A stretch of 64,000 nucleotides of DNA, from contig NZ_JAABOS010000010.1 in assembly GCF_010078235.1 (NCBI RefSeq), forward strand, positions 62,001-126,000, read 5' to 3'. Shown here piece by piece: positions 1-64,000 of the stretch. Source of the stretch: Cognatundibacterium crateris. GTDB taxonomy: Bacteria > Pseudomonadota > Gammaproteobacteria > Burkholderiales > Burkholderiaceae_D. The notes below the pieces were generated by a model, which worked only from the letters and a program-made list of their open reading frames with translations, searched no databases and was not told the origin of the DNA. The position numbers and the translations under genes are program-made. Positions within the stretch are counted from its first letter, which is position 1; each line of letters opens with the position of its first letter.

Positions 1-2154
<2,154 letters not shown>

Positions 2155-2176
2155 TTGCAACTCAAGGAGAAGCACG

Positions 2177-3424
2177 ATGTCCGTACAGCAGTTACGTATT
2201 AATCAGGAACGTTTGTGGCAATCGCTGATGGAACTGGCGCAGATCGGTGCGACTGAAAAAGGCGGCGTAAAACGGCTGGCGCTGACCGATCTGGATAAAC
2301 AGGGCCGTGATCTGGTGGTGTCCTGGGGCCGTGCCGCCGGACTCAGTATTACTATCGATCAGATCGGCAATGTGTTTATGCGGCGCGCGGGGCGCAATCC
2401 GGCACTGCCGCCGGTCATGTCCGGCAGTCATATTGATACCCAGCCGACCGGCGGTAAATTTGATGGCAATTACGGTGTGCTGGCGGCGCTGGAAGTGATA
2501 CGTACCCTGAATGAACATCAGATAGAGACGGAGGCGCCATTGGAAGTGGCGTTCTGGACGAATGAAGAAGGGTCGCGCTTCGTACCGGTGATGATGGGCT
2601 CAGGCGTGTTTTGCGGCGCCTTCAGTCTGGAGCATGCGTATGCCGCGACCGACACCGCCGGACTGAGCGTTAAAGATGAATTACAACGCATCGGCTATCT
2701 GGGTGATCAGGTGCCCGGACAGCATCCTGTCGGCGCTTATTTCGAAGCGCATATCGAGCAGGGACCCGTACTCGAAGATGCAGGAAAAGTCATCGGTGTG
2801 GTTCCTGGTGTGCTGGGTTTATCCTGGTACGATTGCACTGTGACCGGTATGGAGGCGCATGCAGGACCGACGCCTATGGGCTTACGCAAGGATGCCTTGC
2901 AAGTCGCAACCGGCATCATGCAGGAAGTGGTGAATATCGGTAACCGCTATCCGCCTTATGGGCGTGGTACCGTGGGCATGGTGCAGGTGTTTCCCAACAG
3001 CCGTAATGTAATTCCGGGTGAAGTGAAATTCAGCATGGACTTACGCAATGTCACAGCTGAATTACTCGATACCATGCATCAGGAAATTCTGGCCTTTATC
3101 GAACAACGCAGCCGCGAGACTGGTCTGAAAATTCATGCAGAACGGGTTTCGTATTATCCGCCTTGCCCCTTCCATCCCGATTGTGTGGAGGCGGTACGCA
3201 CCGCCACGGCTGCACTTGGATACAGCACGATGGATGTGGTGTCAGGCGCTGGGCATGATGCGATTTACACGGCAAGACTGGCGCCGTCTGGCATGATCTT
3301 TGTGCCCTGCAAAGATGGCATCAGCCACAATGAAATTGAAGATGCTCAGCCTGCGCATCTGGCCGCAGGTTGCAATGTTTTATTGCATGCGATGCTGGCG
3401 AGTGCAGGTGTCGTGCAGGATTAA
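2177..3424 (+). CDS. Hydantoinase/carbamoylase-family amidase (beta-ureidopropionase or N-carbamoyl-L-amino-acid hydrolase)
   Basis: A cytosolic zinc- or manganese-dependent amidohydrolase of the M20 peptidase fold (415 residues) that removes the carbamoyl group from N-carbamoyl-beta-alanine or N-carbamoyl amino acids, giving the amino acid, ammonia and CO2. Visible metal-site motifs are SGSHIDTQPTGGKFDGNYGV (His and Asp), TNEEGSRF (catalytic Glu), HIEQGPVLE and the late GAGHDA. The central dimerisation domain contains the GMEAHAGPTPM motif. The ATG at 2177 is preceded by AAGGAGA at a good distance, 22 bp after the dihydropyrimidinase stop. Operon context favours beta-ureidopropionase in reductive pyrimidine degradation; allantoate amidohydrolase and carbamoyl-amino-acid hydrolase have the same motifs and cannot be excluded. 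Confidence 0.88.
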   Translation: MSVQQLRINQERLWQSLMELAQIGATEKGGVKRLALTDLDKQGRDLVVSWGRAAGLSITIDQIGNVFMRRAGRNPALPPVMSGSHIDTQPTGGKFDGNYGVLAALEVIRTLNEHQIETEAPLEVAFWTNEEGSRFVPVMMGSGVFCGAFSLEHAYAATDTAGLSVKDELQRIGYLGDQVPGQHPVGAYFEAHIEQGPVLEDAGKVIGVVPGVLGLSWYDCTVTGMEAHAGPTPMGLRKDALQVATGIMQEVVNIGNRYPPYGRGTVGMVQVFPNSRNVIPGEVKFSMDLRNVTAELLDTMHQEILAFIEQRSRETGLKIHAERVSYYPPCPFHPDCVEAVRTATAALGYSTMDVVSGAGHDAIYTARLAPSGMIFVPCKDGISHNEIEDAQPAHLAAGCNVLLHAMLASAGVVQD

Positions 3425-3443
3425 ACTGCGACCGTGTAAGCAG

Positions 3444-3476
3444 AATCCGCCAATTGTAAGACTGGCGGATTTTTTT
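3444..3476 (+). terminator. Rho-independent terminator of the pyrimidine-degradation operon
   Basis: A 9-bp perfect stem (AATCCGCCA / TGGCGGATT) with a 10-nt loop is followed by a T run, 20 bp after the carbamoylase stop codon. The T run abuts the stop codon of the convergent PaiB-like gene. Confidence 0.9.
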
Positions 3477-4113
3477 ATGCGCCAAATAATTGTTGTTCCG
3501 TGATATGCGCCAGTGCCTGTGCTGCGCTGTCGTTTTGTTCACGCAAACCAGCGGCGATATTGCTGCGGTTTTGCACCGACTTATTCTGGCTGGTTTTCCA
3601 TTTTCCTGTGATACGTTCCACTGGAATTTCTATACCGACTATCATTTCCATCAGTGTCTGTATGTAATCAGCTGGTGCATCACTGACGCGCCAGGGATGA
3701 CTGCGTTGCGCTTCAAAGTAATCGGTCAGTTGCTCCAGTATCTGCAGGAAAGCAGGCTTGTCATCGACGGTTTGCAGCTTGCCATGCACATGCACCACGG
3801 CGTAGTTATAAGTCGGCACCACCGCGCCGCTTTGCTGCTTTTCTTCATACCAGGCTGGCGTGATATACGCATGCGGCCCCTGAAACACCACCATGACTTC
3901 GCCCTGCTGCTGCCAGACCGGATTGGCACGCGCTACATGTGCGATCAGCCTGCCTTGCGGATGGATGGCATCAGCTGGCAGCATCAGCATAGGAATATGA
4001 TCTGCAGTCAAACCCTGATCGCTGTGGCTGACCAGGCAGCCCAGCGGGTAAGTGCGTATCAATGCGTGCAATACTTCAGGCCGGTTTTCGTTGAAGGCAG
4101 CTGGCATATACAT
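3475..4113 (-). CDS. PaiB-like FMN-binding negative transcriptional regulator
   Basis: A 212-residue protein of the PaiB/FMN-binding split-barrel family. In Bacillus PaiB is a repressor linked to sporulation and protease genes; in proteobacteria its role is mostly unproven. Visible family features are the N-terminus MYMPAAFNENRPEVLHALI, the core YPLGCLVSH...DHIPMLM, HVARANPVWQ, the VVFQGPHAYITPAWY motif and the NYAVVHVHGKL strand, ending in KTSQNKS. The ATG at 4113 is chosen because the family starts with MY(T/M)PAAF and AGGAG lies 12 nt upstream; a longer reading to 4191 adds 26 residues that do not fit. It is a single gene, convergent with the pyrimidine operon. Stress or flavin sensing is inference. 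Confidence 0.85.
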   Translation of the reverse strand: MYMPAAFNENRPEVLHALIRTYPLGCLVSHSDQGLTADHIPMLMLPADAIHPQGRLIAHVARANPVWQQQGEVMVVFQGPHAYITPAWYEEKQQSGAVVPTYNYAVVHVHGKLQTVDDKPAFLQILEQLTDYFEAQRSHPWRVSDAPADYIQTLMEMIVGIEIPVERITGKWKTSQNKSVQNRSNIAAGLREQNDSAAQALAHITEQQLFGA

Positions 4114-4872
4114 AGTGTTGAAGGGCTCCTGATTGACGTGGTATGGATAGGTGTTTGGTGCTGAAAAAAATAGCTGCTGCCTAAGCATCATGCCATGAAT
4201 TGCTGACTGTTTGCGATACAGATGTAGCGCTTTTTCCGGGAATGTGTGTTTGCCACAAACTGCGCCGGAAGCAAATGATTATTGCGACCGGCACAGCAGC
4301 TTGTCAGCCATGATAAAGGCCTAAGTCAGGAGGCGTGCGCTGCGATACAGCGCGACGATGCGTGATCAGCGGGTTAGTGTAGGGATGCCCGTCGGGGAAA
4401 CATCCAGCGGTGGCCTGTATGCTTACTGGCTGCCACCGGTGGACGCGCGGCCAGTCAAGCGAGCCTTAGTCGTAGCGTGACAAAACCATCGCGGCGCGCA
4501 GCAACAGCTGTGTCTGCCTGCTGCTTGCAGAGGCGGACTTGCTCAGGTGTGCTCGAGGTGCAAAGTATGCTTACGCTACGCATCATGAAATGATCAGTTT
4601 GGTGTTTGGGTGGAGCCTGATGTCCTGTTTTACCAGGGACATCGTTGTACTAAGTATTGTATGTATTGCGTGCTGCTGATTAGGAATCAGCCTGGCTGTT
4701 GCAGATGTAGCGAGGATAGAGCTGTTAGCCTTAGCTGTAGCCCTGGTGTTAGCATCGATGCGGCCTGACGCCCGGCAGTCTGAGCTGCGGTGCGCTTGTT
4801 GCATGTGGCGACATGATGGATGTGAGAGTTCATAGCCCTGACTGTATATGCTGAGCTTGTAAGTCGTCAAGT
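4114..4872. other. Long intergenic region with several hairpins, no convincing gene
   Basis: About 760 bases between two leftward genes hold no long reading frame with a ribosome site or family motif. There are consecutive hairpins: GCGCTG/CAGCGC (4337-4342 with 4348-4353), GGATG/CATCC with an inner CCC/GGG (4383-4405), and CGGTGGC/GCCACCG (4408-4414 with 4432-4438). A 31-codon frame (4385-4480) overlaps the hairpins but has no ribosome site. The stretch could hold an uncharacterised structured RNA or the remains of a lost gene. I could not match it to RNase P, tmRNA, 6S RNA or a cobalamin riboswitch. Confidence 0.45.
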
Positions 4873-4907
4873 AAAAAAACAGCCACTTCGTTTCAGAAAG
4901 TGGCTGT
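4873..4907 (-). terminator. Rho-independent terminator of the M13 peptidase gene
   Basis: On the minus strand a 10-bp stem (ACAGCCACTT / AAGTGGCTGT) is followed by seven T residues, about 50 bp after the stop codon of the M13 peptidase gene. Confidence 0.88.
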
Positions 4908-4953
4908 CCGGTTTGTCTTGCTCAATGCTGCTGCATTCAGCAGAACATGCTGA

Positions 4954-7020
4954 TTACCAGATGGTGATGCGTTTTTCCGGCGCGACGTACATCTTATCGC
5001 CTTCTTTAACGCCGAACGCGGAATAGAAGCCGGGGATGTTGGTCAGCGGTGCATTGCCACGAACTGAAGCCGGTGAATGCGGATCGGTATTGAGCAGGCG
5101 GATCGCCTCTGCATCACGTGCTTTACCGCGCCAGACTTGTGCCCAGCCCATGAACAGGCGTTGTTCGCCGCTATAGCCATCGATCACCGGCGCAGGTTTG
5201 CCGCCCAGCGAAATCAGATAGGCTTTATAGGCGATAGACAGACCGGAGTTATCGGCGATGTTTTCACCCAGCGTCAGCGCGCCATTCACGTTGTAACCAG
5301 GCAGCGGGCTGTACGCATTGTATTGCGCGATCATCGCTGTGGTCAGTTTGCCGAAGTTAGCTTTATCCTCTTTGCTCCACCAGTCGCGCAGATTGCCGTC
5401 GCCGTCAGACTGGCTGCCGGAGTCATCAAAACCGTGGCTGATTTCATGGCCGATTACCGCACCGATACCACCGTAATTGACCGCATCATCCGCTGCCGGA
5501 TTGAAGAAAGGCGGTTGCAGGATAGCAGCCGGGAACACGATTTCATTCTGACGCGAGTTGTAATATGCATTCACGGTTTGCGGGCTCATGCCCCATTCTT
5601 TACGGTCTACCGGCTGACCCAGTTTCGCGAGCTGACGTTGATAGCCATGTTCGCGACCGCGTATCACATTACCAACCAGATCATCTTTTTTGATGTTCAG
5701 CTTGCTGTAATCACGCCAGACATCCGGGTAACCTATCTTAGGGGTGAACTTAGACAGTTTGGTGAGCGCTTCTTTCTTGGTTTCCGGGCTCATCCATTCC
5801 AGCGTTTCTATGCTTTGACGGTAAGCCTCGATCAGATTGGCGACCAGCTTTTCCATGCGTGCCTTGTTTTCAGGCGGGAAGTGTTTTTCCACATAGATTT
5901 TGCCCAGCGCTTCAGACAGACTTTCTTCTACACGAGATACACCACGCTTCCAGCGCGGCTGATTTTCTGGAATGCCGCGCAGCGTCACGCTGGAAAACGC
6001 GAAATCTTCATCCACAAAACGCTTGGACAGCAAATGCGCATAGCTGCTCAGCACTTTCCATTTGTAATAACTTTTCCAGGTAGCCAGTGTTGTGTCTTCC
6101 TGCACTTTGGATAAGGCAGTGAAGAAACTTGGATGGCGCACGATCACATAATCGACTTTTTTGCCTACACCCGTGCCTTCAAAATAGCGGGTCCAGTTAA
6201 AGCCCGGCATCAGCTCAGTCAGTTTGCTGACTTCGACTTTGTTATAGGTTTTGACTGGGTTGCGGTTTTCCACCTTAGTCCACTGAATTTTTGCGATCGC
6301 GGTTTCCAGCGCGAGTATGGATGCCGCTGCCTGGGCGGCGTCTTTCTCGCCGCTCATGCCCAGCATTTTTTCTACGTGCTTCAGATACGCTTCTCGGAAG
6401 CCCTTCAGCTTGGCGTCGTCGTCCTTCAGGTAGTAATCACGGTCTGGTAAGCCCAGGCCGCCCTGACTGATATAGACCGCGTATTTGGCGGAATCGCGTG
6501 CATCCTGCGCCACGCCGGATTGCACGGGTAAAGACACGCCCAGGTGTGCCAGTTGCGCGATCAGCGCTGGCAAATCTTCTTTGCGGCTGACTTTATCGAT
6601 CTGGCTGAAGATTGCTTTGAGTGGTTGTATATCCAGTTTGTCGGCACGTGCTTCATTCATGAAGCTGTTATACAGATCGGCGATTTTTTGTTCATTGCTG
6701 CCGGCTTTCAAATGCTTGTCCGCAGCCAGTGCAGTGATAATTGCATGCGAGCTTTGTTCAGACAGATCGCGCAACTGATCGAAAGAGCCGAAGCGTGCAC
6801 GGTCAGCCGGAATGTCTGCCGTTGCCAGCCATTTGCCCGACATGAATTTGAAAAAGTCATCCTGAGGCCGTACGCTGCTGTCTATCCATTGCAAATCAAT
6901 GCCGGATTGCGGGGCGGCCTGTTTGGCTACGGCAGCCGGTGCATTGTTAGCTGGCGCGGCGCTGGCGGGCAGTGCGTGAAATGCAGAAGCGAGTGCGAGA
7001 CTCAGCAAGGTAAGACGCAT
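4954..7020 (-). CDS. M13-family (neprilysin/PepO-like) zinc metallopeptidase, secreted
   Basis: An endopeptidase that cleaves oligopeptides, expected in the periplasm. The 688-residue product starts with a clear signal peptide (hydrophobic core LLSLALASAFHAL, cleavage after ASAA). The N-terminal domain of M13 begins with the typical ...DDFFKFMSGKWLATADIP stretch. The catalytic domain shows NAYYNSRQNEIVFPAAILQPPF, the zinc motif HEISH (H525, E526, H529, followed by GFDDSG) and the third ligand in ENIADNSG (E586), as in family M13. It ends in a hydrophobic/aromatic residue as expected (KRITIW). It is transcribed alone, divergently from an M64-type secreted peptidase, so the two may share a regulatory region and a role in extracellular or periplasmic protein use. 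Confidence 0.93.
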   Translation of the reverse strand: MRLTLLSLALASAFHALPASAAPANNAPAAVAKQAAPQSGIDLQWIDSSVRPQDDFFKFMSGKWLATADIPADRARFGSFDQLRDLSEQSSHAIITALAADKHLKAGSNEQKIADLYNSFMNEARADKLDIQPLKAIFSQIDKVSRKEDLPALIAQLAHLGVSLPVQSGVAQDARDSAKYAVYISQGGLGLPDRDYYLKDDDAKLKGFREAYLKHVEKMLGMSGEKDAAQAAASILALETAIAKIQWTKVENRNPVKTYNKVEVSKLTELMPGFNWTRYFEGTGVGKKVDYVIVRHPSFFTALSKVQEDTTLATWKSYYKWKVLSSYAHLLSKRFVDEDFAFSSVTLRGIPENQPRWKRGVSRVEESLSEALGKIYVEKHFPPENKARMEKLVANLIEAYRQSIETLEWMSPETKKEALTKLSKFTPKIGYPDVWRDYSKLNIKKDDLVGNVIRGREHGYQRQLAKLGQPVDRKEWGMSPQTVNAYYNSRQNEIVFPAAILQPPFFNPAADDAVNYGGIGAVIGHEISHGFDDSGSQSDGDGNLRDWWSKEDKANFGKLTTAMIAQYNAYSPLPGYNVNGALTLGENIADNSGLSIAYKAYLISLGGKPAPVIDGYSGEQRLFMGWAQVWRGKARDAEAIRLLNTDPHSPASVRGNAPLTNIPGFYSAFGVKEGDKMYVAPEKRITIW

Positions 7021-7352
7021 AAGAATATCCTTAAAAAATTGAGTGGCTGTTCAGCTGGATGCGCCTTATGTGGCGCATTTTGTGGCGCTGTGATTGGTAC
7101 TGACTACAAAGAACAGGCTGCTTGGAATCAGTGTAACGATGAAAAGTTCAGCACTACACACTGAAATTGAAAATTTTTTTGCGTATGTCTGATTCTGTGT
7201 ACATCCACGGTGAACCATGGCGCTACAATGCGATCTTCCGAAATCTTGCTAAATAATTTTGCGCAGCGATGTTTTCCTACGCTACGACCAGAATTTTTGT
7301 CCAAATCAGCAAGCATTCAGCAAAGGATTCCTCTCTTTTTTTGTGAGTGTTT
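7021..7352. other. Divergent intergenic region between two secreted peptidase genes
   Basis: These 332 bases separate the start codons of the M13 and M64 peptidase genes and must hold both promoters. The half next to the M64 gene is AT-rich, with a possible -10 (TACAAT near 7224). No clear -35 partner or operator palindrome was found. Confidence 0.5.
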
Positions 7353-8783
7353 ATGAAAAAATTTTTCCAATTAATGAGCCTGGCAGCTTGTCTGAGCACG
7401 GCTGCCATCAGCAGCGCACTGGCGGCGTCTGCCCCGGCTACCCCAGCTACAGTAAGGGTCGATTATCAGCATAGTGGCGATGCCAAGTCTGAACAGTATG
7501 CGATAGAGCGTGTATTGATTGAGCCTTTGCCGTGGCCGGGCAATCTGGAGAAGCGCATCGATCAGACCAATCGTGGGGTAAATAAATTTGAGGTGCGCGA
7601 CGCTGCCAGCGGTGAATTGCTGTATTCACGCGGCTTTTCCACTATTTTCGGTGAATGGCAGAGTACCGATGAAGCGGCGAAACTCAAACGTAGTTTTCAG
7701 GAATCCCTGCGTTTTCCTAAACCTGAAAAACCAGTCACCGTCAGCGTACTCAAGCGTGACGAGAGCAATCGCTTTGTGCCGGTATGGAGTGTGAATGTCG
7801 ATACGGATGCGCAGGATGTAATTAAAAAACAGCCAGACAGCGGCTTAAAACCGATACCTGTTCACGTCAGCGGTGCGTCCGCGGATAAGGTGGATTTGCT
7901 GATTATGGGCGATGGTTATACCCAGCAGGAAATGGCGAAGTTTGAAGCAGACGCACGCCGTCTGGCCAAGCATTTGTTCACCGTCACGCCATTTAAAGAA
8001 CGCGAAAACGATTTCAATATCTGGGCTATCGCTGTACCTACCCCGCAAAGCGGCGTATCGCGCCCATCGACTGGTGTGTATCACGCTTCGGCTTTGGGTG
8101 CGCGTTACGATGTGTTTGGCAGCGAACGCTATATCCTGACGCTGGATAATCAGGCTTTGCGCAGCATCGCGCAAAATGCGCCGTATGAATTTATCGAAAT
8201 TCTGGTCAACAACCAGACCTACGGCGGTGGTGGGATTTTTGGTCAGTTCAGTACCGCAGCTGCTGGCAGCGACTGGTCGAATTACTTGTTTGTGCATGAG
8301 TTCGGCCATCATTTCGCGGGTCTGGCCGATGAATACTATACCTCGCCGGTTGCCTATCAGAGTACGGGATTGCGTAATGAACCCTGGGAACCGAATGTGA
8401 CCGCGATGAAAGATCCGGCGCAACTCAAGTGGAAGCAGTATCTGCAAGCAGCTACACCATTGCCGACCCCTTGGCCTAAGCAGGTGTATGACGAGGCATC
8501 GCGCGCTTATCAGAAAAAACGCGCTGAATTGCGCGCTGCCAACCGGCCCGAATCGGAAATGAATGCCTTGTTTAAAACCGACCTGGCTAAATCGACACAG
8601 TTACTCAATAGCGCGCCACACCGCCATACCATAGGCGCATTTGAAGGCGCTAACTATGAGTCGACAGGTTACTACCGGCCTGAAATGCAATGCATTATGT
8701 TTGATCGCAGTGAGAAATTCTGTGCAGTCTGCCGCGACGCGGTGACAGCGATGATAGACCTCTACGTACCGGCCAAACCCTGA
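7353..8783 (+). CDS. M64-family metallopeptidase, secreted
   Basis: A putative secreted zinc endopeptidase of the IgA-peptidase M64 family (476 residues). It has a signal peptide (MKKFFQLMSLAACLSTAAIS, cleavage near ALA). An N-terminal beta domain of about 170 residues is followed by the catalytic domain, which opens with VDLLIMGDGYTQQEMAKF and carries the zinc motif HEFGHHFAGLADEYY (H315, E316, H319). A downstream CIMFDRSEKFCAVC segment supplies cysteines often seen late in this family. The ATG at 7353 is preferred; a GTG two codons earlier gives MFMKK and cannot be ruled out because neither has a strong ribosome site. Natural substrates of environmental M64 enzymes are unknown; the IgA name comes from the Clostridium ramosum enzyme and should not be taken as function here. 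Confidence 0.88.
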   Translation: MKKFFQLMSLAACLSTAAISSALAASAPATPATVRVDYQHSGDAKSEQYAIERVLIEPLPWPGNLEKRIDQTNRGVNKFEVRDAASGELLYSRGFSTIFGEWQSTDEAAKLKRSFQESLRFPKPEKPVTVSVLKRDESNRFVPVWSVNVDTDAQDVIKKQPDSGLKPIPVHVSGASADKVDLLIMGDGYTQQEMAKFEADARRLAKHLFTVTPFKERENDFNIWAIAVPTPQSGVSRPSTGVYHASALGARYDVFGSERYILTLDNQALRSIAQNAPYEFIEILVNNQTYGGGGIFGQFSTAAAGSDWSNYLFVHEFGHHFAGLADEYYTSPVAYQSTGLRNEPWEPNVTAMKDPAQLKWKQYLQAATPLPTPWPKQVYDEASRAYQKKRAELRAANRPESEMNALFKTDLAKSTQLLNSAPHRHTIGAFEGANYESTGYYRPEMQCIMFDRSEKFCAVCRDAVTAMIDLYVPAKP

Positions 8784-8793
8784 GTACTATCGT

Positions 8794-8834
8794 GAAAAAA
8801 AATCCCGGAAGATCTGATCTTCCGGGATTTTTTT
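8794..8834. terminator. Bidirectional Rho-independent terminator between M64 peptidase and lgt
   Basis: A 14-bp perfect palindromic stem (AATCCCGGAAGATC and its complement, 8801-8814 with 8816-8829) is flanked by an A run on the left and a T run on the right. It therefore serves both convergent genes. Confidence 0.93.
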
Positions 8835-8846
8835 ATCTGCTTCAGC

Positions 8847-9656
8847 TTAGGCAGGCTTGCTGACGGCAGGTGCGTTACGATAGGCCAGCAGCATTAAGAT
8901 GCCACCTACGATGATCATAGGGAAGGACAGCATTTGCCCGGCCGAGATCGTGAGGCCAAGTACATGCACTTCATAGTCCGGGGTGCGGAAGTATTCAGTC
9001 AGGAAGCGTGTGCAGCCATACAGGATGACATACAGCGAACCAACCGCCAGACGTGGGCGCGCTTTGCTGGCAAACCACCACAGGATGAAGAACACCAGTA
9101 CGCCATCGACCAGCGCCTGGTAAATCGGCGAAGGGTGTACCGGTAATGCCTGTCCGGGCCAGATCATGGCCCATGGCAGATCCGGGCTGGCCAGACGGCC
9201 GGGTAATTCGTGATTGATGAAGTTTCCGATACGGCCAGCCGCATAACCGAGCGGCACCAGCGGTGCAATAAAATCATACACATCGGCTAAATGCATATTG
9301 GTGCGGCGCGCCCACAGTGCCATCGCAATCAGCACACCCAGGAAACCGCCATGGAAAGACATGCCGCCTTTCCAGACCATCAAAATTTCCAGCGGATGTT
9401 CCAGGTAATACGGCAGGCCGTAAAACAGTACTTCACCCAGCCTGCCGCCGAGCACCACCCCGAGGACACCGTAAAACAGCATGTCATCGATATGCTCGCG
9501 GGTCCAGCCTTTGGCTGCGACATGCGGCAGCCGCAGCCGGTAACGTCCGAGCAGTATGAATTGGGTGAAGGCAACCAGATACATCAGGCCATACCAGTGA
9601 ATTTTGAGCGGGCCCAGTGCGAAGGCAACCGGATCAGGATTTGGGTGTATCAACAT
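8847..9656 (-). CDS. lgt: Prolipoprotein diacylglyceryl transferase
   Basis: The inner-membrane enzyme that moves diacylglycerol from phosphatidylglycerol to the lipobox cysteine of prelipoproteins, the first step of lipoprotein maturation. The 269-residue product has seven hydrophobic segments, starts MLIHPNPDPVAFALGP as Lgt usually does, and shows the hallmark GRIGNFINHELPGR signature (R142-H149 region) and the MSFHGGFLG segment with the essential His (H103). The C-terminal GCTRFLTEYFRTPD is also conserved. It is the only gene between a bidirectional terminator and the LysR gene, and serves lipoproteins such as the glycine-zipper protein at the end of the window. Confidence 0.97.
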   Translation of the reverse strand: MLIHPNPDPVAFALGPLKIHWYGLMYLVAFTQFILLGRYRLRLPHVAAKGWTREHIDDMLFYGVLGVVLGGRLGEVLFYGLPYYLEHPLEILMVWKGGMSFHGGFLGVLIAMALWARRTNMHLADVYDFIAPLVPLGYAAGRIGNFINHELPGRLASPDLPWAMIWPGQALPVHPSPIYQALVDGVLVFFILWWFASKARPRLAVGSLYVILYGCTRFLTEYFRTPDYEVHVLGLTISAGQMLSFPMIIVGGILMLLAYRNAPAVSKPA

Positions 9657-9724
9657 AATGGCTAATCAGTTTCAGTGTGAAGATAAGGACAGGGGGCTGC
9701 TAGCGCAAACACAGCTCAGCCCTG

Positions 9725-10630
9725 TCAGACATAGGTATCGGATAACTGTAAAAAAGCGGCCAGCGCGGCTGAGTGATTATCTTTACGCCAGGCGATGCCG
9801 ATTTCCACTTGTGGCACCTCGTCCAGCAAGGCATGGTAGACCACGCCGGGCCGCTTTAAGTTCGCGACGGATTGTGGCACAAGTGCGATTCCCATGCCAG
9901 CGGAAACCAGTCCGACTATGGTTTGCATCTGTATCGCCTCTTGCCCTATCACCGGCGTCAGGCCAGCCTGTGCAAAGCAGCTGAGTATCGAATCATGTAA
10001 AGCCGGTGCGATACGACGCGGGAACAGGATGATTTCCTGACCCGCACATTGCGCCAGTTGTACCGGTCCTGGCGGCAGCAACTGGTCTGGTGCAGCCAGT
10101 ATCAGGGCTTCGTTCAGTATTTTGCGGTAATGTAAGTCCGTTTGCAGATGTTCAGGCAGCGGTGGAATCAGAAAACCCGCATCAATTTCACCGGCTTCCA
10201 GCGCCTGTAGCTGCACATCCGTGGTCGCTTCGCGCAGCGCAATTCGTATCCCGGGTGATTGTGTGCGGTATTGCCTGAGTAGTGGCGGCAGCACGCTGTA
10301 ATCGGCAATCGACACAAAGGCCAGACTTAGCTGACCCAGGGTTCCGGCAGCATAGCCTTGCATGAGTTCAGGCAGGTACTGTGCCTGTTGCAGTAGCTTC
10401 TGTGCTTCCGGAATCAGCGCATTACCAGCCGCCGTCAGACTGATCTGGCGCGTGCTGCGTATGAACAGCGCGGCACCCAGCGTTTGCTCCAGTGCCTGTA
10501 TCGCTTGCGACAAAGGTGGCTGGGTCATGTGCAGGCGTTGTGCGGCTCGGCCAAAGTGTAGTTCTTCGGCCACGGCCAAAAAATAGCGTAATTGTCTGAG
10601 TTCGGGAAGTTTGTGATCTGCGGATGTCAT
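9725..10630 (-). CDS. LysR-family transcriptional regulator
   Basis: A DNA-binding activator/repressor of about 301 residues. The N-terminal winged helix-turn-helix reads ELRQLRYFLAVAEELHFGRA, then LHMTQPPLSQAIQALEQ, of the CatR/BenM/AlsR type. The C-terminal half is a periplasmic-binding-protein-like effector domain. The ATG at 10630 is chosen because it places the helix-turn-helix at the usual distance; a start at 10657 adds nine residues and neither has a clear ribosome site. Both neighbours run in the same direction (Trp-rich gene upstream, lgt downstream), so the usual divergent target gene is missing and its regulon cannot be inferred from context. Confidence 0.88.
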   Translation of the reverse strand: MTSADHKLPELRQLRYFLAVAEELHFGRAAQRLHMTQPPLSQAIQALEQTLGAALFIRSTRQISLTAAGNALIPEAQKLLQQAQYLPELMQGYAAGTLGQLSLAFVSIADYSVLPPLLRQYRTQSPGIRIALREATTDVQLQALEAGEIDAGFLIPPLPEHLQTDLHYRKILNEALILAAPDQLLPPGPVQLAQCAGQEIILFPRRIAPALHDSILSCFAQAGLTPVIGQEAIQMQTIVGLVSAGMGIALVPQSVANLKRPGVVYHALLDEVPQVEIGIAWRKDNHSAALAAFLQLSDTYV

Positions 10631-10675
10631 AAGCGTCAAAAAGCCGTTGGTACGCATCGGCTTTTGATGGCAGCC

Positions 10676-10909
10676 TTACTGTCGGCCAGTCTTTTTATCG
10701 AAAGTTCGCTTGATACGCTCTTGCTTCATTTTCTCATAGTGCGCACTGTCCTGGCGTTTATCCAGTCCAAAGAAACGCTCGAAAAATTCAAACCAAAGGA
10801 AGGCAAATCCAGCGAGTCCGACTATCCACCACCACGACATAGCGGCGAAAATGGAGACTTCAGCCAACTTTAACACCACTAACAAAATCAGAGGAATGAT
10901 GAGCAGCAT
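10676..10909 (-). CDS. Small Trp-rich inner-membrane protein (TIGR04438-like)
   Basis: A 77-residue protein with a first hydrophobic helix (MLLIIPLILLVVLKL), a second helix containing MSWWWIVGLAGFAFLWFEFFERFFG, and a basic soluble tail with Lys/Arg pairs. This matches the short Trp-rich family found almost only in Burkholderiales, whose function is unknown. AAAGGA lies 9 nt before the ATG. It precedes the LysR gene in the same direction and is divergent from the cytochrome c gene. It is useful as a taxonomic marker. Confidence 0.8.
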   Translation of the reverse strand: MLLIIPLILLVVLKLAEVSIFAAMSWWWIVGLAGFAFLWFEFFERFFGLDKRQDSAHYEKMKQERIKRTFDKKTGRQ

Positions 10910-10995
10910 AGAACCGTATCCTTTAGTTAAAGCACACCGTCAGACAGTCGACGTAATGTGTGAAGAGTAAAGCGGTATTTGTAACAGGTCAACAC

Positions 10996-11024
10996 TTTCT
11001 CAAGTTCTGTTCTAACTTGAGAAA
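10996..11024. promoter_or_regulatory. Perfect 11-bp inverted repeat upstream of the cytochrome c gene
   Basis: TTTCTCAAGTT and AACTTGAGAAA flank a 7-nt spacer, 43 bp before the cytochrome start codon and about 90 bp from the divergent Trp-rich gene. There is a -10-like TAAAAT at 11032. With no T run after the stem, this fits an operator or a 5'-UTR hairpin better than a terminator. The binding factor is unknown. Confidence 0.55.
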
Positions 11025-11066
11025 ATACAGCTAAAATGAACGCGCATTTTTAACCTGGAGAGAGCA

Positions 11067-11375
11067 ATGAAAAAAACTGTATACGCAGCAGCACTGATGG
11101 CTGTTTTTGCATCTGGTTCCGCAATGGCTAATGCTGATCTGGCAAAGGCAAAAAACTGTATGGCTTGCCATAACGTGGATGCTAAAGTGGTTGGTCCTGC
11201 TTACAAAGAAGTCGCAAAAAAATATGCAGGCGATAAAACAGCAGAAGCCAAGCTGATTCAAAAAGTATTGAAGGGTGGTTCTGGTACCTGGGGCGCGATC
11301 CCTATGCCAGCGAATGCACAAGTCAGTGAAGCCGAAGCGAAAACGCTGGTGAAATGGATACTGGCATTGAAATAA
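11067..11375 (+). CDS. Periplasmic class I cytochrome c (c551/c552 type)
   Basis: A small electron carrier of 102 residues. It has a signal peptide (MKKTVYAAALMAVFASGSAMA), one haem-binding motif CMACH (C31, C34, H35) and the distal Met ligand in IPMPANAQV (M80), which is typical of cytochrome c551/c552 (cytochrome c8) carriers that shuttle electrons between bc1 complexes or quinol dehydrogenases and terminal oxidases or nitrite reductase. The ribosome site GGAGAG stands 8 nt before the ATG. It is transcribed alone between a palindromic upstream element and a strong bidirectional terminator. The partner enzyme cannot be told from context. Confidence 0.93.
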   Translation: MKKTVYAAALMAVFASGSAMANADLAKAKNCMACHNVDAKVVGPAYKEVAKKYAGDKTAEAKLIQKVLKGGSGTWGAIPMPANAQVSEAEAKTLVKWILALK

Positions 11376-11410
11376 TGCATGCAGCGGCCGGTTCCGGCTG
11401 CTGAGATGCA

Positions 11411-11449
11411 ATAAAAAAACCGGCAGTGCGAACTGCCGGTTTTTTTTAT
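11411..11449. terminator. Bidirectional terminator between cytochrome c and the amino-acid binding protein gene
   Basis: Stem AACCGGCAGT / ACTGCCGGTT (11418-11427 with 11432-11441), A-rich on the left and followed by a T run on the right. It serves both convergent genes. Confidence 0.92.
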
Positions 11450-11464
11450 TGCGTGTAAGGCGGA

Positions 11465-12610
11465 TTACTTAGTTACAGTCAGCTGTTCACGCTTACCTGC
11501 TTTGTAAGTGAACAAAGTCAGTGTACCGTCTTTGATGTCGCCTTTGTCATCAAATGCGATATCGCCAGTCACACCTTTGTATTTGATCTTTTTCAGCATA
11601 GGCAGGTATTTTGCCGGTTCAGCAGAGTTAGCCTGCTTCATCGCTTCTACCATGGTCATGACTGCGTCATACACATACGGTGCATAGATCTGTACTTCTA
11701 CACCAAATTTTTTCTTGTATGCGGCTTTCCAGTCATCATTGATTTTTTTCTGTGCATCCAGAACACCACCGGCTTCCGCGCAGACGACCTGGCCTTCACC
11801 GATGCCATCGCCAGCCAGTTCAACCAGTTTCGCAGTACAGATACCGTCACCACCCATGAATTTAGCATTCACGCCCAGTGCTTTCATCTGACGCAGCATA
11901 GGACCTGCAACAGAATCCATACCACCGAAGAAAATCAGGTCAGGTTGTTTTGCTTTGATGGTAGTCAGGATCGCTGCAAAGTCATTGGACTTGTCTGTCG
12001 TATGTTCCTGTACCACGATTTCAGCGCCTTTACCTTTTGCGCCTTTGATGAATTCTTTAGCCACGCCTTCACCATACGCGGTTTTGTCGTCGATCACAGC
12101 GACTTTCTTCGCTTTGGAAATCTGTACTGCGTAACGGCCTAATGTGCCACCCAGCTGACCGTCATTCGCTACTACGCGGAACGCGCCTTTGAAACCCTGA
12201 TTAGTGTAAGGAACGGCTGTTGCGGAAGGGGAGATCTGAGGAATGCCTGCATCGTTATAAATTTTGGAAGCAGGAATAGTCGTACCGGAATTCAGATGGC
12301 CGATAACGCCGTTGACTTTCGCGTCAACCAGTTTTTGCGCAACGGTAGTGCCTTGTTTTGGATCGCCGCCATCATCTTCTGCCAGCAATTCGAATTTTAC
12401 TTTTTTGCCGCCGATGGAAACGCCTTTAGCGTTCAGCTCTTCAATCGCCATTTTGGCGCCGTTTTCATTGTCTTTACCCAAGTGGGCAATCGCACCGGAC
12501 ACAGGGCCCACGTGACCGATTTTTACTACCATTTCCTGAGCTGCCGCAGAACCAGCGAAAGCGAAAGCGATTGCGCCAGCCAGTGGAATCATTTTAGTTT
12601 TGAACGACAT
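11465..12610 (-). CDS. Branched-chain amino-acid ABC transporter periplasmic binding protein (LivJ/LivK-like)
   Basis: The periplasmic solute receptor of a high-affinity leucine/isoleucine/valine (or related amide) ABC importer, 381 residues. The start at 12610 has AGGAG 7 nt upstream; longer in-frame starts lie inside or before the ribosome site. A signal peptide (MSFKTKMIPLAGAIAFAFAGSAAAQ) is followed by the family opening VVKIGHVGPVSGAIAHLGKDNENGA. Further hallmarks are the HLNSGTTIPASKIY and GGMDSVAGPMLRQMK stretches. The permease and ATPase genes are not adjacent, which is common in Burkholderiales where this receptor is encoded alone. The neighbouring leftward gene is a DadA-like dehydrogenase, but 474 bp separate them. 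Confidence 0.9.
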   Translation of the reverse strand: MSFKTKMIPLAGAIAFAFAGSAAAQEMVVKIGHVGPVSGAIAHLGKDNENGAKMAIEELNAKGVSIGGKKVKFELLAEDDGGDPKQGTTVAQKLVDAKVNGVIGHLNSGTTIPASKIYNDAGIPQISPSATAVPYTNQGFKGAFRVVANDGQLGGTLGRYAVQISKAKKVAVIDDKTAYGEGVAKEFIKGAKGKGAEIVVQEHTTDKSNDFAAILTTIKAKQPDLIFFGGMDSVAGPMLRQMKALGVNAKFMGGDGICTAKLVELAGDGIGEGQVVCAEAGGVLDAQKKINDDWKAAYKKKFGVEVQIYAPYVYDAVMTMVEAMKQANSAEPAKYLPMLKKIKYKGVTGDIAFDDKGDIKDGTLTLFTYKAGKREQLTVTK

Positions 12611-13084
12611 GAACATACTCCTAAGGTTTATTTTAAGTAGGACAACAATACTGCTAACCAACTTATTCAGAAAACTGAATAGACAAAAGGTACAACAGAA
12701 ATTTTATTTCTCAAAGCTATTTTCTGCGGTTTTTTCTGCCAAGCAGCATTTTTTATATGCCTGGTTTTTGGGAGGATTTGCACCAAAATTGTTCGTCAAC
12801 TGAGCGTGTTTTTTTGTGAGAAAGTGGCTAAACCCTCAGTGCAAAAGCAAACAAGGCAGACTGAGGAATTAAACCTGTGCGGTGCAGCATGGTAAATGCT
12901 GGTGGAGTCGGGTGCAGTATTGCTGGGTAAAGCGCAATTCAGGATATTTGATGAAGGGATATTTTGCATAATTATGGTGCATAGCAACAAGAATACGCTA
13001 CACGATGTAGTGATCTCTATGCCTGCAAATTACGGTGCGCTTGAGGTGTGCCCAGATAACGCTGCCGCAGTAAAAATGCTCAGT
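12611..13084. other. Upstream region of the amino-acid binding protein gene
   Basis: This stretch of 474 bases is AT-rich near the binding-protein gene and carries an inverted repeat, TATTCAG/CTGAATA with an AAAA loop (12664-12681), some 55 bp before its start codon. The rest shows GCACCA and TGGTGC half-sites that resemble NtrC sites but are not paired at the right spacing. A 65-codon frame in the right half has no ribosome site or family match and is not called. Confidence 0.45.
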
Positions 13085-14344
13085 TCAGCCTGAAAATTGA
13101 AAATCGACTTCAGGCTGCCGTCCGGCCATGATATCGGCCAGCGCATGCGCAGATCCGGCGGCCATGGTCCAGCCCAGACTGCCATGTCCTGTGTTCAGAT
13201 ACAGATTCGGAATCCGGCTGCGTCCGATATACGGGCGATTGGACGGCGTCAGCGGGCGTAGCCCGGCCCAGAAATTGGGCTGCTCATAATCGCAGGCATC
13301 AGGGAATAATTCCCGGGTACGACGGCGCAGTGCTTCGCAGCGCACAGGATTGAGCGCTCGGCTGTAGTCGTTAATTTCGCAGGTTCCTGCCACGCGTAAG
13401 CGTGAACCCAGACGCGAGAACACCAGCTTATGCGCATCATCGGTCAGCGATACCTCAGGCGCAGCCCGGGGATTGGTCACATTAAAGGTCGCCGAATAGC
13501 CCTTAGCCGGAAAAATCGACAGCGGTATTCCGAGCGGCCTTAACAGCGAAGCTGAGTAACTGCCCAGTGCCATGACATAGGCGTCGGCCGTCAGTTGTTG
13601 GTGTTGTCCTTGCGGATTAATCATTTCAACGGCCAGTAGGTTGTCGCCTGCTGCATCCGGAATCAGGCGGGAAATCTCGCTCTGGAATAAAAACTGCACC
13701 CCAAGCTTGCGGGCTTGTTGCGCGAGCTGCTCGGCGAACATCCTGATGTCACCGGACTCATCGCTGGCGGTGTAATCTCCACCGACCAGCCGCCGGGCAA
13801 TCGGATGTAGCGCCGGTTCGGTTTGCAGCACCTGCTCACGCGTCAGGGTCTGGCGCTCACAGCCGAGTTCACGCATTAGCGCAGCAACACGCTGGGCGCG
13901 GCTGAACTCCTGTTCATCGGTATAAAAATGCAGGATGCCGCGCTGTAAATCATCGTAGGCAATCCCGGTTTCTGCGCGTAGTTGTATCAGGCAGCGCCGG
14001 CTGTAGTCGGCCAGTGCCACGATCTGACGCAAATTCTGCTTTGTTCTGTGTGGGCTGCATTCGCGCAGAAATGCCAGCGCCCAGCGCCACTGCTGCCAGT
14101 CCGCATGCAGGCGGAATAACAGCGGCGCATCTTCTTTGCCAAGTGAACGTAACAGGATGCCGGGTGCAGCGGGATTGGCCCAGGGTTCGGCATGCGAGAC
14201 TGAGATCTGGCCGCCGTTGGCAAAGCTGGTTTCCAGCGCCACTGCAGGCTGGCGGTCTATCACGGTGACTTCGTGCCCCTGACGCGCCAGATACCAGGCA
14301 CTGCAGGTGCCGATGATGCCAGCGCCAAGGACGATCACTTTCAT
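13085..14344 (-). CDS. dadA: D-amino-acid dehydrogenase small subunit (DadA-like FAD oxidoreductase)
   Basis: Membrane-associated flavoenzyme of the DAO family that oxidises D-amino acids (chiefly D-alanine) to the keto acid and passes electrons to the respiratory chain. The 419-residue product begins MKVIVLGAGIIGTCSAWYLA, the FAD-binding GxGxxG fold, followed by the ETSFANGGQISVSHAEPWANP stretch that is typical of DadA. Near the C-terminus the FAD-domain sequence FWAGLRPLTPSNRPYIG and the GHGSLGWTMAAGSA motif are conserved. The start at 14344 places the Rossmann strand at the N-terminus; a start six codons upstream is possible. No alanine racemase gene is nearby. Glycine oxidase-like activity is an alternative, but the motifs fit DadA better. 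Confidence 0.88.
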   Translation of the reverse strand: MKVIVLGAGIIGTCSAWYLARQGHEVTVIDRQPAVALETSFANGGQISVSHAEPWANPAAPGILLRSLGKEDAPLLFRLHADWQQWRWALAFLRECSPHRTKQNLRQIVALADYSRRCLIQLRAETGIAYDDLQRGILHFYTDEQEFSRAQRVAALMRELGCERQTLTREQVLQTEPALHPIARRLVGGDYTASDESGDIRMFAEQLAQQARKLGVQFLFQSEISRLIPDAAGDNLLAVEMINPQGQHQQLTADAYVMALGSYSASLLRPLGIPLSIFPAKGYSATFNVTNPRAAPEVSLTDDAHKLVFSRLGSRLRVAGTCEINDYSRALNPVRCEALRRRTRELFPDACDYEQPNFWAGLRPLTPSNRPYIGRSRIPNLYLNTGHGSLGWTMAAGSAHALADIMAGRQPEVDFQFSG

Positions 14345-14464
14345 GGTTAAGAGTCTTCGCAAAGTCTGACAGTCGGATAGTCTGACTGTGAGATAGTTAC
14401 TGAGGAGAGTATTGAGCTGGTACTGACCAGCCTGAGCGCAGCCTTGCTCAGGCCGCGCTGCGCT

Positions 14465-14854
14465 TTATTTGCCTGAGCGCAGTTTGGAAATTTCCTGATT
14501 CACCGAGCGTGTGATCAGTTCTTCCAGCGATTTGCTAAGACCGGCCCGGATATCGTTTGCCAGTTTATCCACCGCTGTTTGCAGTACATCGGCCAGTCCA
14601 TCTCTGACGCGGTGCTCCAGTACGAAATCCACGCGCGTCAGCACTTGTTTGAGCACGGCTTCTTTTACATTCTGTTCCAGCTCTTGCCAGTCTTGCTGAG
14701 GCTCGTTATTCGTGGCTTGTTCCATAGCCGCGCTCATGTCGTCCTGCACCACTGGCAGCTGCGTAGCGGGCGCAGGCTGTGCTGCGCTTGCTTCTGCATC
14801 AGGCAAAATGACCTCAGTCAGAACGGGAATATTGGCATCGATCAGATTACTCAT
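14465..14854 (-). CDS. Conserved hypothetical protein coupled to holC
   Basis: A predicted cytosolic, acidic protein of 129 residues with no recognised domain. The first half is a low-complexity Ala/Pro/Gln/Glu-rich stretch; the second half is a predicted amphipathic helix (LEQNVKEAVLKQVLTRVDFV, then VLQTAVDKLANDIRAGLSKS) that may be a coiled coil, ending in a basic tail. The start codon lies one base after the holC stop (TAA-T-ATG), so translation is very probably coupled; an upstream in-frame start inside holC is less likely. Proteins like this are often found next to holC in Burkholderiales, but no function is known to me. Confidence 0.7.
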   Translation of the reverse strand: MSNLIDANIPVLTEVILPDAEASAAQPAPATQLPVVQDDMSAAMEQATNNEPQQDWQELEQNVKEAVLKQVLTRVDFVLEHRVRDGLADVLQTAVDKLANDIRAGLSKSLEELITRSVNQEISKLRSGK

Positions 14855-14855
14855 A

Positions 14856-15272
14856 TTATTTGGCTGGGTAGTGGCTGAGGCTATGCCCCTGCTGTTGATA
14901 ATGGCGATAGCGTTCACGCCCGGACAAGGTCGCTGCCTGGTCCTGGCTCACGATTTCTATCATGCGGCCAAATTGCTGATAATGTTCAGGCACGCTGCTG
15001 CTCAGATTGATCAGCAAATCAAAATGCGGACTGTCATTGAGCCTGCCTGCACTGAAAATGATGGGGGTGAGACTGGCGTATGCATGGTCCATACCTACAT
15101 GCGGCAAAAACTCCGCTTCCGTCAGCGTCCACAGCGCTTCATCCAGCTGACGTAGCTGGCTGGTATCTGTATCAAACACCACCAGCCTGGCGCCAGCGTT
15201 ATAGGCTTTGCGTATCAGGCGGCAGGTGTAATTCAGCTTGTCGGCGACATTGCTGTGAAAGTCTATCTTCAT
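14856..15272 (-). CDS. holC: DNA polymerase III subunit chi
   Basis: The chi accessory subunit of the clamp-loader complex, which links DNA polymerase III to single-stranded-DNA-binding protein at the replication fork. The 138-residue product starts MKIDFHSNVADKLNYTCRLI, shows the RLVVFDTDTSQLRQLDEALW and FLPHVGMDH segments and ends in a Rossmann-like domain with the conserved RYRHYQQQGHSLSHY tail. It starts 3 bp after the stop of the DUF4124/glutaredoxin gene and sits in the folD-prlC operon rather than next to pepA and valS, as it often does elsewhere. Confidence 0.92.
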   Translation of the reverse strand: MKIDFHSNVADKLNYTCRLIRKAYNAGARLVVFDTDTSQLRQLDEALWTLTEAEFLPHVGMDHAYASLTPIIFSAGRLNDSPHFDLLINLSSSVPEHYQQFGRMIEIVSQDQAATLSGRERYRHYQQQGHSLSHYPAK

Positions 15273-15275
15273 TGT

Positions 15276-15896
15276 TCAGAACCGGAATCCATTGTCAGCT
15301 TCTTTTTTCACAGGTTCAGGCTGCTTCTTTTTCTTCGCAGCTGGTTCTGCTGCCTTGTTTGCGGCAGCTGTGACGGGCGCAGCACTTTCCGCAGCCGGGT
15401 AGCGGTAATCGCCGGGCAGCATATTAGTGGCCGGGTAACCGGCACTGCTGAGCGCGCCTTTCCAATCCTCGGTATTGTAACCATGCAGACCGCGGCCACC
15501 CACTTGCAAATAAGGCAGTTGGATATCGCCACTGACTTGCTGCAGCTTGTCACTGTCTTCCTTGGTTTTCACTGTTTTTTCGGAAAACGGAACGCCCGCA
15601 GACTTCAACAAGGATTTGCCTTCATTGCAAGGCGCGCAGTTATTGCCGGTATAAATCGTGACCGGGTTTTTACCTACAGCCAGTGACAGTTCGTAAGGAA
15701 AACGATTACTTTCGGCCGCAGGATTCAGGCTGCGGGTTTCCAGCAGCTTTTGATTGGCGGCCGGTGGGGTGTCGGAATACGTGATTTTCCCGTCCGGACC
15801 CACTGTCTTGTACAACTGCGCCTGGGCTTGCGCGGCACATAGCAGCATGGTGCAGGCCAGCAGGGCAGGGCGGAATGCTTGGGGCAAAGTAGGCAT
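15276..15896 (-). CDS. DUF4124 / glutaredoxin-like periplasmic protein
   Basis: A 206-residue secreted protein with a signal peptide (MPTLPQAFRPALLACTMLLC, cleavage after AQAQA). Residues of about 27-50 form a DUF4124 unit (QLYKTVGPDGKITYSDTPP). The next section is a glutaredoxin-like domain with the redox motif NCAPCNEGKSLL, and the late PYLQVGGRGLHGYN fits the cis-Pro loop of the thioredoxin fold. The tail is Ala/Lys/Pro-rich and low in complexity. GGAG 6 nt before the ATG at 15896 decides the start over one four codons upstream. It lies 21 bp after prlC. A role in periplasmic thiol chemistry is inference. Confidence 0.82.
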   Translation of the reverse strand: MPTLPQAFRPALLACTMLLCAAQAQAQLYKTVGPDGKITYSDTPPAANQKLLETRSLNPAAESNRFPYELSLAVGKNPVTIYTGNNCAPCNEGKSLLKSAGVPFSEKTVKTKEDSDKLQQVSGDIQLPYLQVGGRGLHGYNTEDWKGALSSAGYPATNMLPGDYRYPAAESAAPVTAAANKAAEPAAKKKKQPEPVKKEADNGFRF

Positions 15897-15917
15897 AAAT
15901 TTCTCCATTGGCTGGGC

Positions 15918-17984
15918 TCAGGCGGCCATGCCGCTATGACGTAATAAGGCATCGATGGCAGGCGCTCTGCCACGGAAGGCCTGGAAGGATTCCAAGGCCG
16001 GGCGCGAGCCGCCAACTTCCAGAATCTCACGCCGGAAGCGTTCGCCGGTCGCAGCCGACAGACTGCTGCCTTCCTGCGCTGCCGTCTCTTCAAATGCCGC
16101 ATACGCATCGGCGGATAAGACTTCTGCCCATTTATAACTGTAATAGCCAGCCGCATAGCCACCGGCAAAAATATGGCTGAAGGAATGCTGCATACGGCTG
16201 AAGGCCGGCGGCATCAGTACCGCAACTTGCCGGCGCACTGCATCTACCACATTTTGTATGCTGACACTGCTGTCAGCCGGATCGAACTCACTGTGCAGGC
16301 GCATATCCATGAGCGAAAACTCAACCTGACGCAGGGTTTGTAAGCCGGACTGGAAGTTTTTGGCTGCAATCATTTTGTCGTACAGCGCGCGTGGCAGCGT
16401 CTCACCTGTATCGATGTGCGCAGTCATTTCCTGCAACACGTCCCACTCCCAGCAGAAATTCTCCATGAACTGAGATGGCAGCTCGACCGCATCCCACTCC
16501 ACACCGGAAATGCCGGACACCGACAAATCGTCGACCTGGGTCAGCATATGATGCAGACCGTGACCGAATTCATGGAACAGGGTGATCACTTCATCATGGG
16601 TGAACAAGGCCGGGCGTGCTACGCCATTGATACTGAGCGGTTCTGAGAAATTACAGACCAGATACGCGACCGGGGTTTGTATGCGTTCACCGATACGACG
16701 GCGGCCGCGCGCATCATCCATCCAGGCGCCGCCACGCTTACCGGAACGTGCATATAAATCGAGGTAAAACTGACCGAGTAATTGCCCGTCTTTTTCTATG
16801 CGGAAGAATTTGGCATCCGGATGCCAGGTAGGTGCCTGATCCGGCAAAATCGAGACTGAGAACAGGGTTTGGATGACACGGAATAAACCGGCCACGACCT
16901 TATGTTCAGGGAAGTATTGTTTGACTTCCTGCTCAGAAAACGCATAACGCTGTTCACGCAGTTTTTCAGACACGAATGCGACATCCCAGGCTTGCAGCTC
17001 AGTCAGGCCGCATTGTTCCTGTGCGAATTGACGCAGTTCTTGCAAATCCTGCTCAGCATAGGGACGCGCACGCTGTGCCAGATCTTCGAGGAAGCTGATC
17101 ACTTGTGCCGGCGAATCAGCCATTTTGCTGACCAGCGAGACTTCAGCAAAATGCGCATAGCCGAGCAGCTGCGCTTCTTCACGCCGTAAGGCCAGTAATT
17201 CACGCATGATGGCACTGTTATCCCAGTCAGGATTTGCACCCAGTTCTGAGGCTTTGGTCGCATTGGCGCGATAAATCTGTTCGCGCAGATTGCGGTTTTC
17301 TGCATATTGCAGCAGGGGATAATAAGACGGGAAATGTAGCGTGAATTTATAGCCGGACTTGCCGTCTTTTTCTGCCGCTGCCTTGGCGGCATGAATCACA
17401 TCTTGCGGCAAGCCGCTGAGTTCTTGTTCAGTGTCCACCCACAGACCGAAATCATTGGTGGCATCGAGCACGTTTTCAGAAAAACGGGTGGTCAGCGCAG
17501 CTTGCTGTTCCTGAATTTCTGCATAACGCTGCTTTTTGTCGTCCGCTAATTCTGCGCCGCTCAGGCGGAAATCGCGGATCGCATGTTCGACGATGGTTTT
17601 GCGCGCCTGTGAGTACGTAGAAAAATCCGGACTTGCCTGCAGTGCTTTATAGCGCTCAAACAGCGCCAGATTCTGCCCGAGCTCGGTCCAGAATTCAGTC
17701 ACAGCGGCCTGATTGTCGTTGTAGGCTGCACGCATTTCCGGTGTGTCAGCAACGGCATTCAGATGGCCGACCACACTCCAGGCGCGTCCGAGTTTTTCAG
17801 TCGCCTCTTCCAAAGGCTGGACGAAATGTTCCCAGTCCGGCGCCTCGCTTGCGCTGCTCAGACGGGCCACGACTGCGCGCGCCTGACTCAATAATTCGGC
17901 AATTGAGGGCGTTACCTGTTCGGCACGGATATCTTGAAAACGGGTCAGATCACTCTGGTCCAGCAATGGATAGGCTTGCTTCAT
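15918..17984 (-). CDS. prlC: Oligopeptidase A, M3-family zinc metallopeptidase
   Basis: A cytosolic thimet-type oligopeptidase that degrades short peptides, including cleaved signal peptides. The 688-residue product matches the usual length. The catalytic signature LFHEFGHGLHH (H471, E472, H475) is followed by the conserved SGVEWDAVELPSQFMENFCW block that supplies the third zinc ligand. The C-terminal FSHIFAGGYAAGYYSYKWAEVLSAD is also highly typical of M3. It starts 2 bp after the folD stop (TAA-AT-ATG), so the two are certainly co-transcribed. No signal peptide is seen, in agreement with a cytosolic role. Confidence 0.96.
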   Translation of the reverse strand: MKQAYPLLDQSDLTRFQDIRAEQVTPSIAELLSQARAVVARLSSASEAPDWEHFVQPLEEATEKLGRAWSVVGHLNAVADTPEMRAAYNDNQAAVTEFWTELGQNLALFERYKALQASPDFSTYSQARKTIVEHAIRDFRLSGAELADDKKQRYAEIQEQQAALTTRFSENVLDATNDFGLWVDTEQELSGLPQDVIHAAKAAAEKDGKSGYKFTLHFPSYYPLLQYAENRNLREQIYRANATKASELGANPDWDNSAIMRELLALRREEAQLLGYAHFAEVSLVSKMADSPAQVISFLEDLAQRARPYAEQDLQELRQFAQEQCGLTELQAWDVAFVSEKLREQRYAFSEQEVKQYFPEHKVVAGLFRVIQTLFSVSILPDQAPTWHPDAKFFRIEKDGQLLGQFYLDLYARSGKRGGAWMDDARGRRRIGERIQTPVAYLVCNFSEPLSINGVARPALFTHDEVITLFHEFGHGLHHMLTQVDDLSVSGISGVEWDAVELPSQFMENFCWEWDVLQEMTAHIDTGETLPRALYDKMIAAKNFQSGLQTLRQVEFSLMDMRLHSEFDPADSSVSIQNVVDAVRRQVAVLMPPAFSRMQHSFSHIFAGGYAAGYYSYKWAEVLSADAYAAFEETAAQEGSSLSAATGERFRREILEVGGSRPALESFQAFRGRAPAIDALLRHSGMAA

Positions 17985-17986
17985 AT

Positions 17987-18832
17987 TTACATTCTTTCTG
18001 CAGCTTCGATAGTATTCACCAGTAACATCGTGATGGTCATAGGGCCAACGCCACCCGGTACCGGTGTGATGTAACCCGCGACTTCTTTACTTGGCAGGTA
18101 ATCGACGTCACCACACAGCTTGCCTTCATCATCGCGGTTCATGCCGACGTCGATCACGACTGCGCCTGGCTTAATCATATCGGCAGTGACCAGATTACGT
18201 TTGCCAGTGGCGACAACCAGGATGTCGGCATTGCGGGTGTGTGCGCCCAGATCACGGGTCTTGGAATTACAGATGGTGACGGTAGCGCCAGCTTGCAAGA
18301 GCAGCATAGCTTGCGGCTTGCCGACGATGTTAGATGCACCGACCACGACCGCGTTGGCGCCGCGTACCGGGTAATCAATCGATTCCAGCATTTTCATCAC
18401 GCCATACGGTGTGCATGGACGGAACAGCGGCTGGCCGGTCATCAGCAGACCGGCGTTACTGATGTGGAAGCCATCAACGTCTTTCTCTGCCGCGATCGCT
18501 TCGATGACTTTATTGGCATTGATATGCGCTGGCAAAGGCAGTTGCACCAGGATGCCGTGGATTTTCGGGTCCTGATTCAGGCGGGTGATATGCGCCAGCA
18601 ATTCAGCTTCACTCAGATTGCCTTCGTATTTTTCCAATACCGAATAAAAGCCGCAATCCTCGCAGGCTTTGACTTTATTACGTACATAGACCTGGGAGGC
18701 GGGATTGTCGCCAACCAGAATTACTGCCAGACCAGGTTGCTGGCCTTTTGCAGTCAGGGCGGCGGCACGTTGTTTAACGTCAGCGCGGATTTGTTGGGAG
18801 AGTTCGGTTCCGTTGATGATTTGGGCGGTCAT
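17987..18832 (-). CDS. folD: Bifunctional methylene-THF dehydrogenase / methenyl-THF cyclohydrolase
   Basis: Interconverts 5,10-methylene-, 5,10-methenyl- and 10-formyl-tetrahydrofolate using NADP, feeding purine and formyl-Met synthesis. The 281-residue product shows the active-site stretch [21 protein letters not shown] (catalytic Lys in YVRNK), [19 protein letters not shown], the Rossmann NADP loop [12 protein letters not shown] and the terminal signature [15 protein letters not shown]. It heads a leftward operon with prlC, a glutaredoxin-like gene and holC. Confidence 0.97.
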
Positions 18833-19195
18833 GATGGTGGGTAGAGAGCTAGGTGAAAGCGAGATTATAAAGGATGCAGCCAGGCTATAACGTATCAGCG
18901 GGTGCCTGCCCTTCAGTGTTTGGACTCTACACCTTTCTGGCTGTCTTTTTTTTAGGCATCTTAGTTGAGTTTTTTATACGTGTTTATACTTGGGTGTAAG
19001 CTGTTTTGTTGTTTTTTCGTAACTTCAATTCATAATTCGTTGACACTTAAAACGCCAGATGGCTTCATCTGGTTTGTGAAAATTGATTTTCAGAATTGCA
19101 TTGAATTATTGAAATCTGATTGAAAAATTTTCTGGAACGGCCAGTAACTGGCGCTAGTTGGTGTTAATTAAAATGTATAAAATTGGAGTGTGACA
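18833..19195. other. Divergent intergenic region between folD and the TonB receptor gene
   Basis: These 363 bases are AT-rich and must hold the promoters of both divergent genes. A small hairpin CCAGATG-GCTT-CATCTGG lies at 19055-19072, about 125 bp before the receptor start, directly after a TTGACA (19040) that is -35-like but has no good -10 at 17 bp. No Fur box was recognised. Confidence 0.45.
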
Positions 19196-21985
19196 ATGTA
19201 TAAAGAGAAAGTATTAGCGCGCTCATTGCGCGTGATGTTTTCCGGCAGCCTGATGGTGGCTGCCGGCATCGCAGCCTTGCCTGCCCAGGCGCAGGAAGAA
19301 AGCAAGATTCAGCGCGTGGAAGTCACGGGTACCAATATCAAACGTGCAGAAGCAGAAACAGCTTCCCCGGTACAGATTATCAACCGGGCTGAGATCGATA
19401 AGTCTGGTAAGGCGACCGTGGCGGAGTATCTGCAAACGCTGGCTGCTGACGGCGCAGGCTCGCTGCCGACTGGCTTTGGTAATGGTTTTGCGGCGGGTTC
19501 CACCGCGATTTCCCTGCGTGGTCTGGGCGCGACTTCGACGCTGGTGTTGCTGAATGGTCGCCGTATGGCATCGTTTGGCCGTGCCGACGACGGTCAGAAA
19601 ACCTTTACCGATCTGAGCACCATTCCTATGGAAGTGGTCGAGCGCATCGAGATCCTGAAAGACGGCTCCTCCGCGGTGTATGGTGCGGATGCGATTGCAG
19701 GCGTGGTCAACATTATTCTGAAACAGAATTACAAAGGCATCGTTGCTTCCGCCTCCGCCGGTACCTCCAAATACCATGACAATAATCAGACCAAGGCCTC
19801 GCTGACAGCCGGTTTTGGTGATTATGATGAAGATCGCTACAACGTGATCCTGAATGCAGAAGTGTATAAATCCAATGAGATTTATAACAAAGAGCGCAAG
19901 GGCCGTGACTGGATCGGTGCTGGTGATCTGCGTCCTTGGGGCTATCCGCTGGCAACGCAATTTGCCGTTGGCTACATTTCTGGCAATAACTCTGCCACCG
20001 CCAGCCCGGCCGGTTCTCTGCGTGATCCGAAAACTCTGGATTATGTCTCTTTGCCTGGTTGCTCAGGTTTGTCCGCGATTACTAATCAGGATCCGAAAGG
20101 TGGCTGTCTGTGGAATCAGGATCAGTTCCGTTCCATGCAGCCACAAATCGATGGCGTGAACCTGTTCGCGCGCGGCACCTGGAAGGTGTCTGAAGATCTG
20201 CAAGCCTATGCAGAGTTTGGTTATTCCCAGCGTAAAACAGGCTTTGATCTGACGCCGCCGAGTATCACACCTACCGTCGCTTTCCCGCCAAATGCCGGAA
20301 ATCCGAATGGTGTCATCAACTACGGTAACACCATGCTGCTGGGCGCAACCCATCCGCAGAATCCTTATGGCGTTCCTGTACGTATGCGTTATTCTGCGTT
20401 TGATATCGGTGTCCATCGCCGCAATGCAGATAACTCCTTCAACCGCTTTGTCGTAGGCCTGAAGGGTAATTACGCAGGCTGGGATTTCGACACTGCGTTC
20501 CTGCATTCGGAATCCAAGCTCAAGCTGGAATACACCAATATGCTGAATATGTCGGCGCTGAAGTCGGCGCTGGGTGATTCGACCAGTCCTTACTTCCCTT
20601 ACTACATCGGTGCCCAGGCTGGTAAAAATTCCGCCACTTTATACAATGCACTGCGTCGCACTGCAGTCGCAGATGGCAAAACCCAGATGGATATCATCGA
20701 CTTCAAGGCTTCGCGTGAATTGATGAAATTACCGGCCGGTTCGCTCGGTCTGGCAGTGGGTGCGGAATACCGCAAAGAATCGTATGACTCTCCGGCACTG
20801 AGCGGCAGTGAAGACGGTTCGATCAACTCCAGCTATGTGGCAGCAAAAGGCGATGAAAAGGTCTATGCGCTGTATGCTGAAGTGCTGGCACCTATCGTTA
20901 AATCGGTAGAAGCCTCTGCTGCAGTCCGTTACGACAAATACACCAACTTCAATTCCACCACGCCAAAACTGGGTATCAAGTGGACGCCGCTCAAAGAACT
21001 GGCTTTGCGTGGCACGTATTCTGAAGGCTTCCGTGCACCGGGTGCCGCTGAATCCGGTCCGACCAGCCAAAGTACCGGTTCCGCCACCGTGCGTGATCCT
21101 GTACGCTGCCCGAACGGTACACCGCTGCCAGGCGCAACCACGACTGACTGCTCGCTGACTGTGGCTGCGGTGAAAGTGGGCGATCCTAGCCTGCAACCGG
21201 AAACCTCCAAAGGCTATACCCTGGGTATGGTCTGGGACCCGCTGCCTAACACCAGCTTCGCGATCGACGCCTGGAAAATCAAACGCAGTAATGAAATCAA
21301 CCCTCTGGCCTATGCCGAAGCGGCTGCCTTGCCAACCGCGATCCGTCAGGATAACAACCTGACGATCAATGGAGTGGTGGTGCCTAACACTGGTACCCTG
21401 GTGATTTCCAAAGCGCCTTACCGTAACTCCAGCTTCACAGAAATCCGTGGTCTGGATCTGGATGCGAAACAACGTTTCAATCTGGGTGAATACGGCAAGC
21501 TGACAGCGGATCTGCGCTGGACTCACGTCATTTCCTGGAAGCGCGTAGAGAAGAGCGGCATTTCTTATGAATACGTCGGCACCCATGGTAACTGCGACAC
21601 CTCCAACTGCGCCGGTACACCAGCAGACAAAGTCAATTTTGTACTGGGCTGGGATAAAGGCGACTGGAATGTGACGGGTCTGGTCAACTATCGCGGCAAA
21701 ATGAAGAATGTCTTTTTTGAAGGCGACCTGTGCGCTTCCAAACTGGCTGACGGCAGCAATGCGCCAACTGCGGATTGCACACTGGCTTCGTTCACGACGG
21801 TTGATCTGTCTTTCCGCTGGAAAGCCATGAAAAATCTGGAAGTGTTTGGTTCGGTGCAGAATCTGTTCGACAAAGTGGCTCCGCTGGACCCGCTGACTTA
21901 TGGTGGCATGAGCTACAACCCTATGGATGCCAGCGGTGCAATTGGCCGTTACTTCAAAGTAGGTTTGAAGTATCAGTTCAAATAA
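19196..21985 (+). CDS. TonB-dependent outer-membrane receptor
   Basis: A large outer-membrane active transporter of 929 residues. The start at 19196 has TGGAG 7 nt upstream; a GTG two codons earlier is less likely. A signal peptide is followed by a plug domain (IQRVEVTGTNIKRAEAETAS, then LRGLGATSTLVLLNGRRMAS and VVERIEILKDGSSAVYGADA), then about 22 beta strands. The final YFKVGLKYQFK ends in Phe, minus one residue, as needed for barrel assembly. The plug resembles receptors found in Oxalobacteraceae, Xanthomonadales and Caulobacter for sugars, peptides or other large substrates rather than iron-siderophore receptors, but the substrate is unknown. No associated transporter or degradative enzyme lies next to it. 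Confidence 0.93.
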   Translation: MYKEKVLARSLRVMFSGSLMVAAGIAALPAQAQEESKIQRVEVTGTNIKRAEAETASPVQIINRAEIDKSGKATVAEYLQTLAADGAGSLPTGFGNGFAAGSTAISLRGLGATSTLVLLNGRRMASFGRADDGQKTFTDLSTIPMEVVERIEILKDGSSAVYGADAIAGVVNIILKQNYKGIVASASAGTSKYHDNNQTKASLTAGFGDYDEDRYNVILNAEVYKSNEIYNKERKGRDWIGAGDLRPWGYPLATQFAVGYISGNNSATASPAGSLRDPKTLDYVSLPGCSGLSAITNQDPKGGCLWNQDQFRSMQPQIDGVNLFARGTWKVSEDLQAYAEFGYSQRKTGFDLTPPSITPTVAFPPNAGNPNGVINYGNTMLLGATHPQNPYGVPVRMRYSAFDIGVHRRNADNSFNRFVVGLKGNYAGWDFDTAFLHSESKLKLEYTNMLNMSALKSALGDSTSPYFPYYIGAQAGKNSATLYNALRRTAVADGKTQMDIIDFKASRELMKLPAGSLGLAVGAEYRKESYDSPALSGSEDGSINSSYVAAKGDEKVYALYAEVLAPIVKSVEASAAVRYDKYTNFNSTTPKLGIKWTPLKELALRGTYSEGFRAPGAAESGPTSQSTGSATVRDPVRCPNGTPLPGATTTDCSLTVAAVKVGDPSLQPETSKGYTLGMVWDPLPNTSFAIDAWKIKRSNEINPLAYAEAAALPTAIRQDNNLTINGVVVPNTGTLVISKAPYRNSSFTEIRGLDLDAKQRFNLGEYGKLTADLRWTHVISWKRVEKSGISYEYVGTHGNCDTSNCAGTPADKVNFVLGWDKGDWNVTGLVNYRGKMKNVFFEGDLCASKLADGSNAPTADCTLASFTTVDLSFRWKAMKNLEVFGSVQNLFDKVAPLDPLTYGGMSYNPMDASGAIGRYFKVGLKYQFK

Positions 21986-22100
21986 TTCTGTGAACAGGTC
22001 GACGCAGCAGGGCTAAGTCGTGCTGTGTCCGCCTAAGCAAGCAAACATTTGAGCTGGTAGTTGATAAGTAGTCAATACGCAGTCAATAAGAAGTAACAAT

Positions 22101-22139
22101 AAAAGCAGGGCAATGAGCAATCATTGTCCTGCTTTTTTT
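22101..22139 (+). terminator. Rho-independent terminator of the TonB receptor gene
   Basis: A long stem (AAAGCAGG-CAATGA paired with TCATTG-CCTGCTTT, one mismatch) followed by seven T residues, 115 bp after the receptor stop codon. Confidence 0.88.
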
Positions 22140-22234
22140 CGTCATGCGTGCTGGTGAAACCATGACAAAAAAACGACAGCTTACCTGATGGAATGTAGTG
22201 ACTTGATGAAACAAACATGGCTTTTCATAGTGTG

Positions 22235-22262
22235 TTGCAGTGCAAACAAAATCCCGTATTAT
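22235..22262 (+). promoter_or_regulatory. Possible distal promoter of the pyruvate dehydrogenase operon
   Basis: A -35-like TTGCAG is separated by 16 bp from a -10-like TATTAT, about 130 bp before aceE. It is weaker and further away than the second candidate at 22281. Confidence 0.35.
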
Positions 22263-22280
22263 GAAATCAAATATCACTAT

Positions 22281-22309
22281 TTGGAAAATGAAAAAAGCCC
22301 TGTTAGAAT
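22281..22309 (+). promoter_or_regulatory. Likely sigma-70 promoter of aceE-aceF-lpdA
   Basis: A -35 element TTGGAA and -10 element TAGAAT are separated by exactly 17 bp, 84 bp before the aceE start. The leader is AT-rich; no PdhR-like operator was recognised. The rest of the gap after the TonB receptor terminator shows nothing else. Confidence 0.55.
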
Positions 22310-22393
22310 GCTTAAGCTAAAAAAATTGAAGCTGTAAATTCGTCGAAATGCTAACGCGCGTTGTACTCATCAGCGCACCAACCGGAGACCCGT

Positions 22394-25090
22394 ATGTCAC
22401 CTCAGATAGACCAAGTTCTGGCGCAAGCCGTTAATGATCCTGATGTCATGGAAACCAACGAGTGGTTAGATGCACTCGAAGCTGTGATCGAGCTTGAAGG
22501 TCCGGACCGTGCCCACTATCTGATGGAGCGTATGCTGGATCTGGCACGCCGTCGCGGTGCCCATATCCCTTTCTCCAGCAATACTGCTTACGTCAATACC
22601 ATCCCGGCTGATCAGGGTGTACATTGCCCGGGCAACCTGGAAATCGAAGAACGTCTGCGTTCTTACATGCGCTGGAATGCGATGGCGATGGTGGTCAAGG
22701 CCAATCGTGTGGATGGCGACCTTGGTGGTCACTTGTCCAGCTTTGCCTCGCTGGCGAACATGCTGGGCATAGGCTTTAACCACTTCTGGCATGCACCGAC
22801 CGAAGAACATGGCGGCGACCTGCTGTACATTCAGGGCCACTCCGCACCTGGCATTTACGCCCGCGCTTTCCTCGAAGGCCGTATCAGCGAAGAACAGTTG
22901 CTGCACTTCCGCCGCGAAGTCGATGGCAAAGGCCTGTCTTCTTATCCGCATCCAAAACTGATGCCAGACTTCTGGCAATTCCCTACCGTATCGATGGGTC
23001 TGGGCCCTTTGATGGCGATTTATCAGGCCCGCTTCCTGAAGTATCTGCATGCACGTGGCATTGCTGATACAGAGAAGCGTAAAGTCTGGGCCTTCTGCGG
23101 TGACGGTGAGATGGACGAACCGGAATCCATGGGCGCGATCGGTATGGCTGGCCGCGAACAGCTGGACAATCTGGTTATCGTGGTCAACTGTAATCTGCAG
23201 CGCCTCGATGGTCCGGTACGTGGTAACGGCAAAATCATTCAGGAACTCGAATCCGACTTCCGTGGCGCTGGCTGGAATGTCATTAAAGTGATCTGGGGCG
23301 GTGGCTGGGATGAATTGCTGGCGAAAGACAAAGAAGGCATCCTGCAAAAAGTGATGATGGAAACCGTAGACGGTGAATATCAGAACTACAAAGCCAAAGA
23401 CGGTGCCTATGTGCGTAAGCACTTCTTCGGCAAGCATCCGAAATTGCTGGAAATGGTCAGCAATATGTCGGATGACGATATCTGGCGTCTGACCCGTGGT
23501 GGTCATGACCCACACAAAATTTATGCAGCATTCAAAGTCGCGCAGGAAAACAAAGGCCAGCCGACTGTGATTCTGGCTAAGAGTATCAAGGGCTTTGGCT
23601 TCGGTAAGGCTGGTGAAGCGCGCAATACGGCGCATAACACCAAGAAGCTGGACGATGAAGCGATCAAAGCGATGCGTGACCGCTTCCAGTTGCCTATCGC
23701 TGACGAGCAATTGCCGGAAATCCCATTCTTCAAACCTGCGGATGACACGCCGGAAATGCAGTATCTGCATGAGCGCCGCCGTGCTCTGGGTGGTTACCTG
23801 CCACAACGTCGCCAGAAAGCGGATGAACAGCTGGTAGTGCCAGCGCTGTCTGCGTTCCAGGCTATGCTGGAGCCAACTGCTGAAGGCCGTGAAATCTCTA
23901 CCACTGCAGCCTATGTGCGTATCCTGACCGCCTTGCTGCGTGATGCCAGTGTTGGTCCGCGCGTCGTGCCTATCATGGTTGATGAATCGCGTACTTTCGG
24001 CATGGAAGGTCTGTTCCGTCAGATTGGTATTTTCAGCCAGGTAGGTCAGCTGTACGAACCGGTCGATAAAGACCAGGTCATGTACTACCGTGAAGATAAA
24101 GCCGGTCAGATTCTGCAAGAGGGTATCAATGAAGCCGGTGGTATGAGTTCCTGGATCGCTGCGGCGACTTCCTACTCGACCAATAACCGTGTGATGATCC
24201 CGTTCTACACCTATTACTCGATGTTTGGTCTGCAGCGTATCGGCGATCTGGCCTGGGCTGCGGGTGATATGCGCGCACGCGGCTTCCTGCTGGGCGGTAC
24301 GGCTGGCCGTACCACACTCAATGGCGAAGGTTTGCAGCATGAAGATGGACACAGCCACATCCTGGCGTCCACCATCCCGAACTGCGTACCTTACGATCCG
24401 ACCTTCGCGCATGAAGTGGCTGTGATCATCCACGACGGTCTGCGTCGCATGATCACCAACCAGGAAGACGTGTTCTACTACATCACACTGATGAACGAGA
24501 ACTACAGCCATCCAGGTATTCAGCCAGGTCAGGAAGAGGGCATCCTGAAAGGTCTGTACCCGTTGCAGAAAGCACCGGAAGTCACTAAACACCGTGTCCA
24601 GTTGCTGGGTTCCGGCACTATTCTGCGTGAAGTGATTGCTGCTGCTGAATTGCTGAAAAACGACTGGGGTATCGCTGCCGATGTCTGGTCTGCGCCATCC
24701 TTCACGTTGCTGGCACGCGATGGCCAGGATGCTGAACGCTGGAACATGTTGCACCCGACCGAAAACGCGCGTCTGCCTTATATCACTGAATGCCTGCAAG
24801 ATACCCAGGGCCCTATCGTGGTATCGACCGATTACATGCGTACTTTTGCAGAACAGGTCCGTGCTTTCATTCCTAAAGACCGCAGCTATAAAGTTCTGGG
24901 TACCGATGGCTATGGCCGTTCCGATACCCGCGCCAAACTGCGCGAATTCTTTGAAGTTAACCGCTACTTCGTCGTCATCGCTGCACTGAAGAGCCTGGCG
25001 GACGAAGGCGCTTTGTCTGCTTCCGTGGTTGCCCAGGCAATCGCCAAGTACGGCATTGATGCTGATAAACCAAATCCGGTGACTGTGTAA
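22394..25090 (+). CDS. aceE: Pyruvate dehydrogenase E1 component (homodimeric)
   Basis: The thiamine-diphosphate-dependent decarboxylase that converts pyruvate to a hydroxyethyl group and acetylates the lipoyl arms of the complex. The 898-residue protein is the gamma/betaproteobacterial homodimer type. The ThDP/Mg motif GDGEMDEPESMGAI starts near residue 236 and closes with NCNLQRLDGPVRGNG. Other hallmarks are HFWHAPTEEHGGDLLYIQGH, KSIKGFGFGKAGEARNTAH and EGLQHEDGHSHI. GGAG stands 6 nt before the ATG at 22394; a start 11 codons upstream is less likely. A hairpin (GCCGGG/CCCGGC, 25098-25124) in the 83-bp gap to aceF may affect transcript balance. Confidence 0.98.
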   Translation: MSPQIDQVLAQAVNDPDVMETNEWLDALEAVIELEGPDRAHYLMERMLDLARRRGAHIPFSSNTAYVNTIPADQGVHCPGNLEIEERLRSYMRWNAMAMVVKANRVDGDLGGHLSSFASLANMLGIGFNHFWHAPTEEHGGDLLYIQGHSAPGIYARAFLEGRISEEQLLHFRREVDGKGLSSYPHPKLMPDFWQFPTVSMGLGPLMAIYQARFLKYLHARGIADTEKRKVWAFCGDGEMDEPESMGAIGMAGREQLDNLVIVVNCNLQRLDGPVRGNGKIIQELESDFRGAGWNVIKVIWGGGWDELLAKDKEGILQKVMMETVDGEYQNYKAKDGAYVRKHFFGKHPKLLEMVSNMSDDDIWRLTRGGHDPHKIYAAFKVAQENKGQPTVILAKSIKGFGFGKAGEARNTAHNTKKLDDEAIKAMRDRFQLPIADEQLPEIPFFKPADDTPEMQYLHERRRALGGYLPQRRQKADEQLVVPALSAFQAMLEPTAEGREISTTAAYVRILTALLRDASVGPRVVPIMVDESRTFGMEGLFRQIGIFSQVGQLYEPVDKDQVMYYREDKAGQILQEGINEAGGMSSWIAAATSYSTNNRVMIPFYTYYSMFGLQRIGDLAWAAGDMRARGFLLGGTAGRTTLNGEGLQHEDGHSHILASTIPNCVPYDPTFAHEVAVIIHDGLRRMITNQEDVFYYITLMNENYSHPGIQPGQEEGILKGLYPLQKAPEVTKHRVQLLGSGTILREVIAAAELLKNDWGIAADVWSAPSFTLLARDGQDAERWNMLHPTENARLPYITECLQDTQGPIVVSTDYMRTFAEQVRAFIPKDRSYKVLGTDGYGRSDTRAKLREFFEVNRYFVVIAALKSLADEGALSASVVAQAIAKYGIDADKPNPVTV

Positions 25091-25173
25091 TGTCAGCGCC
25101 GGGGGATGCGATGCGTCTCCCGGCTGGCTGCACACGACGCACCCTACCAAAGATACGCAAACGGAGCTAATTT

Positions 25174-26496
25174 ATGAGCGCAATTGAAGTCAAAGTCCCG
25201 GATATCGGCGATTTCAAAGAAGTCGAGATTATTGAAGTGATGGTCAAAGTCGGCGACACCATCAAAGTGGATCAATCCCTGATCACCGTAGAATCTGACA
25301 AAGCCAGTATGGAAATTCCTTCCAGCCATGGCGGCGTCGTCAAAGAAATTAAAGTGAAGCTCGGCGATAAAGTCGCTGAAGGTTCCTTGCTGCTGATCGT
25401 GGAAGCCAGCGCTGATGTGGCGGCACCGGCACCAGCGGCAGCGCCTGCTCCGGCAGTGGCACCAGCAGCGGCACCAGCGCCAGTTGCTGCTGCACCGGCT
25501 CCTGCTCCAGCGCCCGCACCTGCGGTTGCAGTTGCAGCGCCAGTCGCCACCGCTGCTGCGGGTAAGGCACATGCTTCCCCGTCCATCCGTAAGTTTGCAC
25601 GTCTGCTCGGCGTGGATCTGAGCCGTGTAGCCGGTTCTGGTCAAAAAGGCCGTATCACTCAGGAAGACGTACAGAACTTCGTCAAGGGTATTATGGCTGG
25701 TTCGACTGCAGTCGCTGCCGTAGCACCAGCCGCACCGGTGAATGGCAGCGGCACTGGTCTGAATTTGTTGGCCTGGCCTTCGCTGGACTTCAGTAAATTC
25801 GGTGCCACCACAACCCAGCCACTGTCCCGTATCAAAAAGCTGTCTGGCCCGAATCTGCATCGCAACTGGGTCATGATCCCGCATGTCACGCATTTTGAAG
25901 AAGCCGACATCAGCGACCTGGAAGAATTCCGTAAGTCGTCTAACGAAGCACTGGCAAAATCCGGAGTCAAGCTGACGATGCTGGCGTTTGTGATCAAGGC
26001 GAGTGTGGCAGCACTCAAAAAATTCCCGGCATTTAATGCTTCACTCGATGCAACTGGCGAAAACCTGATCCTGAAACAGTACTACAACATCGGTTTCGCG
26101 GCGGATACGCCGAATGGCCTGGTAGTACCGGTGGTGAAAAACGCGGATCAGAAAACTGTCTCTGAGATCGCACGTGAAATGGGCGAACTGTCAGCGCAAG
26201 CGCGTGACGGCAAACTCAAACCGGCCGATATGCAAGGTGCGACATTCACGATTTCCTCTTTAGGCGGCATAGGCGGCACTGCGTTCACGCCGATTATCAA
26301 TGCACCTGAAGTCGCGATCCTGGGCTTGTCCAAATCCGGCATCAAACCGGTATGGGATGGCAAGCAATTTGTGCCACGCCTGATGCTGCCTTTGTCGCTG
26401 TCGTATGATCACCGCGTGATCGACGGCGCGATGGCTGCCAAATTCGCTGCCTATCTGGCCGATATCCTGGCCGACATGCGTAAAACCTTGCTGTGA
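25174..26496 (+). CDS. aceF: Pyruvate dehydrogenase E2, dihydrolipoyllysine acetyltransferase (single lipoyl domain)
   Basis: The core acetyltransferase that transfers the acetyl group from its lipoyl arm to CoA. Order of domains in 440 residues: one lipoyl domain (2-77, lipoylated K43 in [11 protein letters not shown]), an Ala/Pro-rich flexible linker (79-129), a peripheral-subunit-binding domain ([20 protein letters not shown], about 135-170), a second linker, and the catalytic domain with [10 protein letters not shown] (H413, D417). GGAG stands 8 nt before the ATG. Escherichia coli E2 has three lipoyl domains; here E2 has one and the E3 has two, so the total number of lipoyl domains is kept but moved. 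The lipoyl domain is nearly identical to those in lpdA. Confidence 0.97.
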
Positions 26497-26510
26497 ATGG
26501 AGAACCGGGC

Positions 26511-28652
26511 ATGAGCACAATAGAAATCAAAGTTCCCGATATCGGCGATTTTAAAGAAGTTGAAGTCATCGAATTGCTGGTTAAAGTCGGCGACAGCATC
26601 AAGGTCGATCAGTCTTTGGTCACCGTTGAGTCCGACAAAGCCAGTATGGAAATCCCATCCAGCCACGCTGGTGTGATCAAAGAACTGCGCGTCAAACTCG
26701 GCGACAAAATTGCTGAAGGCAGCTTGCTGCTGATCGTTGAGGCGGAAGCCGGCGCTGCAGCAGCACCGGTCGCAACAACAGCAACAGCCGCACCTGCAGT
26801 TGCTGCTCCGGTTGCCGCACCAGCTGCCGCCGCAGCTGTGACTGCGCCAGTTGCCGCGCCTGCGGTGCTTGGCATCGTTGAAGTCAAAGTACCTGATATC
26901 GGTGATTTCAAAGAAGTTGAAGTCATCGAATTGATGGTCAAAGTGGGCGATACCATTAAAGTGGATCAGTCTTTGATCACTGTGGAATCCGATAAGGCCA
27001 GTATGGAAATTCCATCCAGCCATGCGGGTGTGGTGAAAGAAGTCAAAGTCAAAGTCGGCGACAAAGTTGCTGAAGGTTCTGTGCTGTTGTTGGTCGAAGC
27101 TGCAGGCGCTGCAGCTTCGCCAGCTGCTGCATCAGCATCTGCACCAGTAGCTGCGCCTGCAGCTGCCGCGCCTGCCACAACTGCGCCGGCAGTACCAGCT
27201 CCAGTCGCGTCTGGCTATTCCGGTCAGGTCGATATTGAATGCGACATGATGGTTCTGGGTGCGGGTCCTGGCGGCTATTCAGCTGCTTTCCGTTCGGCGG
27301 ATCTGGGTTTGAATACCGTGCTGGTAGAAAAATATTCTACGCTGGGCGGTGTTTGCCTGAATGTAGGTTGCATTCCATCTAAAGCCTTGTTGCACGTGGC
27401 GGCGGTGATCGACGAAACCTCGCACATGGAAGCGCTGGGTGTCAGTTTCGCGAAACCGGCGATTGATATCGACAAGCTGCGCGGTTACAAAGAAAGCGTC
27501 ATCAAAAAAATGACTACAGGCCTGGCTGGCATGGCTAAAGCCCGTAAGGTCAATGTGGTGCAAGGCGTGGGTCAATTCCTGAGCCCTTACCATATCGAAG
27601 TGACTGCAGCTGACGGCAGTAAAAAAGTCGTGCAGTTCAAACAGGCGATTATCGCTGCCGGTTCTTCCGTTGTGAATTTGCCCTTTGTTCCGGCTGATCC
27701 GCGCATCGTTGACAGTACCGGCGCGCTGGAATTGCGTCAGGTACCGAAACGCATGCTGGTCATTGGTGGTGGCATCATCGGTCTGGAAATGGCGACCGTC
27801 TATTCCACGCTGGGTGCACGCATCGACGTGGTCGAAATGATGGATGGCCTGATGCAGGGTGCCGACCGCGATATGGTGAAAGTCTGGCAGAAGCATAATG
27901 AAAAACGCTTTGACAATATCATGCTCAAGACCAAAACCGTGGGCGTGGAAGCGCTGCCGGAAGGGATTAAAGTCACGTTCGCTGCTGCCGTCGAAGGCGA
28001 AGCCGCACCTGCACCGCAACTCTATGATTTGGTACTGGTCGCAGTTGGCCGCAGCCCGAACGGTAAAAAAATCGCTGCCGACAAAGCAGGCGTGGCAGTG
28101 ACAGACCGTGGTTTCATCAACGTCGACAAACAAATGCGTACTAACGTGCCGCATATCTTTGCGATTGGTGATCTGGTCGGCCAGCCTATGCTCGCGCATA
28201 AAGCCGTTCACGAAGCACATGTGGCAGCCGAAGCAGCGGCCGGTGAAAAAGCCTATTTCGATGCACAGGTCATTCCTTCTGTGGCCTATACCGATCCGGA
28301 AGTGGCCTGGGTAGGCGTGACTGAAGACGAAGCCAAAGCCAAGGGCATCAAAGTTGAAAAAGGCGTCTTCCCATGGATGGCCTCGGGTCGCGCTGTGGCG
28401 AATGGCCGTGATGAAGGCTTCACCAAACTGATCTTTGATGCAGAAAGCAAGCGCATCATCGGCGGTGGCATAGTCGGTACCCATGCCGGTGACATGATAG
28501 GTGAAGTTGCGCTGGCGATAGAGATGGGTGCAGATGCCGTGGACATCGGTAAAACCATCCATCCGCATCCTACGCTTGGTGAATCGATAGGCATGGCAGC
28601 AGAAGTCTATAAAGGCGTTTGCACAGACTTACCGCCTCAGCGTAAGAAGTAA
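26511..28652 (+). CDS. lpdA: Dihydrolipoamide dehydrogenase E3 with two N-terminal lipoyl domains
   Basis: Reoxidises the dihydrolipoyl arms of the complex with NAD through FAD and a redox disulfide. The 713-residue protein is much longer than plain E3 (about 475). It carries two lipoyl domains in tandem (2-78 with K43, and 121-197 with K162), each followed by an Ala/Pro-rich linker, and then a complete flavoprotein: FAD loop [11 protein letters not shown] (about 250), redox-active CLNVGC (C282, C287), NAD loop [11 protein letters not shown] and C-terminal HPHPT with the catalytic His. Many betaproteobacterial E3 proteins have one lipoyl domain; two is less usual. It starts 14 bp after aceF. 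Confidence 0.96.
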
Positions 28653-28696
28653 GCTCCGCTAAGGATTGCGACCCTGGTCGCAAAGCTGGCAAACAG

Positions 28697-28730
28697 ACCC
28701 CGTCTTTGCAGAAGGACGGGGTTTTTTTTC
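28697..28730 (+). terminator. Rho-independent terminator of the pyruvate dehydrogenase operon
   Basis: Stem ACCCCGTC / GACGGGGT with a 10-nt loop and eight T residues, 44 bp after the lpdA stop. The remaining 270 bases up to the methyltransferase gene hold no supported feature; a 95-codon frame there has no ribosome site or motif. Confidence 0.92.
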
Positions 28731-29003
28731 AGGCGGGTAGCGCGTCCGCTGTATGTGTTTTACGCTTTTTGTGCAGGGCGATACGCATTAATTTTTGGAA
28801 TTGGCTACATTCAATATGCCGCGTGGCAGGACAGTCAGCAGCGTGTATGCTGAAACAGTGATTATGCATTCTGACTTGACCTTGAGTTGTTATTCTTTTT
28901 CAGGCAACGCATATTCAAACTGCGATCTGGCCGATGTCGAAGTCGATGCCGATGCAAGTGCATGCAGCCTTGATTCAGACCGCATAACTTCAAGGGAAAT
29001 AAA

Positions 29004-29645
29004 ATGGAAGCAGAATTCTGGCACGGCAAATGGGAACGCGAAGAAATCGCCTTCCATTTGGCGCAAGCGAACCCCCTGTTAACTCAGCATGTTGCCAGTC
29101 TGCAGCTGGCACCGGGAGCGCGTGTATTTTTGCCGCTGTGTGGCAAGACGCTGGATATCCACTGGCTCAGACAAGGTGGATACCGGCTGGCTGGCATCGA
29201 TCTCAGCGAGATCGCGATCCGCGCATTATTTGAAGAATTACAGCTGCAGCCGCTCATTACGCAGCATGCTGGTTTATTACGCTTCAGTGCAGACGGTATC
29301 GATATGTTTGTCGGTGATTTTTTCAGCCTGGACGCGGCTTTGTTGGGGGCTGTCGATGCGGTGTACGACAGAGCTGCACTGGTGGCTTTGCCGCCAGCCA
29401 TGCGTGCCGCCTATAGCCAGCATCTGCAGGCGCTGAGCCAATATGCTGCGCAATTGCTGATCACTTATGAGTATGAACAGACGCTGGCAGACGGGCCACC
29501 ATTTGCGGTGTTGGCGTCAGAAGTACAGCAACATTATGCGCAGCACTATCAGCTCAGTCATCTGACACGTGTAGCGGTTGCCGGTGGCATCAAAGGCAAA
29601 GCCCCCGCCACCGAATCAGTATGGTTACTGCAGCCTCAAAAATGA
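29004..29645 (+). CDS. tpm: Thiopurine S-methyltransferase
   Basis: An S-adenosylmethionine-dependent methyltransferase of the TPMT family that methylates thiopurines and, in bacteria, selenium and tellurium oxyanions or thiols. The 213-residue product shows the typical start EAEFWHGKWEREEIAFHL, then the methyltransferase motif I variant VFLPLCGKTLDIHWLRQGG, AGIDLSEIAIR (acidic residue for the ribose) and DAVYDRAALVALPPAMRAAY. AGGGAAATAAA precedes the ATG. It is transcribed alone, convergent with the aldo/keto reductase. Metalloid resistance is known for relatives (Pseudomonas syringae Tpm) and is inference here. Confidence 0.93.
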   Translation: MEAEFWHGKWEREEIAFHLAQANPLLTQHVASLQLAPGARVFLPLCGKTLDIHWLRQGGYRLAGIDLSEIAIRALFEELQLQPLITQHAGLLRFSADGIDMFVGDFFSLDAALLGAVDAVYDRAALVALPPAMRAAYSQHLQALSQYAAQLLITYEYEQTLADGPPFAVLASEVQQHYAQHYQLSHLTRVAVAGGIKGKAPATESVWLLQPQK

Positions 29646-29698
29646 GTAGCCTTTCGCTGTAGCAGAGCACGTTGCGCCATGAGCTCTAGAGTTAATAA

Positions 29699-30730
<1,032 letters not shown>

Positions 30731-30731
30731 A

Positions 30732-31136
30732 TCATGGCTCCTTGTGCCTTATCTGGACCGCATTACCCAGCTCCAACTCTTCATACATCGCGATCTTGCG
30801 CTGTAAGACTTGCAGGTTGCTGTGTAATTCAGCCAGGTTCTGTTCCACGCTATGCGTATGCGCAATCAGCAAAGCTTTGCGTGCAGCCACACTCTGAACG
30901 GTATTTCCTTGCCGCCGCCATGCCGCATATTGCAGCATGTCGCGTACCGGCAAACCGGTGCGGCGCAGCTTGAGCAGGAACGCTATCCACAGCAAATCTT
31001 CTTCGCGAAATAAGCGGTGGCTATTGTCGCGCCGGCTGATGGGATCGAGCAAACCGATGCGCTCGTAATAGCGCAAGGTATGCACACTGAGTCCGGTCGC
31101 TGCGGCGGCCTGTTGTATCGTCAGAGTCGTGGTCAT
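30732..31136 (-). CDS. MerR-family transcriptional regulator
   Basis: A 134-residue DNA-distorting regulator. The winged helix-turn-helix is clear: [27 protein letters not shown], then [19 protein letters not shown], followed by a dimerising coiled coil (about 80-125). It lacks the paired cysteines of metal sensors, so it fits the aldehyde- or stress-sensing subgroup (AdhR/NmlR-like). The ATG at 31136 is chosen because it sets the domain at the N-terminus; a GTG nine codons upstream would overlap the operator. It is the first gene of a two-gene operon with the aldo/keto reductase and probably controls its own promoter. Confidence 0.9.
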
Positions 31137-31152
31137 GGGTATAGTCTGGGGG

Positions 31153-31173
31153 TTGGAGTGCACTCTAAGTCAA
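31153..31173 (-). promoter_or_regulatory. Candidate MerR-type operator and -35 element
   Basis: On the minus strand a -35-like TTGACT runs straight into the near-palindrome TTAGAGTGCACTCCAA (one mismatch), which ends 16 bp before the chosen MerR-gene start. A dyad overlapping a long spacer is the classic MerR-family arrangement. The -10 is uncertain (GACTAT or TATACC, both at a longer than usual spacing), and would put the transcript start at or near the start codon. Confidence 0.55.
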
Positions 31174-31713
31174 CTAGCATAGTAAATTGTTTGCGAAAGA
31201 CGTACTTACTGAGCTAGTCGAGTAGTTTCCTAACTTTGTGTATGCTATTTATTATTCATCTCTTTTTTGCAATTTGATAAAGGAAAAAAGACTGCATGAA
31301 AATCACTATCATCGTTGGACTATCAGCTAGTTTTTCGATTATGCTAAAAAAAATGCTATTCATTTAAATCTCCAAAAAGTAAAAAAAATAACTGCTCGAA
31401 TTTCCTGGCAGTTACATCATTTGATGGACTAAAAGCCTATGAGTAGATGAGATGGCGGCTTTCTTATCCAATTGTGCAACCGAAGGCCAATGAGCTAAAA
31501 ACCAACATTAATTCGTAAATCTCAGCAAAAATATCGCCCGACATTTCGGTCTGTACCGGAATGCTGTCCAAGCTCTCCGAATTGCACTATAGTAAGAACA
31601 ACTGCGTGCTGCGTAACAACGCCTGTCTGACGCGCATATTGCCTCTCTGCTGTACCCCTAAGCTGTGTCATGTCCTTTAACCTTGCCAACTCAGTTACTG
31701 AAAGCCGGGAAAT
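31174..31713. other. AT-rich intergenic region with an isolated minus-strand terminator
   Basis: These 540 bases have lower GC than the neighbours. A 23-codon frame (31296-31367) starts 11 nt after AAAGGA and encodes a hydrophobic peptide (MKITIIVGLSASFSIMLKKM); it is not convincing on its own. A terminator-like hairpin faces left (31381-31414). The right part shows nothing recognisable. Confidence 0.4.
31381..31414 (-). terminator. Minus-strand terminator-like hairpin without an obvious gene
   Basis: Read on the minus strand: TAACTGC, a 12-nt loop, GCAGTTA, then eight T residues preceded by none. No leftward gene ends just before it, so it may terminate an unrecognised RNA or antisense transcript. 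Confidence 0.5.
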
Positions 31714-32823
31714 ATGAACACTACCGTACAGAGTAATTTCTTCACCTGCCCTGAGTTCCTGAAAATGGAACGCACCATCATTGATGATTTTGTCGATTGC
31801 ACACGTGAGTGTTGTATCGAAGTGGATTCCTGCGTCAAGGCTCTGAACCGCCATGGTGGCTCGGAATACATACATCGTATGTTCCGCTCCATGCACTCGC
31901 TCAAAGGCAATTGCCAGATGGTGGGACTGGCGCCATTCAATGCGCTGATGCACAGGATAGAGGAAATTTTTTCTGTGCTGCGCGCGCATCCGGAACAGTA
32001 TTTTCCTGAGCTGGGTGAGTTTTTACTGCTGGCGACCGATGAAATTGAACAGTTACTCATGGAGCTGATTAATGAAGGCGCTGGTGACGAGCAGCGGCGT
32101 GCACGGCTGGCAGCTGTGTGTGAGGAATTACAAAAACGTAGCGCCGCGGGTTTGCGCTCTGAGTATTTCCGCGATGCGATTATTGCCTTAGGCGGCAGGG
32201 TATCTTCCAAAACTGAGCCAGCCAAGACTGAACGCACAGTACAGGCGCTGCCTGCTGATCTGGTGCTGATGCAAAACTGGGCTTCTTATATCGATAATCT
32301 GAGCATTTTCCGTAAAAATCGCAGTACGCAGACGGTGCAATTGGCAGAGGCACTGAATCAGGCAGTCGGTACGGTGGTCGACCCGGATCAGTTACAGGCA
32401 GCGGTATTAATGCATGACTTAGGGATGGCCTTTATTCCTCACTCCATCTTTAACAAAGAAGGACATCTTTCACGTGAGGAGCAGCGCATCATCCAGGAAC
32501 ATGTGCTGATCGGATATCAGATGTTGCAGCGTTTTTCCGGTTGGGATGAAGCTGCAAAAATGGTGCTCGATCATCACGAGTTCTATGACGGCAGCGGTTA
32601 TCCGAATCGTTTGAGTGGTGAGCAAATCCATCCCGGCGGCCGCATGCTGGCGATTATCGATACCTTCTGTTCGATCACAACGGAACGTTCAGACCGTAGT
32701 TATAAAAAGAGTCTGCTCAGCGCCATTTCAGAAATCAATGCCAATATCGAAGTGCAGTTTGATCCCAAGCTGGTGACCGCCTTCAATGATGTGGTGCGTG
32801 GTTTGATGATGAAACAAAATTAG
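31714..32823 (+). CDS. Hpt domain fused to an HD-GYP domain
   Basis: A signalling protein of 369 residues. The N-terminal third (about 15-125) is a histidine-phosphotransfer domain with the phospho-accepting H61 in MHSLKGN. The C-terminal half (about 185-365) is an HD-GYP domain, the family that hydrolyses cyclic di-GMP: MHDLG (H234, D235), EHVLIGYQML (H263), HHEFYDGSGYP (287-296) and IIDTFCSIT (D317). The first metal-ligand region, normally containing His in an HS.RV-like motif, reads KNRSTQTVQL, so one or two ligands are missing and activity is uncertain. HD-GYP domains usually follow receiver domains; fusion to Hpt suggests input from a phosphorelay. It stands alone. Confidence 0.88.
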   Translation: MNTTVQSNFFTCPEFLKMERTIIDDFVDCTRECCIEVDSCVKALNRHGGSEYIHRMFRSMHSLKGNCQMVGLAPFNALMHRIEEIFSVLRAHPEQYFPELGEFLLLATDEIEQLLMELINEGAGDEQRRARLAAVCEELQKRSAAGLRSEYFRDAIIALGGRVSSKTEPAKTERTVQALPADLVLMQNWASYIDNLSIFRKNRSTQTVQLAEALNQAVGTVVDPDQLQAAVLMHDLGMAFIPHSIFNKEGHLSREEQRIIQEHVLIGYQMLQRFSGWDEAAKMVLDHHEFYDGSGYPNRLSGEQIHPGGRMLAIIDTFCSITTERSDRSYKKSLLSAISEINANIEVQFDPKLVTAFNDVVRGLMMKQN

Positions 32824-32886
32824 TCTCAGGGCTGAGCTGCCCTGAGTTCGCAATAACGACACTGAAGGCTGCATCCAGGCCGTATT

Positions 32887-34152
32887 TCAGAACGCCCAGT
32901 TAGCCGCAACATAGGCGCTGTGGCTGCCAGGCAGCTGTCGGACTACCGCCTGTTGCGGGCCATTCAGCAGACGCAGACCGGCCTGCCAGCGCCAGCGGTC
33001 ACCCTGCCATTCCACACTGAAGCTGCTGATTCTGCCGCCATCTTCCGGCATCCACAGCACGTCGATGGCCGTCTGCCAGGCTTCTTGCTGATGGCTCCAG
33101 CGTGCAAACAGATTGTGGCGGCGCAGATTGCTGGCTGCGTTGAATGCGGTATTCTGCCAGGCCAGATTCGCAGCCGCCGCTGTCTGCCATCCAGCTTGCC
33201 TTGCGATCACTTGCAAGCGCTGGTTATGCTGCAGCCACTGCTGCCAGTCAGACTGGCTGCGCGCACTGCCGTCATACCAGTATTCCAAAAAAAAACTATG
33301 CTGATCTTCAGTGGTCAGATTCGCCCCCAGCAACAACTGGCTGACTTGCTTTTGCATGCCCCATTGCCAGGGCGTGCTGCGTGCCAACCCGCTGCCACCC
33401 ACATACTGAAGCTGGTTTGCCTGTTGCTGGTAACGCAGCGAGCCATGTAATTCCATCGCATCGTTGGCGACCCAGGAAAAGGCCGCTCCCAGACTGGCCT
33501 GAGTCTGCTGACCATAACGTGCAAAGCCATGCCAGTCCACATTGCCGCTGCGTTGATACCAGCGTGCCGCCAATGCCTGCTCCTGATCACACTCGCAGTT
33601 GTTCTGGTGTGCGGGATGCACCCAGACCAGACTCAGTGCCTGCTCAGCCGTAAAATAATCCAGACTGACCAGCGGCTTACCTATCGCGGTCTGGCTGATC
33701 AGACTGCGCCGGGTTTCCTGCTGAATCACATCATTCGGGCGAAAGCCATAACCCACATCCCAGGCGATGATTTTTTTACCCGCGCTCAATTGCCAGGCAC
33801 CCAGATCCAGATTGCCATACAGCTCATTCAGCCATGCCGTGGCATGAGAGGCATTGCCATCATTTTTTTCTGCATGGGTAGTCACCGTGCTGTGCAGATT
33901 CCGGTATTGCGCCTTCAGTTCCAGCTCAGTTTGTAGGCTGCTTTGCACAGTGCTGATGAGGCCGGGTTGCAGTTGCTCTGCCTGCGCAGCCGGGCCGCCA
34001 GTATTGCGCCGGGTCGAACTGAGCAAAGTGCGCCAGTTGCCGCTATAGCTGAAATCGTTTTCTGCGGCCTGTGCCGGTGGCATCAGCCAGCCTGATAACA
34101 GCAATGCGGCTACCAGGCCGGGGCCAGAGCGGGAAGGTTTGAGTGCAGACAT
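32887..34152 (-). CDS. Predicted outer-membrane beta-barrel protein of the export operon
   Basis: A 421-residue secreted protein of no family I can name. A signal peptide (hydrophobic GLVAALLLSGWLMPPAQAA) is followed by alternating polar/aromatic strands rich in Trp, Gln and Tyr through to a C-terminal AYVAANWAF ending in Phe, as outer-membrane barrels do. A CEC pair lies near residue 190. GGAG stands 9 nt before the ATG at 34152, which removes the overlap with the upstream LolA-like gene that a longer start would give. It is the last gene in a five-gene operon with an ABC exporter. A role as the outer-membrane acceptor or pore is inference from position and barrel features. Confidence 0.72.
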   Translation of the reverse strand: MSALKPSRSGPGLVAALLLSGWLMPPAQAAENDFSYSGNWRTLLSSTRRNTGGPAAQAEQLQPGLISTVQSSLQTELELKAQYRNLHSTVTTHAEKNDGNASHATAWLNELYGNLDLGAWQLSAGKKIIAWDVGYGFRPNDVIQQETRRSLISQTAIGKPLVSLDYFTAEQALSLVWVHPAHQNNCECDQEQALAARWYQRSGNVDWHGFARYGQQTQASLGAAFSWVANDAMELHGSLRYQQQANQLQYVGGSGLARSTPWQWGMQKQVSQLLLGANLTTEDQHSFFLEYWYDGSARSQSDWQQWLQHNQRLQVIARQAGWQTAAAANLAWQNTAFNAASNLRRHNLFARWSHQQEAWQTAIDVLWMPEDGGRISSFSVEWQGDRWRWQAGLRLLNGPQQAVVRQLPGSHSAYVAANWAF

Positions 34153-34157
34153 GAGGC

Positions 34158-34913
34158 TCACTCCAATACCGGATTTTTCGCCAGGAACATGGGATTCAGC
34201 CATGCTTCCGGTACGGTTTTCGAATGGCGGCTCAGATAGCGTATGCGTGTCTCTTTGTGGCTGCTGAGCTGATCGCTCAGGCGCATTTCCACTACCGCAG
34301 ACGGAGCCTGCGTTTTATCCATCACAAAGCTCGCTTGTTTCGCCAGCTTCTCAGATTGCACGTATAAGTCAGCTTTGAGTGGTTCGTAATATTTTTTACC
34401 TACCCACAGTTCTATATGCTGATAGGCCAGACTTTTACGACTCGCATCCAGCCGCAAATGCAGGCAGGGCTGATTGCCGCATACTTCCTCGCCGCTCAGG
34501 GTGGCTTGATAATCATCGGCCCAGTTCATGGTCGCGATATCGCCGACCGAGGCATCACCGAGTAATTTCTGCATTGCTGTGATACGCATGGGGCGCTGAC
34601 TGCCCGGCAGCAGCATCCAGAAATCATCGCACGACATCAACACCTTTTGTCCTTTTTCCGCCGGGCTTTGCATCAAGACCAGTGACTGGCGCTGGGCCTG
34701 GCTATACACGCGGTATTTGCGTTCTTTTTCCAGCGTTCCATCACGCAGATAGGTAGTGATTTCGGTTTCAACCTGCATATTGCCGCCACCGGTGCGCAGC
34801 TGATCGGTGGTTTTGATGATCTGGCTCACCTCAGTGGCCTGTGCGGCGCTCAGACTGAACAGGCAGCCCAGTGTCAGGAGGGTGATGCAGCCAGGGTAGC
34901 GTAAGTTTTTCAT
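34158..34913 (-). CDS. LolA-like periplasmic outer-membrane lipoprotein-sorting protein
   Basis: A 251-residue secreted protein of the COG2834 type (LolA/LolB fold). It starts with a signal peptide (MKNLRYPGCITLLTLGCLFS, cleavage near ATE). The family features are a run of beta strands carrying RKYRVYSQAQRQSLVLMQSP, then DDFWMLLPGSQRPMRI followed by the GDASVGDIA segment, which corresponds to the LP..R.RRI...GSFMGSDFSYED pattern of these proteins. Relatives usually sit next to an RND-type exporter and carry hydrophobic ligands across the periplasm; here the partner is a MacB/FtsX-type permease. Start at 34913 follows GGAAAAGATC. It lies 13 bp after the permease gene. Confidence 0.82.
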   Translation of the reverse strand: MKNLRYPGCITLLTLGCLFSLSAAQATEVSQIIKTTDQLRTGGGNMQVETEITTYLRDGTLEKERKYRVYSQAQRQSLVLMQSPAEKGQKVLMSCDDFWMLLPGSQRPMRITAMQKLLGDASVGDIATMNWADDYQATLSGEEVCGNQPCLHLRLDASRKSLAYQHIELWVGKKYYEPLKADLYVQSEKLAKQASFVMDKTQAPSAVVEMRLSDQLSSHKETRIRYLSRHSKTVPEAWLNPMFLAKNPVLE

Positions 34914-34926
34914 GATCTTTTCCAGT

Positions 34927-36156
34927 TCAGGTATGGGCCAGCGCATCAACCACAGGCTGGTTCAGGGTACGGCGCGCAATCAGTGCAGAGGACAGCATGG
35001 ACAGTACAATCATGCCGCTGATAGTCAGCACATACATGTTCAGGTCCAGACTGATCAGCAAGGGATAACCGGTAGAGCGGCCGGGTGGTGGCGGCATTTG
35101 CACCGGGAACACGGTCAACAGCAAGGCTACAGCGACTGCGATGGCTGCGCCCAGTAAAGCACCACTGCCACCGAGGAACATGCCTTCATACGAAAAACTG
35201 CGTATCAGTTCGCCGGGCAGGGTACCCATGGCACGCAGACTACCGGTTTCGCGGGTTCTTTCTATGATGGCCATCGCCATCGCATTGGCCACCACAAACA
35301 CCACGATCAGGCTGATGATGAAACCCAGCGCACCGAAAATCCGGTTATACAATTCCCGCACCGATTTATAGAAAAAAGCCTGATCTTCCCAGTTCTGTAT
35401 GGTGAGCCCGTTCAGTTGTTGCCGCAGTCTTTGCTGCGCTTCCGGCGTCGCCTGCATGCTGTTCAGGAATACGCCCAGACTGCTGACCTTATCGGTATGC
35501 AGCAGACTTTGTGCGGTGTGGATGCCGGTGTAAATCAGACGTTTGTCGATGTCGGGTATGCCGGTAGTGACGATGCCACGCACATTCACATCCATGGCAT
35601 TCAGCGCGCCCTCTGTGGTGCTGACCATCAGTGTGAGATTGCTGCCGGGTGTGGCTTTCAGACTGCGCGCCAGGGCTTCGCCGATAACAATGTCGGTACT
35701 ATTCGGGTCTTGCAGTATGCTGCCAGCCACGACTTTGAGGAAAGGACCTTTGACGGCAAACTCTGCATCTGCATCTATGCCTACGCCCAGCATAATGGTG
35801 GACTTATCGCCATTGCTGATCAATCCGCTGAATTCTACGCGTGGCAGTACATAACGTACCGCAGGGTCGCTCAGGATTTGCTTATCCAGCTGTGCCACAT
35901 TGCTGAGTCCATATTGCAGCGGTGTGTCTTCTTCTTTATCAAAGTGCTCTGCCGTACCGACGATCAGATGCCCGCTGCTGCGCGCGGCGGACTGCGCCAG
36001 ACCTTCGTAAGTCGAATAAGCGAAACCACCTGCGAGCAGTAATGCAGCCGACCCCAGTGCGGCGACACTGACGGTGACTAAAGAGCGGCGCCGGTTGCGC
36101 AAGGCATTGTGAAAGGCAAAGCGCAGCCAGGTGCTTTCTAAACCGAATTGTTTCAT
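34927..36156 (-). CDS. MacB/FtsX-type ABC transporter permease
   Basis: Inner-membrane subunit (409 residues) of a MacB/LolCE-type ABC exporter, which works by mechanotransmission rather than moving substrate through a channel. Topology as expected: helix 1 near residues 27-50, a large periplasmic domain of about 230 residues, and three C-terminal helices (about 275-300, 330-355, 375-395). The RTRETGSLRAMGTLPGEL segment is the conserved cytoplasmic coupling region. The start codon overlaps the ATPase stop by ATGA, so translation is coupled. With the LolA-like protein downstream, this is a LolCE-like arrangement, but the protein is shorter in homology to LolC/E than to generic MacB permeases. 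Confidence 0.92.
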   Translation of the reverse strand: MKQFGLESTWLRFAFHNALRNRRRSLVTVSVAALGSAALLLAGGFAYSTYEGLAQSAARSSGHLIVGTAEHFDKEEDTPLQYGLSNVAQLDKQILSDPAVRYVLPRVEFSGLISNGDKSTIMLGVGIDADAEFAVKGPFLKVVAGSILQDPNSTDIVIGEALARSLKATPGSNLTLMVSTTEGALNAMDVNVRGIVTTGIPDIDKRLIYTGIHTAQSLLHTDKVSSLGVFLNSMQATPEAQQRLRQQLNGLTIQNWEDQAFFYKSVRELYNRIFGALGFIISLIVVFVVANAMAMAIIERTRETGSLRAMGTLPGELIRSFSYEGMFLGGSGALLGAAIAVAVALLLTVFPVQMPPPPGRSTGYPLLISLDLNMYVLTISGMIVLSMLSSALIARRTLNQPVVDALAHT

Positions 36157-36824
36157 TGCAGTCTCCCATCCAGTAAATGCACAATACGGTCAGCACGACG
36201 GGTTAAACGCTCATCATGACTGGCGATCACAAACGCCGCTCCTTCAGCCTGACCGCGTTCACGCATCAGGTCCAACACCTGATCTGCGGTGACTGAGTCC
36301 AGACTGGCTGTCGGTTCATCGGCGATCACTAAAGCCGGACGTTTGATCAGTGCACGCGCAATTGCTACCCGCTGGCGCTGGCCGCCGGACAAGGCATCCG
36401 GCCTGTGCTGCGCATGTTCTTCCAGCCCTACCGCCTTGAGTTGTGCCGCCACTCTGGCTTTGCGCTCTGCTTCCGGCACGCCATTTAAGAACAAGGGATA
36501 GTCGACGTTTTCTGCCACCGTCATGACCGGTACCAGATTGAAACTCTGGAAAATAAAGCCTATGGTTTGACGTCTTTGCAGTGTCAGTTCGCGTTCGGAC
36601 AAACTGGCGATATCGCTGCCCTGTATCACAACCTGGCCCTGATCGGCATGATCAATCAGCCCGCACAGATTCAGTATCGTGCTTTTGCCGCTGCCGGAAG
36701 GGCCGGTCAGGGCCAGCAATTCTCCCGCCTGCACTTGCAAATCCACGCCACGCAATGCACGCACCAGATGCTGACCCAGCTGATAGGATTTATGCACACC
36801 GTGCAATTCAATGACGGTTTTCAT
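36153..36824 (-). CDS. LolD/MacB-type ABC transporter ATP-binding protein
   Basis: The 223-residue cytosolic ATPase that drives the adjacent permease. Walker A is GPSGSGKST, the Q loop is [19 protein letters not shown], the ABC signature is [15 protein letters not shown], Walker B is [13 protein letters not shown], and the H loop lies in IASHDERL. The AENV...Y segment and short length are typical of the LolD/MacB/YbbA group. It overlaps both neighbours by ATGA, which makes a tightly coupled block with the upstream secreted protein gene and the downstream permease gene. Confidence 0.95.
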
Positions 36825-37453
36825 GCGCTTAATCCTTGCAGAAATTGTTTGGCTTTTTCTGCTTGCGGTGCCTGATTGCGTATCACTTCTTCCGCCAGTT
36901 TTTTTGCATCGGCATTGCGTTTTTGTTGCTGCGCCAGACGCGCCGCCCGCATCCAGACTTCGCCCCGGAAGCCCAGCTCTGCAGTCGACAACTGCGGATG
37001 GGCCAGTATGTCGTCCAGTAGTTTCTGGCCACGTGGCTGACGGTTCATGAATTCCGGCACTGCCAGAAACGTCGAGGCGGCGACAAATTTGACTTCCAGC
37101 AGTTGTAAGACATTGCCGTGCATTTGCGCCGGTTCTTTATCAGCCAACACCAGCGCCTTATCGATCATGGCCAGACCTTCTTCGGCATACGACATTTTTT
37201 TCCAGGGAAAGATGGTGGTGGTTGCCAGCTTGCTGGTTGCTGCACCGGTATACGCCATCAGCAAAGGCTGACCCGGCTCGGCTTTGAGCAAATCCTGAAA
37301 GGCTTTGGCGGCGCGCTCTTCATTGCCAGCGCTGGCGCGGAAGGCTTGAAACGCCGTCTGGAACTCAGGCTCGGAATAGGCATGCGCTTGCGGCATAGAC
37401 AAAGCGTAAGCACACACAGTGAATAACAGGGCGGTCATCGATTGGCGGTACAT
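36821..37453 (-). CDS. Secreted alpha-helical (TPR-like) protein, first gene of the export operon
   Basis: A 210-residue protein of no named family. A signal peptide (MYRQSMTALLFTVCAYALSM, cleavage after AHA) precedes an all-helical mature part with repeats resembling tetratricopeptide units (AFQDLLKAEPGQPLLMAYTG, later AELGFRGEVWMRAARLAQQQ and a Lys/Glu-rich final helix). AAGGAG 6 nt before the ATG at 37453 fixes the start; a longer reading frame upstream has no signal. Its stop overlaps the ATPase start (ATGA). A TPR-like partner in the periplasm could act as scaffold or substrate adaptor for the exporter; this is inference. Confidence 0.72.
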   Translation of the reverse strand: MYRQSMTALLFTVCAYALSMPQAHAYSEPEFQTAFQAFRASAGNEERAAKAFQDLLKAEPGQPLLMAYTGAATSKLATTTIFPWKKMSYAEEGLAMIDKALVLADKEPAQMHGNVLQLLEVKFVAASTFLAVPEFMNRQPRGQKLLDDILAHPQLSTAELGFRGEVWMRAARLAQQQKRNADAKKLAEEVIRNQAPQAEKAKQFLQGLSA

Positions 37454-37785
37454 GGTGTTCTCCTTGGTTGATCGGTTTGGGACTGATCGCAGCTTAAAGA
37501 GGGCAGACCTGGCCGGCGACTGAAATGCGACATATGGCGGCATCTTGTCGTGAATGCCTTTCCAGCTGGCGCGAAATGCAGGGCACACATCTTGTGCAAA
37601 AACTTAGGAGGAGAGAAGAAATATGTCTGTTTGATCATGCCAAGCTGTCCCGACTTGGGTAGACTGCTGGCTTTTAAACAGCCCGTTGCTTTTCCCTTGC
37701 TTTACCTGTCTGTTAGGCGGGATAGCTATCAACATCAGAGGTGAATAGCAACTGACGGCAGGATTGCAAACAACAGGAGATAAAA
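37454..37785. other. Divergent intergenic region of the export operon and TMEM175-like gene
   Basis: These 332 bases separate divergent start codons and must contain both promoters. I see no strong consensus promoter, operator palindrome or small gene in them. Confidence 0.4.
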
Positions 37786-38373
37786 ATGGGTAAAACCCGC
37801 TTAGAAGCATTCAGCGATGGTGTGATCGCGATCTTGATTACGATTATGGTATTGGAAATGAAGGTGCCACATGGCGCGGATTTATCGGCACTAATGCCTG
37901 TACTGCCGGTTTTTCTGAGTTATGTGCTGAGCTTTATTTATGTCGGTATTTACTGGAATAATCACCATCACATGATGCATACCTGCAAAAAGGTCACTGG
38001 CGGCATATTGTGGGCTAATCTGCATTTGTTGTTCAGCTTATCGCTGATACCGTTTGCCACTGGCTGGATGGGCGAGAATCATTTCGCCATGATGCCGGTG
38101 GCTTTGTATGGTGTGGTCTTGCTGTGGTCAGCATTTGCTTACTTTATTCTGCAGATTCTGATCATCCGCAGTCAAGGCGAGCATTCCTTATTGAAGCAGG
38201 CCGTGGGCAGCGACTGGAAAGGAAAAATGTCGCCAGTGTTATATTTAATCGGGATCATTTTTGCCTTCTGGATGCCACAGATTTCTATGCTCACGTATGT
38301 CCTGGTTGCCTTGATCTGGCTGGTGCCTGACCGTCGAATAGAAAGAGCGATTTCCGGCACCCATGAAGGCTAA
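37786..38373 (+). CDS. TMEM175-family (DUF1211) potassium-channel-like membrane protein
   Basis: A 195-residue inner-membrane protein with about five to six helices. The first helix carries the family signature RLEAFSDGVIAILITIMVLE (the R...FSDG motif of bacterial and animal TMEM175 potassium channels). The second and third helices contain YVGIYWNNHHHMMH and LWANLHLLFSLSLIPFATGW. A single repeat per polypeptide, as here, is the bacterial form and should tetramerise. AGGAG precedes the ATG. It is transcribed alone, between the divergent export operon and a convergent hypothetical gene. Potassium conductance is known for relatives and not shown here. Confidence 0.9.
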   Translation: MGKTRLEAFSDGVIAILITIMVLEMKVPHGADLSALMPVLPVFLSYVLSFIYVGIYWNNHHHMMHTCKKVTGGILWANLHLLFSLSLIPFATGWMGENHFAMMPVALYGVVLLWSAFAYFILQILIIRSQGEHSLLKQAVGSDWKGKMSPVLYLIGIIFAFWMPQISMLTYVLVALIWLVPDRRIERAISGTHEG

Positions 38374-38385
38374 GCCTGACGCTGT

Positions 38386-38937
38386 TTATTCGGCTATGGC
38401 TGGCGCTGTATTGCAGATACTTGTACTGTGAGTCCCTCCATGTAGCGTCAGCCTTAATTGCTGGCAAATTTGCGCCAGTGGTGCATATTGCTGCCAGTCT
38501 TGCTGAGTGATATCGGTCCAGACCACAATTTCCTGTTGGGTATTCCTGCTACGGATGTGTTGGACAGTATGGCTCAGCCATTTGATGCTAGGCAGATCCA
38601 AGTCCCTTGCGATGCAAGGAAATACGATACGGTCTGGTTGCCATTGTTTCAGAAATGCTTCTTTACATTGATGCTGCTGCAGATGCAGCAGCAAATCCTG
38701 ATACGGCCCGGCAAGCTGATTGAGCTCGGTGGCGAGACTCCCGGCAGCAATCTGATAGGCAGGCGCGTTCAATTTCCATAGACGGATGTACCATCCATCA
38801 CCGTTGTCTGCATGCAGCTGTTCAGCGGACAAGACATTCCGGCCATGCAGCGCACGGAATTGCGCAAGCGTCTTTAACAATTGGCGTGAGAAGCAGAGAT
38901 GGGTTGTTTGAGGTGGTGCAATGATCTGGGTATACAT
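38386..38937 (-). CDS. Hypothetical protein, downstream in the DapA-like operon
   Basis: A predicted soluble 183-residue protein that I do not recognise. There is no signal peptide or membrane helix. It is Gln-rich (many LQQHQ-, QQDWQQ-like runs) with Trp residues spread through; a QEIVVWTDITQQDW stretch looks like a buried strand with an acidic end. It starts 12 bp after the membrane-protein gene, with GGA upstream of the ATG, so it is probably co-transcribed with it and the DapA-like lyase. It ends 13 bp before the end of the convergent TMEM175-like gene. Confidence 0.6.
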   Translation of the reverse strand: MYTQIIAPPQTTHLCFSRQLLKTLAQFRALHGRNVLSAEQLHADNGDGWYIRLWKLNAPAYQIAAGSLATELNQLAGPYQDLLLHLQQHQCKEAFLKQWQPDRIVFPCIARDLDLPSIKWLSHTVQHIRSRNTQQEIVVWTDITQQDWQQYAPLAQICQQLRLTLHGGTHSTSICNTAPAIAE

Positions 38938-38949
38938 GGCTGATTCCGG

Positions 38950-39465
38950 TTACGCGAAGTGGATCTGTTTCAGCATCATTAATGCAGCGTCGAGTAAGCA
39001 GATGATGAGCAGGCTAAGGCTGAGGAAATGTAAGGCGTGCAGCAAGTTCAAGTGATGCTGACGTGGCGTGATGCTGGTTGTTTGCGCGCAGAACAACAGA
39101 AAACTCAGAAGGCAAGTTAGCAGACAATTTAGCAGGAAAAAAAAGGTGATCAGGGCTTGCAGGCCTGGCGCAAGGTGTTTGCTGTGTACGATGAACAGCA
39201 GGGCTGGCATCATCACCGCGTAATACAGCATATTCTGCCTGACACAGCGCAGCTGGACTGAGCGGCTTTGTTTGCATAGCAGAGTACTGCTAAGGATGAA
39301 GAGCAGCAGCAAAGCGGTCAGCGCCGCCAATGGCTGATCCGGTAGCGCAAGCGCGAGTGGTGACAGCAGTATGAAACAAGCTGCACAGCGGCGTTTTTCA
39401 ACACTGGCAGACGCAGACCATGAGGAAAAAAGCGCGGATTCAACATCAGATTGATGTAGCAACAT
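38950..39465 (-). CDS. Hypothetical membrane protein of the DapA-like operon
   Basis: A 171-residue inner-membrane protein with four predicted helices (about 28-60 as two helices, 80-98, 103-130 and 143-170) rich in Leu, Ala and Phe, and a Cys in several of them. No family recognised. AGGAG stands 8-9 nt before the ATG. It begins 21 bp after the DapA-like gene and is followed after 12 bp by another hypothetical gene, suggesting one transcript. Confidence 0.62.
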   Translation of the reverse strand: MLLHQSDVESALFSSWSASASVEKRRCAACFILLSPLALALPDQPLAALTALLLLFILSSTLLCKQSRSVQLRCVRQNMLYYAVMMPALLFIVHSKHLAPGLQALITFFFLLNCLLTCLLSFLLFCAQTTSITPRQHHLNLLHALHFLSLSLLIICLLDAALMMLKQIHFA

Positions 39466-39486
39466 AGTGAACTCTCCTGCCCGGTA

Positions 39487-40437
39487 TCACACTACACAGC
39501 TGGGAAAAACCAAGTTAGTCCCGCGCTTTGCCGGGCTGATACCAGTCAGCTGCGGCGCCGGAATTTGCATGACCTTTCCCAGTTCCCTGGCCAGGTATTG
39601 TTTGCCGCTCGCTGACATCGGTGTCATCGGCAGACGGAATTCTTCTTTAGCCATGCCTAGCAAAGATAAGGCGGCTTTCAGCGGTGCGGGATTAGGTTCG
39701 CAATGTAATAAGCGGATCAGCGGAAACAATTGGTGAAACAGGATTAATGAGCGTGCTGTTTCACCTTGTCTGATCATGGCATACAGAGCGCAAAACAGGT
39801 CAGGGCGGATATGTGCCGCTGCCGAAATGGCGCCATGGCCACCGATAGAAAGAAAATCACTCAACAGGTGATCATCGCCACACATTAAGCGCAATGGCGA
39901 TGTACGCAAAATTCTGGCTGCCTGCTCAAGCCGGCCGGAACAGTCCTTCATACCGATAATTTGTGGACAATCACTCAGTGCACTCAAGGTACTGGTTTCA
40001 ATGTGTACGCCGGTACGTGCAGGTATGTTATACAGCACTATCGGCTGTTCAGTGGCTTCGCATAATGCACGGAAATGCAGGGCAATTCCTTCCTGTGACG
40101 GACGCACATAAGCGGGAGCAGAAATCAGATAGGCGTCGGGAGGGGTACCGAATTTTTCCAGACGCGTCAGTTTTTCTGCGACACGCTGGGTGTAACTGCC
40201 ACCTATGCCCATCATGACGGGAAAACCGACCGGAACGACATCCTGTACTGCGGCCAGTATCTGGGCTTTTTCCCCCTCCGACAACATAGACGCTTCACCG
40301 GTCGAGCCGCAGACCACTAAGCCACTCACGCCGGCAGAAAAATAATGGCCTGCCAGTTTTTGTAAGGCCGGAACATCGACTTCAGCACCGGAAATGGGCG
40401 TAATTAAGGGTATCCAGATACCTTGCATTTGTTTCAT
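39487..40437 (-). CDS. DapA-like dihydrodipicolinate synthase / N-acetylneuraminate lyase family protein
   Basis: A (beta/alpha)8 Schiff-base aldolase of 316 residues. Lys164 in IIGMKDCSG is the catalytic lysine; YNIPARTG supplies Tyr136 and the carboxylate-binding Arg141; GSTGEAS (45-51) matches the GTTGE loop with Ser for the first Thr. GGDDHL near 194 also fits. It may be the lysine-pathway enzyme (dapA), but the partner genes are unknown and the Ser substitution and long C-terminal tail (SPAKRGTNLVFPSCVV) make a paralogue with another aldol substrate equally possible. AAGGA lies 9 nt before the ATG at 40437; a start two codons earlier is too close to the ribosome site. Confidence 0.85.
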   Translation of the reverse strand: MKQMQGIWIPLITPISGAEVDVPALQKLAGHYFSAGVSGLVVCGSTGEASMLSEGEKAQILAAVQDVVPVGFPVMMGIGGSYTQRVAEKLTRLEKFGTPPDAYLISAPAYVRPSQEGIALHFRALCEATEQPIVLYNIPARTGVHIETSTLSALSDCPQIIGMKDCSGRLEQAARILRTSPLRLMCGDDHLLSDFLSIGGHGAISAAAHIRPDLFCALYAMIRQGETARSLILFHQLFPLIRLLHCEPNPAPLKAALSLLGMAKEEFRLPMTPMSASGKQYLARELGKVMQIPAPQLTGISPAKRGTNLVFPSCVV

Positions 40438-40493
40438 AGTCATTTTTCCTTTTGTCTGCCAGTGGTCTGTTACTTGTGTTTTTTCGTCAGGCC

Positions 40494-40820
40494 CTAATAT
40501 CTCTCAACAAAAATCTGTGAAATTTTTCCGAATTCAGCACTGGGCAATTCACGCATTAAGAGCGGAAAAAACATCTTGAGATTAACTTCGCTACTGATCA
40601 GAAATCGGGTAGCGCAACCATGATCCGCAGTTTGGGTACGCAGATAATTCAGCTGCTGCCCGCATAGCTGTATCAATAGCGCGCGCAGCCTTTGCTGGTT
40701 GCACTGTGCAACAACAATTTGCGTCAGATAAAGTGCTCTCTTTTTGCTATTCCTGCGCTGCATATGCGCCGCCGATGCTGGCAGTTGCAGATCAGGCATA
40801 GTGCTGGCTGGTGCTTGCAT
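40494..40820 (-). CDS. Hypothetical protein
   Basis: A basic, predicted cytosolic protein of 108 residues with no recognised domain. It is rich in Gln, Arg and Leu in the middle (LTQIVVAQCNQQRLRALLIQ) and ends KISQIFVERY. AGGAG stands 6 nt before the ATG, which supports translation. It lies 57 bp upstream of the DapA-like gene in the same direction and may start that operon. Confidence 0.55.
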   Translation of the reverse strand: MQAPASTMPDLQLPASAAHMQRRNSKKRALYLTQIVVAQCNQQRLRALLIQLCGQQLNYLRTQTADHGCATRFLISSEVNLKMFFPLLMRELPSAEFGKISQIFVERY

Positions 40821-41050
40821 ACATGACTCCTGTGAACGGGTGATGCTGACAAGAGAACGATATGCAAATTCATATAAAAATTGGCTAAAAACCAGCAGGT
40901 GAGATATAAAGCTTTTGTTAAGGCTGGCTTCAACAAATCTGTGGGTTCAGGTGTAACTGGACAGTGCTGTTTCTGGTCGGTTCTGATTTGAGTACCTGAT
41001 TCCAAACCGCATCCCAGCCTATCATCTACGCAATAAGGAAACCAATACAA

Positions 41051-42046
41051 ATGCGCTATCTGATGCTGAGTAAGAAAAATATATTGCAACTGTTGACCCT
41101 GTTGTTGACGCTGACTTGCCTGCTGCCGGGTGCACGCGCACAGCGCAGCGAGCAGGCGATTTCGCTGGATACTGGCAGCGGGATATTGCAAGCTAGCCTG
41201 ATACTTCCGGCACAGCCCAAGCCTGCGCCGGTCGTGCTCTTGATTTCCGGCTCAGGCCCGACCGACAGGGATGGCAATTCGCTGGGGCTGCCCGGTAAAA
41301 ACAATAGCTTGCGGCTGGTGGCTGAGCAATTGGCAGATGCGGGTTTTGCCACCGTGCGTTACGACAAACGTGGTGTGGCCGCCAGTCTGGCGGCGGGTAG
41401 TACGGAATCTGCGTTACGGTTTGAAAACTATGTCGATGATGCAGCCGCCTGGCTCGCGTATTTGAAGGCAGATACCAGGTTTTCTAAGGTCGCTGTGATG
41501 GGGCATAGTGAGGGCGCTTCTATCGCCGTGCTGGCAGCGCAAAAGCAGGCTGTGCATGCGCTGGTGGCGATCGCAGGCGTTGCGCAAAATCCAGCTGATG
41601 TTATTCGTTTGCAGTTACAGGCCAGTGGCATGCCTGCTGACTTGCTGGCGCAGGCGAACGAGGCACTCAGCAGTCTGAAGGAAGGCAAGACCGTGTCCGA
41701 TACACCGGCGGCCTTGGCAGCATTATTCCGACCCAGTGTGCAGCCGTTTTTGATTTCCTGGTTCCGCTATACCCCGGCACAGGAAATGGCACGTTTGCAG
41801 TTGCCAGTGCTGATTGTGCAGGGCGATCATGATATCCAGGTCGGCACCGAACAGGCGCAGGCACTGAAAGCCGCTTTACCTGCTGCGCGACTGGAAATCA
41901 TCGGCGGCATGAATCATGTGCTCAAGCTGGCGCCGGCTGAGCGCGCCGCTAATATCGCCACTTATATGAATCCGGAATTGCCACTCGCACCGCGCCTGCT
42001 GCCGGTGCTAAAAGATTTTCTGAATCCGCTCATGGCGCCTCATTGA
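41051..42046 (+). CDS. Secreted alpha/beta hydrolase (serine esterase/dienelactone-like)
   Basis: A 331-residue hydrolase of unknown substrate. A signal peptide (hydrophobic ILQLLTLLLTLTCLLPGARA) indicates export. The fold is clear: oxyanion region VVLLISGSGPTDRDGNS, VRYDKRGVAAS, nucleophile elbow GHSEGAS (S153), acid IVQGDHDIQV and catalytic His in IGGMNHVLK. The GSGPxDRDGN start is seen in a group of bacterial hydrolases annotated as alpha/beta fold or serine aminopeptidase S33. It is transcribed alone. Confidence 0.9.
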   Translation: MRYLMLSKKNILQLLTLLLTLTCLLPGARAQRSEQAISLDTGSGILQASLILPAQPKPAPVVLLISGSGPTDRDGNSLGLPGKNNSLRLVAEQLADAGFATVRYDKRGVAASLAAGSTESALRFENYVDDAAAWLAYLKADTRFSKVAVMGHSEGASIAVLAAQKQAVHALVAIAGVAQNPADVIRLQLQASGMPADLLAQANEALSSLKEGKTVSDTPAALAALFRPSVQPFLISWFRYTPAQEMARLQLPVLIVQGDHDIQVGTEQAQALKAALPAARLEIIGGMNHVLKLAPAERAANIATYMNPELPLAPRLLPVLKDFLNPLMAPH

Positions 42047-42179
42047 GCTGGAGCCAGCTATTGCACTGCAATGTAAGTTTCCTGAAATTTGCAACATTCC
42101 TGATTGCTAAAGCGCGCTGATCACCTTAGTATTGTTGCTACAAAAATGTGCATTTCCATACGGAAAAACAGGAGGCAGC

Positions 42180-43004
42180 ATGAGCGACCAGGCACAGGGC
42201 AGAGGCGGCGACAGCGCGCCGCCGGATATTCGTACTATCATCGATAAAGAGTCTCCGTTTCCACCGGTGCGCCGGGTCGGGATGTTCAGGGCGCTACGCT
42301 GGTTACAAGCTGGCTGGCAGGATTTTCGTGCCTCGGGGGCGACCAGTATTTTCTACGGCATTTGCTTCGCACTTATGGGCATGGTGCTGAAGCTGGTGCT
42401 GCACAATGCACCCGAATATGTATCGGCACTCAGCTGTGGATTTTTACTGATCGGTCCCTTGCTGGCGCTGGGTTTATACGACATCAGCCGCCGTATGGAA
42501 AATCAGCGTTCAGGCTTGCTCGGCAGTGTGTTTTCTATGCGCGGCCGCTGGAGCAATATCGGCGTACTGGCGCTGGTATTGGCCGTCATCATGATGGTCT
42601 GGGCGCGCGCCTCGCTGGTGATTTTTGCACTGTTCTATAACAAGGGCATGCCCAGCATGCAAAGCTTTCTGAGCCAGTTATTCTCGCTCGACCACCTGGA
42701 GTTTGTACTGGTCTATGCCTGCATAGGCGCGGTATTCGCCAGCATCGTATTTGCGATTTCCTGGGTCTCGATACCGCTGATGCTGGACCGCGATACCGAT
42801 GCGATTACCGCCATGATTATCAGCTGCGTCTCGCTGTTCATCAATGTACCGGCCTGCCTGTTCTGGGGGCTCTGCATCGTGGCGGCCGTGGTGATAGGCA
42901 TGATGAGCTGGAATCTGGGACTGATCATCCTGATACCGGTCATCGGCCATGCCACCTGGCACGCCTACAAGGATGTGGTTGGTTACCCCGGTGAGCGCAG
43001 CTAG
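42180..43004 (+). CDS. DUF2189-family membrane protein, 3' end at a mobile-element boundary
   Basis: An inner-membrane protein of 274 residues of the DUF2189 family, function unknown. An N-terminal hydrophilic stretch (about 1-50, with DIRTIIDKESPFPPVRRVG) is followed by six predicted helices; GPLLALGLYDISRRME is the typical loop. The C-terminal GHATWHAYKDVV is also conserved. AGGAGG precedes the ATG at 42180. The stop codon TAG lies inside the CTAG target site of the MITE-like element that follows, so the last residues may have been altered by insertion. Confidence 0.85.
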   Translation: MSDQAQGRGGDSAPPDIRTIIDKESPFPPVRRVGMFRALRWLQAGWQDFRASGATSIFYGICFALMGMVLKLVLHNAPEYVSALSCGFLLIGPLLALGLYDISRRMENQRSGLLGSVFSMRGRWSNIGVLALVLAVIMMVWARASLVIFALFYNKGMPSMQSFLSQLFSLDHLEFVLVYACIGAVFASIVFAISWVSIPLMLDRDTDAITAMIISCVSLFINVPACLFWGLCIVAAVVIGMMSWNLGLIILIPVIGHATWHAYKDVVGYPGERS

Positions 43005-43268
43005 GGCCTGTTAACATTTAAATTACGTGTGCGAAAGGGGTAAAACAGCTGCAGGGCTAGGCGCAGCCCGCGCAACAGTGTAATCACTGTCAGCGGGATG
43101 CAACAACGCCATGCGGCTGTTTTACCCCTTTCCCTCCGGGTTCAAGCCAAAACGCGTGCTGGACTGCGTTGCGTGTCTTGTCAGGGGCACCAGCCCTGAC
43201 GGCGACACACGCCTTGCCAGCCCACGTTTTGGCTTGAACGCATCTCGCAATTTAAATGTTAACAGGCC
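43005..43268. mobile_element. MITE-like non-autonomous element with perfect terminal inverted repeats
   Basis: A 264-bp element whose ends are perfect inverted repeats of 20 bp (GGCCTGTTAACATTTAAATT at 43005-43024 and its complement at 43249-43268), flanked on both sides by CTAG (43001-43004 and 43269-43272), probably the target duplication. Inside, further nested palindromes form two arms: AAAGGGGTAAAACAGC (43034-43049) pairs with 43116-43131, with a small ACAGTG/CACTGT hairpin within; and GTTCAAGCCAAAACG (43140-43154) pairs with 43225-43239, with inner GCGTGTC/GACACGC-like and TCAGGG/CCCTGA stems. No reading frame for a transposase exists. CTAG-type duplications are known for IS5-family transposons, so such an element elsewhere in the genome may be the source. 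Confidence 0.78.
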
Positions 43269-43303
43269 CTAGTTACACGCACTCCGGATTCGTGCCGGCA
43301 GCC

Positions 43304-43798
43304 TCAGTAAGGGCTGCCGTCTTTGTGGCTGAAGCGCCACTGGCCATCAATCATGCTCGCCTGTAAATCATCATCGGGATAGCTGACCTGATCGCCTGCA
43401 CTGCGGTCACCGACTTCCAGATACACCACATCCTGCTCACTCAGATTAATCAGCTGATGCGCATTACCGCTGCCAGCCTGGAAGCCCGCGCACATCCCCG
43501 GTGCCAGCTGGGTCAGGCCTTCATCTGTTTTCAGGCTGGGATGACCGCTGATGATGTAGATGAATTCATCCTGCAGCGAGTGAGCGTGACGTAAGGCCGA
43601 TATCGCACCCGGTGCCAGCCGCGTCAGATTCACGCCAAACTGATTCAAGCCAAACAGCGTCCCTAAAGGCTGCTTGCTGCGGCCTTCCATTAACAAAGAA
43701 AACTGTTCCGGGTACAGCGATTTGACGGTACGCAAAGGCGCACTGTCGGCGACAATGGCCAGGGGTAAGCCGGATGGCTGGTTTGCTGGTGTAGACAT
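43304..43798 (-). CDS. Cupin-domain protein
   Basis: A 164-residue single-domain cupin. The N-terminal part is extended; cupin motif 1 reads HAHSLQDEFIYIISGHP (metal-binding His pair and Glu) and motif 2 is seen in PGMCAGFQAGSGNAHQLIN (His). This fits small metal-binding cupins such as sugar-isomerase- or dioxygenase-like proteins, whose substrates are mostly unknown. AGGAG is 6 nt before the ATG. It is transcribed alone, leftward, next to the MITE-like element. Confidence 0.88.
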   Translation of the reverse strand: MSTPANQPSGLPLAIVADSAPLRTVKSLYPEQFSLLMEGRSKQPLGTLFGLNQFGVNLTRLAPGAISALRHAHSLQDEFIYIISGHPSLKTDEGLTQLAPGMCAGFQAGSGNAHQLINLSEQDVVYLEVGDRSAGDQVSYPDDDLQASMIDGQWRFSHKDGSPY

Positions 43799-43980
43799 AC
43801 GAGACTCCTGAGATACTTGATTTGTTTTCTGGACAATGCGACAGTTTAGGGGCTCTTTGTTTCCCGATTACAGTGATGACACTGCTGTGCGGGATACGCC
43901 CGACCTTGTAAGCGTTTTATCCTGTCGCCTCAAGAGGGTAAAACATTCTCTTTGAGGCGATTTCATTAAAAGGAAACAGG

Positions 43981-45063
43981 ATGATCAAAATCTTAGCACT
44001 CCTTAGCGCCCTTGTTTCAGCGACGGTGTTTGCGGCACAAGCTGAAGCGCCCGCCTTCAATCCCAGTCAGCTGAAAAGGACGGCCAGTGCAAAGCCAAAT
44101 GAAGTGCTGGTACTGGGGACGCCGCATTTTTCGACATTACCGGCCAGTTTTCAAGCCCGCTCTCTGCAGACGCTGATCAGCCGTCTGCAAGCCTGGCAGC
44201 CCAGTATCATCACCATTGAAGCGCTGTCCGGCAGCCAGTGTGACTATATGCGTCGCTATAGCGCACGATATGCCGACGCAGTGAAGTCCTATTGCTGGGA
44301 CACCACAGCGGCGCACAAGGCAACCGGACTCGATGTGCCTGAAGCGACAGCTGAAATGACGCGATTGCTTGCTGCCTGGCCGACGGCTCCCAGTGCGGAT
44401 CAGCGACGTTCGCTGGCTGCCGTATTTCTGGCTGCCGGTGAGCCAGTCTCTGCGCTGGTGCAATGGTTAAAGCTGCCTGCGGCCGAGCGGCGTGCGGGTA
44501 ACGGACTGGACCAGATACTTACTGAAAAACTTCAGGGCTTAGCTGAAAAGCGCAGTGAAAATACTTTGCTTGCCGCGCCGCTGGCGGTGCGCCTGGGGCT
44601 GGAGCGCGTCTATGCGATTGATGATCATACGGCGGATTCTGTTTCTGCAGATGAGGCAGACAATAAGGCTGCTGGCGACATCATGCAACGGCTATGGGAC
44701 AATCCTGCAACAGCCTGTCGACTAAAGCAGGACCAGGCACTGGAGTCCCGTTTAGATAGCGAGGAAGGCGTGCTGAATATGTACCGCGTATTGAACCGGC
44801 CCGACCAGGCCATGCTGGTGTACCGCAGTGACTTTGGCGCTGTATTGAAAGATCAGTCAGCCAGGCAATATGGCCGTACCTATGTCGCTTACTGGGAAAC
44901 ACGTAATCTGCGCATGGTATCGAATATCCGTGAGATTCTGGATCCATTGCCAGGACAGCGGGTGCTGAGCATAGTCGGTGCTTCTCATAAAGGATATGTT
45001 GAGGCTTACCTGCATATGATGCATGATGTGAAGATTAAAAGTGCGGCGGCTGTGTTGCGCTGA
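43981..45063 (+). CDS. DUF5694-family (TraB/GumN-like) secreted protein
   Basis: A 360-residue exported protein. A signal peptide (MIKILALLSALVSATVFAAQ) is followed by VLVLGTPHFSTLP and SIITIEALSGSQCDYMRRYS, then a late VLSIVGASHKGYVEAYL. The repeated GTPH...E and VGASHKG motifs match the EreA/TIKI/TraB-GumN fold group in which conserved His and Glu residues form a metal or catalytic site, and the closest named family is DUF5694. Its substrate is unknown. AGGAAACAGG precedes the ATG. Confidence 0.8.
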   Translation: MIKILALLSALVSATVFAAQAEAPAFNPSQLKRTASAKPNEVLVLGTPHFSTLPASFQARSLQTLISRLQAWQPSIITIEALSGSQCDYMRRYSARYADAVKSYCWDTTAAHKATGLDVPEATAEMTRLLAAWPTAPSADQRRSLAAVFLAAGEPVSALVQWLKLPAAERRAGNGLDQILTEKLQGLAEKRSENTLLAAPLAVRLGLERVYAIDDHTADSVSADEADNKAAGDIMQRLWDNPATACRLKQDQALESRLDSEEGVLNMYRVLNRPDQAMLVYRSDFGAVLKDQSARQYGRTYVAYWETRNLRMVSNIREILDPLPGQRVLSIVGASHKGYVEAYLHMMHDVKIKSAAAVLR

Positions 45064-45182
45064 CGTGCATACAGAATATTTAAGAAGATACGCATAGCCT
45101 AATAAGGCTACTGTGTTCAGCTCTCTCAAAATAATAAATCGTGCCTGTTGACTGGGCATACCTACTTTTTTTAGTTTATTGA

Positions 45183-45392
45183 GTGGCACTGATAAGTGCA
45201 TCATTTGCATATGCTGATGTAACTGGCAATGTTATGTCGATAGGTGGTACTTTGGTGCATGCTGATAAAGTCGTTGAATTGATGAATGCGCATGGTGGAT
45301 TAGACGCTAAATCAGTCCATACAATGACGGTTTTACAGCGCATCCTTTATTTGATCGTGAGGAAAGTTTTTCTTGGAAATATTATTGTTTAG
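45183..45392 (+). CDS. Doubtful short reading frame with signal-peptide-like start
   Basis: A possible 69-codon gene starting at GTG. The N-terminus (MALISASFAYADVTGN) looks like the end of a secretion signal, as if the true start were lost, and the rest (LVHADKVVELMNAHGGLDAK) has no family match. A stop codon directly precedes the GTG and no ribosome site is seen. It may be a remnant of a truncated gene. Its 3' end overlaps the convergent hypothetical gene by 11 bp. The surrounding 300 bases are AT-rich and hold nothing else. Confidence 0.25.
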   Translation: MALISASFAYADVTGNVMSIGGTLVHADKVVELMNAHGGLDAKSVHTMTVLQRILYLIVRKVFLGNIIV

Positions 45393-46215
45393 AATTCTTT
45401 AACCAGCTTTGATAGATATCATTTGCTTCCTGCATCGCCCTTTCTGCATCAACTTTACTCAGTTTATTTTGCAGCTGAAACAGATAGTCCTGACTATAAA
45501 TGCTAAATATTCCCATGTGATCGTCAATTTTCCGGATAGCAGCTGCGTATTTCAATGCCTGGTATGCGTTATTTTCAGTAATTCCGCTATTATCGGAAAA
45601 CTCTTTTTGCAAAGTAATCAGGCTTCCGTAAACTCCGTTATCTGCATTGCTGCTTAATTGCGAAATGGCTTGCTTTTTCCACTCTACAACCAGAGGATCA
45701 TCAGACCGATGACGTAGTGCAGATCGGTCGCCGAATGGGCCTAATTCCGCAAAACGTACGTCTGCACCTGATACGCCATTTTTTGCTGCAAAGGCTAAAT
45801 GATCAAGACGCGAAGTACGCATGCGTTCAGTCATGTTTTTACATACTTCGGCTTCATCATCCATTTCTTCCTCTGTCATCGACCGCGTATTCGGAAATGA
45901 AAAAAATGGAATCGTTCCAAGTTTTTCGAAATCGATACAATTCTGTACGAGAATAAATGCTGAATATGCATCTGCTGGTTTGCCTGTCGCTATGAGTTTG
46001 TCGACCTGCTCAGAAATTGGACTTATTTTTTTTGCGCTGCTGGGAAAACTTTTCTCAACCGGGTAAGGGGCCGCTTGGGAAGAAATGAGGTGCGCTGTTT
46101 TCGTATATGCTGGCGTAGAGCTTGTATCGTTTTCAGTGTCTGTACGATGAACGAATTGAATAATGAGGGTGAGTATAAAAATTAAAAAAAGCCCGAAAAA
46201 AAATTTTGACTTCAT
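45382..46215 (-). CDS. Hypothetical membrane-anchored or secreted protein
   Basis: A 277-residue protein with an N-terminal hydrophobic helix (FFFGLFLIFILTLIIQFVH) that acts as a signal anchor, a Ser/Thr-rich stalk and a soluble helical part. Recognisable are two Cys residues in NCIDFEKLG and AEVCKNMTERM, a ADVRFAELGPFGDRSALRH stretch and a final long helix with QEANDIYQSWL. I do not recognise the family; a Sel1-like or helical-repeat protein is possible. The coding sequence has lower GC and more AT-rich codons than the neighbours. No strong ribosome site is visible. Confidence 0.65.
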   Translation of the reverse strand: MKSKFFFGLFLIFILTLIIQFVHRTDTENDTSSTPAYTKTAHLISSQAAPYPVEKSFPSSAKKISPISEQVDKLIATGKPADAYSAFILVQNCIDFEKLGTIPFFSFPNTRSMTEEEMDDEAEVCKNMTERMRTSRLDHLAFAAKNGVSGADVRFAELGPFGDRSALRHRSDDPLVVEWKKQAISQLSSNADNGVYGSLITLQKEFSDNSGITENNAYQALKYAAAIRKIDDHMGIFSIYSQDYLFQLQNKLSKVDAERAMQEANDIYQSWLKNSKQ

Positions 46216-46390
46216 TTTTGGTTTTTATCTCTTGCTGACTCAGGCGAAACAATGGACAAGTACGCGCGAATAGCGAGCGCTGCGTTGTTCGATATAGTGT
46301 ATCTGCAAACCAGCGCAGCATCTAGTCCTGGATACATGGTGCGGAATTTTTTGAATTTGCGTCATTTTCCTTGAGAGTGATTTGAAACAG

Positions 46391-46423
46391 AAAAAAAGCC
46401 CGGTCATCGCAATGACCGGGCTT
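46391..46423 (-). terminator. Rho-independent terminator of the tricorn-like protease gene
   Basis: Minus-strand stem AAGCCCGGTCAT / ATGACCGGGCTT (12 bp, 4-nt loop) followed by seven T residues, 35 bp after the protease stop codon. Confidence 0.92.
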
Positions 46424-46457
46424 GTTGCTGATGCAGACTTAGCTTCTGGCAGCAGGT

Positions 46458-49400
46458 TTATTTCAGTGGTGGTATCGCTTGCGGCTGCAAAGCTTTAACC
46501 GGTTGCTCTTTGAGTTTGTCGCTCAGCATGCGGATGGCTGTTTCCAGTTGCTGGTCTTGGCCTATGAAGGTGGCATGTGGCAGGTTTTCTACTTCCACAT
46601 CCGGTGCCACGCCTGTGCCTTCCACCAGCCACTGGCCATCCATGCTGAACTGCGCGGTTTCAGCGGCACGTATCATGCCGCCGTCCAGCAATGCATTATT
46701 GTCGGACAGCCAGACACCGGCACCGGCGGTGCGTTTACCTACCAGCGGGCCGAGTTTGAGTACCTTGATACCGGCTGCAAATGTCTCACCATCCGAGTAA
46801 GTCAGTTCATCCACCAGCACCACCAGATGACCACGGAAAGTCTGTTGCATATTGGTGTAAGGCGAAGTACCGGCACGTGACCAGAAGGCCCAGGTTTTAC
46901 GCAAGAGTTTTTCTATGATCCAGCTGTCGATATTGCCACCACGGTTACGGCGCACATCGATGATCAGGCCATCGCGTTCGACATTGGCATAAAATTCACG
47001 CGCAAATGCATCGATGTCCTGGGCTCCCATTGCACGCAAATGCAGATAACCTATCTTGCCATTCGATGCTTGCTGTACCCGTGCTGCGCGACTTTGTTCC
47101 CAGTCGCTGTAACGCAGATTGGCATGCTTCATCATGCTGACCGGATGCACGATCACCTGATGCGGTGTCTGGTTTCCACGCTGGACTTGCAATAACACTT
47201 GCTTGTCGGCCTGATTCAGCAGCAGGTCAGAAATATCGCGTGCTTCTTTCGTGCTCTGACCATTCACTGCCAGGATTACATCGCCTTCTTTGATATTCAC
47301 GTCGGGGCGATCTAAGGGCGAACGCTCATTCGGCAAATCCGGTTCGCTGCGGTAGATGTGCTCTACTTTATAGCCTTGCGCATTGCGGCTCAGCACGGCG
47401 CCGAGTGAGGCCGGCGTGCCTTCGCTGGCTGCGCGGCGCAAATCACCGGGGCGGAATTGCGAGTGCAGGGTGCCGACTTCGCTGACCATTTGCGCCAGCA
47501 CGTCATTGAGTTCGGCACGGTCAGTTATGCGTTCTGCCAGCGGCGCATATTTGTCGCGCACCTTGAGCCAGTTGACGCCGCGCATCTGCGTGTCGAACAG
47601 GTAGTCGCGATGCATACGCCAGGCGTCGCCCAGCATTTGCTTCCATTCCAGCTTAGGATCGGACGGGAAACTCCAGTCCTGCACACTGACCTTGGCTTTG
47701 CTGATGTCATTCGGGAGTTTTGCACCGGCATCGACGATCAGGAATTCACCTGCGCTATTGCGCAACATAATATGCTTTTTATCCGCCGACAAATCGTACT
47801 GACGTATGCCGCTGATAAAGACTTCTGCCGTCGCACCCTGTTTGCTGAAGGCGATGGTTTTCAGGCTGGCGCGATCATCATTTTCACGCTCGAGTACATA
47901 TAAGCGCTTGTCATCAACCGCCAGCTGACGGTAGTTACCCGCACTGACAGGAACCTGATACAGCCGGTCTGCCAGGCCTGCGTATTCAATCGCAGGAATT
48001 GCGGCACGAGCTGCAGGTTTGGCTGCGGCTTTGTCGGCGTTTTTGTCGTTGCCAGCTGCATTCGCGTTGTCTGCCGCTTTCGGTTCAGCTTTTTCTTCTG
48101 CTTTCGGGGCGGACTTGTTCAGCTCGTCATCTGCTTTGAACGCAAAACGATTTTTCGCCTGCAGTGCCAGTGCATAAATGCCTGTGCGTTTGTCAAAGGC
48201 CGGGCCCATATTGCGGTCACCCCAGGGGGAACGGTTCGCCACCTGGAAGTTACGCTCAGACAGGAAATACAGCCATTGTCCATCTGGCGAAAATACCGGC
48301 GATTGCGATTCAAAGCGGTCGCTGGTGACAAAATGCAGCTGACGGGTATCGAGCGCATACAAGGCAATCTGATTGCGTTTGATGCTGGTTGCAGAACGCA
48401 CGATAGCCAGGGTTTTTGAGTCCGGTGACCAGACGATCTCTGCGTGATTACCGGCACCGGCTTTGCCTGCATCATCGATCAGCTGATTCTGTCTGGTGTT
48501 CAGATCGAGCAACCATAAGCGCCCGCGCTTATCGGTGTGCGCCAGATGCTTGCCATCCGGTGCAGGGAAAATTTGCAAGCGGTGGAAGTCACTGTCTTTC
48601 GTCAGTTGCTCGGCTTTACCGATGCCATTGGCCGGGAATTTCCAGATTTCGTTTTCACCGGTGGTATCAACGATCGCAAATACAGACTGATCATCATGCG
48701 AGAACACGGCGGCGCGCGCACGTGCCTGTTCCGGTATCGCCAGATCGATACGGCGCTGATTGCCGAGTCCGGCAATAGTGACTTTGCCACGCGCAGTGAA
48801 CATCAGTTTTTCTGACTTGCCAGCTAATTCGGTATCGGTCAGATAATCCAGCGGTGTACGGATCAGGCGCTTTCTTTGCTGATCAAAATCCGACACCAGA
48901 TCAATGTTGACTGTGCGGTCGGCTTTACTGTTGAGGTCGAATACATGCAGATCTGCGCCCAGCTGATATACGATCTTGCTATCGCCCAGGCTGGCACTGC
49001 GCACATCCCAGTCCTGATGGCTGGTGAGTGCTTTGGCATCGCTGCCATCCGGATTGGCGCTCCACAAATTGAATGCGCCGTTACGGTCGCTGACAAAATA
49101 CAGGCGGCCCTGCCACCACATCGGACGGCGGTTATTACTGTTTTCATTACCGGCCAGGCGGACAGCCTCTTCTTTGCTTTGCAGATCAAAACGCCACAAC
49201 TGGGCAATTGCGCCACCGCGGTAATGCTTGGCATTGTCATTGGTCATTTGCAGACCAAAGCGGGTGAAATACAGATAACGGCCGCTGTCATCCAGCACCG
49301 CTTCATTGGCATCGGCGACCGGGAAAATCCGGCGTTCCAGTGTTTTCGGATTGATCGCAGCAATCACGCGATGCGCGTTAGGACCGGTACTGTTGAGCGT

Positions 49401-49766
49401 ACTGATCAAGACTTCACCCTGCGCGGTCCAGCCCAGTACATGCACCACATCGTTATCAAAGCTGATGCGCTTAGGCAGGCCACCCTGCAAAGGCATGACA
49501 TACGCCTCAGTCGCGCCTTCATAGGAAGCGGCAAATGCCAGCCACAGGCCATCTTTGGATACCGCTGGCTGGATTTCCGCTGCCGGATGGGTGGTCAGAC
49601 GCTGCGCCTGACCGCCTTGTACGCCAACCTTCCATAAATCGCCTTCTGCGGTGAACACCACAGTATCTGCATGGACGGTGGGGAAGCGGTAATAGCCGGG
49701 CGCAGCGACAGCATTGCTGACCAGACCGCTGAGGGCCAGAGTAAGTGCGATGTTGGACAATTTCAT
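46458..49766 (-). CDS. Tricorn-protease-like S41 peptidase with beta-propeller domains, secreted
   Basis: A large exported peptidase of about 1,102 residues. A signal peptide (MKLSNIALTLALSGLVSNAV) precedes two beta-propeller sections (repeats such as DTVVFTAEGDLWKV, KDGLWLAFAASYEG, PDGKHLAHTDKRGRLWLLD and SPDGQWLYFLSERNF). A low-complexity Ala/Lys/Asp linker (about 560-600) leads to the C1, PDZ (GDVILAVNGQST) and S41 catalytic domains. Catalytic His768 lies in GTLHSQFRPGD and Ser991 in TYSDGETFAAG. The family degrades peptides produced by other proteases; bacterial secreted copies are called tricorn protease homologues. The start at 49766 directly precedes the signal peptide. Confidence 0.93.
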   Translation of the reverse strand: MKLSNIALTLALSGLVSNAVAAPGYYRFPTVHADTVVFTAEGDLWKVGVQGGQAQRLTTHPAAEIQPAVSKDGLWLAFAASYEGATEAYVMPLQGGLPKRISFDNDVVHVLGWTAQGEVLISTLNSTGPNAHRVIAAINPKTLERRIFPVADANEAVLDDSGRYLYFTRFGLQMTNDNAKHYRGGAIAQLWRFDLQSKEEAVRLAGNENSNNRRPMWWQGRLYFVSDRNGAFNLWSANPDGSDAKALTSHQDWDVRSASLGDSKIVYQLGADLHVFDLNSKADRTVNIDLVSDFDQQRKRLIRTPLDYLTDTELAGKSEKLMFTARGKVTIAGLGNQRRIDLAIPEQARARAAVFSHDDQSVFAIVDTTGENEIWKFPANGIGKAEQLTKDSDFHRLQIFPAPDGKHLAHTDKRGRLWLLDLNTRQNQLIDDAGKAGAGNHAEIVWSPDSKTLAIVRSATSIKRNQIALYALDTRQLHFVTSDRFESQSPVFSPDGQWLYFLSERNFQVANRSPWGDRNMGPAFDKRTGIYALALQAKNRFAFKADDELNKSAPKAEEKAEPKAADNANAAGNDKNADKAAAKPAARAAIPAIEYAGLADRLYQVPVSAGNYRQLAVDDKRLYVLERENDDRASLKTIAFSKQGATAEVFISGIRQYDLSADKKHIMLRNSAGEFLIVDAGAKLPNDISKAKVSVQDWSFPSDPKLEWKQMLGDAWRMHRDYLFDTQMRGVNWLKVRDKYAPLAERITDRAELNDVLAQMVSEVGTLHSQFRPGDLRRAASEGTPASLGAVLSRNAQGYKVEHIYRSEPDLPNERSPLDRPDVNIKEGDVILAVNGQSTKEARDISDLLLNQADKQVLLQVQRGNQTPHQVIVHPVSMMKHANLRYSDWEQSRAARVQQASNGKIGYLHLRAMGAQDIDAFAREFYANVERDGLIIDVRRNRGGNIDSWIIEKLLRKTWAFWSRAGTSPYTNMQQTFRGHLVVLVDELTYSDGETFAAGIKVLKLGPLVGKRTAGAGVWLSDNNALLDGGMIRAAETAQFSMDGQWLVEGTGVAPDVEVENLPHATFIGQDQQLETAIRMLSDKLKEQPVKALQPQAIPPLK

Positions 49767-49958
49767 AGTGATTGTGAGGGTTTGATGGACGGGAAAAAAC
49801 ACCGAAAAGTTGCAATAAGATCAGGGATCTTCTCGCTAATCTGGTAATAGATGTTACCGAATTGTAAGAAAAGTTGAAATCAGGAAATTGGATGTTTATA
49901 ACGTCCTCCGAATGCTAAGTATTTCCATGTGGAAACTAATTGCAAACAGGAGAGTGCG

Positions 49959-51737
49959 ATGAGACCATCTGATTTGATGAAAGTTCTGGTAATTTTGGGG
50001 ATGTCCACGGATATTTCTGTTTCTTACGCACAGAATGTGACATTTACGATTGACACCCAGGCCGAACGTAAAGCGATCAGCCCCTTGATTTACGGCTTCA
50101 ATGCCTATGCCGACGGCAGCGGCCGCGCTGGCTGGGATGCGCATGGTGGACGCGCGAATCTGGAAAGCCTGAACCTGACCTCGCGTCGTATGGGCGGCAA
50201 TAATATGACCAGCTACAACTGGGAAAACGGCGTCAGCAATTCCGGCGCAGACTGGTGTCACTCGTCGAATGCTGGCGTCAGCTATTCCAGCGGTGCCGGT
50301 AATCCGAGCCAGACTGCTGGTCTGGCCTACTATGCGCCGGGTGCGGCGATCAAGGCATTTCACGACCAGTCGCTGGCCTTGAATACCTTCTCTTTGCTGC
50401 AATTGCCCGCGGCAGGCAAATTACCTAAAGACATAGTCAATATGAACCCGCCAGGCAATTGCAATGGCTGGCCGCTGTGGCAGGATGCGCCCGGTGCATC
50501 GAATGCCGATGTTAATCGCTGGCTGACCATCGTCAATGATAAACCAGCCAGTGCCGGTGCCCTGAGCCTGGCACCTAACCTAAACGACAATGTGGTGTAC
50601 ATCGATGAAGAGCTGAACTTCATCATCAAAAAATACGGTAAGAGTTCGGCTGCGAAAGGCCTGAAAGGCTATGAGCTGGATAACGAGCCTGACCTCTGGC
50701 ATTTGTGGCCTTCGCAATTTGGTAACGGTACCCACGAGCGCCTGTATCCGCAACTGAGCACCGTCGCTGACGTCGTGCAAAAAAATCTGGACCTCGCAAC
50801 TACCATCAAACGGGTTGATCCGAGTGCTAAAACCTTTGGCCCTGCAGTCAGTGGCTACCTGGGTTTATTCAGCCTGTGGTCGGTGTGGGATGGCGCGCAG
50901 GCAAGGCAGCCAGCCGATTGGGGGCAATACAATGTGGAACCGTATATCTCGAAAAATACCGGTGACCGCTACCGCTACAACGGCATGACTTTTGCCAATG
51001 TCTATCTGGATAAAATGCGTCAGGCCTCGACCGCTGCCGGTAAGCGTTTGCTGGATGCCTTCTCCTTCCACTACTATCCGCAAGCCTCGTATGATCAGGC
51101 GACCCGGGTGCAGGCTTCACGCAGTCTGTGGGATGCGCAGTATGTGGAACCGACCTGGATCACGCAGCCTGGTTACGGTTTTACCGACGGCCGTGGTATC
51201 GCCTTACTGCCTAAGTTACAGAAATCCGTGGCTGACTTTTATCCGGGCACCAAACTGGCCGTGACGGAGTATGACTTCGGCGGACGTGATGATGTCACCG
51301 GTGCTGTGGCGCAGGCGGATGCACTGGGGGCATTCGGTAAGCAAGGCGTGTATCTGGCGAATTATTTTGGCGATGTAGAAGGCTATATCGGCGCGGCGTT
51401 TAAATTATTCCGCAACTACGACGGGAATAAGTCCGTGTTCCCTGAAGTCTCGGTCAAAGCTGTGTCCACCAATAATGGCAATGGCACTGTCTATGCTGCC
51501 GTCAGCGCCACAGACCCGAACACCCTGCACATCATCGCGATCAACCGCCTGGCAACGCCGATCACCGCCAGCGTGCAAATTAAAAATCCTGTGCTGTTTA
51601 ATTATGTACAGGCCTGGGGCGTGGATGCCAGCGGCCCGCAAGTCACAGCACGCAATGTACAGGCCACGATTACACAAAACAATTTCAGCACCAGCCTGCC
51701 CGGCTATTCAGTGATGCACTACGTGCTGAAGCCCTGA
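49959..51737 (+). CDS. Glycoside hydrolase family 44 endoglucanase/xyloglucanase
   Basis: A secreted beta-1,4-glucanase-like enzyme of 592 residues. An N-terminal signal peptide (MKVLVILGMSTDISVSYAQN region) is followed by the GH44 barrel: SPLIYGFNAYADG, NLTSRRMGGNNMTSYNWENG, the acid/base Glu243 in YELDNEPDLW and the nucleophile Glu437 in AVTEYDFGGRDDV, then a C-terminal beta domain ending in a GYSVMHYVL strand. No carbohydrate-binding module is attached. AGGAG precedes the ATG at 49959. GH44 enzymes cut cellulose, xyloglucan and related glucans; no further plant-polysaccharide genes lie close by, though a TonB receptor is found 28 kb away. Confidence 0.93.
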   Translation: MRPSDLMKVLVILGMSTDISVSYAQNVTFTIDTQAERKAISPLIYGFNAYADGSGRAGWDAHGGRANLESLNLTSRRMGGNNMTSYNWENGVSNSGADWCHSSNAGVSYSSGAGNPSQTAGLAYYAPGAAIKAFHDQSLALNTFSLLQLPAAGKLPKDIVNMNPPGNCNGWPLWQDAPGASNADVNRWLTIVNDKPASAGALSLAPNLNDNVVYIDEELNFIIKKYGKSSAAKGLKGYELDNEPDLWHLWPSQFGNGTHERLYPQLSTVADVVQKNLDLATTIKRVDPSAKTFGPAVSGYLGLFSLWSVWDGAQARQPADWGQYNVEPYISKNTGDRYRYNGMTFANVYLDKMRQASTAAGKRLLDAFSFHYYPQASYDQATRVQASRSLWDAQYVEPTWITQPGYGFTDGRGIALLPKLQKSVADFYPGTKLAVTEYDFGGRDDVTGAVAQADALGAFGKQGVYLANYFGDVEGYIGAAFKLFRNYDGNKSVFPEVSVKAVSTNNGNGTVYAAVSATDPNTLHIIAINRLATPITASVQIKNPVLFNYVQAWGVDASGPQVTARNVQATITQNNFSTSLPGYSVMHYVLKP

Positions 51738-51785
51738 TTCCTGCCCCGGCAATTCAGCGCGGACTTTCCACGGCCCGCAGCAAGC

Positions 51786-51818
51786 AACCGCTCACCGGCA
51801 ACGGCGAGCGGTTTTTTT
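51786..51818 (+). terminator. Rho-independent terminator of the GH44 gene
   Basis: Stem AACCGCTC / GAGCGGTT with a 12-nt loop and a T run, 50 bp after the GH44 stop codon. Confidence 0.88.
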
Positions 51819-51988
51819 GTCACCGGCTTTCTGCCTGCGGCAGCAGAGCCACACAAAAGGCCAGGGAAGCAGCCAAACCGCGCAAAATTGTCATCAATGC
51901 GGAGTTCAGCATAGCGATTTGTCAGCAGTCGTTATAAAGTCTTGGTTTGACGAATGTGTAAATAAAGATAACTGCACAGCACTATGGG

Positions 51989-52150
51989 ATGCATCTGTTG
52001 CGCCGTGTGCACCAGGTGATTCCACCTTACGGTGCTACACAAAACCAGATTCCTGTGCCTTCAATTGATGACATAACTTCCTTGCTTGACTACGCTGATC
52101 ACTTTATAGACGGAGAGATGGAAATGGTATTTACAGCAGAAGTCCCTTAA
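51989..52150 (+). pseudogene. Remnant reading frame with degenerate linker repeat (copy A)
   Basis: A 53-codon frame that begins MHLLRRVHQVIPPYGATQNQ and ends DYADHFIDGEMEMVFTAEVP. The first part matches at DNA level a stretch near 52805-52860 (HLLCRIGQGIPPYRVAIKTS), with most bases identical over about 50 bp. The frame is the same as that of the next gene; one TAA separates them. Just upstream (51870-51935) the translated stretch KPRKIVINAEFSIAI resembles SPKNIINAAFGIVI at 53570-53615. These look like decayed pieces of a tandemly repeated gene. The 170 bases before it, after the GH44 terminator, hold only such remnants. Confidence 0.4.
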
Positions 52151-52156
52151 GTACAA

Positions 52157-52783
52157 TTGGCACTAGGAAATAGTGTGCATTCATCTACAGCTAAAGTGCG
52201 GGATCCCAATCTGATGGAGACTTGTCGGGATGTGGGCAATCAGGAGCGTCATGTGGGCTCTGCGGTAAATAACTTTGTTGTTGGAGGGGCGGCACTTACA
52301 GCGCTCGGATATAAGTGGAGTGAGAAATTAGGTGGTTATGATGTTCTTCAGAGTTTGAGGGACAATTCAAAATTATATATAGTTAACCTACCAAAACATG
52401 GTGTGGTTTACCAAACGGATAGTGATAAAACACATTTTCTGGTTTCATACAAAGCCGACGCCGAATATGTGGGTCAAGACAGTTTTACAATTGGCTTCGA
52501 TACCTTCGCGAGATCTGGAAAACCGGTAACAATCAAAGTGAAATTTAACTTGGCAGTCATGGAGAGGATCGGTGAAAATCCACAAAAATGCGAAAGCATG
52601 ACGTTTAGTTCATTATCAACTTCGAACCCTTATTTTTCACGGTTCTTGCCAGTTCAATTCAAACATCTTATTGACAATTCTGTCAGCGAAAACACAGGCA
52701 CAGCTACCACCGCTCAAATCATGCTGGACACCAACGCAGCAAGGCCACGGCTGGTTCAGCGACAAAGCTTTAAGGTGGAATGA
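52157..52783 (+). pseudogene. Secreted Ig-like/matrixin-like protein remnant, probably frameshifted
   Basis: About 208 codons of no named family. The centre looks like an Ig- or cadherin-like domain: LPKHGVVYQ..., SYKADAEYVGQDSFTI, KPVTIKVKF. Towards the end comes AQIMLDTNAA, after which the frame departs; deleting one A at about 52739 restores GHGWFSDKALRWNEL, the continuation of the LDxNAAGHGWF motif known from putative matrixin-like metallopeptidase regions of large secreted bacterial proteins. With that correction the frame runs on into the next gene. No good start codon exists: TTG at 52157 follows a stop and no signal peptide is seen. It therefore appears broken at both ends. GC is lower than in flanking genes. 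Confidence 0.5.
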
Positions 52784-52949
52784 ATTAGTCGGGTACAAAG
52801 GGAATCATCTTTTGTGCCGTATAGGCCAAGGGATTCCGCCTTACCGTGTCGCCATCAAAACATCGCAACATATTGAATCCGCGACCTCGGTTTCAAATAA
52901 CTCTCAAGCAAGCAATTCAGAACTTGTAACCAGTTTAAAAGAGGATGAC

Positions 52950-53486
52950 ATGCTCAAAACATTATCCGCAGCAGCACTGGCTTTCATGTTTTCTGGTTCG
53001 GCTGAAGCTGCGAAGCAGCGCCCTTACATCGAGCCGGCAAAGGTAAATGCGCGAACTATAGGCAGTTGCGAATTGTATGACCCCGAGATGAGAGACTGGC
53101 ATCCAAATACGCTGAATCCGCTGAGCGCTATTGACGATTATGTAGCGTCTTATCAGAAGGCTTTTTTAAAGGAGTTGAAACCTGACGACTATTCTTTGAA
53201 ATACGTCGAACAGCCAAAGAATGGCATCATTAGATCAGAAGAACCACTGACTCAAGATAGCTGGCCGCTGGATTACTATGTGCCACTGAACGGTTTCAAA
53301 GGGAATGATCGTTATGTCGCTGAGCTTACGGTTAAGGGTGTTAAATTCAAGGTCGTAGGCTATATCCGGCCATCAGCGGATATCATGTCAGGTTACAGTG
53401 TCGTTTGTCATCGCTTAGGCTTGCCGAGCACGGCCTGGAAAATTGCCGATGCGGCGGATAAGACCAAAAGACGGAATGAATTGTAG
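52950..53486 (+). CDS. Hypothetical secreted protein, paralogue of the preceding remnant
   Basis: A 178-residue exported protein. GAGG stands 5 nt before the ATG and a signal peptide is clear (MLKTLSAAALAFMFSGSAEA). The mature part has VEQPKNGIIRS..., LDYYVPLNGFKGNDRYVAEL and VKFKVVGYIRPS, the same P-K-x-G, Y-x-P, G-x-D pattern as the preceding remnant, so the two are tandem paralogues with an Ig-like fold. The C-terminus KTKRRNEL aligns with ...LRWNEL of the remnant and then meets a stop. Two cysteines (SCELYD and VVCHRLG) may form a disulfide. Function unknown. Confidence 0.62.
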   Translation: MLKTLSAAALAFMFSGSAEAAKQRPYIEPAKVNARTIGSCELYDPEMRDWHPNTLNPLSAIDDYVASYQKAFLKELKPDDYSLKYVEQPKNGIIRSEEPLTQDSWPLDYYVPLNGFKGNDRYVAELTVKGVKFKVVGYIRPSADIMSGYSVVCHRLGLPSTAWKIADAADKTKRRNEL

Positions 53487-53848
53487 GGCGTCATGGATTT
53501 CGTCTAAGCCCCTTACCGTGTTACCGCCTTGGTACCGCCAACTTCAATCAAGCTACGCAAACAGAAACCAGAGCACAAAAATCACCCAAAAACATCATAA
53601 ATGCGGCATTCGGCATAGTCATCTGGAAATTGTCTGCAGAAAGTAAGGCTCTCTGAAAATAGGAAGTGACGATATTTGCATAGACTTGATGCTGGCGCAG
53701 GCGATGGATACGGGCAATCGGGCAGGGTATTGCGGTGTTCGTCAGGTCTGAAAAGCAAACTAGCCATGCGTGTGCATGGCTAGTTTGTTTGGCGCATAGG
53801 GCAGGCGTCGTTACGGTGACGCTGCCTGTTCTGAAACTATCCGTGTGA
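53487..53848. other. Degenerate repeat remnants and terminator before argD
   Basis: The first 160 bases translate to pieces (APYRVTAL, SPKNIINAAFGIVI) that resemble remnants at 51870-52060 and 52805-52860, with several stops. The remaining sequence holds a strong hairpin and no gene. Confidence 0.45.
53757..53790. terminator. Bidirectional terminator-like hairpin downstream of argD
   Basis: A 13-bp perfect stem AAACTAGCCATGC / GCATGGCTAGTTT with a GTGT loop. T-rich sequence follows on both strands (TTTGTTT on plus, TTTGCTTTT on minus), and it lies 60 bp after the argD stop. Confidence 0.75.
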
Positions 53849-55039
53849 TCAGCCTTTGATGTCGCGCAGGATGGCTTTGAGGCTGCTCAGCATCAGGTCC
53901 AGTTCTTCGCGGGTTACGTTCAGGGCTGGCATGAAGCGCAGCAGGTCAGGGCGTGGGGAGTTCAGCAGCAGGCCGACCGGTTCCAGATTGCGGGCTTTTT
54001 CCACGATTTCTGCGCCGATGTTGTCACCCAGTTTCAGCGCGCGCAGCAAGCCTTCGCCGCGTTCGCCTTGCAGGCCAAATTCTTCCGACAGTTTGATCAG
54101 TTCCGCGCTCAGGTAAGCGGCTTTTTGTTTGACTTCATCCAGGAAACCCGGTTTGGTCAGTTCTTTGAGCACGGCGATACCAACCGCTGTCATCAGTGGC
54201 GCGCCATTGTAGGTGCCGCCCTGATCACCTGGTACGAAGCAGGCGACTGCTTCGCGGCACAGCAGTGCGCCGAGTGGAACGCCGCCGCCTATGCCTTTCG
54301 CCAGGGTCATGATGTCTGGTTCGATACCGGACAACTGATAGCCAAACAATTCGCCGGTGCGGCCCATGCCAGTCTGTACTTCATCCACGATCAGCAGGAT
54401 GCCGTGCTTCTGGGTTAAGGCGCGCAGTTGCTGCATGAATTCGCGGCTGGCCGGTATCACACCGCCTTCGCCTTGTACTGGTTCCAGCATGACGGCGACG
54501 GTTTTATCGCTGATCAGTTTTTCGACTGAAGCGATGTCATTCAGATCGGCTTTCGGGAAGCCAGACACTTGCGGTGCGAACAAAGTATCCCAGCCCGGTT
54601 TGCCGGAAGCTGACATGGTTGCCAGGGTGCGGCCGTGGAAACCATGATCAAAAGTGATGATTTCAAATGCGCCGTTTTTATTCAGCTGACCCCATTTACG
54701 CGCCAGTTTGATTGCGCCTTCATTGGCTTCGGCACCGCTGTTGGTGAAGAATACGCGGTCGAAGCAGGATTGCTGGGTCAGCATGGTCGCCAGTTCTACC
54801 ATAGGCGCATTGTAGAAAGCTGGTGAAGGATTCAGCAGTTTTTTAGACTGGCTGACCAGGGCTTCGTGTATCACAGCCGGGCTGTGGCCCAGACAGTTCA
54901 CCGCCCAACCTTGCAAATAGTCCAGATAGCGTTTGCCGGTATGATCGGTCAGCCACATGCCGCTGCCTTCAGTAAAAACGATTTCCGGGCGCGGCGTGAT
55001 GTACATCAGAGAATTTACGTTGTACTGACTGAATTCCAT
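53849..55039 (-). CDS. argD: Acetylornithine aminotransferase family protein (class III PLP aminotransferase)
   Basis: Catalyses the transamination of N-acetylornithine in arginine biosynthesis (and often succinyldiaminopimelate in lysine synthesis). The 396-residue product shows [31 protein letters not shown], the PLP-pyridine aspartate in [15 protein letters not shown] (D219) and the Schiff-base lysine in [13 protein letters not shown] (K248), followed by [12 protein letters not shown]. The usual TT(H)GSTFGGNPL-type loop is replaced by the latter variant, so ornithine- or other omega-aminotransferase activity is possible. The start has AGGAG 10 nt upstream and fits the family length. It is transcribed alone. 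Confidence 0.85.
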
Positions 55040-55090
55040 TCTGGACTCCTGTGATCAAGCAAGGGTGGATAAAAAATTAAATATGAACAG

Positions 55091-55125
55091 AAAAACAAAA
55101 AGCCACAGGGGCGGCCTGTGGCTTT
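55091..55125 (-). terminator. Rho-independent terminator of the 2Fe-2S oxidoreductase gene
   Basis: Minus-strand stem AAAGCCACAGG / CCTGTGGCTTT (11 bp, 5-nt loop) followed by a T-rich tract. It lies 205 bp after the oxidoreductase stop codon and 50 bp before the argD start. The stretch between holds an imperfect GCTCGC/GCGAGC hairpin (about 55180) and nothing else recognisable. Confidence 0.8.
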
Positions 55126-55330
55126 GGTCTGGTGCTGCACGCTCATTTGACGCGCAGGTACACTAACACATCCGCCCAGGCTCGCAGAGCGAGCGGCGAC
55201 GTCGCACGATATTTGGTGAGGACATGTCAGCAGAAATTTTCATAAAACGGATAGTAGGACTTTTTGCGCACTGCGTCAAAATAAATTTCCACCCGTTTCA
55301 GAATTTTTTCTGCTTACCTGTTTCCTGCAC

Positions 55331-56356
55331 TCAGCCGGCCAGATCGGCTTCGGAGGTAAACGAGTCGGCATAGAACTCATCGGCGGGCAACTGGCATTGC
55401 GCACTGAAATCACGTTTTGCAGATTCCACTACCACTGGCGCACCGCAGGCATAGACCTGATAGCCCGACATATCCGCCACATCGGCGATCACCGCCTGAT
55501 GTACAAAGCCGCTGCGGCCGCTCCAGTTGTCTTCTGCCTGCGCATCTGAAATTACAGGGATGTAGCGGAAATGCGGCAGCCTGGCAGCCCATTCCTGGCA
55601 CAGCGCATCCATGTATAAATCAGCCGGACGGCGGCCGCCCCAGTACAGGCTGACCGGGCGGGTCGAACCGGTGTGGATCAGTTGTTCCATCAAGGCTTTG
55701 ATCGGTGCGAAGCCAGTGCCGGAAGCCAGCAGGATAATTGGCTTGTCACTGTCTTCTCGCAGGAAGAAGCTGCCTTGCGGGCCTTCAAAGCGCAGGATGT
55801 CGCGCTCTTTCATGCTGCTGAATACCTGGTCGGTGAACACACCACCCGGCATGTGACGGATATGCAGCGTGATCTGTTCTGCATCATGCGGCGCATTGGC
55901 CATACTATAGCTGCGGCGTTTGCCGTCACGCAGCAGGAATTCAATATATTGACCAGCGCGATAATTGAGTTTTTCATTGGCAGGCAATTGCAGCGCAACC
56001 AGCATCACATCGTGCGACAGTTTTTCCAGACGGGCGACGCGGGTCGGCAGTTTCTTGACCGGATAGTCGCCATCGCTCACAATTTCACGCGCTTCTATGG
56101 TCAGATCGCTTTGCGGTTTGGCGCAGCAGAACAGCGCCATGCCAGCCGCTTCTTCGGTATCAGGCAGCGCGCGTTGCTGGTGGTTGCCATGAACAACGCT
56201 GCCGCTGCTGACCTTACCTTTACAGGAGCCACAGGCACCATTTTTACAACCATAAGGCAGGATGAGGCCAGCACGCAGTGCTGCATTGAGTACGGTTTCA
56301 TCTGCTTCGCAGCTAAATTGACGACCACTCGGGGTCACGGTTACTTGAAAAGTCAT
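55331..56356 (-). CDS. CDP-6-deoxy-delta-3,4-glucoseen reductase-like 2Fe-2S flavoprotein reductase
   Basis: An NAD(P)H-dependent electron-transfer protein of 341 residues. The N-terminal plant-type ferredoxin domain has PYGCKNGACGSCKGKV (C37, C42, C45) and the fourth ligand in LFCCAKP (C77). Next come an FAD domain (RRSYSMANAP) and an NAD domain (LLASGTGFAPIKALME and YACGAPVVVESA). This order is seen in AscD/RfbI-type reductases and in the reductases of aromatic-ring oxygenases. In Burkholderiales such genes are commonly annotated as CDP-6-deoxy-delta-3,4-glucoseen reductase without a nearby sugar cluster, as here. AGGA precedes the ATG. Its start codon is 12 bp from that of the divergent SDR gene. 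Confidence 0.9.
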   Translation of the reverse strand: MTFQVTVTPSGRQFSCEADETVLNAALRAGLILPYGCKNGACGSCKGKVSSGSVVHGNHQQRALPDTEEAAGMALFCCAKPQSDLTIEAREIVSDGDYPVKKLPTRVARLEKLSHDVMLVALQLPANEKLNYRAGQYIEFLLRDGKRRSYSMANAPHDAEQITLHIRHMPGGVFTDQVFSSMKERDILRFEGPQGSFFLREDSDKPIILLASGTGFAPIKALMEQLIHTGSTRPVSLYWGGRRPADLYMDALCQEWAARLPHFRYIPVISDAQAEDNWSGRSGFVHQAVIADVADMSGYQVYACGAPVVVESAKRDFSAQCQLPADEFYADSFTSEADLAG

Positions 56357-56368
56357 ACAATCCTGTGC

Positions 56369-57262
56369 ATGAAAAAACAGTTTAAAAAAATCGGCAAGCC
56401 ACGCTTGCTCATTATCGGGTGTGGCGATGTCGGCATGCGGCTGTTACCGCTGCTGCGCGAACGTTTCCGTGTATTTGCCCTGACCAGCCAGCCAGCGCGG
56501 GCAGCTGAATTGCGTGCTGCCGGTGCTATTCCTGTGATTGGTAATCTGGATCAGCCCGCCAGTTTGCACCGTCTTAAAGGGCTGGCACAGTGGCTGGTGC
56601 ACCTGGCGCCACCCAAAGCGGAGGGCGAAATGGATAGCCGCACCCGGAATCTGGCCGCCATTTTACCTGACAAGTGCCGCCTTGTTTATGTCAGCACCAC
56701 CGGCGTATATGGGGATTGTGGCGGCGCTGAGTTTGATGAATGCCGTCCGGTGGCGCCGCAGAATGCGCGTGCGATACGCCGGGTTGCGGCTGAAAACCTG
56801 CTCAGGGATTGGGCGCGTGCTTCACAGTCCCGGCTCTCCATTCTGCGTGTGCCTGGCATATATGCGGCAGACCGGCTGCCGCTGGAACGTTTGCGCAAGG
56901 GCTCGCCAGCTCTGACTGAGACGGAAGATGTGTACACCAATCATATTCATGCCGATGATCTGGCCAGTTTGATACGCCTGGCATTGTTCCGTGCCAAACC
57001 CTCCCGTGTCTACCATGCGGTGGATGACAGCGATCTGAAAATGGCGGACTACTTTGATTTAGTGGCTGATCAGTTCAGCTTACCAAAAGCACCACGATTG
57101 ACGCGTGCTGAACTGATGCAGCAGGTCTCGCCGGTGCAACTGAGTTTTATGTCGGAATCGCGGCGACTTAAGAATCTGCGTATCCGGTGCGAACTGGGGA
57201 TGCACCTGCGCTATCCGGATGTGCAGGCCGGTGTGGCAGCGGCACGGGCTGAGCTGGCATGA
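56369..57262 (+). CDS. SDR-family NAD-dependent epimerase/dehydratase-like protein (YeeZ-like)
   Basis: An atypical short-chain dehydrogenase/reductase of 297 residues, of the extended SDR type found in YeeZ. The Rossmann loop LLIIGCGDVGMRLLPLL, a LVHLAPP strand, VYVSTTGVYGDCGG (active-site region, with Tyr in GVYGD) and RVPGIYAADRLPLERL are visible. The C-terminal GVAAARAELA helix is typical. The start at 56369 is chosen as the first ATG outside the divergent gene; no clear ribosome site precedes it. The true substrate is unknown, and YeeZ-like proteins lack assigned function in most bacteria. Confidence 0.82.
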   Translation: MKKQFKKIGKPRLLIIGCGDVGMRLLPLLRERFRVFALTSQPARAAELRAAGAIPVIGNLDQPASLHRLKGLAQWLVHLAPPKAEGEMDSRTRNLAAILPDKCRLVYVSTTGVYGDCGGAEFDECRPVAPQNARAIRRVAAENLLRDWARASQSRLSILRVPGIYAADRLPLERLRKGSPALTETEDVYTNHIHADDLASLIRLALFRAKPSRVYHAVDDSDLKMADYFDLVADQFSLPKAPRLTRAELMQQVSPVQLSFMSESRRLKNLRIRCELGMHLRYPDVQAGVAAARAELA

Positions 57263-57287
57263 AGCTGCTTTACTCGTTCTGCAGCAT

Positions 57288-59978
57288 TCATATTTTTGGA
57301 TTGCGCTGATCAGGCGGTGGTATCAGCGGCAGTAATAGGTAAAACAAGGAGCCATGACCTTCTTCGCTCTTAAAGCCAATTTTTCCGCCCATTTTTTCTA
57401 TCATGGTTTTACTCAGACTCAGACCCAGACCGGTGCCTGCATATTTGCGGGCTGAGTTGGCCTCTGCCTGGGTGAATTTCTGGAAAATACTGGATTTGAA
57501 ATCGTCAGAAATACCGATGCCATAGTCTTGCACTTCCACCTTAATCCAGTCGCCACGGACTGACAGACGCACATCGACCTGGGCTTTTTTGCCGGAAAAT
57601 TTAATCGCATTCGACAGCAAGTTGGACAGCACCTGTACAAAGCGCTGGGCATCCACATGCACCCATAAGTCCGGTATTTGTTGTTTTGCCAGTTCCAGGT
57701 TGACATGGAAATTCTCGGCATAGCCTTGGTTGGCTTCGATAGACTGATTGACCAGATGCTGCAATACGTGGTCTTCGGGATGAAACTGCATGCCACCATA
57801 TTCCAGTTTTTCAAAATCCAGAATATCGTTGATCAGCGAGGTCAGCCTGACCGCGTTGTCATTGGCCATATCCAATAATTTTTGTGCCTGCTCAGGGATG
57901 TTTGGCGCTACCACACCTTTGAGCAAACCCAGTGCGCCACGGATTGAGGTTAACGGGGTACGCAATTCATGCGACACCGCCGATACGAACTCACTTTTTA
58001 ATTTATCCGCCCGCTTGATTTCGCTCAGGTCATGCAGGATGATGACCAGCAAAGTCTGGGTGCCCAAGCTGACCCGCGTCATCGCCAGCTCCAGCGGAAT
58101 ATCGTCGCCAGAACGTTGTCTGGCGCGGATTTCCACCCGGTTCGCTTTGGGCATAGTCGATGTGTTTTCCATGCTTGTGATCGCATCGATATGTTGATGC
58201 AGTGTCTTTTGCGCGCATTCTTCCGGAAACAGACTGAATAACTGACGTCCCTTCAGACTACCGGGCGGAAAATGAAACAAGGCTTCGGCAGAGGGGTTGG
58301 CAGACTGTATCAGCCCGGCCGTATTACACGTCAATATGCCCTCGGCTGCATGATCCAGTATCGAACTCAGGCGTTCTTCGCTTTCATGCAACTCCGCTGT
58401 TCTTTGTTTCACCAGGGTTTCCACGTTATAGGTGTGGGCGCTGGTCATGAGCAGATAAGCACCAAATAAGCCGGTGAACAAGAGCCCGCCTACCATCGCA
58501 CTCCAGGTCACCCAGGAGATGTGCGTCTTCCAGTACAGAGGTGAAGCCTGAACCAGAAAGGCATATTGTTTGCCGCCGAAATGGATGGTGGACTGAAATT
58601 GAAAGGCTGGGTCAGACGCGCCTATGGTGTCGATAAATACCCCATTCGATACCGGATAAGACAGATCATAGAATTTGATCAGCATATCGTTTTTTTCCTG
58701 AGGGCTCAGCGTTTCCTGAATCATGTCGGCTACCCGGAACATGCCGGCCGCGACGCCGTCAAAGGCTTCCCGCCGTTCTGTTGGCGTAGAGATGGCATGT
58801 CCACGCAAATAGACAGGCACATACAGCATGACCACTTTCTGACCACGCTCATCCAGCATGGGGTCGGTCGCTGTGATTTGATTGGTGTCGCGTGCGTCTT
58901 CAATTGCGTTGCGGTGCCGCGTCACGGACCCGAGGTCAAATCCGGCCAGATCAGGCGGGCTGTTGTAGGGTTGCAGATAGCGCATGGGGAAATACTCATC
59001 CCTGTCTCTGACCGGGCGGTAACGCTCGTTGTCATCTTTTTCAGTCATTCGAAATGTGGGATAACCTTCCGACGCGACGCTGCGCTCAAACTCTGATTTT
59101 TGTGCATGCCTGACCAGTGGTACCCAGGTCAGCAGACCTATGGCTGGATTTCCTCTGAGTGCATGTTGTACAAATGTCGCAAATTCCTCGCGCTCCACAT
59201 GTCTGGAGCTCGAAAACAAGCGCTCTATATTGTCCATGACGTCCGCATTGCTGTTGAGCCTGTTTTGTATATTCTGGCTCATACGCTGGGCTTCCAGACG
59301 GAACTCAAGTTGCTGCTTTTGGGTTTCACGTTCACGGATAAACAGAAAGGCTACCAGTACCACCAACAAACACAGACTGAGTGGAACCAGCACATTGAAA
59401 CGCCGTGAGCGCCACAGGGCGGCAGGGCGCGCAAACAGCACCAGCACCAGTGGGGTAGTGGTAATCACACCCAGCACATCACCGACCCACCACACCAGCC
59501 AACTGCTATCGGCTTCCGCACTGCTCAGACGTCCCATCAGGCGCAGTGCTGTGACACCCATTGCACTGCTGATGAGTGAAACGACGACGGTACAGAGGAA
59601 GAAGTAAAAAATATCGCGGTTGCTATCCAATACCAGACGCTCCTTGAGCGCATGGAGTATCAGGCGCTGCGCGGCAGCTGCCTGAAATACAGCGATACCC
59701 GCCAGTATCAGCGCCAACGAGACGGAGTCTATGCTCAGTCCCGTGCTCTGGCCGAAACTCAGTGACAGATGAAACAGGACTTGTCCGGCAAAAATAGCCG
59801 GTAACATGCGCTCGCCAAACGATAGCACCAGTCCAAATGCAATCCCTGCGGCAGGAAACAGCGCGGTTGAATAGCCAGGCGGGATTGCCAGCAACATACC
59901 CAGTCTGCCTGCGACAAAATACACCGTCGTTGCTAGCAATAGCGGCAATAGTATAGTCTGGGAGAATGACTTGGGCAT
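57288..59978 (-). CDS. Hybrid-free sensor histidine kinase with MASE1, CHASE and PAS domains
   Basis: A membrane sensor kinase of 896 residues. Domain order: MASE1 integral-membrane sensor (about 10-215, eight helices, with PPGYSTALFPAAGIAFGLVLSF), CHASE-type periplasmic domain (about 235-430, PLVRHAQKSEFE, RDRDEYFPMRYLQPY), a final helix near 490-510, PAS (ESEERLSSILDHAAEGI), HisKA with phospho-accepting H670 in AVSHELRTPLTS, and HATPase_c (SNLLSNAIKFSG, DYGIGI, GTGLGLS). MASE1-CHASE combinations often regulate cyclic di-GMP and biofilm in other proteins. No response-regulator gene is adjacent; the Hpt/HD-GYP protein encoded 25 kb away is a possible but unproven partner. Confidence 0.93.
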   Translation of the reverse strand: MPKSFSQTILLPLLLATTVYFVAGRLGMLLAIPPGYSTALFPAAGIAFGLVLSFGERMLPAIFAGQVLFHLSLSFGQSTGLSIDSVSLALILAGIAVFQAAAAQRLILHALKERLVLDSNRDIFYFFLCTVVVSLISSAMGVTALRLMGRLSSAEADSSWLVWWVGDVLGVITTTPLVLVLFARPAALWRSRRFNVLVPLSLCLLVVLVAFLFIRERETQKQQLEFRLEAQRMSQNIQNRLNSNADVMDNIERLFSSSRHVEREEFATFVQHALRGNPAIGLLTWVPLVRHAQKSEFERSVASEGYPTFRMTEKDDNERYRPVRDRDEYFPMRYLQPYNSPPDLAGFDLGSVTRHRNAIEDARDTNQITATDPMLDERGQKVVMLYVPVYLRGHAISTPTERREAFDGVAAGMFRVADMIQETLSPQEKNDMLIKFYDLSYPVSNGVFIDTIGASDPAFQFQSTIHFGGKQYAFLVQASPLYWKTHISWVTWSAMVGGLLFTGLFGAYLLMTSAHTYNVETLVKQRTAELHESEERLSSILDHAAEGILTCNTAGLIQSANPSAEALFHFPPGSLKGRQLFSLFPEECAQKTLHQHIDAITSMENTSTMPKANRVEIRARQRSGDDIPLELAMTRVSLGTQTLLVIILHDLSEIKRADKLKSEFVSAVSHELRTPLTSIRGALGLLKGVVAPNIPEQAQKLLDMANDNAVRLTSLINDILDFEKLEYGGMQFHPEDHVLQHLVNQSIEANQGYAENFHVNLELAKQQIPDLWVHVDAQRFVQVLSNLLSNAIKFSGKKAQVDVRLSVRGDWIKVEVQDYGIGISDDFKSSIFQKFTQAEANSARKYAGTGLGLSLSKTMIEKMGGKIGFKSEEGHGSLFYLLLPLIPPPDQRNPKI

Positions 59979-60002
59979 AGCAATCTGTTCAGATGGCAGC
60001 GT

Positions 60003-61784
60003 TTAGACGAGTGATGAAGTCACTTTCAGGACTTCCTCCGCAGTTGTGAGTCCTTCTATAATTTTTTCAGCGCCGGCTATGCGTAAGGGCTTCATACCAT
60101 CCCGTATGCTTTGTTGACGCAGGGCATGAATATCCGCATTTTCGGTAATCAGTTTGCTGAAAGGCAACGTGACTGTCAATAGTTCGTATAAACCAGTTCG
60201 TCCTAAATAGCCAGTCTGGCGACATTCCGGGCAGCCAACCGGGCGATAAATGGTTGCAGGTTTTTGCAGCGCCCATTCTTCGGTCAGTGAAGCCCAGACC
60301 GGATCGGTGATACTGCCGTCCGGCGCTTTGCAGTGCACACACAGGGTGCGCACCAGCCGTTGCGCCAATATGCCTATGATGGTCGCTTCCAGCAGATAGT
60401 AGGGGACACCCAGCTCCAGCAGACGCATGATGGCGGAGGGCGCATCATTGGTATGCAGCGTAGACAGGACCAAATGACCGGTCAGCGCAGCCTGGACTGC
60501 CATTTCCGCTGTTTTCAGATCGCGGATCTCACCGACCATGATGATATCCGGGTCCTGACGCATCAGCGCCCGTATGCCATCGGAGAAATCGAGATCAAGC
60601 GCAGACTGTACCTGCATCTGATTGAAACTGCCTTCCACCATTTCTATCGGGTCTTCGACTGTGCAGACATTGACGTCCGGCGTCGCCAGCGCCTTCAGCG
60701 TGGTGTACAGCGTAGTGGTTTTACCCGATCCGGTCGGTCCTGTAACCAGAATAATGCCGTGCGGTTTCGCCGTCAGATGATCCCAGCGTTTTGCATCTTC
60801 CGGCGGAAAGCCCAGTTCCGGCAAGGTTTTGACTACGACTTCCGGATCAAAAATACGCATCACCATTTTTTCGCCGAACACAGTAGGTAAAGTCGATAAA
60901 CGCAATTCGACTTCCTGCCCTGCGGCGGTGCGGGTTTTGATGCGGCCATCCTGTGGGCGGCGTTTTTCAATTACATCGATACGGCCCAATAATTTGATAC
61001 GCGCAATCATCGCGATCATGACCGTTGCCGGCACCTGATATACCTGGTGCAGTACACCATCTATGCGGAAGCGGATGACCGCCAATTCCCGCTTGGGCTC
61101 CAGATGGATATCAGACGCGCGCTGATCAAACGCAAATTGCCACAACCAGTCCACGATATTGATGATGTGCTGGTCATTCGCATCCACTTGCTTATTGGAT
61201 TTGCCCAGCTCGACCAGTTGTTCCAGATTCTGGCGTAAGCCCAGATCATTGCCATTCGATTTGCGTGCGTCTTTAATCGACTTGGCAAGTGAAAAAAACT
61301 GGCCTATGTATTGTGAAATATCGAGCGGATTGGCAAACACCAGACGGATGTCTTTGCGCGATATCCTGGCGATTTCATCCTGCCATTCACGGTTGTAAGG
61401 ATCTGTGGTGGCGACCACCACGGTATTGCCGGATAACTCCACCGGTAAAATATTGAAACGGGTTGCATAGGTGGCAGACATCACTTCTGAGACCGACGTG
61501 AAATCTATCTTCAGCGGATCGATCCGGTAAAACGGCAGATGGACTTTACGTGCCGTCCATTCTGTCAGCCAGTCCAGCGTCAGCAAGGCGTGGGGCGCTT
61601 TTGCAGACACAATTTTGCATTGGGCAGCAGCGGTCAACGCATGCATGGCCGATGGCGCATTTTTCAGTATGCCTTGCGCCTCATTGAATTTTTGCTTGGC
61701 ATCTTCTTTCTGTATCAGGCCATCTGCCATCAACCAGGTGAAAATCTGCTGCAAATTCAGCTGCCGTTCCGGATTCGTTTTCAT
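60003..61784 (-). CDS. GspE/PilB-type secretion/pilus assembly ATPase, orphan
   Basis: A cytosolic hexameric ATPase of the type II secretion/type IV pilus family, 593 residues. The N-terminal domain (about 1-190) resembles N1/MshEN-type modules. The central ATPase shows RASDIHLEPKR, Walker A GPTGSGKTT (349-357), the Asp box TVEDPIEM, Walker B DPDIIMVGEIRD and the His box LSTLHTNDA. A tetracysteine zinc site lies in CVHCKAP and GCPECRQTGY. No other Gsp or Pil gene is adjacent, so it is an orphan member that could serve a distant pilus or secretion system. Confidence 0.92.
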   Translation of the reverse strand: MKTNPERQLNLQQIFTWLMADGLIQKEDAKQKFNEAQGILKNAPSAMHALTAAAQCKIVSAKAPHALLTLDWLTEWTARKVHLPFYRIDPLKIDFTSVSEVMSATYATRFNILPVELSGNTVVVATTDPYNREWQDEIARISRKDIRLVFANPLDISQYIGQFFSLAKSIKDARKSNGNDLGLRQNLEQLVELGKSNKQVDANDQHIINIVDWLWQFAFDQRASDIHLEPKRELAVIRFRIDGVLHQVYQVPATVMIAMIARIKLLGRIDVIEKRRPQDGRIKTRTAAGQEVELRLSTLPTVFGEKMVMRIFDPEVVVKTLPELGFPPEDAKRWDHLTAKPHGIILVTGPTGSGKTTTLYTTLKALATPDVNVCTVEDPIEMVEGSFNQMQVQSALDLDFSDGIRALMRQDPDIIMVGEIRDLKTAEMAVQAALTGHLVLSTLHTNDAPSAIMRLLELGVPYYLLEATIIGILAQRLVRTLCVHCKAPDGSITDPVWASLTEEWALQKPATIYRPVGCPECRQTGYLGRTGLYELLTVTLPFSKLITENADIHALRQQSIRDGMKPLRIAGAEKIIEGLTTAEEVLKVTSSLV

Positions 61785-61815
61785 GACTGTTTATGGTTTC
61801 AGTGTTTAGCCGGTC

Positions 61816-62631
61816 TTAACCCGGATCAGCCGCAGCTTTCAAACCATTTACCCAGGATTTCGCTGGTAATTTAGTCTGTGCTTTGATCTCATTGGCACGC
61901 TCATACAGTGCTGTGAAGTCCAGCTCCGGCTTTTGTTTGAATGCGATAGCGACCACGTTCCCATCATGTACTTCAGGCAGACACATGACGCAATCGAAGG
62001 CGAAGCGCAGCGCTTTTAAATTCCGCTTGTAACTAGGATGCTCACCAAATAAATTCACCGTCAGAATGCCGTCGTCTTTCAGGCAGGCGGCGCAAGCCTG
62101 GTAAAACTCAGCTGTATCAAGTACAGGTCCCTTCGCTGTGGCGTCATACAGATCTACCTGTAAGGCATCGAAGCAAGCGTGGTTATTGCTGTCATTCACA
62201 AAATCCAGTGCATCCATTTCCAATACCTGCAGACGGTCATCATTGGCCGGCAGCTTGAACATGCTCTCACAAATACTGATTACGGCTGGATTGAGTTCTA
62301 CAGCGGTCACCTGCAGTTCAGGAAACTGGCGATAACAGAATTTAGTCAGTGCGCCGGTACCCAGCCCGAGCTGGACCACATGGACAGGCGCTTTGTTGAA
62401 TAACATCCACGTCATCATTTGTTGCGCATATTCAAGCTCTATCGCATCTGGCTTACGTATACGCATTGCACCCTGCACCCATTCGGTACCAAAGTGCAGA
62501 AAGCGCACGCCATCCAGTTCCGATAAGGTGACCGGCGCATATTTCGGTTTGCGGGGCGCTTTTTTTATCGCTGCTTTGGGACCTGAACGCAGATTGGCTT
62601 CTGCTTCGATTGATTTTCTTTTAATTAACAT
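61816..62631 (-). CDS. Spermidine-synthase-like methyltransferase-fold protein
   Basis: A 271-residue protein with the spermidine-synthase (Rossmann, nucleotide-binding) fold: RFLHFGTEWVQGAMRI, then VHVVQLGLGTGALTKFCYRQ (ligand loop), TAVELNPAVISIC (acidic residue) and LQVDLYDATAKGP. Standard polyamine-synthase residues such as YHE are not apparent, so true spermidine synthase activity is doubtful. Relatives are common as single genes in Burkholderiales. A long Lys/Arg-rich N-terminus (MLIKRKSIEAEANLRSG) precedes the fold. The start at 62631 is uncertain: a second in-frame ATG lies 15 codons upstream and neither has a ribosome site. It starts about 30 bp before the GspE-type gene in the same direction. 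Confidence 0.82.
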   Translation of the reverse strand: MLIKRKSIEAEANLRSGPKAAIKKAPRKPKYAPVTLSELDGVRFLHFGTEWVQGAMRIRKPDAIELEYAQQMMTWMLFNKAPVHVVQLGLGTGALTKFCYRQFPELQVTAVELNPAVISICESMFKLPANDDRLQVLEMDALDFVNDSNNHACFDALQVDLYDATAKGPVLDTAEFYQACAACLKDDGILTVNLFGEHPSYKRNLKALRFAFDCVMCLPEVHDGNVVAIAFKQKPELDFTALYERANEIKAQTKLPAKSWVNGLKAAADPG

Positions 62632-62726
62632 AAGGGTAATTAGACGTGTTCCTGTGTTGCTATGTTCACGCTGCATGTTGTTGCAGGGAATTCTTGTTAT
62701 ACATTGTGCCAGAAGCAGGCGATAAG

Positions 62727-63236
62727 TCAGGAAAATTGTGCATCAAAACGTAATAATTGCTGCCATACCGACAATTTCTTTTCGAAACTCCAGCTTGCGT
62801 TAGCTGGCGAGGAGGAGGGCAGGATCAGGGTCTGAAAACCTTGTTGCTGGAAATGAGTTTGAATTTTTGCCGCAACTTTCCCGTTGAACCCTATCCTTTG
62901 CAGACTTGGGAATTGATCCTGTAACGCAGAAAAATCATTCAGCTGACCCATACGTATCGCACTGTCAAGGCTGCCTTCGCGGTAGCAGGATGCGTAGATA
63001 TCCCACAGTCCTATGCCATGTGCCAGTAAGGCATCTGTCCTTTGTTGGTAGGGCAGTGCGCGCAGATCTTCATTGAGCATCGCTGACAGCAGACGCCAGA
63101 ATTGATTTTGTGGATGGGCATAATATTGCCCCGCCTGCAGTGAGGCGATACCGGGAAAGCTGCCCAGTATCATGGTATGCGTTTGCGCATTAATCAGGGG
63201 TGGAAAGCCTTGCAGCTCGGATTGGACGGATGTCAT
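62727..63236 (-). CDS. DNA-deoxyinosine glycosylase-like protein (UDG superfamily)
   Basis: A 169-residue base-excision-repair glycosylase of the uracil-DNA-glycosylase superfamily, closest to the hypoxanthine (deoxyinosine) DNA glycosylase group. Motif 1 reads ILGSFPGIASLQAGQYYAHPQNQFW, with the characteristic Asn in HPQNQFW; motif 2 lies in LPSSSPANAS. The central GIGLWDIYASCYREGSLDSAI is also typical. The start at 63236 is chosen by family length; a reading ten codons longer has no better ribosome site. It stands alone, upstream of the spermidine-synthase-like gene in the same direction. Confidence 0.85.
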   Translation of the reverse strand: MTSVQSELQGFPPLINAQTHTMILGSFPGIASLQAGQYYAHPQNQFWRLLSAMLNEDLRALPYQQRTDALLAHGIGLWDIYASCYREGSLDSAIRMGQLNDFSALQDQFPSLQRIGFNGKVAAKIQTHFQQQGFQTLILPSSSPANASWSFEKKLSVWQQLLRFDAQFS

Positions 63237-63476
63237 TTCTGTGTTTGCGATTACGGAGAAAATCAAGGGTAGGGCGAAAGCTTGCCGCTGGGTATTTTAT
63301 AGACAAAACAGTGCAGTAAAGTGCGATGGTACGCCAGGTCTGAAAATTTAAGACTATGGCGAATTCATTAGATGTATGCTGCGGGAGTCAACTATGCTGT
63401 CAACGTGAGCGCGATACTCTACGTTGTAACAGAGTGAACAGCGTGATGTTAATGAAACGGATAAAAGGAGTGCATG

Positions 63477-63935
63477 ATGAAAAAATTTGTTGCCCTGAGT
63501 TTGATTACTTCGGTTGCTTTATTGAGTGCCTGTGCAAGCCCATCTAATTCCGGCAGTGTCTACCGTGCGAGCCAGACTCAGAATGAGCAAAGCGTGCGCA
63601 TGGGCGTGGTTGAGTCTGTGCGTGAAGTGATGATAGAAAAAGGCCAGAGCGGTGTTGGTACCGCCGCTGGCGCTGCTTTAGGCGGCATTGCTGCGGGTTC
63701 CAGTATAGGTGGTGGAAACGGCGCAGTTGCTGCAGGTATCGTTGGTGCAATTGCTGGCGGGCTGATCGGTCAGAAGGTTGAAGGAAATATGAACCAGAAA
63801 CGCGGCCTGGAAATTACGGTACGCCTGGACAGTGGAGAAATGAAAGCGATCGTACAGGAAGCCGACGAGTTTTTCCGTGCCGGTGAACGCGTGCGTTTGT
63901 TATCCAATGGACGCACCACCCGCGTCACCCACTGA
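63477..63935 (+). CDS. Glycine-zipper outer-membrane lipoprotein (SlyB/Pcp-like)
   Basis: A 152-residue lipoprotein. The signal peptide ends in the lipobox LLSAC, and the cysteine at about residue 20 is lipidated by Lgt. The mature part has a glycine-zipper stretch of two helices (TAAGAALGGIAAGSSIG and GAVAAGIVGAIAGGLIGQKV) followed by a C-terminal beta domain ITVRLDSGEMKAIVQ...GERVRLLSNG, which matches the SlyB/Pcp (17 kDa antigen) family of outer-membrane lipoproteins. AAGGAG stands 6 nt before the ATG at 63477; the codon before is also ATG. The role is probably envelope integrity. Confidence 0.92.
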   Translation: MKKFVALSLITSVALLSACASPSNSGSVYRASQTQNEQSVRMGVVESVREVMIEKGQSGVGTAAGAALGGIAAGSSIGGGNGAVAAGIVGAIAGGLIGQKVEGNMNQKRGLEITVRLDSGEMKAIVQEADEFFRAGERVRLLSNGRTTRVTH

Positions 63936-63976
63936 ATACGGCTCTGGTAGTTTGATGTTTTGACTGAGGTTCTGAC

Positions 63977-64000
63977 AAAAAACAGCGAGCGGCTGTTTTT
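63977..64000 (+). terminator. Rho-independent terminator of the lipoprotein gene (cut by window edge)
   Basis: Stem AAAACAGC / GCTGTTTT with a 5-nt loop, followed by T residues up to the last base of the window, about 45 bp after the lipoprotein stop codon. Confidence 0.7.

Follow-up and report, generated by a model that had tools for sequence, protein, structure and literature searches.

A probable IS5-family-mobilised miniature element with conserved twin hairpins in Cognatundibacterium crateris

Introduction

What is a gene-free stretch of DNA that is self-complementary over nearly its whole length, and does its interior serve any purpose? The locus that raises this question lies in a stretch of 64,000 nucleotides from Cognatundibacterium crateris (GCF_010078235.1, contig NZ_JAABOS010000010.1, positions 62,001 to 126,000), the whole of which is called the window here. 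A sequence-only reading had proposed either an IS5-family MITE inserted at CTAG or a repeat that yields a structured RNA. The interiors of bacterial MITEs are usually regarded as leftovers. Here, we report copies, relatives, partner transposons and hairpin covariation of this element, whose unusual part is a conserved twin-hairpin cargo common to another MITE family and found across phyla.

Results

The element occupies 43004-43269 of the window (266 bp, GGGCC...GGCCC, gene-free), with boundaries taken from the flanks and from an empty site. Its terminal inverted repeats are perfect over 20 bp, as the sequence-only reading had stated, or over 24 bp with the outer CTAG included (43001-43024 with 43249-43272). 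The interior is filled, again as had been read, by two long palindromes of about 100 nt (43033-43132 and 43140-43239), each of which folds as one long hairpin and which are opposed to each other across a short linker. Folding of 43005-43268 gave -161.3 kcal/mol for the plus strand and -164.9 kcal/mol for the minus strand (z -14.2 and -14.7), and none of 200 dinucleotide shuffles per strand did as well.

Read from the left, the parts are a TA (43002-43003), the left end (43004-43032, plus strand; its outer part matches IS5-family element ends), the first hairpin arm (43033-43132, motif on the plus strand; arm covariance model R1, 82.2 bits, match 43033-43131), a 7-nt linker CCTCCGG within CCCTCCGGG (43133-43139), the second arm (43140-43239, motif on the minus strand; R1, 65.1 bits, match 43141-43239), the inverted right end (43240-43269, minus strand) and a second TA (43270-43271). 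Both TAs are assigned to target duplication by the flank pattern of 57 elements and the empty site L114. Arm 1 carries the conserved 5' loop CTAGGCG (43057-43063) and the conserved 3' loop CAACAACG (43101-43108) on the plus strand; the counterparts in arm 2, on the minus strand, are CAAGGCG (43210-43216) and CAACGCAG (43164-43171). The TAG stop (43002-43004, plus strand) of an upstream DUF2189 gene (42132-43004) combines the left TA with the element's first G, and the flanks minus the element and one TA still spell TAG. Rfam 15 returned only two matches up to E 1 for 42900-43400 of the window, both under the curated score, and only tRNAs for six loci with relatives of the element. A weak R1 match on the minus strand at 43857-43899 of the window (18.7 bits, E 0.009) was absent with model R2 up to E 1 and is probably due to chance.

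The source genome (G000) holds eight full-length copies, namely the window copy and seven at 93-98% identity. In a search of 60 genomes, source genome included, the window element was matched in 23 of the 36 genus members (again counting the source) and in none of the 24 genomes from other families of the same order. The window copy occupies the same site in the sister genome G001 (L069), so its insertion is probably older than the split between the two. Arm-less short derivatives that keep the ends were found at six further sites (L011, L015, L016, L018, L019 and L028), from which it follows that the arms may be dispensable for movement or may have been deleted in place. These derivatives measure about 45-55 bp, and four of them have one junction in common, which reflects either one deleted copy that spread or recurrent deletion.

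At E 0.01, plasmid and phage collections gave nothing that matched the window element. Among plasmid records (PLSDB), 4 match its relative L322 and 3 its relative L316, with no annotated feature beneath any match in gene tables that are incomplete. A literature search by topic found no paper describing the element by its title or the start of its abstract, a weak result because most subscription journals and all preprints lay outside its scope; exact end strings occurred only in unrelated work, and the 20 papers listed, of 51 with further end strings, were likewise unrelated by title. As a common repeat, the element seems to be unannotated.

The target site was read from the flanks of 57 listed elements (56 distinct, as one L241 entry overlaps another) and from seven source-genome sites compared with G001. 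TA adjoins the left side in 47 elements, the right side in 52 and both sides in 43; YTA...TAR is seen in 41, and CTA...TAG in only 21. One comparison was clean: the empty site L114 of G001 reads GACTTAGCAT without the element, and L008 reads GACT-TA-element-TA-GCAT with it. Such empty sites had been proposed as a check, and this one shows a TA duplication. A TA duplication also fits L002 and L007 if a nearby substitution is allowed; in L004 and L006 letters at the left junction have changed, the left side of L003 is too diverged, and L005 is a deletion remnant in G001. An eighth comparison (L048 with L128) gave no alignment and was dropped. The site of the window copy is filled in G001, and the empty-site evidence comes from L114, another site. 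CTAG as a 4-bp duplication, claimed at the outset, is rejected, as TA alone is duplicated at L114 and CTA...TAG frames a minority of elements. By these comparisons, the duplicated target is TA inside YTAR, and the flank counts and site comparisons resolve CTAG into TA plus one element-end letter and one flank letter. The copy at L007 (contig C23 of the source genome, 1501-1771), which has two arms, lies inside the loop of a terminator-like hairpin that is uninterrupted in the sister genome.

Scanning of species genomes for the 14-mer AGGGCCTGTTAACA gave at least 120 stretches. Among those listed, L173 (Pelomonas) is an 825-bp element with exact 14-bp ends and two overlapping ORFs, which match DUF4096 (E 1.5e-21) and DDE_Tnp_1 (E 2.3e-12); part of its transposase has matches in 11 of 37 genomes. 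Among these matching loci, IS of the genus have the ends GGGGCTGTTAACATTTA (L255, genome G017) and GGGCGTGTTGACATAT or one-letter variants of it (L257 in G011, L263 in G021), and both end types also occur on MITEs of the genus: the window element has GGGCCTGTTAACATTTA, and L050 has GGGCGTGTTGACATATG. L258 is the sole partner copy found in the source genome and is decayed; its similar ends lie about 750 bp from each other, and stops interrupt its reading frame. From the Pfam domains of the partner, its pair of ORFs, its size and its 2-bp repeat, we infer that it belongs to the IS427 group. Elements of that group mostly show 2-bp repeats and two overlapping ORFs, according to passages of PMC3281130 and PMC4133298.

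The window element accordingly resembles MITEs mobilised by IS (IS5, IS427-like) in its IS-like inverted ends, lack of a gene, many copies and TA duplication, and differs from them in an interior that is not IS-derived and consists of a mirror pair of structurally conserved hairpins. It is short, gene-free and multi-copy with perfect inverted ends; those ends are common with the autonomous IS at L173, L255, L257 and L263 and with the decayed L258; and it has a short target duplication, TA at L114 and in the flank counts, the other sites being less clear. IS5-family mobilisation, as the sequence-only reading had it, is therefore supported by copies, ends and empty site, with TA in place of CTAG as the target. 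Instead of a single copy and no IS sharing its ends, which would have counted against that reading, there are eight copies, and L173 and others share the ends.

The twin-hairpin layout was examined in 56 distinct elements picked by similarity of both ends and a length of 225-340 bp. In the standard plan, two hairpins of 95-104 nt each, separated by a linker of 6-9 nt, lie between ends of about 30 nt. This plan was found in 41 of the 56 (24 of 27 elements from the genus and 17 of 29 from elsewhere, the sources of the latter including other Beta- and Gammaproteobacteria and one alphaproteobacterium), and in none of the 56 after the interiors were shuffled with the ends kept. The remaining 15 have longer or shorter arms or a different linker. 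The motif of the second arm is on the opposite strand, which makes the element a mirror pair. The layout recurs in Proteobacteria and Acidobacteria with differing stem sequences; this recurrence of shape, not sequence, in elements of many distant bacteria suggests that the hairpins do something.

R1 matched more than the two-arm elements. In the source genome (150 of 893 candidates scored), it found the 16 arms of the eight elements, 21 further hairpins (E at most 8.6e-7) and four weaker matches (up to E 0.73). The 21 (L285-L305) form a second MITE family, its members about 101 bp long except for a shorter one, with a single hairpin of the same core; its ends, GGACTTACGC, are unrelated to those of the window element, and TA adjoins the left side in 16 of 21 and the right side in 16 of 21. 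One element of this family (L345) is present in G001 and missing in G000, as compared with the left flank of L007. No IS with such ends was seen in the source genome, judging by how its 53 exact GGACTTACGC end matches are spaced. Four other source-genome elements with GGACTTACGC ends (L379-L382, 190-201 bp) have a longer interior.

Across the phylum (E up to 1e-4, ten candidates scored per genome), R1 matched 151 of 397 sampled genomes, source included (84 of 223 genera; 124 of 362 good-quality genomes). Two arms were present in 24 of 29 loci examined from this sample (30 listed, less L328 of the source genome), and AGGGNCTGTT, read by eye, lies on at least one side of 18 of these 24. In 70 of the at least 120 stretches with the 14-mer, R1 gave 81 arms up to E 0.1. 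Of 30 genomes reached through end-matching loci, a set picked for the 14-mer and thus unrepresentative, 23 had R1 matches with at most 136 candidates scored; the counts were at least 91 arms in Pseudomonas daroniae, 88 in Thiodiazotropha endolucinida, 92 in HTCC5015 and 56 in an acidobacterium, with 3 in a Maribacter genome. R1 found none in the Firmicutes, Bacteroidia, Desulfovibrio, Poribacteria, Pontiellaceae, Xanthomonas and Xenorhabdus genomes among those 30. R1 gave a single arm over 15 loci that surround IS-type transposases or ends; it lies in L221, about 7 kb from the IS end.

Covariation was measured in two alignments. In 37 non-redundant arms (from 94 arms of 95-104 nt), standard pairs filled 84.2% of the cells of 33 pairs; after shuffling the share was 51.2%, and after sliding 38-43%. 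Double-change cells numbered 403, versus 140 in shuffles; related sequences beat such shuffles even without structure, and the margin over the slid versions is larger here than usual. A core alignment of 69 of 72 non-redundant arms (omitting L183, the right arm of L310 and the left arm of L313) gave 86.8% standard pairs versus 55.6% shuffled and 470 double changes versus 166. The least variable columns are the mispaired bases and those next to them (5' side, C-[A/T/G]-A-G-G-C-G; 3' side, C-A-A-C-NNN-G), so that the inner-loop consensus CWAGGCG / CAACnnnG is mispaired and hardly varies as the stems covary strongly. Fixed loops within covarying stems typically indicate a folded strand with a function.

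A constraint on the DNA palindrome alone would make G-T and A-C mismatches equally common, since one is the other read from the opposite strand. On the motif strand of 77 non-redundant arms, G-T was counted 123 times versus 38 for A-C, with a G-T excess in 49 arms, an A-C excess in 5 and a tie in 23; the arm alignment model permits G-U pairs and may add a small bias to these counts. An earlier count over 67 arms gave G-T 106 versus A-C 38 in two of the three stems (40 arms versus 7) and 19 of each in the inner stem. Both arms lean to G-T in 32 of 56 two-arm elements despite their opposite strands, and one arm is contrary in 4. Since G-T exceeds A-C in arms on opposite strands, selection seems to act on each arm in the fold of its own motif strand. 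The simplest medium for the selected fold is RNA, with single-stranded DNA as the alternative.

Discussion

The repeat family, shared ends, TA duplication, layout, covariation and wobble bias of the motif strand, all drawn from comparison of sequences, are best explained by a non-autonomous MITE that is mobilised by an IS5-family transposase and carries selected twin hairpins acting as RNA, a reading we consider probable. An IS5-family transposase (DUF4096 plus DDE, IS427-like) supplied by another element would recognise the GGGCCTGTTAACA ends and insert the element at TA within YTAR, duplicating the TA. The interior would consist of two inverted copies of one conserved hairpin module, and selection would keep a folded single strand bearing the CWAGGCG / CAACnnnG loops, most likely RNA from read-through of neighbouring genes. 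With the two arms oppositely oriented, transcription from either side would reach a motif-sense arm first. We infer the transposase that mobilises the element at present, the action of the hairpin as RNA and a binding partner for it. Transposon and structured-RNA repeat, first offered as alternatives, would then be one thing, since sequence comparison supports both the mobility and the conserved hairpin structure. A broader claim, that the hairpin is a portable RNA module, found in MITE families with unrelated ends, in more than a third of the sampled species of the phylum and in Acidobacteria, with a two-arm mirror form that works in either direction, is tentative, and we give it slightly less than an even chance.

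Two other accounts of the interior are each unlikely, to about the same degree. The element could be a plain MITE with a functionless interior, its palindromes kept by template-switch correction and the common layout owed to old ancestry or lineage spread. It is indeed mobile and multi-copy, and arm-less short forms exist; moreover, hairpin DNA is prone to template-switch correction, which can act on long palindromes and mimic covariation in stems. Such correction should erase mismatches, yet the mispaired letters of the loops belong to the least variable columns; also against this account, G-T exceeds A-C on the motif strand in arms of opposite strands, with both arms leaning this way in 32 of 56 elements. 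The hairpins could instead fold as single-stranded or cruciform DNA and serve transposition, by joining the ends or by recruiting a host or transposase factor. A nearly constant arm length, the mirror arrangement and the presence of the core in mobile elements with two end types would suit such a role; arm-less forms at six sites, two MITE families with a common core and unrelated ends, and the lack of arms in the 15 IS-type loci save the distant match at L221 speak against it.

A relation to ERIC, either as membership of that family or as descent of the arms from it, is very improbable. ERIC, which occurs in E. coli and other enterobacteria, is described in passages of PMC2229807 as a MITE of about 127 bp that forms a hairpin and has TA ends. 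The lead came from the ERIC sequence: an E. coli ERIC copy has AAGGCG, AGCG, TGAGCGA and ACGC around its hairpin, motif letters that by eye follow the same order as in the window element, but it has one hairpin and other ends. Membership is rejected, as neither model matches ERIC copies: R1 gave only 3.2 bits on an ERIC stretch of two copies, and with R2, filters off, the ERIC copy of E. coli DH1 was absent among 25 matches (E up to 10, 49 kb). The reading of an IS5-family-mobilised MITE with selected, RNA-acting hairpins is thus kept as the best explanation. It makes the function of a MITE interior directly testable, as a covarying structure common to transposons with different ends; the invariant loop letters indicate which mutants to make, and R1 provides a covariance model for a common, seemingly unannotated repeat.

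Other hairpin repeats were also compared. The Tn3-derived TIMEs have, in the account given in part of PMC4133298, a constant length of 262 bp, similar folds and differing cores. They have Tn3-type ends and 5-6 bp repeats, unlike the window element, whose ends differ; two TIMEs recovered in plasmid QKH54 (at 12288 and 41496, 29/38 end matches) were not matched by R2 with filters off to E 5, and membership was rejected. CIR repeats (Caulobacter, Brucella) are described in portions of PMC2229807 as two hairpin arms with a linker, about 110 bp overall, with GANTC in the terminal loop and unclear mobility. The window element, at 266 bp and without GANTC, is set apart by that description; GANTC is present in 12 of the 57 listed elements. 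Size, IS-like ends and TA duplication argue against REP/REPIN sequences (RAYT-mobilised, short tagged palindromes). Integron attC sites were considered for their paired hairpins and set aside, their R-box letters being unlike the loops.

Gene context was compared with placement ORFs called by a simple script. Convergent genes flank 5 of 8 two-arm elements in the source genome versus 0 of 19 intergenic single-hairpin elements (22 loci minus three inside called ORFs), a contrast noticed post hoc (Fisher p 0.0007). The single-hairpin elements among tandem genes showed no bias (7 sense, 6 antisense). Over all sources, convergent placement was found for 23 of 68 elements (79 minus 11 with short flanks or no ORF; L323 not entered) versus 23 of 99 background gaps (p 0.16), and the preference seen in the source genome was not established across this wider set.

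In Collimonas, the start of an element at L203 resembles that of the window element. A bare palindrome, AGGGCCTGTTAACAGGCCCT, consisting of two ends fused with nothing between, was seen at L148, L185, L217, L222, L226 and L234 in the genomes of named species; these palindromes are perhaps extreme deletion products.
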